Shown here: piece by piece, positions 1-21,980 of the stretch
How the letters are laid out: each line of letters opens with the position of its first letter
Numbering within the stretch: the stretch's first letter is position 1
DNA from: Saccoglossus kowalevskii
Taxonomy: Eukaryota > Hemichordata > Enteropneusta > Harrimaniidae
Reading direction: 5' to 3'
DNA length: 21,980 bases
Assembly (NCBI RefSeq): GCF_000003605.2
Contig: NW_003105147.1
Coordinates: 11,320 to 33,299 of the forward strand
The notes under the pieces: model-generated
What the model was told of the DNA's origin: nothing
The model's input: only the letters and a program-made list of their open reading frames with translations
Database searches by the model: none
Program-made: the position numbers and the translations under genes

Positions 1-89
1 ATGCATTCAGTTTCATTGAAATCCATAATCGGATTAAAAAACTCAAAAATAACATGACGTGTTGCATTGTCAATATTATAAACAAGTAC

Positions 90-2290
90 TTAACAAATGT
101 CCTGGTGAAATGATCTCATTAATTGTTTTGAACCCCGGTGTTGTTCACAAAGACTGGTGCATTAGCATGATTAGCCCGATATTAAAAAAAAGTCCGCCCT
201 AACAACTACAGAGGGGTCTATCTTCTGCGCTGTCTTTCTAAATTATTCACATCTACAATTGATAACAGGTTATCTAATTATATTGAAGGTATTGGTATTT
301 TGGGGTTCGAACAAGCGGGTTTCAGAGAAGGTTATTCTACGCTTGATCCCACTTCTGTACTACATGCTAGAATTGTACCAATCCTGAACAAGAAGTCCTG
401 AACAATTATACTGCGCCTTCGTTGATTTAAATTCGACCTTATTAACCGATCTTCTCTGTTGGTCAAAGTGACCTCGCTGAGTAATATGCAATGTGAATTA
501 CTATATTAAATCATGTGTTAAAATAGTTAGTCTCGTATCAAGTTTTTTCCCGTGCAATATTGGGGGTCGCCAGAATGAAAACATTTTTCCTTGGTTGTTT
601 GTTATTTATTTAAACTATTTTGAATACTTTTTAAACCGTTATTACGAAGGACTAAGTGTGATATTGACTGACATTAATGCAACATTAGGTATTGATGTGG
701 AAACGTTCAATAAAAATCCTTGTTCTTTTATATGCCGATGACACTCTAATGGCAGAGTCACCTATCGAATTGAAATCTGCGCTAAACGCAGTGTACGATT
801 ACTGCAAGATGTGGTACTCGAATGTTAACTCAAATAAGATAGTATTTTTTTTCTTCCAGAGTTGAGCTTGGGAATATACACCAGATCAATTTGGTAACAT
901 TTTGGAAATAGTAAATGATTACATATACCGATTTTATAACAAAGTAATTGCAAAATAAATGCATTAAGGATAGTCTGTCGCGGGTCCTCAGGCCTATTTT
1001 TTTGTAATATATTAAAGAAATGCCGCACGCATTTCAGCAAAGGCAGGAGGCCAGAAGACTGTTCATTTCTGCATAGTTTGTCTTGATATTAATTATGCAT
1101 GCACAGTGACGTCCCTTGGTTCTAATAATAAGCGGAGCATGGCTCGATTCACAAACTGTCTTGAGATAAACAAAAAAAAGGTCACTGATCCATGTGTTGT
1201 TTTCTTTCGCTGTTCTTATGTGCTCGTGATCAGCAGATATTTTTAGAGTTTTAAACCGGAGACCAACACTAGTAAATGTCAAAGCGTACTGCAGTATCGC
1301 ATATGTTGCTGGTCATCGTCAAAGTGAATTAATTGTGATCGGGATGTGTCAATCGAGCCTGTGATTGGCTGGTTGCTTCCTGACGTTGCATGAGCTGTCA
1401 ATCATTTTATGTTCACTACCGGTGGCAAACCACTCATGATCGCCTCCAACCATCGCTGAAAGTTCTTGCAAACATCCTCAGCGTTTGCCAATTTAGTATA
1501 CAAACAAATTAGGCCTGCAGAATGATGACAGTCTACATTAAGACAGGAATGATATGTGTAATCTGTTGATAAAAGCGAAAAAGCTTAATTTGTCAATCGA
1601 TATTTATTATGACATGTTTGACCGACGAGTTACGCCCATTCTTGTATATGGCAGTGTATTTTTTGTGAAATGTATGTTGAAGTTGAAAAAAGTGCAGCAA
1701 AAAGCGTGGTTTTTGGTAAGATGGGTAAGTGACCACTGTTTTGTCTGTCAAACAAATGAATGAAACATGTCTGAATTCACCTTATCAAGCAAACTATCCA
1801 GCATAATGTTCAGGCTTCTAAAAAAGTATGATGATGACTTTAAATTAAAGACGGTGACAAAAATTAAATCTATTCTTGATCAATTTGGATATTCAAACAT
1901 ATGGCATGATTTTTAAAATCTTGATAAAAATGGCTTGAAAAAGTACAGAATGTAGAATGTATGATTTGGAATTACAAAATTGATTCAATGATGTCTATTC
2001 AAACAAATTAATTCAAAATATAGGATTATTTAAAACAGAGCCTGGCATGGAAAGATATATTTCCGTCTCGAGTGCGACACAACATATTAGTTTGACATTG
2101 GTTTGATTTTGACAAGCATATGTTATCAATATCTGAAAGTAGATTTCCAAATAACCAACTCTGTAATACTTGTGCTCCATGTGTGGCTGCTGACCCGAGT
2201 ATTGAAATGAATACTGTTATGATATGTCCAGCATGTAAAGTAGCTGTAAACAATTTATTCTGGAAGTATTATAATGCGAATACGAGAAAA
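90..2290 (+). mobile_element. Broken non-LTR retrotransposon (LINE), reverse transcriptase to C-terminal region
   Basis: A decayed reverse transcriptase reads in the plus direction across shifting frames. Around 200-380 one frame gives NYRGVYLLRCLSKLFTSTID and then EQAGFREGYSTLD, the typical RT fingers region. Around 402-470 comes LYCAFVDL, the first catalytic-aspartate motif. At 493-740 is SSFFPCNIGGRQNENIF followed by LFVIYLNYFEYFL, matching the 'GVRQG...SPLLFAIYLNDLE' block. At about 718-850 is LLYADDTLMAES with the YADD catalytic box, then ALNAVYDYCKMW. After an interruption, 1554-1650 gives NLLIKAKKLNLSID and MFDRRVTPILVYGS, the thumb-side 'LFDK.V.PILLYG' motif. Around 1845-1900 KIKSILDQFGYSNIWHD resembles the C-terminal helix region. 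Several frameshifts and stops (for example after NKKS near 396, and near 470) make it non-functional. The 5' part is missing at the window edge. The clade is unassigned; the motifs fit the CR1/Jockey-like group common in marine invertebrates. Confidence 0.86.
960..1500. other. Intervening sequence inside the LINE
   Basis: The RT reading is lost at roughly 950-1075 and resumes near 1510-1554. The gap is several hundred bases longer than the normal spacing between the YADD block and the 'PILLYG' motif. The middle (about 1310-1480) is richer in G+C than its surroundings. No inverted ends, target-site duplication or coding match was found, so it could be a later insertion of unknown type or a badly decayed native segment. 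Confidence 0.4.
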
Positions 2291-2383
2291 GTGTAATTAT
2301 ATTTAACCATCAACATCTCATTTATCTGTACACTTTTCTATTTTTTAATTAATGTTTAAAATTCTTTTACATATCTGATTGCG

Positions 2384-2426
2384 GAGTTGGCATACACATC
2401 ATAACGAGTCTCCAAACTTTTCAATA
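2384..2426 (+). repeat. Left terminal inverted repeat
   Basis: This 43-bp end runs outward to inward from GAGTTGGCATAC to CTTTTCAATA. It pairs with 3047-3089 with four mismatches. Confidence 0.75.
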
Positions 2427-3046
2427 AATGTTGTTAATATTGGTTCCATAAAGTTGGATGGATTAGTTCAGTGTTTTATCTTGGAGAAAAATAACTCCCA
2501 AAAACACTTGTCTTAGAAAAGTCAAATACACTAGTGTTTTTATATAAAATAAAGGTGTTTTATAACATAATGCACATGTTTTTAATTGCAATTTTAATGA
2601 AAAACGTGAAAGTACTGCAATGTTTACAATGTTGTGGATACAAAACCTCTCTTGGGAAAAATTATCATATTCGGGAGGAGATATTATCAGAGCTCAATAT
2701 AATATTACGATGTATTCATATAAGACAATATAACAATCTTGGTGCATGCTGTAAGTGCGGTCATTTTGATGACGTATGTAGAACAGGTAGAATGAAACAA
2801 ATTACATGAAAAATGAATGAATGAATGATCGCCGATGCACAAATTGACACAGACCATATGAATATAACTTTATCCTTTAAATATTTTTGGGAAGTCTAAT
2901 TATTTTACAGACGTCGGGTTCAAATAATATTGTTATTATTAATTGGAATAATGAAGTAAATTTTCATTGGTGATGTACAAAGAAAGTGGTAAAATATATA
3001 CCTGGAATTTCAAAATACTGATTTACAAATTTATACAATACAAAAT

Positions 3047-3089
3047 TATTGAAAAGTCTGGAGACTCGTTATGGTGCGTATGTCAACTC
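3047..3089 (-). repeat. Right terminal inverted repeat
   Basis: This is the reverse complement of 2384-2426 with four substitutions. It ends ATGTCAACTC at the outer boundary. Confidence 0.75.
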
Positions 3090-3099
3090 GAAAACTGAG

Positions 3100-3400
3100 G
3101 CTGAAAACTGACTAATTATGCAAATAAAGTAATTAGTATGCATATATTTCAGTGCAAGACTAATAAGGTCTGTGCAATGTTACATGATATATATTTACCA
3201 AACTTCATTGAAATGTGATTAGAACCCAAAAAAATATAAAAAAATATGCTAATTAGGTAATTAATATGCACATATCTTTATCTAAAACTTATGCCCATTG
3301 TACTAGAGCATCTGTGTATCAAGTTTCATTAAATATGATGATTAGTACTTGAAATACATAAACCGCAAATAAGGTAATTAATATGCACGGACATTATTCT
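3100..3400. repeat. Degenerate ~120-bp tandem repeat
   Basis: The motif AATTARTATGCAY occurs at about 3131, 3259 and 3376, spaced 128 and 117 bp. Each occurrence is preceded by an AATWAGGTAATT-like stretch. Between motifs a second shared block reads roughly YCAARYTTCATTRAAATRTGAT (near 3200 and 3320). A similar TTTCATTGAAAT block appears at the start of the window (about 11-23). Two full units and a partial one are visible. Confidence 0.55.
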
Positions 3401-3780
3401 ATTATCCTATTAATGATTTATTATACTATAGCATTATCACTACCAGTTAATTCCACGATGTACCTGAAACAGATTATTCACAAAAAAACGATTAGCATCA
3501 AGGTCTTATATCATATGTATAAATGCAATGCTGTTTTCAAACATGAATAAAAAAAATATTTAAAACATAACTAATGCTGCATCTTAGTAGCATTGTGGTG
3601 TTCCATAATAACATTGACATCACATAACGGCGGCCATTCTCTATAATAATGAATTTGAATATGTTCGCTAAAGTATGTTGTATACAACGTTTCACCCCAA
3701 CAACTGTATGTCTGTTCAGTAACAATGATATTTGAACTTACTTACTTTATATCCTACACGACATAAGGGGAAACACTACA
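3400..3780. other. AT-rich stretch without identified features
   Basis: No coding similarity, RNA gene or repeat boundary was recognised. A 62-codon minus frame (3537-3725) shows no known motif and is at chance length. Confidence 0.4.
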
Positions 3781-3782
3781 CT

Positions 3783-3965
3783 GGCACAGAATTAGCGACA
3801 GACTGGGGCTGTGTCTAGACGTCACGTCCTTTATCAGGCTAGATCACGTGATACAGTGTTCAACACTATGATAGTTGCCTTATGCATTTCAGGGCCTATT
3901 ACGTGAAATGTAAAAGCTTGTAATTTCATCATAAATCTATGTGTAGTTTAGATAAAATTTATGCT
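3783..3965. repeat. Dispersed segment, third copy of part of the 11-12.8 kb duplication
   Basis: From GCACAGAATTAGCGACAGA through GTGAAATGTAAAAGCTT to AGATAA this segment aligns, in the same orientation, with 11022-11180 and 12017-12180. It is more diverged from those two than they are from each other. It ends where homology to the METTL24-like locus copy begins (about 3970). Confidence 0.65.
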
Positions 3966-4637
3966 ACATTCCAAGAAAACAAAACAGATAACTGACAAAT
4001 AACCGACTGTACAATCGTTCAAAACGAACAAAAAACTAAACAAATGCATTAAAATGCATATTCAGTAACAAATTGAATATTGACCACAGTACACATGAAG
4101 TTACTCAAAAGGTGTTTAACAGACAACTAACATTGATGCTATTTTAGATCAGGTGTGTAGAAGCAATATGATATTTAACCACTAGGGAAAATTAGGGAAT
4201 CAATTTTTTAAGCGAACCGTGTAAAGTCGTGTCGACTAAAGTAAGTACATAGCTGGAGCTGGAAAAAGTAACTTTGGTGAGTTAGAGACCCCTTTTAATG
4301 AGTAAAACAAGGAACCGTGCCATTACAATGAGTCATATGTCAACGAATCACATTTTGACTTGAAGAAAAAAATAGCTAACTCCGGGGCCAAGTAAAAATA
4401 TTCTAAATTGAAAACAAACAACGTGACATACAACAGACTGTAAATGTCGGCAGCAAAGTGGAATAATGCAGTCCATATTTGCAACCAACCCTTTTTATTA
4501 CGAATTCTTATGCGAAAAGTAAATTAGACACTTATAATTTACGTTGAGCAATTTATTTTAATTGTGAGAGTTTTGAATTAATAATTCCGAGACAAATTCA
4601 CAAGTACACCTTATTTATAAGATGTGTCGTAGAACGA

Positions 4638-4782
4638 CACTTGCGCCCACGCGGAAATTTAGTTCCAAGCGATGATAACAACACACGTTAAAAACGCTAA
4701 GGCTCATTGGTAGATGTTTGTTTGTAAACAATGGCAAGCTATTGCCATTTGACGCATACGCAGGTTACGACTCCCCCGCTTT
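4638..4782. other. A-specific replacement segment where exon 3 is missing
   Basis: Homology to copy B stops after GTAGAACG or GTGGAACG (A about 4637, B about 18158) and resumes near TTAAAT (A about 4782, B about 19183). B has about 1.0 kb here, including exon 3. A has only about 145 bp of unrelated, more G+C-rich sequence. Confidence 0.6.
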
Positions 4783-4877
4783 AAATGTAAGTAGTGTGTA
4801 TTTTATGCAGATGAGAACCACAAATGAAATGACAAACATGTCCAGCTGCAACAACGTAATGTAATCTTGTCACTTAC

Positions 4878-5026
4878 ATATATTCTGTTATTATTTGTAG
4901 TTTGGTAGGTATTCCGCACACCGATGACGTTATTGGGTAGTACTGCTTAATACAACATTGTACTGCCTTAAATAAAACATTTATTTCCTATCAGCGTTTA
5001 TGTGCAAAGACCCAAGTATATCGTAT

Positions 5027-5073
<47 letters not shown>

Positions 5074-5456
5074 TATTAATATATATATATATATCATTAT
5101 ATATATATGATACACCAGTATACCAAACGTTATTTTAGTGTAAAAGCAGTAACATATATTTATCTCTGATATCTCACTAAAAACATCGACTCTAAAAATA
5201 AAGGAATGAGTAATTGTAGAATGAGTTATATTTTGAAATGTGATTAAAGTTATAAATCTTGTGTCATATTTCCCATTGTCCCGGGATACCACGCTAAGAC
5301 CTACGATCTTGTGAAGAAAATGTTGCGTGATTATACACAATATGATCGCTTGTGATCTGTGTTTAATACTATACATTTTTGTGTGTTTTAAGTCTAAAAT
5401 TGTGTCCTGTTCTTTTACGAGGATTCGAAATTGCAGTGTAAATGCAGGCTTGTCAT
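4878..5456 (-). pseudogene. METTL24-like 5' gene fragment, broken paralogue
   Basis: This is the minus-strand counterpart of exons 1 and 2 of the METTL24-like gene in copy B. The exon 2 relic (4878-4966) is 89 nt, the same length as in B, and keeps an AG acceptor and a GTAAGT donor. In the frame used by B it hits TAA at its sixth full codon. The exon 1 relic has the ATG conserved at 5454-5456, then runs into TAA after about 13 codons. The position matching B's GTAAGT donor reads ATAATCA. Exon 3 is absent and no exons 4-6 are found further left. I infer a partial duplicate that never encoded the methyltransferase domain or lost it. An alternative frame of exon 2 is open in both copies (CGIPTKLQIIT near its end) but does not fit the flanking phases. 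Confidence 0.6.
5022..5108. repeat. (TTTA)n then (TA)n microsatellite
   Basis: About thirteen tandem TTTA units from about 5022 to 5074 run into an ATATAT tract to about 5108. The TTTA array is missing at the matching place in copy B (about 19400-19425), so it expanded after the duplication. Confidence 0.9.
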
Positions 5457-5457
5457 C

Positions 5458-5461
5458 TTAA
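5458..5461. other. Empty TTAA target site of the copy-B transposon
   Basis: Copy A reads GTCATCTTAAACGTAAAGG. Copy B has the same flanks, GTCATC and GCGTAAAG, separated by a 673-bp element bordered on both sides by TTAA. Confidence 0.8.
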
Positions 5462-6689
5462 ACGTAAAGGATTAAAGTGCAGTGAATGGAAGCCTCTTTT
5501 TATGTCACAATGCCGTGCAAATTTTTTTTAAAGTCCATTACTGTAACAGTACTGTTGGAACCAACAATATTTCTATATCATTGTGTAAGAAACCACTCAG
5601 AAATTAGTGGTCATGTGATAAAAATACAGAGATTGAATAATGAAAGTTATATTGAACTGTGGCGTAAATTTTAGCCTCCGATGCAAATTCTGAATATATA
5701 TATATATACAAAGTCTTTGAAATTACATAGCACACATCTTTTATGGTTTTCGGGTTAACCTAAATACTGATGAATGTAGTAGTAAAATGAAACATTTAAT
5801 TCTTCAGGCAATAATGAATATACAATCCTGCGACATAAACAATATTATATTCATATTAGGAGAAGGTGAGATTCTTAATAGAAATAACTATGATAAGTAG
5901 AATATCCTGAGTCTGAGAACAATTTTCGAATGAACACTGCCCGACAACAGTAAAACAAGCACATAAATTATGAATGTTTTCAAGTAAAACATACACGTAC
6001 AATAAATTAAATGACAAATTGTCTTAATTTACAGTGTCGCCGGAAGACATTCAGCAACAATGTAAGCTGTTTTACAAACACCAGAGACATCAGAAAGATC
6101 ATGCGTATTTTGCAATCGAATCTTGCTTTTGTATAACTATACAATAGTACTACTCGTATTGTTGCTATAATATAAAGGCCTTATATAATTACTCGTATTT
6201 ATGCTGTATTTGTAAGATATGAGAGTATTATTCATATTTTGCTGAAACATCCGAAAACTATACCAGCTTTCATAGGTATAGCAAGCACTTAAACTTCAAT
6301 ATAGATTCCTACACTAAATTAACCAAATTGAGTCTACATCAAGTATTGGCGAGTTGAAACAGATCGTTTGCGTTAAGTTATTTTAAAAGCAATTTTTACT
6401 CTCTTGCTGTACATTAAATCTATCTTTAGGTCCTGTTTATTCATTATCCCATTGCATTTATTAATACTCTTTCACTAAAGCTATGTTAGTGTGCTTTCTA
6501 TGTGACCAGTTTGCTATCGTACCTCTGCATTCATTTAAGAATAGATCAAAGAAAATCCAAAGTAAAAGAGAGATCATTAAGCAACAGAAAACAAATCAAG
6601 CAGAAGGTCGGCATAGCAAAAATGCAGATGTACTCAGTCTTTGAGGTGAACGAAATCCGTCTGCTGTTCAATCAATAAAAGATCAAACC

Positions 6690-6860
6690 ATGTTGGCTGA
6701 CACTGCAGAGCGTTGCCTCATCCCGCTTGACCATGGATCATGTTATAAGAAGTGGTTTCCACTAGACAGAACGGAATAAAGGCAAAAGTTCAAGTGTTAC
6801 TATCATCAGTTACAGTGTGTGGAACGACCCTTGGTGTTGTTGAGGGTGCGCTGTAACTAA
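6690..6860 (+). pseudogene. Possible decayed Kunitz-like domain
   Basis: One plus frame reads ERCLIPLDHGSCYKKWF, then after one TAA stop (6777-6779) RQKFKCYYHQLQC and finally RVRCN before TAA. The first two cysteines are eight residues apart, with the P-x-D-x-G pattern seen at the start of Kunitz (BPTI) domains. The later Cys spacing only roughly matches: C-x6-C and C-x11-C instead of about x7 and x12, and the YGGC and GN landmarks are missing. An AG precedes the frame at 6680-6681. This could be a relic or a coincidence. Confidence 0.22.
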
Positions 6861-6928
6861 CCTGATTATGTGAAAGACGTTGAAGCATGTTGTAAATAAT
6901 GTGATCACTGTGAATAGGGTTTATTTCA

Positions 6929-6975
6929 GCTGACCGTTTTGGTTGGATAAATCTGGACTATCTGTAATAAACCAA
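6929..6975. repeat. Short direct repeat, copy 1
   Basis: AGCTGACCGTTTTG followed by an ATAAA..TGG.CTA.CT..TAAT.AAC pattern recurs at 8331-8375, about 75-80% identical over roughly 45 bp. It is probably an old interspersed repeat. Confidence 0.4.
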
Positions 6976-8330
6976 AATTTGGATCGAATCTGGCTTCTCT
7001 ACGTGCAGGTGTTATCAGCTAAGTGAGTCACAGTTCCTGGGCACAACGCCAGTGCTCACATAAATATATCCTCGTTGGTGGGGTAAGAAATATATTTTAA
7101 CCATATAAATGATTTCCCTCATTTTCGCTGAAGTAAAAATACCGAATAAATAATCATTATTTATTTTACTCACCTTTTAAAACACAAAAAAACACGACAA
7201 TAAATCTCAGTATGGTTGTACATATCATTCCAGGCCACGAGATTATCTTTCTGGTAAAATACACATAGTAATAAACAAAGCAAAATACGATGAACTGTCG
7301 ACTTATTATTAAATTAGCAATTTATAAATTTGATTTTCAAATCACTTATGATATAGAATGAAATACCTGTTTAGTCCCGGCATATTCAACATCAAAAATG
7401 GGTTTAAGACTACAAAGTGTACTATGCAGCGTATTCTCGTAAACTCACAAATTATTGTGAGGTCTATTCAAATAATTCTAATTGATGGCCATGTATAGAC
7501 GAAGTAGGTCAGTAAACTGTTTTTACAACATAGGTCTCGCTTATAACGAGAGCGGGATGCGAATACAGAAGTATTGTTTGCTTAACACTGCATACAGTTG
7601 ATACTGTACTGATTGAATTCATTTACGCACGTATAATATTGTGACCATGTTGCCAAATTTAAAAAATAACGCAAATATAGCAATAATACAGCGTTTTAAA
7701 CCGTGTTTAAAAATTAAACCGGATTTATGCAATAATAACAGAATGAAAACTATAAAATTCGATGAATTTCAATTAAAAATGATATAATGGATATGACCGG
7801 TTTATATATAATTTATTGAAAAATACATACTACATTATCTAAATTACATAGAAATGCATCGTATATATGGATTGGTTAGAAAAAAATAAACATGCTGAGA
7901 TTAGGTAAAAATGAGTCTGGATAGACACATACATACACAGGATTATACGATGAAATAAAAGGAGCAATAGTTAAGAAAAATACGAATGCTTAGATCGGAC
8001 GAACATTTATACGCGGAGATATTGCATAGAACACGCGAAGAGTTGTTATCAATGACACCATGTACGCACGTTTGGTTCACACGCCTTGGAAGTATTTATT
8101 ATGAATAATCATATATATTACAGCAATTATAAATACATTGCATAACAATTGTGGGATAACTACGTAAAGCTTTAACTGTGAGACACATCACTGGTAATCG
8201 CGTGATCGCGTCAACGACTGCAACGATTTTAGCTGGTCGCATGTTTAATCTGACACGCCTTAGAGACTTACGATAGAATTTGTAAGATTTGTAAAAAAAG
8301 AATGTGGGAAGTGGTCAGCGAGGCATTACC

Positions 8331-8375
8331 TAAGCTGACCGTTTTGATGAATAAAGTTGGGCTACCTTTAATGAA
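8331..8375. repeat. Short direct repeat, copy 2
   Basis: This is the partner of 6929-6975. The first 14 bases, AGCTGACCGTTTTG, are identical. Confidence 0.4.
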
Positions 8376-9649
8376 CAAATGTGGGTATTTCTTTGAGGCA
8401 CGACACTAGCACCTTCATACGAATGAGTCATCCGTACGCTCGCTGAAGTCCCCTTATCATACATATATACATAATGGGTGTCTTCTAAGAATATATAGAG
8501 AGCTACATTGGTTATTGTCCGACATTGAGACTACTATACACATTAACTGAGTCAAATATCACCAAAACATACTCGTATACATACTCAAAACATATTAAAC
8601 GAAGTGCAATCCAACTACTACTCAAACGAAATTGAACACTTGAGGTCGCTGTTCTGAACTCCTACAAATAGGTCGCGGGCAATTGGAGTGACAATGAGAC
8701 TGAGATATTAAGTAAAATATATTTTCCACTGAGCTTTAGATTTTATTCAGGAGAAAGCAAACAGAATTTTGTTCCTAGTATATTATACCTTTTATAAATG
8801 ACATTGCCTAATTACCATTAATATGTTAATACTAACCAAACACCTCGTACTTTGAAAAAAATAAACTCCTAAAAACGTCGGTAAAGTCACTTGAACGATT
8901 TCCAAGCTTGTTTATCAGTGCAACCGATTTGTTTTTACATCAAAGTCTGTTTTAACATGTGGGGCATCCAAATTAATGAGGCTATTGGAAACTACAAAAT
9001 AAAGGAATGGGATAGCTATAATTCGGTAAAATCATCAGATGAGAATACCAAAATCAATGGCTGCGTGACTTTTTGTCTGACACATTAATATGCAAATGAC
9101 CAACCACTTGGGTGTTTGTAAAAACTCATTGCGTGGTAGAAGGCTACTGATAACACATTGTAACATTACTGATTCTAAAGTACATAAAGTACGTTCAAAG
9201 TATTCACTTTTTTGTAGCATAAAAACGGTTTCCACCTTTCCTTATTGTGACACCCTGAAAAACGAGTTATTTCCATTCCCCTCAGAGTTAAACAATGACT
9301 AAATCTCCTATTTTACGCTACGACTCGACACGGTATTTTATGCTTCACGCGTTTATTTGCCTTCAATTACTTTTTGGTGGTTGGCACTGTCATCTTTGGA
9401 ATCTTGCCGATAGCGTCTCCTTTTCAATTCACGTAGCTATCGCCGAGAAAATTGGAATTGGAAATTTGTCAACTAAAATGCCGGAAATCAAATTAGTATA
9501 ACAATGCGTTTGACCTTTGTCGCAATTTCCCTCGATTTGCTTCCCATACCACACACCTGTACCACACCACATACAGCTAAAACATTTAATATTTTGTTAT
9601 AATATCTGTACGATTAGAATTTACAGATCAATCATTATTTCTATGTCAG

Positions 9650-9899
9650 GATTACAGATTACTCGGGCCTAGAGTACTCAGCGGAAAAAAACAAAAAGAG
9701 CGAAAAAGATGAAATAAATATTGTGACAAACCACGTACGGGGGGTACTCATTCGTAGTATTTCTGGAGAAATAACATTTTCAAGCTCACTTGCGAGAAGT
9801 TACATGTCACCTAGCAGAAAACTAAACGAACCGTCATACACCTCGAAGTCAGCGACAACAAGTACTACAGTACTGCAAGTGCATCGCGTGGGAAGTTAA
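9650..9899 (+). CDS. Candidate terminal coding exon, unknown protein
   Basis: A pyrimidine-rich stretch ending TTTCTATGTCAG (AG at 9648-9649) is followed by an open frame of 82 codons ending at TAA (9897-9899). It has no early ATG. The peptide is rich in Ser, Thr and Lys (YSAEKNKKSEKDE near the start, LARSYMSPSRKLNEPSYTSK later), as in the cytoplasmic tail of a receptor, but no family is recognised. A possible AATAAA signal lies near 10334. No upstream exons were identified. A frame of this length is not rare by chance here, so the case rests on the acceptor site and the composition. Confidence 0.22.
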
Positions 9900-10612
9900 A
9901 CATGACCGCCCCTATGCTATACTAGCGTGTTGTGTGATTGATCAAGCTTATCGAATGTTATTTAGGGACCGCAAGCGTCTGCCCCTCGCATGGCAACTGA
10001 ATGCTAATATCAGTGACTACATTTAAAGAAAGTCTTTGCGAACTTCCATGAAAACGAAGATACGCTATCTAACTGGTAATAATTAAATTCACTTAAATAT
10101 ACTTTGTATAAACATACGCATGTCAACCCCGAATTATGTGAGTGTCCGCCCTAACAACAATATTCGAGTGATGTAATAAGCTCTAAAATTTATTTTTATA
10201 ATTTTGTTTTCTATTACACAATATCTAATCTGATCAACAATGTGATCTAGGATATTGATTAATTATTTCATTATTATCGGTTCATAGCTAATATTTCTGA
10301 AACGTGTTGCCATTGCTGTCGGCCTGGATGATTAATAAAGTTTAGCAGTTATTGCGGTTGATAACTATTATATCAGTACTGATCATTTGAACACTCTACC
10401 CCGTTTTATATAAATTGCATAGGGTTCTTCTCCATTTAAATTTCGACACATTGTCAATTGTTATGCACTCGCACAGGATACACTGCATGTATGTAAAATA
10501 GTGTCAGTGTTTGATGGTTGTGTGAAAGTTTATGTTGTACCACGGTTAGTCGTATTTAACCTATAATAAGTAACGTGTATGCAAATGTTCCCGAAAAAAT
10601 CAGCCAATAGCA

Positions 10613-10802
10613 TGTGCTTCAAATATGACGAGTATACGCAAAATATACGTAGATCTGTGCCGATTTTAATTATGTGCACTGGTTTGTTGCGTGACCGTAT
10701 ACGCTACGTATACGTAGTCCTGCGTAAGTATTAACTCTGTGCACTGGTTTATCACGTGTCCGAATATCCTACGTATACGTAGTAATACGTAAGACAGCAT
10801 TG
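10613..10802. repeat. ~65-bp tandem repeats with CTACGTATACGTAG palindromes
   Basis: Units at 10673-10737 and 10738-10802 both begin TGTGCACTGGTTT and both carry the perfect 14-bp palindrome CTACGTATACGTAG (10704-10717 and 10769-10782, exactly 65 bp apart). A more diverged unit at about 10613-10672 has AGTATACGC and ATATACGTAG at matching places. Sequence just after (10803-10990) stays unusually rich in TACG, GTATAC and CGTA steps. Confidence 0.75.
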
Positions 10803-10850
10803 TTCTGCATTACGTGTACGTTAATGGGTGAACTGTATACTTCCGGTCTG

Positions 10851-10878
10851 CGTAAATATACTGCTGTGTATATTTACG
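10851..10878. repeat. Hairpin-forming inverted repeat
   Basis: CGTAAATATA (10851-10860) and TATATTTACG (10869-10878) are exact reverse complements around an 8-base loop. The hairpin sits in the palindrome-rich zone just upstream of the 0.95-kb tandem duplication. Confidence 0.55.
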
Positions 10879-10906
10879 TATCAGTATGTTCCGAATGTGT
10901 GAATAT

Positions 10907-11870
10907 ACACGTCCAATGTACGAGTGAGCTGATTAACGTATATCTTCGAATATCGGGAGTATACGCGTGCGAATACGCAAATGTACCCGCCGTATGTCAA
11001 CGATTCGGCCCAGTAACCACACTTGCACAGAATTAGGGACAAAGTAGAGGACTAGATCACGAGATACATTTTTCAACAATATAGTGGTAGTTTTGTGCAT
11101 TTCAAAGTATATTTATAGATTTTTCGTGAAATGTAAAAGCTTATAATTCATAATAAATCCACGTATAGTGTAGATAATGTTCACACTGGCATTCAGCAAT
11201 ATAAAGTTAAATCTACAGAATGGATTATTATGCACAGTTTTATCAAGCATATACATATTCTGTTGTTTTTTTATATGCTGTAAATCCAGCAAAATCGATG
11301 CTGTAATAGTTTTGTTTTTACCAAATCTGGACAAAAATAATTTGAAAAAACTTCAGTGCAGTTTGTGTAATGTAATTGTAATAGACATCCAAATTATTAA
11401 TTGTAATGATAAAAGCTTGTGTAGTGAGCTTTCTCACTGTATGTCATGTTTAACATATTTTATGTTGTTAGTGATTGTCAAATGGTTTACTAGGTACCCA
11501 AACATCAGTTGAACGACACAATGCGCGAGCACTGTATGTGTGGGTTCTTTCGGCCAACGATTGTTGTTTGAAATAATATTATTCGCAAAAAAAAATTGAA
11601 ACTAACCTCGCATGATGCGGGTCATAACGTATACGACTAAAATATGGCGATAGACGTACAACATTAGTCGCACAGACACAGGTGTATGGTGGTATTGTAT
11701 ATAATTTAATGTTATCAGAATACAATAATTTGCATGACGCAATACATATGAACGGTAGTAATTTTGAGTGCATGAACGTACTATTATTGTATGAGTACAT
11801 GATTGGCAATGATATATGCAAAAATAACAATACAATAATAATATTAGTGCAAAATTTATCATAATTAGCA
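10907..11870. repeat. Tandem direct duplication, copy 1
   Basis: This unit repeats at 11899-12805. Landmarks: ATTAACGTATATCTTCGAATATCGG (10932 and 11928), GAAATGTAAAAGCTTATAATTCA, and GACGCAATACATATGAACGG. The offset is 995 bp at the left and 959 bp at the right, so copy 2 has net lost 36 bp. Identity looks around 90% by eye. Its open frames (111 codons plus strand, 138 codons minus strand) show no known motif. The minus frame with a hydrophobic VLLFLHI stretch is partly kept in both copies. Confidence 0.85.
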
Positions 11871-11898
11871 TGCGTGGATATACGTTGCGTATTCCCCG

Positions 11899-12805
11899 TA
11901 CACACGTCGAATGTACGAATGAGCTGATTAACGTATATCTTCGAATATCGGGAATATACGCGTGCGAATAAGCAAATGTACCCGCCGTATGTCAACGATT
12001 CGGCTCAGTAACTACACTTGCACAGAATTAGCGACAGAGTAGAAGACTAGATCACGAGATACATTTTTCAACAATATGATGGTAGCTTTGTGCATTTCAA
12101 AGTATATTTATAGATTTTTCGTGAAATGTAAAAGCTTATAATTCATAATAAATCCACGTATAGTGCAGATAATGTTCACACTGGCATTCAGCAATATAAA
12201 GTAAAATCTACAGAATGGATTATTATGCACAATTTTATCAAGCATATAAATATTCTGTTGTTTTTTTTATGTGCTATAAATCCAACATAATCAATGCTGT
12301 ATTATATTTGTTTTTACCAAATCTGTAAAAAAAATTATTTGAATAAACTTCAGTGCAGTTTCTGTAATGTAATTGTAATAAACATCCAAATTATTAATTG
12401 TAATGATAAAAGCTTGTGTAGAGGGCTTTCAAACTATATGTCATGTTTAACATCTTTTCATGTTGTTAGTGATTGTCACATGGTTTGCTAGGTACCCTAA
12501 AATCAGTTGGACGACACAAGGGGCGAGCACTGTACGTGTGGGCTCTTTCGGTCGACGATTGTTCTTTGAAATAATATTATTCGCCAAACAAAATTGAAAC
12601 TAATGCAGCGGGTCATAACTGGTATGGTCAGACACTGGTATGTGGTGGTATTGTATACAATTTGAACTTATCAGAATACAATAAATTACATGACGCAATA
12701 CATATGAACGGTAGTAATTGTGAGTGCATGAACGTTTTATTATAATTGTATGAGTACATGAATGGCAATAATATATGCAGGAATAACAATACAATAATAA
12801 TAAAT
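11899..12805. repeat. Tandem direct duplication, copy 2
   Basis: This is the second copy of the 10907-11870 unit, in the same orientation. About 28 bp at 11871-11898 separate it from copy 1, and weak similarity to copy 1's upstream flank may extend the unit leftward. Most of the length difference lies around 12580-12640. Confidence 0.85.
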
Positions 12806-13413
12806 GTTGTACGTATTACTGTGTACATATTAACAAATTGGTGGCAATGATGTGATATCCTAATTGAGTGTGTATGAACGTCTACTGGAAAATTGGTGCG
12901 ACTTGCTTCTTGTTACTTGTATCCAGTCCGGATGTCACAGGTCGTGATTTGCTTATCGCGAGGTGCCTTCAATTATTTCGATGGCAATATTCGTTTTACA
13001 AATATATCTCTTTACTGGTTTCTATTGCCATGTAATAAACCATATATCACCATATTTGTGCTGCAGACCTCGGAACAGACCTCATTGTCTGAGAGATTGT
13101 TGGCGGGCTATTTACTAGTCCATTGTAATGACAAGGACCCCATGATAATACATATAAGCATATCTGACTGATGAAATTTATTTCATTTAGCTCTGCTTGA
13201 GAAAATATTTAAGTCATTTCAAATCTATCCCCCAATTTCAATATATATTTACATGTAGACATTATGTTTGATTGAAATTGCCAAAATCAATTGTGTCACT
13301 ACTCGCTCATATACATTTATAACTCAGTTTTACCCTTTTGCCAATTGACCTGAGCATTTCAAGATCAGTCTGCTGTGCAGCCTAAGCCACTTCTGCTATA
13401 ACATTTTGATTTG

Positions 13414-13662
13414 TCATTTCTGAAATGGCGTTGTATGAGCTTCTATTTGTGGTCTAGTCTCTACACTTTGTACAAGGCGGGCTTCTTCAGCCAAGTTCAA
13501 GAAATCTCCAGAAAATATTCTTGCTTTGTGTAACACCATATTCCCGGGGATGGGCACCTGTGGAACCTTCAATGGTGTTCTAAACACCCATTCCCAGTGA
13601 GTACTGATGTTCTTATTCTCCACTTTACCGGGGAAAGATTCGTCGGAACCGTCTATTTGTTT
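13414..13662 (-). CDS. Unrecognised minus-strand open frame, possibly a transposon or exon relic
   Basis: A frame of about 82 codons runs from after a TGA to a TGA at 13414-13416. It has a protein-like composition (THWEWVFRTPLKVPQVPIPG, then LNLAEEARLVQSVETRPQIE), more balanced than the AT-driven chance ORFs nearby. The overlapping plus-strand 120-codon frame looks like its shadow. No domain or catalytic motif is visible, and neighbouring frames are broken. Function unknown. Confidence 0.2.
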   Translation of the reverse strand, partial: KQIDGSDESFPGKVENKNISTHWEWVFRTPLKVPQVPIPGNMVLHKARIFSGDFLNLAEEARLVQSVETRPQIEAHTTPFQK

Positions 13663-14776
13663 TCAATTACTTTGTTTCACAAGGTTGTTTTTTATCTGGA
13701 CAAAGATTCCATGAGTGTTGAGCTACCTCTCTGGATCCCACCTTTTAAAAACCACAATATGTGTAGGCGTCTATTTATAGGTACCCGTTGGGCACTACCT
13801 TGTTCCGCCGATTGCAGAAATTTGTCTTTTCTGATTATTAGCAGGTTTTGCAAGGCAAGTGTATATATACTGAGAAGGTATCATTATATAAACCTGGACA
13901 GGCCTGACATGGTCATCTTTTTAACACTATTCTTTATTCCAACACTCATCACACGGTGACAGGAACGACAAATTCACATTTAATATCAAGTTGCGAGTCA
14001 TTTACCGGTGTACACGTTATACATTGTATATTGATTGGTCAATCATTATTTGTTCGTTTCAAGCACGCTTTTAATTTAATAATCTTTTGACTGGAATGTC
14101 CACCACAGAAATAACCCCAGCTAAACATTCAAGTATTCACAAGTTTAATGCCCTTCTGTAACACATTAACACTGCACATGATTCAATGTCCTCTTGCTGT
14201 CAAATCATTGTCAATGCAAAGTAACATAACATGAATGTATTTGTATATGTAAAATTGCAATATCTATTTATTTGCATCATCTACCTATCCATCCATATTA
14301 CTGTCATATCCTCGCTATATATAATACAAATAACATGCCCTGTGACAATATGACAATGTAAAATAAATAACCAGTTGTCTTTCAGTCAGAGATTATCAGA
14401 GATTCGTTTTTTAAATAGAAAATATTGTGTTTAGCTTAGCCCAAGTTCTGTATGGTTCAAATTTTTGGAATTTGCATTTATTCGTATTGTGACGTCATCA
14501 CAATCTCATACCTCGAATATAGTGAGTGAAATATAAAACAATGGATGGTGTTTTTGTTAAACTTGTCTTTGATATCAGATATAATTGCAACAATTTTGAG
14601 TTCATTTAAACGGTATTTTATAAGACATATTTAGCCCTTATTTGTAATTTATGATATTTTGGATTATTTTTGTGGGTCCTTTGGAAGCAAATACTAGTAA
14701 ATGTACGAATGCTCAAATTACAAGCAAATTGTGTTTTTCTGGAACATGATTTAAACATCAATTGTATGCAAATATC

Positions 14777-14905
14777 TTAGAAGAGCAAAAGTCCGTCTAT
14801 GTCAATTTCTCTTTCATCTGACTCGGATTTCCTTGAATTTTTACTTCCATTAACCTCATAATCAGACAAAATTAAAATGGTATATTGCAATTTATAAAGT
14901 GATTT
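14777..14905 (-). CDS. Possible terminal exon fragment with acidic tail
   Basis: A minus frame ends SDYEVNGSKNSRKSESDERE and a short hydrophobic tail before TAA (14777-14779). The charged, low-complexity style is typical of real C-terminal tails, but the frame is short and no partner exon or homologous family was recognised. Confidence 0.15.
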   Translation of the reverse strand, partial: KSLYKLQYTILILSDYEVNGSKNSRKSESDEREIDIDGLLLF

Positions 14906-15395
14906 ATTACAACTCTTAATAATTACTTGTGTGATATTTTGATCAAGCTATGTAGCTATTTTAGTTTCCGCCAACCCTAAATTTACTTAAATTTAAATAT
15001 ATGTCATTGCCCTCTTCATTGCTTTGTCGCCATCAAAGACTCACTTATTTCTGGGTTATCAAATTTCTATTCTCACTTTTCCGATACGTCAATTGGTGTG
15101 CGTTAGGATCACGGAGAGTATTTCGCGCATATTTGGTGCAAGGGCAAGGCGTAAATAATTGTGCTGATATTTGATGTCAAATATTCAATTTATGTTTCTT
15201 TTCTAATATTCATTCACAAGCTTGGAACAGTTTTATATATGAATAAAACGTATTTTTTCAGTGATAACATTCGCTCAAATATAACAAATATATATTTTTA
15301 CATATTTTAGAAATCTCGTGTAGGTTTTATTCAGCAGACTAATGTACAGTTCAGACACATATGCAAGAGGTACGTCAAAATAAATTATATAAACA

Positions 15396-15401
15396 TTTAT
15401 T
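15396..15401 (-). terminator. AATAAA poly(A) signal of the METTL24-like gene
   Basis: AATAAA on the minus strand lies about 70 nt past the stop codon, in the context GCTAAATAAATG. This is a normal distance for a compact 3' UTR. Confidence 0.6.
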
Positions 15402-15469
15402 TAGCACAATGATACGTACTCACAAGCACAAAATAGCTATTGACTATTATTCTAAATATTTGTAAAAAC

Positions 15470-15775
15470 TCAGTCGATATATCTCATATTAATCCAATAC
15501 AATTCAATCCAATTAAGACGCAGTGTCGGATTTACTCCAGCCATTACTTTGTTCTCGTGCCAATGCCAGAGTTTGAACCTATTCAATTCGAAAGCTGTCT
15601 TTATTGCCAGGTAAATGCGTAGAGTGTTCTCCTTGTGATCCAACATTTCAATCTCCGATAGATGAAGCTCAAATGCCACTATTTTGATATCTTTGAGAAT
15701 ATCACTTTTGATTAGTTGATGAAATATATAGTGTTCGCCAAATTCTATGTCGATTTTCAGAATATCGATGCATTT
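15470..15775 (-). CDS. METTL24: METTL24-like exon 6 (terminal)
   Basis: 306 nt entering in phase 0 after CATTCCAATAG and ending at TGA (15470-15472). It encodes IDILKIDIEFGEHYIFHQLI, AFELHLSEIE, FKLWHWHENK and IELYWIN. This is the C-terminal half of the methyltransferase fold with the family's D-x-E pair and WHWH signature. Confidence 0.93.
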   Translation of the reverse strand, partial: KCIDILKIDIEFGEHYIFHQLIKSDILKDIKIVAFELHLSEIEMLDHKENTLRIYLAIKTAFELNRFKLWHWHENKVMAGVNPTLRLNWIELYWINMRYID

Positions 15776-18700
15776 CTATTGGAATGAAGATATAATAAAG
15801 AGTATTTAGCTGGATTATAAACATGTTGTGGAACATGCTACAGTACATCCGAGTTCCAATCCTGCCTGGCGTTGAACAGAAAAATATATTGACCATATCC
15901 TTGGTGAATTTAGCACATACTAGATTGGAGGCCAAGGCAAAGATTAGTTAGCTGACTTGATGCGACTTGGAGGACACAAGGTATCGATGTATTTGTGTTA
16001 GATTGGGGTAAACTTTAACCTGTGCAAAGCTTTCAAAACACGAACGCGAAATTGAACGCGCTATGCTAAAAAAATAAAACTTACTTTTTCATGGTGTAAC
16101 ATTTTTCTAATGAACGATAAACTTCTGACTTTCCAATGTTGTGTTCCTGATACTAGATTGTCTATATTATCGTCATACAAACCGATATTGTAGAACCATA
16201 TACGTTCTGAATATTTAAAATCTACTAATCCAATTCTATGAATAATAATATGTAAAATAAATGTCGTCAATTGATAATTTATAATACTGAACAGAAACCT
16301 GCTTTGAAGCAGTGCAACAAGTAAAGCAAATTATAAAAAAAAAATGTAATTCACTTTTTGCCGAGTGCCCTTCAAATTATCAGTGGCATACATAGAGAAA
16401 GCGTAGGCACTATTTGAACCCCAACCAATTGCAAATTGAACTGATGGGTATATGGTCTACATGTTGATTCTCAAACATGGAATCTAAATATGTATACACG
16501 GACCGTTAGCGACCATTTCTGAACAAAAGCAAATGAATAATTCTTGATGTAGTAAATGATGAGCTTAGCAATAATTTCATATATCTTCACCAAATAATTG
16601 GGGTTATTAATAATATATATATTTAGGCGAGGAAATAACTAGGGACTTAATGCATGTGTAAATCTCTCTGTATGAGTTGCTAATAACTCACAGCAATTGA
16701 ATACATGTTCATGTTTAAAGATTAGTGTCGTTAGCTTGCTGAAATTTTTAAACGAAAACGTAACACTTACGTGGGATCAAAGCTGTATACATTGCATCCA
16801 TATTTAGAAATATCTTCATCAAAAGACCAGTCGTCCCCAATACTAATAAATTATATATATGTATTGTGATGTAAATATACCCTTGCGGTTTACAACTTAA
16901 CATAATACGTGTAGATTGCATAGAAAATGCTACGCCGTTGATCAGTTGTCTGGCTTGGCTTTGTTTTCATAACGATGTTCGCTTTTTGTTATATACAAAT
17001 AAATATGAATATATAATATGGGTATGGGTACACTGATCTCTTCTTGCTGATTGTCAGATCTCGATGTCCTCACGACTTCGAGACGCATTACTCATGAATG
17101 AAATTTGTGAGAATTATGCGAAATGTCTGAGCAATAGAGTTTATTGATATCAATCTTACCAAATGGTGTCAGGGAATATAGAATATAGCTACATGCCCGA
17201 AAGGTATCCAACTTTTAAAATAATTCAGGCACTTTATAAGCCAAAGAACACAACAGAGATGACTGACAAATAACCGACAGTACAATGCCTCAAACGAACG
17301 AAAAGCTGAACAAATGCATAATCAGTAATAAATTCATTATTGACCACGGTATACATGAAGTGACTCAATGTTTTAACAGACAACTAACGTTGATGTTATT
17401 TTAGATCAGATGTGTGGAAGCAATATGATATTTAACCATTACGGAAAATTAGGTAATCAAATGTCAAAGCGTAATGTGTAATAATCGATCGTAATAGATG
17501 TGTCGTCTCAAGTGAAGGCAGTATGTTAACGTAAACGTACATATGACATATGACCGTCAAGAATATAATTGACCACTTGCTTATAGCCACAACATATTGT
17601 ATCGCACTGCTGATTGACAATTGATCGGATGACGTACAGCCGCGTGACCCGGATACGGTGATTGATATCAGAAGTGTGATCACAACATGTGAAGTCATGA
17701 TTGAGGACACGATGTGAGGACAGAAGTCGTGTAACAATGCGCCATGGCATAGTAACAGTTTTGTGTAACAGGCTACATTCCAGTTTCCGCGCGTTTATGC
17801 TTGTGTTATTAAATGGCGAAATCAAGTGAGTAAGACCCATTTTTGATGAGTGAAACACAGCACCATGGCGATGCAATTTGTTGCATATCAACGATTCAAG
17901 TTGTTGATGAAGTAAAAAATAGCTAACCCTGGAATCAAAAAAGCCTGCAACTGACTGGACACGTCGACAGCAATGATGAATATTGTAGTCCATATATGCA
18001 ACTAACCGTTTTTATTACGATTTCGATGCAAAAAGACAATTGAACACTTCTAGATACTTTACGTTGAGCAATTGATTTTAATTGTAAGCGGTTAGAGTTA
18101 ATAATAACGAGAACAAAATGTATAAGTACACCTCATGTTTATGATGGTTCGTGGAACGTAAAGAACAGAGTGAAATGTGGTTGACGTCAAGATAGTGTGA
18201 TATTCGACTGGGTTTGGCTACGACACATTCTCTTTTATCATTGCATGCCTGATGTAGTTACTTCATTTCAAACGATAACACTAAATGACCTACATTTTGT
18301 ACTCCTGATTGATCCTGCACAATTCAAATCCCTGGCGTCACAAAAACGTGCATAATAGTATACCAGTTTGAATTAAAGTTTAGTTCAGTAATTGGGCAGA
18401 ACGACCCATCAACTATCCCGGACACAAGGAACACGTGTTGCCATAGTTTGCAGAAATTAGAATATGATATGGAAGTCTACTGCGTTGCCCTATCTTCCCC
18501 TTCTTATATTCCATTAAGAACACGCTTGACAATATTATAACTGAACTTGTCAATGTAGGTGCATTAACAGTAATTGGAATGGTTCTTTTGTGTTTAGTTA
18601 TACTAACTACCCTTTGTTTAATTCACCATATTAAATGTTAGAGATAAACCATAATGACAGTTTTTGAGAAGACACACGTGTGAGAGAGTGAGAGACTAGC

Positions 18701-19715
18701 AGTAATTAAATAAGCGAACTTATATTTGTACAAGCTCATGTGTGAAATACACCACTTCCTGGTATCAGTGCATAATCCCAACTGAGGTTGTGTTTGAAAT
18801 AATATTGGAGAAACGAAATTAAGATGACAAATGTTCTTTGTATGCATTCATGATCATTATATCCATATTTCACTCACCCTACTGAATAGACCGTACAGTC
18901 ATTTGAATCGATACCAACGTCCATACAAACATTCCAACCACCATCTATATCATCAGGTTGTCCAAATCTTATATCGCCTTTACACTGGTACGTCACATTT
19001 GTAATATAGTACCACAACTGTCCTATAGCTTGCTCAGCTGTGAGGTGGTACATTAAAGCTCCGAGTTCCATTTTATTCACGGGGACTAACCCGAGTGCTT
19101 GTGTCAGTGATTTCTTCTCTATACTTCCGTGTTTCACGGGTGGTTCATTCCACTTTGTATGCTACATAATTCATAACAGGAGTTAAATATTAGTGGTGTG
19201 TAGTATGTGCAGATACTAATAATTTGAAAAAACACAATAAGAACCACAAATGTAATGTCAAATTTAACCAGCTGCTACACCGTAATGTAATTTCGTCACT
19301 TACATATAGTCTGTTATTATTTGTAGTTTGGTAGGTATTCCGCACTGCGATGCTGTTATTGAGTAGTACTGTGTAATACAACATTGCACTGCCTGAAATA
19401 AAACATAACCAATTATTTTTATGTATGATATACCACAAGTTATTTGTAGTGTAAATAACATATATGTGGTTCAAGTATGAGCAACTGCTGAATGCGAGTT
19501 ATATTATGAAATGTGATTATGAACTTTGTGTCATATTTCTCCTCGTCTCACTATACCAAGCTAAAACACCATCTTGTGAAGACAATGTTGTGACATGACT
19601 TACTATATAGTGTTTGTGCTATAAGCCTAAAACATGAGTCGTGCTCCTCGACTGTAGTCCAGAAATTGTAGGGTAAATACAGTCCTGTCGATGACATGGA
19701 TTTTGATGAAGTCAT
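15470..19715 (-). CDS. METTL24: METTL24-like predicted methyltransferase, six exons
   Basis: Joining 19604-19715, 19304-19392, 18878-19161, 16771-16842, 16085-16235 and 15470-15775 (minus strand) gives 1014 nt, 337 residues plus TGA, with every junction in phase. Human METTL24 is about 366 residues. Exon 3 ends CTVYSVG, like the family's 'C.(L/V)YS(F/L)G'. Exon 4 gives DDWSFDED and GCNVYSFDP. Exon 5 gives ERIWFYNIGL. Exon 6 gives IDILKIDIE, AFELHL, LWHWHEN and ELYWIN, all landmarks of METTL24-like proteins. An uncharged stretch at residues about 31-54, spanning exons 1-2, could be a signal anchor, which would make it a single-pass type II protein. By family it is a predicted S-adenosylmethionine-dependent methyltransferase of unknown substrate. 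Introns are 211, 142, 2035, 535 and 309 bp. No stops or frameshifts were seen, so it looks intact. The extreme 5' end is the weakest part. Confidence 0.87.
16085..16235 (-). CDS. METTL24: METTL24-like exon 5
   Basis: 151 nt between ATTATTCATAG and GTAAGT (16079-16084). It encodes SERIWFYNIGLYDDN and then HWKVRSLSFIRKMLHHEK, matching the family's 'R.WF.N.GL ... W..R.L..I...L.H' pattern. Confidence 0.92.
16771..16842 (-). CDS. METTL24: METTL24-like exon 4
   Basis: 72 nt between TTTATTAG and GTAAGT, phases 2 to 2. It encodes IGDDWSFDEDISKYGCNVYS and then FDP. The GC-x-V-x-x-FDP block is the family's cofactor-side strand. The exon is too short to appear as an ORF and was found from its motif. 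Confidence 0.92.
17530..17800. other. Copy-B-specific segment in intron 3
   Basis: Copy A jumps from TGTCGACTAAAGTAAGTACAT (about 4231) to the GGTGAGTTAGAGACCCC region, while B has about 270 extra bases between the matching points. The extra part overlaps a 155-codon minus frame that has no recognisable motif. No inverted ends or target duplication were seen. Confidence 0.4.
18878..19161 (-). CDS. METTL24: METTL24-like exon 3
   Basis: 284 nt, entering in phase 0 and leaving two bases before a GTGAGT donor (18872-18877). It encodes KWNEPPVKHG, LGALMYHLTAEQAIGQLWYY, then QCKGDIRFG, DGGWNVCMD and CTVYSVG. This is the conserved N-terminal block of METTL24-like proteins ('...L..I..TQ..C....G....W.VCLD...C..YS.G'). 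Several cysteines are typical of a lumenal domain. This exon is missing from copy A. Confidence 0.9.
19304..19392 (-). CDS. METTL24: METTL24-like exon 2
   Basis: 89 nt between TTTTATTTCAG and GTAAGT. The frame that fits both neighbours encodes SAMLYYTVLLNNSIAV, then TYQTTNNNRLY. It supplies most of the putative membrane anchor and the start of the stem. Length and splice sites are conserved in copy A. Confidence 0.6.
19604..19715 (-). CDS. METTL24: METTL24-like exon 1 (candidate start exon)
   Basis: From ATG (19713-19715) 37 codons plus one base run to a GTAAGT donor (19598-19603). That phase fits exon 2 exactly. The exon ends DSCFRLIAQTLY, beginning the uncharged segment continued in exon 2. 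The ATG is preceded by TTAAG, which is also a usable AG acceptor. A second in-frame ATG at 19743-19745 lies inside the adjacent transposon end and would add ten residues. The ATG is conserved in copy A but the frame is not. There is no direct family match for this exon. Confidence 0.5.
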
Positions 19716-19720
19716 CTTAA

Positions 19721-20393
19721 GGTAGAGATCCACTTTACCTGACATGTATTTTAATTAGTTAATTAGGCAACCAATATGATCTCCCTTTTCCACAAACTTT
19801 ATATTTTTTTGAAAACTTATTGTATGAATTTTAAAATTGTATAAGTATTTTTTATGGACACTATAGTTTGAAAGATGCACAAAAATGTGTTTTATTTTTG
19901 TCAAAAGTAATTTGGTTTATGGTATATCTGTTTACTATGAAGAAAATTCCGTTTTGAAAACTATCTACCATTTGTCAACTTCGCTGGGCATCAGCTAAAT
20001 TTCACTAATTCAAGTTTATGCGTAAATTAACACCCAGACTAGTTGTCTATACGATTGTCGTAACACTGTTTAACCAAAAACAATGCCCCGACGGCGTTTT
20101 GAAGATAAACACATTGTCAATCATTTGTAAAAATTTTAAAAGAAAAGCGTCTAGGAGCTATTTTTTTTTATATTCTGGGACGTGCACTAAACAGAAGCTG
20201 AGATAATTGCTAATTTGCGTATTTTATAGTTAAGTAAAAATATATGGCGACTTACATCGCCATTGGTTTTAACAGAGTTCCACTAATGATTTTAATTTCA
20301 AATTTTCACAGAATACAGATGTTCATACAATGCCATAAAAAATAAAAAAAGGTGAAATTTTTCACAATTTGCAAAATAAACTGCATCTCTACC
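19721..20393. mobile_element. TTAA-flanked terminal-inverted-repeat element (non-autonomous)
   Basis: 673 bp bordered by TTAA at 19717-19720 and 20394-20397. The ends are inverted repeats: GGTAGAGATCCACTTTA at the left and the reverse complement GGTAGAGATGCAGTTTA at the right, with two mismatches in 17. Copy A at 5458-5461 has a single TTAA with the same flanks, so this is an insertion with a 4-bp TTAA target duplication. TTAA choice is typical of the piggyBac superfamily, but the ends start GGT rather than the usual CC, so that assignment is tentative. It has no transposase. Its left end abuts the METTL24-like exon 1. Confidence 0.82.
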
Positions 20394-21219
20394 TTAAGCG
20401 TAAAGAAAAAGGTGAAGTGGATGGAAGTCCCGTTTATGGTACCATGACGTGTACATTGTTTTTTTAAAGTCGATGTTCGCTCCAAGAATTGATTGGGTAT
20501 CGTTGTGTAACAAATCATTCAAAAATTAGTGGTCATGTGATAAAAATAGTGCAAATAAATAATGAAAGTTAACTATGGTGTTAATTTTAGCGTCCAATGC
20601 AAATTCTGAATATATATGCAAAGTCCGTAAAATTACATAACACACACTATTTGAAGTTTACAGGTAAACCTAAATACTGTAAGTAGTAAAAGGAAACATT
20701 TATTACTTCAAACAATAATGAATATACAAGCCTAGAACTTATTCCTCGGCAAGTTGTTCCCTGGCAACCACAAGAAACACTGTTTAAATAAATTAACGGA
20801 GAAAGTATTGTATTCACGCGTGAAGAATTTGAGATTTATTTTATATATGAATGTGATAAGTAGAATGCACAGCCTGCAAACAATTTTCGAAATAACATTC
20901 AAGAGTAAAACAACGACAGAAATTATCAATGTTTTGAAGTAAAACACACATGTAGCACCAAAAGTAATCAAATTAAATGACAGATTCCAAGACATTCAAC
21001 AACAAATAAGCTGTTTGACAAATGCTAGAGACATCAGCAGAACATGCGTATTTTGCGATCGTATTTTGCTTGCTGAGGATAAATATACGATAGTACTACT
21101 CGTATTTTCTGCTGTATTTATAAAATATGGGAGTATTATTCGCATTTTGCTGAAATATTAAAATATAATGATATTACTCGTATTTTTCGTGTACTATGAA
21201 AATATGATGGTGTCACCCT

Positions 21220-21980
21220 TCCCTCGTCCGCACTGCACACAAGACCTGGCTAGCCACCTGAAAGGGACTGGCAAGGGGAGGGGGTTAACAGAAATTCGTT
21301 AAAACCGTTTTAACCGCAGGGGTGTCCGTATGTGTATCTTTGTTGGTTTCTACGGTATCCAGACAGCACAGCCGCTGCACAAAGGTGATATCCACAGGCA
21401 TGTAGTAAAACAAATATAATCATAAATCAATCTCACAAACAATTTAATTACATCAATGGTTATCTGCATATATCAATATTACATAACACAGAAATAAAAC
21501 ACTAACAAGTATGTTGCTATACAACTTCAGTGCACACGATCACTGTAACTGGCTTAACAATATGAAAACTAGCGTAAACCCTCACTAACAGTAATTTGTT
21601 CTACCGGCCACACTAACGGGTTGTCATCCCCCTAGGCAAAATACAACATCAACTCTTACTAACTAACTGAGCAGTATTTATGCACGGACCACTGTTATCC
21701 CGCTATACAAACTACAATAGACTGTCGATCGCACAAGCCAATCGGTCAACTACTGTACAGCTCAGAACACAATCATGAAAACAAGTATTATATTAAAATG
21801 AAAAACAACATAAACATTGCATCACAATATGTGTAGGAACAATCTATAAACTCCAAGCCTGGTATTCAACAAATTCATAGACTAGTTAAAGCACAAATTC
21901 CATGAAAGAAATACACTGCTATCAAAAACTGAGAAATGTCTATTACTATATACTATGTACAGTAAAAGTACATAGAGAAA
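21220..21980. other. Unclassified sequence beyond the duplication, with a G+C-richer start
   Basis: After GATGGTGTCACCC (about 21207) the sequence changes abruptly. About 180 bp are G+C-richer (GGGACTGGCAAGGGGAGGGG, GGGGTGTCC), followed by AT-rich DNA with many CTAAC and ACTAAC runs. No ORF, inverted end or coding motif was recognised. It may be the edge of a mobile element that continues past the window, but no family can be named. Confidence 0.35.

Follow-up and report, generated by a model that had tools for sequence, protein, structure and literature searches.

A 673-bp TTAA-flanked element, probably of Kolobok type, in the 5' region of a METTL24-like gene, with the empty site preserved in a decayed partial duplicate

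The 21,980-nucleotide stretch of Saccoglossus kowalevskii DNA analyzed here (the window) contained a 673-bp element at positions 19721 to 20393, with one TTAA on each flank (19717 to 19720, beside a proposed ATG, and 20394 to 20397, at the far end), in the 5' region of a METTL24-like gene on the minus strand. The element is fairly probably an ordinary nonautonomous insertion, most likely of the Kolobok type, located either in the first intron of this gene or in the noncoding DNA 5' of it. A short, MITE-like cut-and-paste transposon that targets TTAA would have inserted upstream of the gene or in its first intron, would have been moved by a transposase supplied in trans, and would lie outside the coding exons without a particular role in the gene. 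The insertion is real and the gene is real, and the start codon is unproved. Comparison of the filled site with the empty one gives the exact landing point of a TTAA element in a 5' region.

The element ended in GG...CC and carried terminal inverted repeats (TIRs) at its left (17 bp; 19721 to 19737, plus strand) and right (20377 to 20393, minus strand) ends. These inverted ends, GGTAGAGATCCACTTTA and GGTAGAGATGCAGTTTA, were identical at 15 of 17 positions, with the first 9 perfect. Among TTAA-flanked pairs 100 to 3,000 bases apart, exactly one in the window had its 9 terminal bases identical and 15 or more of 17 positions matching. Some perfect 9-nucleotide pair was found in 35 of 400 windows simulated with a Markov chain, and a looser criterion (15/18) yielded 1 pair in 50 simulated windows. 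A general scan for pairs of target-site duplications (TSDs) and TIRs, with a threshold of 13/14 or better, listed 12 pairs, which were mostly AT rich and three of which derived from an inverted repeat near 2404 to 3070. The 673-bp element, with 12 matches over its first 14 bases, fell short of this threshold and was not listed.

Eleven stop-to-stop open reading frames (ORFs) of at least 28 amino acids lay wholly within the element, the longest comprising 65 amino acids. No transposase was found by a Pfam scan of 4 of these 11 ORFs, for which the sole match was TMEM107 (E = 0.011, below the cut-off). No second copy of the element was found in the window (best other match, E = 0.042), and Rfam gave 0 matches at the gathering threshold. 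Folding of the element as single-stranded DNA was rejected as a feature, being no better than that of shuffled sequences (z = -0.53; 7 of 20 shuffles as good). A 21-base end pattern was run against two viral and prokaryotic collections and matched 0 stretches in viral_contigs and 5 in genome_contigs, in records titled Bacteroidota, Saccharicrinis, Bacteroidales, Bacteroidia, and Bacteroides. These five matches were coincidental, all falling in one frame of a single bacterial protein, which we take to be uvrA. The collections, which cover viruses and prokaryotes, may omit the window's own genome, and the result is therefore uninformative on the family of the element.

Other repeated or mobile sequences were present in the window. 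A 44-bp inverted repeat, 91% alike, at 2384 to 2427 and 3046 to 3089 (arms 618 bp apart) may be another TIR element, for which no clear target duplication was found. A reverse-transcriptase-like fragment at 186 to 401 on the plus strand (RVT_1, E = 0.0021, below the cut-off) is probably a decayed retroelement. A direct duplication (10904 to 11843 and 11899 to 12802) was 87.5% identical, and a block of about 130 bp was common to both duplicates and to 3836 to 3955 (74 to 75%). A tandem repeat at 21134 to 21209 consisted of two copies of a 39-bp unit.

The site before insertion was represented elsewhere in the window, in a region (copy A) similar to the one that carries the element (copy B). The main BLAST blocks paired A 3973 to 4224 with B 17244 to 17481, A 4431 to 4636 with B 17948 to 18158, A 4811 to 4980 with B 19237 to 19406, A 5206 to 5325 with B 19477 to 19590, A 5457 to 5829 with B 20393 to 20733, and A 5843 to 6240 with B 20806 to 21186. 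In copy A, GTCATC-TTAA is followed directly by ACGTAAAG; in copy B, it is followed by the element and then by TTAA-GCGTAAAG. To the left of the insertion site, GTCATCTTAA was common to both copies. In the BLAST comparison of the unaltered window, the right-hand block began a single base away from the TTAA, at B 20393 and A 5457. The more complete A/B alignments excluded the element and thus give no independent test of its edges. The arrangement of the two copies is the pattern of an insertion with TTAA duplication. An earlier reading of the letters alone (the sequence-only reading) had proposed such an insertion with the empty site kept, and this was borne out by the single TTAA in copy A (5458 to 5461) and by the simulations, in which an equally good TTAA-flanked pair occurred in 0 of 400 windows (first-order Markov chain). 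A 24-nucleotide piece at 19690 to 19713, beside GTC repeats and a few bases from the TTAA, was present in copy B only; either A underwent a small deletion here or B a small insertion.

The empty site alone does not tell the direction of the event, and TTAA elements, such as piggyBac, can leave without a footprint, so that a precise excision from copy A would produce the same arrangement as an insertion into copy B. Such an excision is nevertheless very unlikely, since it requires two events rather than one and since the four noncoding A/B blocks were 76 to 79% identical, which indicates an old duplication.

Downstream of the element, five minus-strand exons from 19392 to 15470, bordered by five AG acceptors and four GT donors, could be spliced into a continuous 299-residue frame closed by a stop. 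The first of these (19304 to 19392) is a probable exon with a TTTCAG acceptor, a GTAAGT donor, and an in-frame ATG at 19384; it is followed by METTL24-like coding exons at 18878 to 19161, 16771 to 16842, and 16085 to 16235 and by the last coding exon, with the stop, at 15470 to 15775. The spliced five-exon product matched Methyltransf_22 (PF13383; E = 5e-11; 43.1 bits versus a cut-off of 22.4), a family presumably named METTL24, and the METTL24-like gene is real. The domain is present here as in METTL24-like genes (Methyltransf_22, PF13383); the N-terminal exon, in contrast, lacks confident assignment. The five downstream exons, with their single open frame, support the proposal that the insertion left the gene apparently usable; the start codon is not established. 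Three weak matches were found among solved structures (best E, 0.23), and 7 pattern-matching stretches in viral_contigs included no confirmed METTL24-like relatives. Among the papers listed by literature searches on METTL24 expansion or signal peptide, none was to the point.

Copy A had been described as a paralogous gene, a description that did not survive analysis. It contained a relict of exon 19304-19392 (4878 to 4964, minus strand) with an in-frame stop and AAG in place of CAG at the acceptor, and tblastn with the whole five-exon product found no further METTL24 match in copy A at an E value of <0.1. The last three METTL24-like exons fell outside the A/B copied blocks. Judged by these features, copy A is not a second gene but a partial duplicate that has decayed, and it acts as the witness of the empty site.

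The position of the element relative to the coding start depends on a proposed exon 1 (19604 to 19715, minus strand), which is doubtful. The sequence-only reading had correctly located the TTAA at -5 to -2 of the minus-strand ATG at 19715 to 19713, one base from the TTAA, from which 37 open codons run to a phase-1 donor, ATA/GTAAGT. A scan of 19393 to 21980 for minus-strand ATGs from which the frame stays open as far as a GT[AG]AG[TA] site gave four hits: a single phase-0 case and three nested ones in phase 1. The nested ATGs (19745, 19715, and 19697) share the donor of proposed exon 1, which was the only phase-1 ATG-to-donor candidate in 19393 to 21980 of the window, and by phase and donor this exon is possible. 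If ATG 19715 were the METTL24-like coding start, the abutting element would supply a new 5' untranslated region (UTR) end, and the locus would offer a clear example of a transposon that landed within a few bases of a start codon yet did not destroy the gene. The 37 open codons in phase 1, compatible with the TTTCAG acceptor before 19392, and the A at -3 favor this reading. So does the chance expectation: the two window strands carried 0.14 and 0.09 phase-1 candidates of at least 100 nucleotides per kb, so that about 0.2 to 0.4 would be expected in 19393 to 21980. However, runs of at least 37 open codons were also found at 54 of the 441 minus-strand ATGs in the window, and residues 2 to 9 would be encoded by the 24-nucleotide piece that is absent from copy A. 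METTL24 proteins carry a hydrophobic N-terminal signal or anchor, and no hydrophobic N terminus was found in proposed exon 1 (best 19-residue mean, 0.04).

Comparison of the two copies also weighed against a coding role for proposed exon 1. Its A/B identity was the lowest of six blocks (60/86, with 26 further gapped bases), and its mismatches were spread evenly by codon position (8, 8, and 10). Exon 19304-19392 was the best of the six (80/89), and the noncoding blocks had identities of 59/78, 159/209, 265/334, and 284/373. Identity was higher in exon 19304-19392 than in proposed exon 1 (P = 0.001) or the pooled noncoding blocks (P = 0.005), and proposed exon 1 did not differ from noncoding sequence (60/86 versus 767/994; P = 0.14), all three P values being uncorrected and taking neighboring bases as independent. 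Some 50-base noncoding stretches were on par with exon 19304-19392 (20498 to 20547 at 0.90; 20598 to 20647 and 21098 to 21147 at 0.88), and others fell below proposed exon 1 (20448 to 20497 at 0.62; 20798 to 20847 at 0.60). A/B conservation is therefore a blunt guide to coding, and with copy A decayed, only constraint in copy B is visible in it. Because copy A is decayed and N-terminal exons may be weakly constrained, low identity disfavors proposed exon 1 without excluding it. It is not established that the element landed directly before the true start codon and took the place of the native 5' UTR or polypyrimidine tract, as conservation of proposed exon 1 was not above background, and a coding start at ATG 19715 is considered doubtful.

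Translation may instead start at the in-frame ATG at 19384 within exon 19304-19392, with the preceding sequence forming an untranslated first exon or promoter, a reading that we hold just as tentatively. This ATG is in frame with the METTL24-like exons, and its host exon was the best-conserved block. No signal or anchor sequence would be encoded, however, and the coding frame of this exon is uncertain: two frames run open through it in copy B, and the second, AVQCCI...GIPTKLQIIT, was open in both copies but did not join exon 2 in frame. The strong conservation of the exon may thus reflect something besides METTL24 coding. With this tentative start, the element would lie in noncoding sequence 330 bases upstream, which makes this reading one form of the favored ordinary insertion. 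It is equally possible that translation starts at ATG 19384 or in an exon lying past the element or outside the window. A hydrophobic alternative first exon (ORF 20995 to 20732, minus strand), in which FY-KT-II-V-VLLL was readable in both copies, was rejected; it had no GT[AG]AG[TA] donor, it contained A/B indels of 4 and 2 bases, and its mismatches were even by codon position (17, 22, and 20).

Motifs at the end of the element had been put forward as means by which it could contribute to the transcript. The in-frame upstream ATG (19745 to 19743) was present as described, and its ten extra residues read MSGKVDLYLK. The letters of the donor-like CAG/GTAAAG were likewise present, and its role in splicing is unproved; among matches to CAGGT[AG]A[AG] in the window, it was alone on the minus strand, with 2 on the plus strand, so that the motif is uncommon. 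The acceptor-like CTCTACCTTAAG and CCTTTACGTTTAAG were also found but were unremarkable among AAG sites of the window: the 15 bases before the AAG held 10 pyrimidines in copy B and 11 in copy A, and at least 10 of 15 were found at 53 of 280 minus-strand AAG sites and at least 11 at 19 of 280. Ten ATGs lay inside the element on the strand of the gene, so a read-through transcript would meet many upstream starts. It is highly improbable that METTL24-like transcription or translation starts inside the transposon, whether through the ATG that adds the ten residues or with the element end serving as a splice site.

The terminal bases bear on the superfamily of the element. Kolobok elements have a TTAA target and purine-purine termini (available part of PMC6004289), and 5'-RR...YY-3' ends distinguish Kolobok from piggyBac (PMC9587614, in the portion available). 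Both features were found here, the duplicated TTAA against a single TTAA in copy A and the GG...CC ends, and piggyBac-type terminal bases were not. The ends and the TTAA point more to a nonautonomous Kolobok-type element than to piggyBac, and membership in Kolobok, judged from the element ends alone, is most likely. A piggyBac-superfamily MITE would likewise duplicate TTAA, and PiggyBac types occurred in all genomes of one mollusc survey (PMC10294476, in the part available); the GG...CC ends nevertheless run against the RR...YY contrast drawn in the available text of PMC9587614, and piggyBac membership appears unlikely. In the available part of that survey, Kolobok types were nearly restricted to bivalves, a bias that neither helps nor excludes Kolobok here. 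Among the papers listed by literature searches on TTAA MITEs with molluscs, bivalves, or Sola3, none was to the point.

Among known systems, piggyBac-type MITEs share the TTAA duplication but differ from the GG...CC ends in their terminal bases. The KolobokP solo LTDRs of bivalves and other animals resemble the element in having TIRs (11 to 18 bp) and RR...YY ends and in being gene free and likely mobile, as described in the available part of PMC9587614. They differ in that their TSDs are mainly 3 to 4 or 4 to 5 bp with no strong target preference, whereas the element has a TTAA TSD (one site), and in that the KolobokP family has the structure LTDR-INT-LTDR, whereas the window showed neither an internal region nor a second LTDR (PMC9587614, same portion). 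KolobokP solo LTDRs thus fit the element less well. The T2-MITEs and other nonautonomous Kolobok elements of Xenopus share with it the TTAA target, purine-purine termini, short TIRs, and the absence of a transposase; the element ends in GGTAGAGAT, and T2 has the motif AGGRR (PMC6004289, in the part available). The present evidence points to an ordinary MITE-like insertion.
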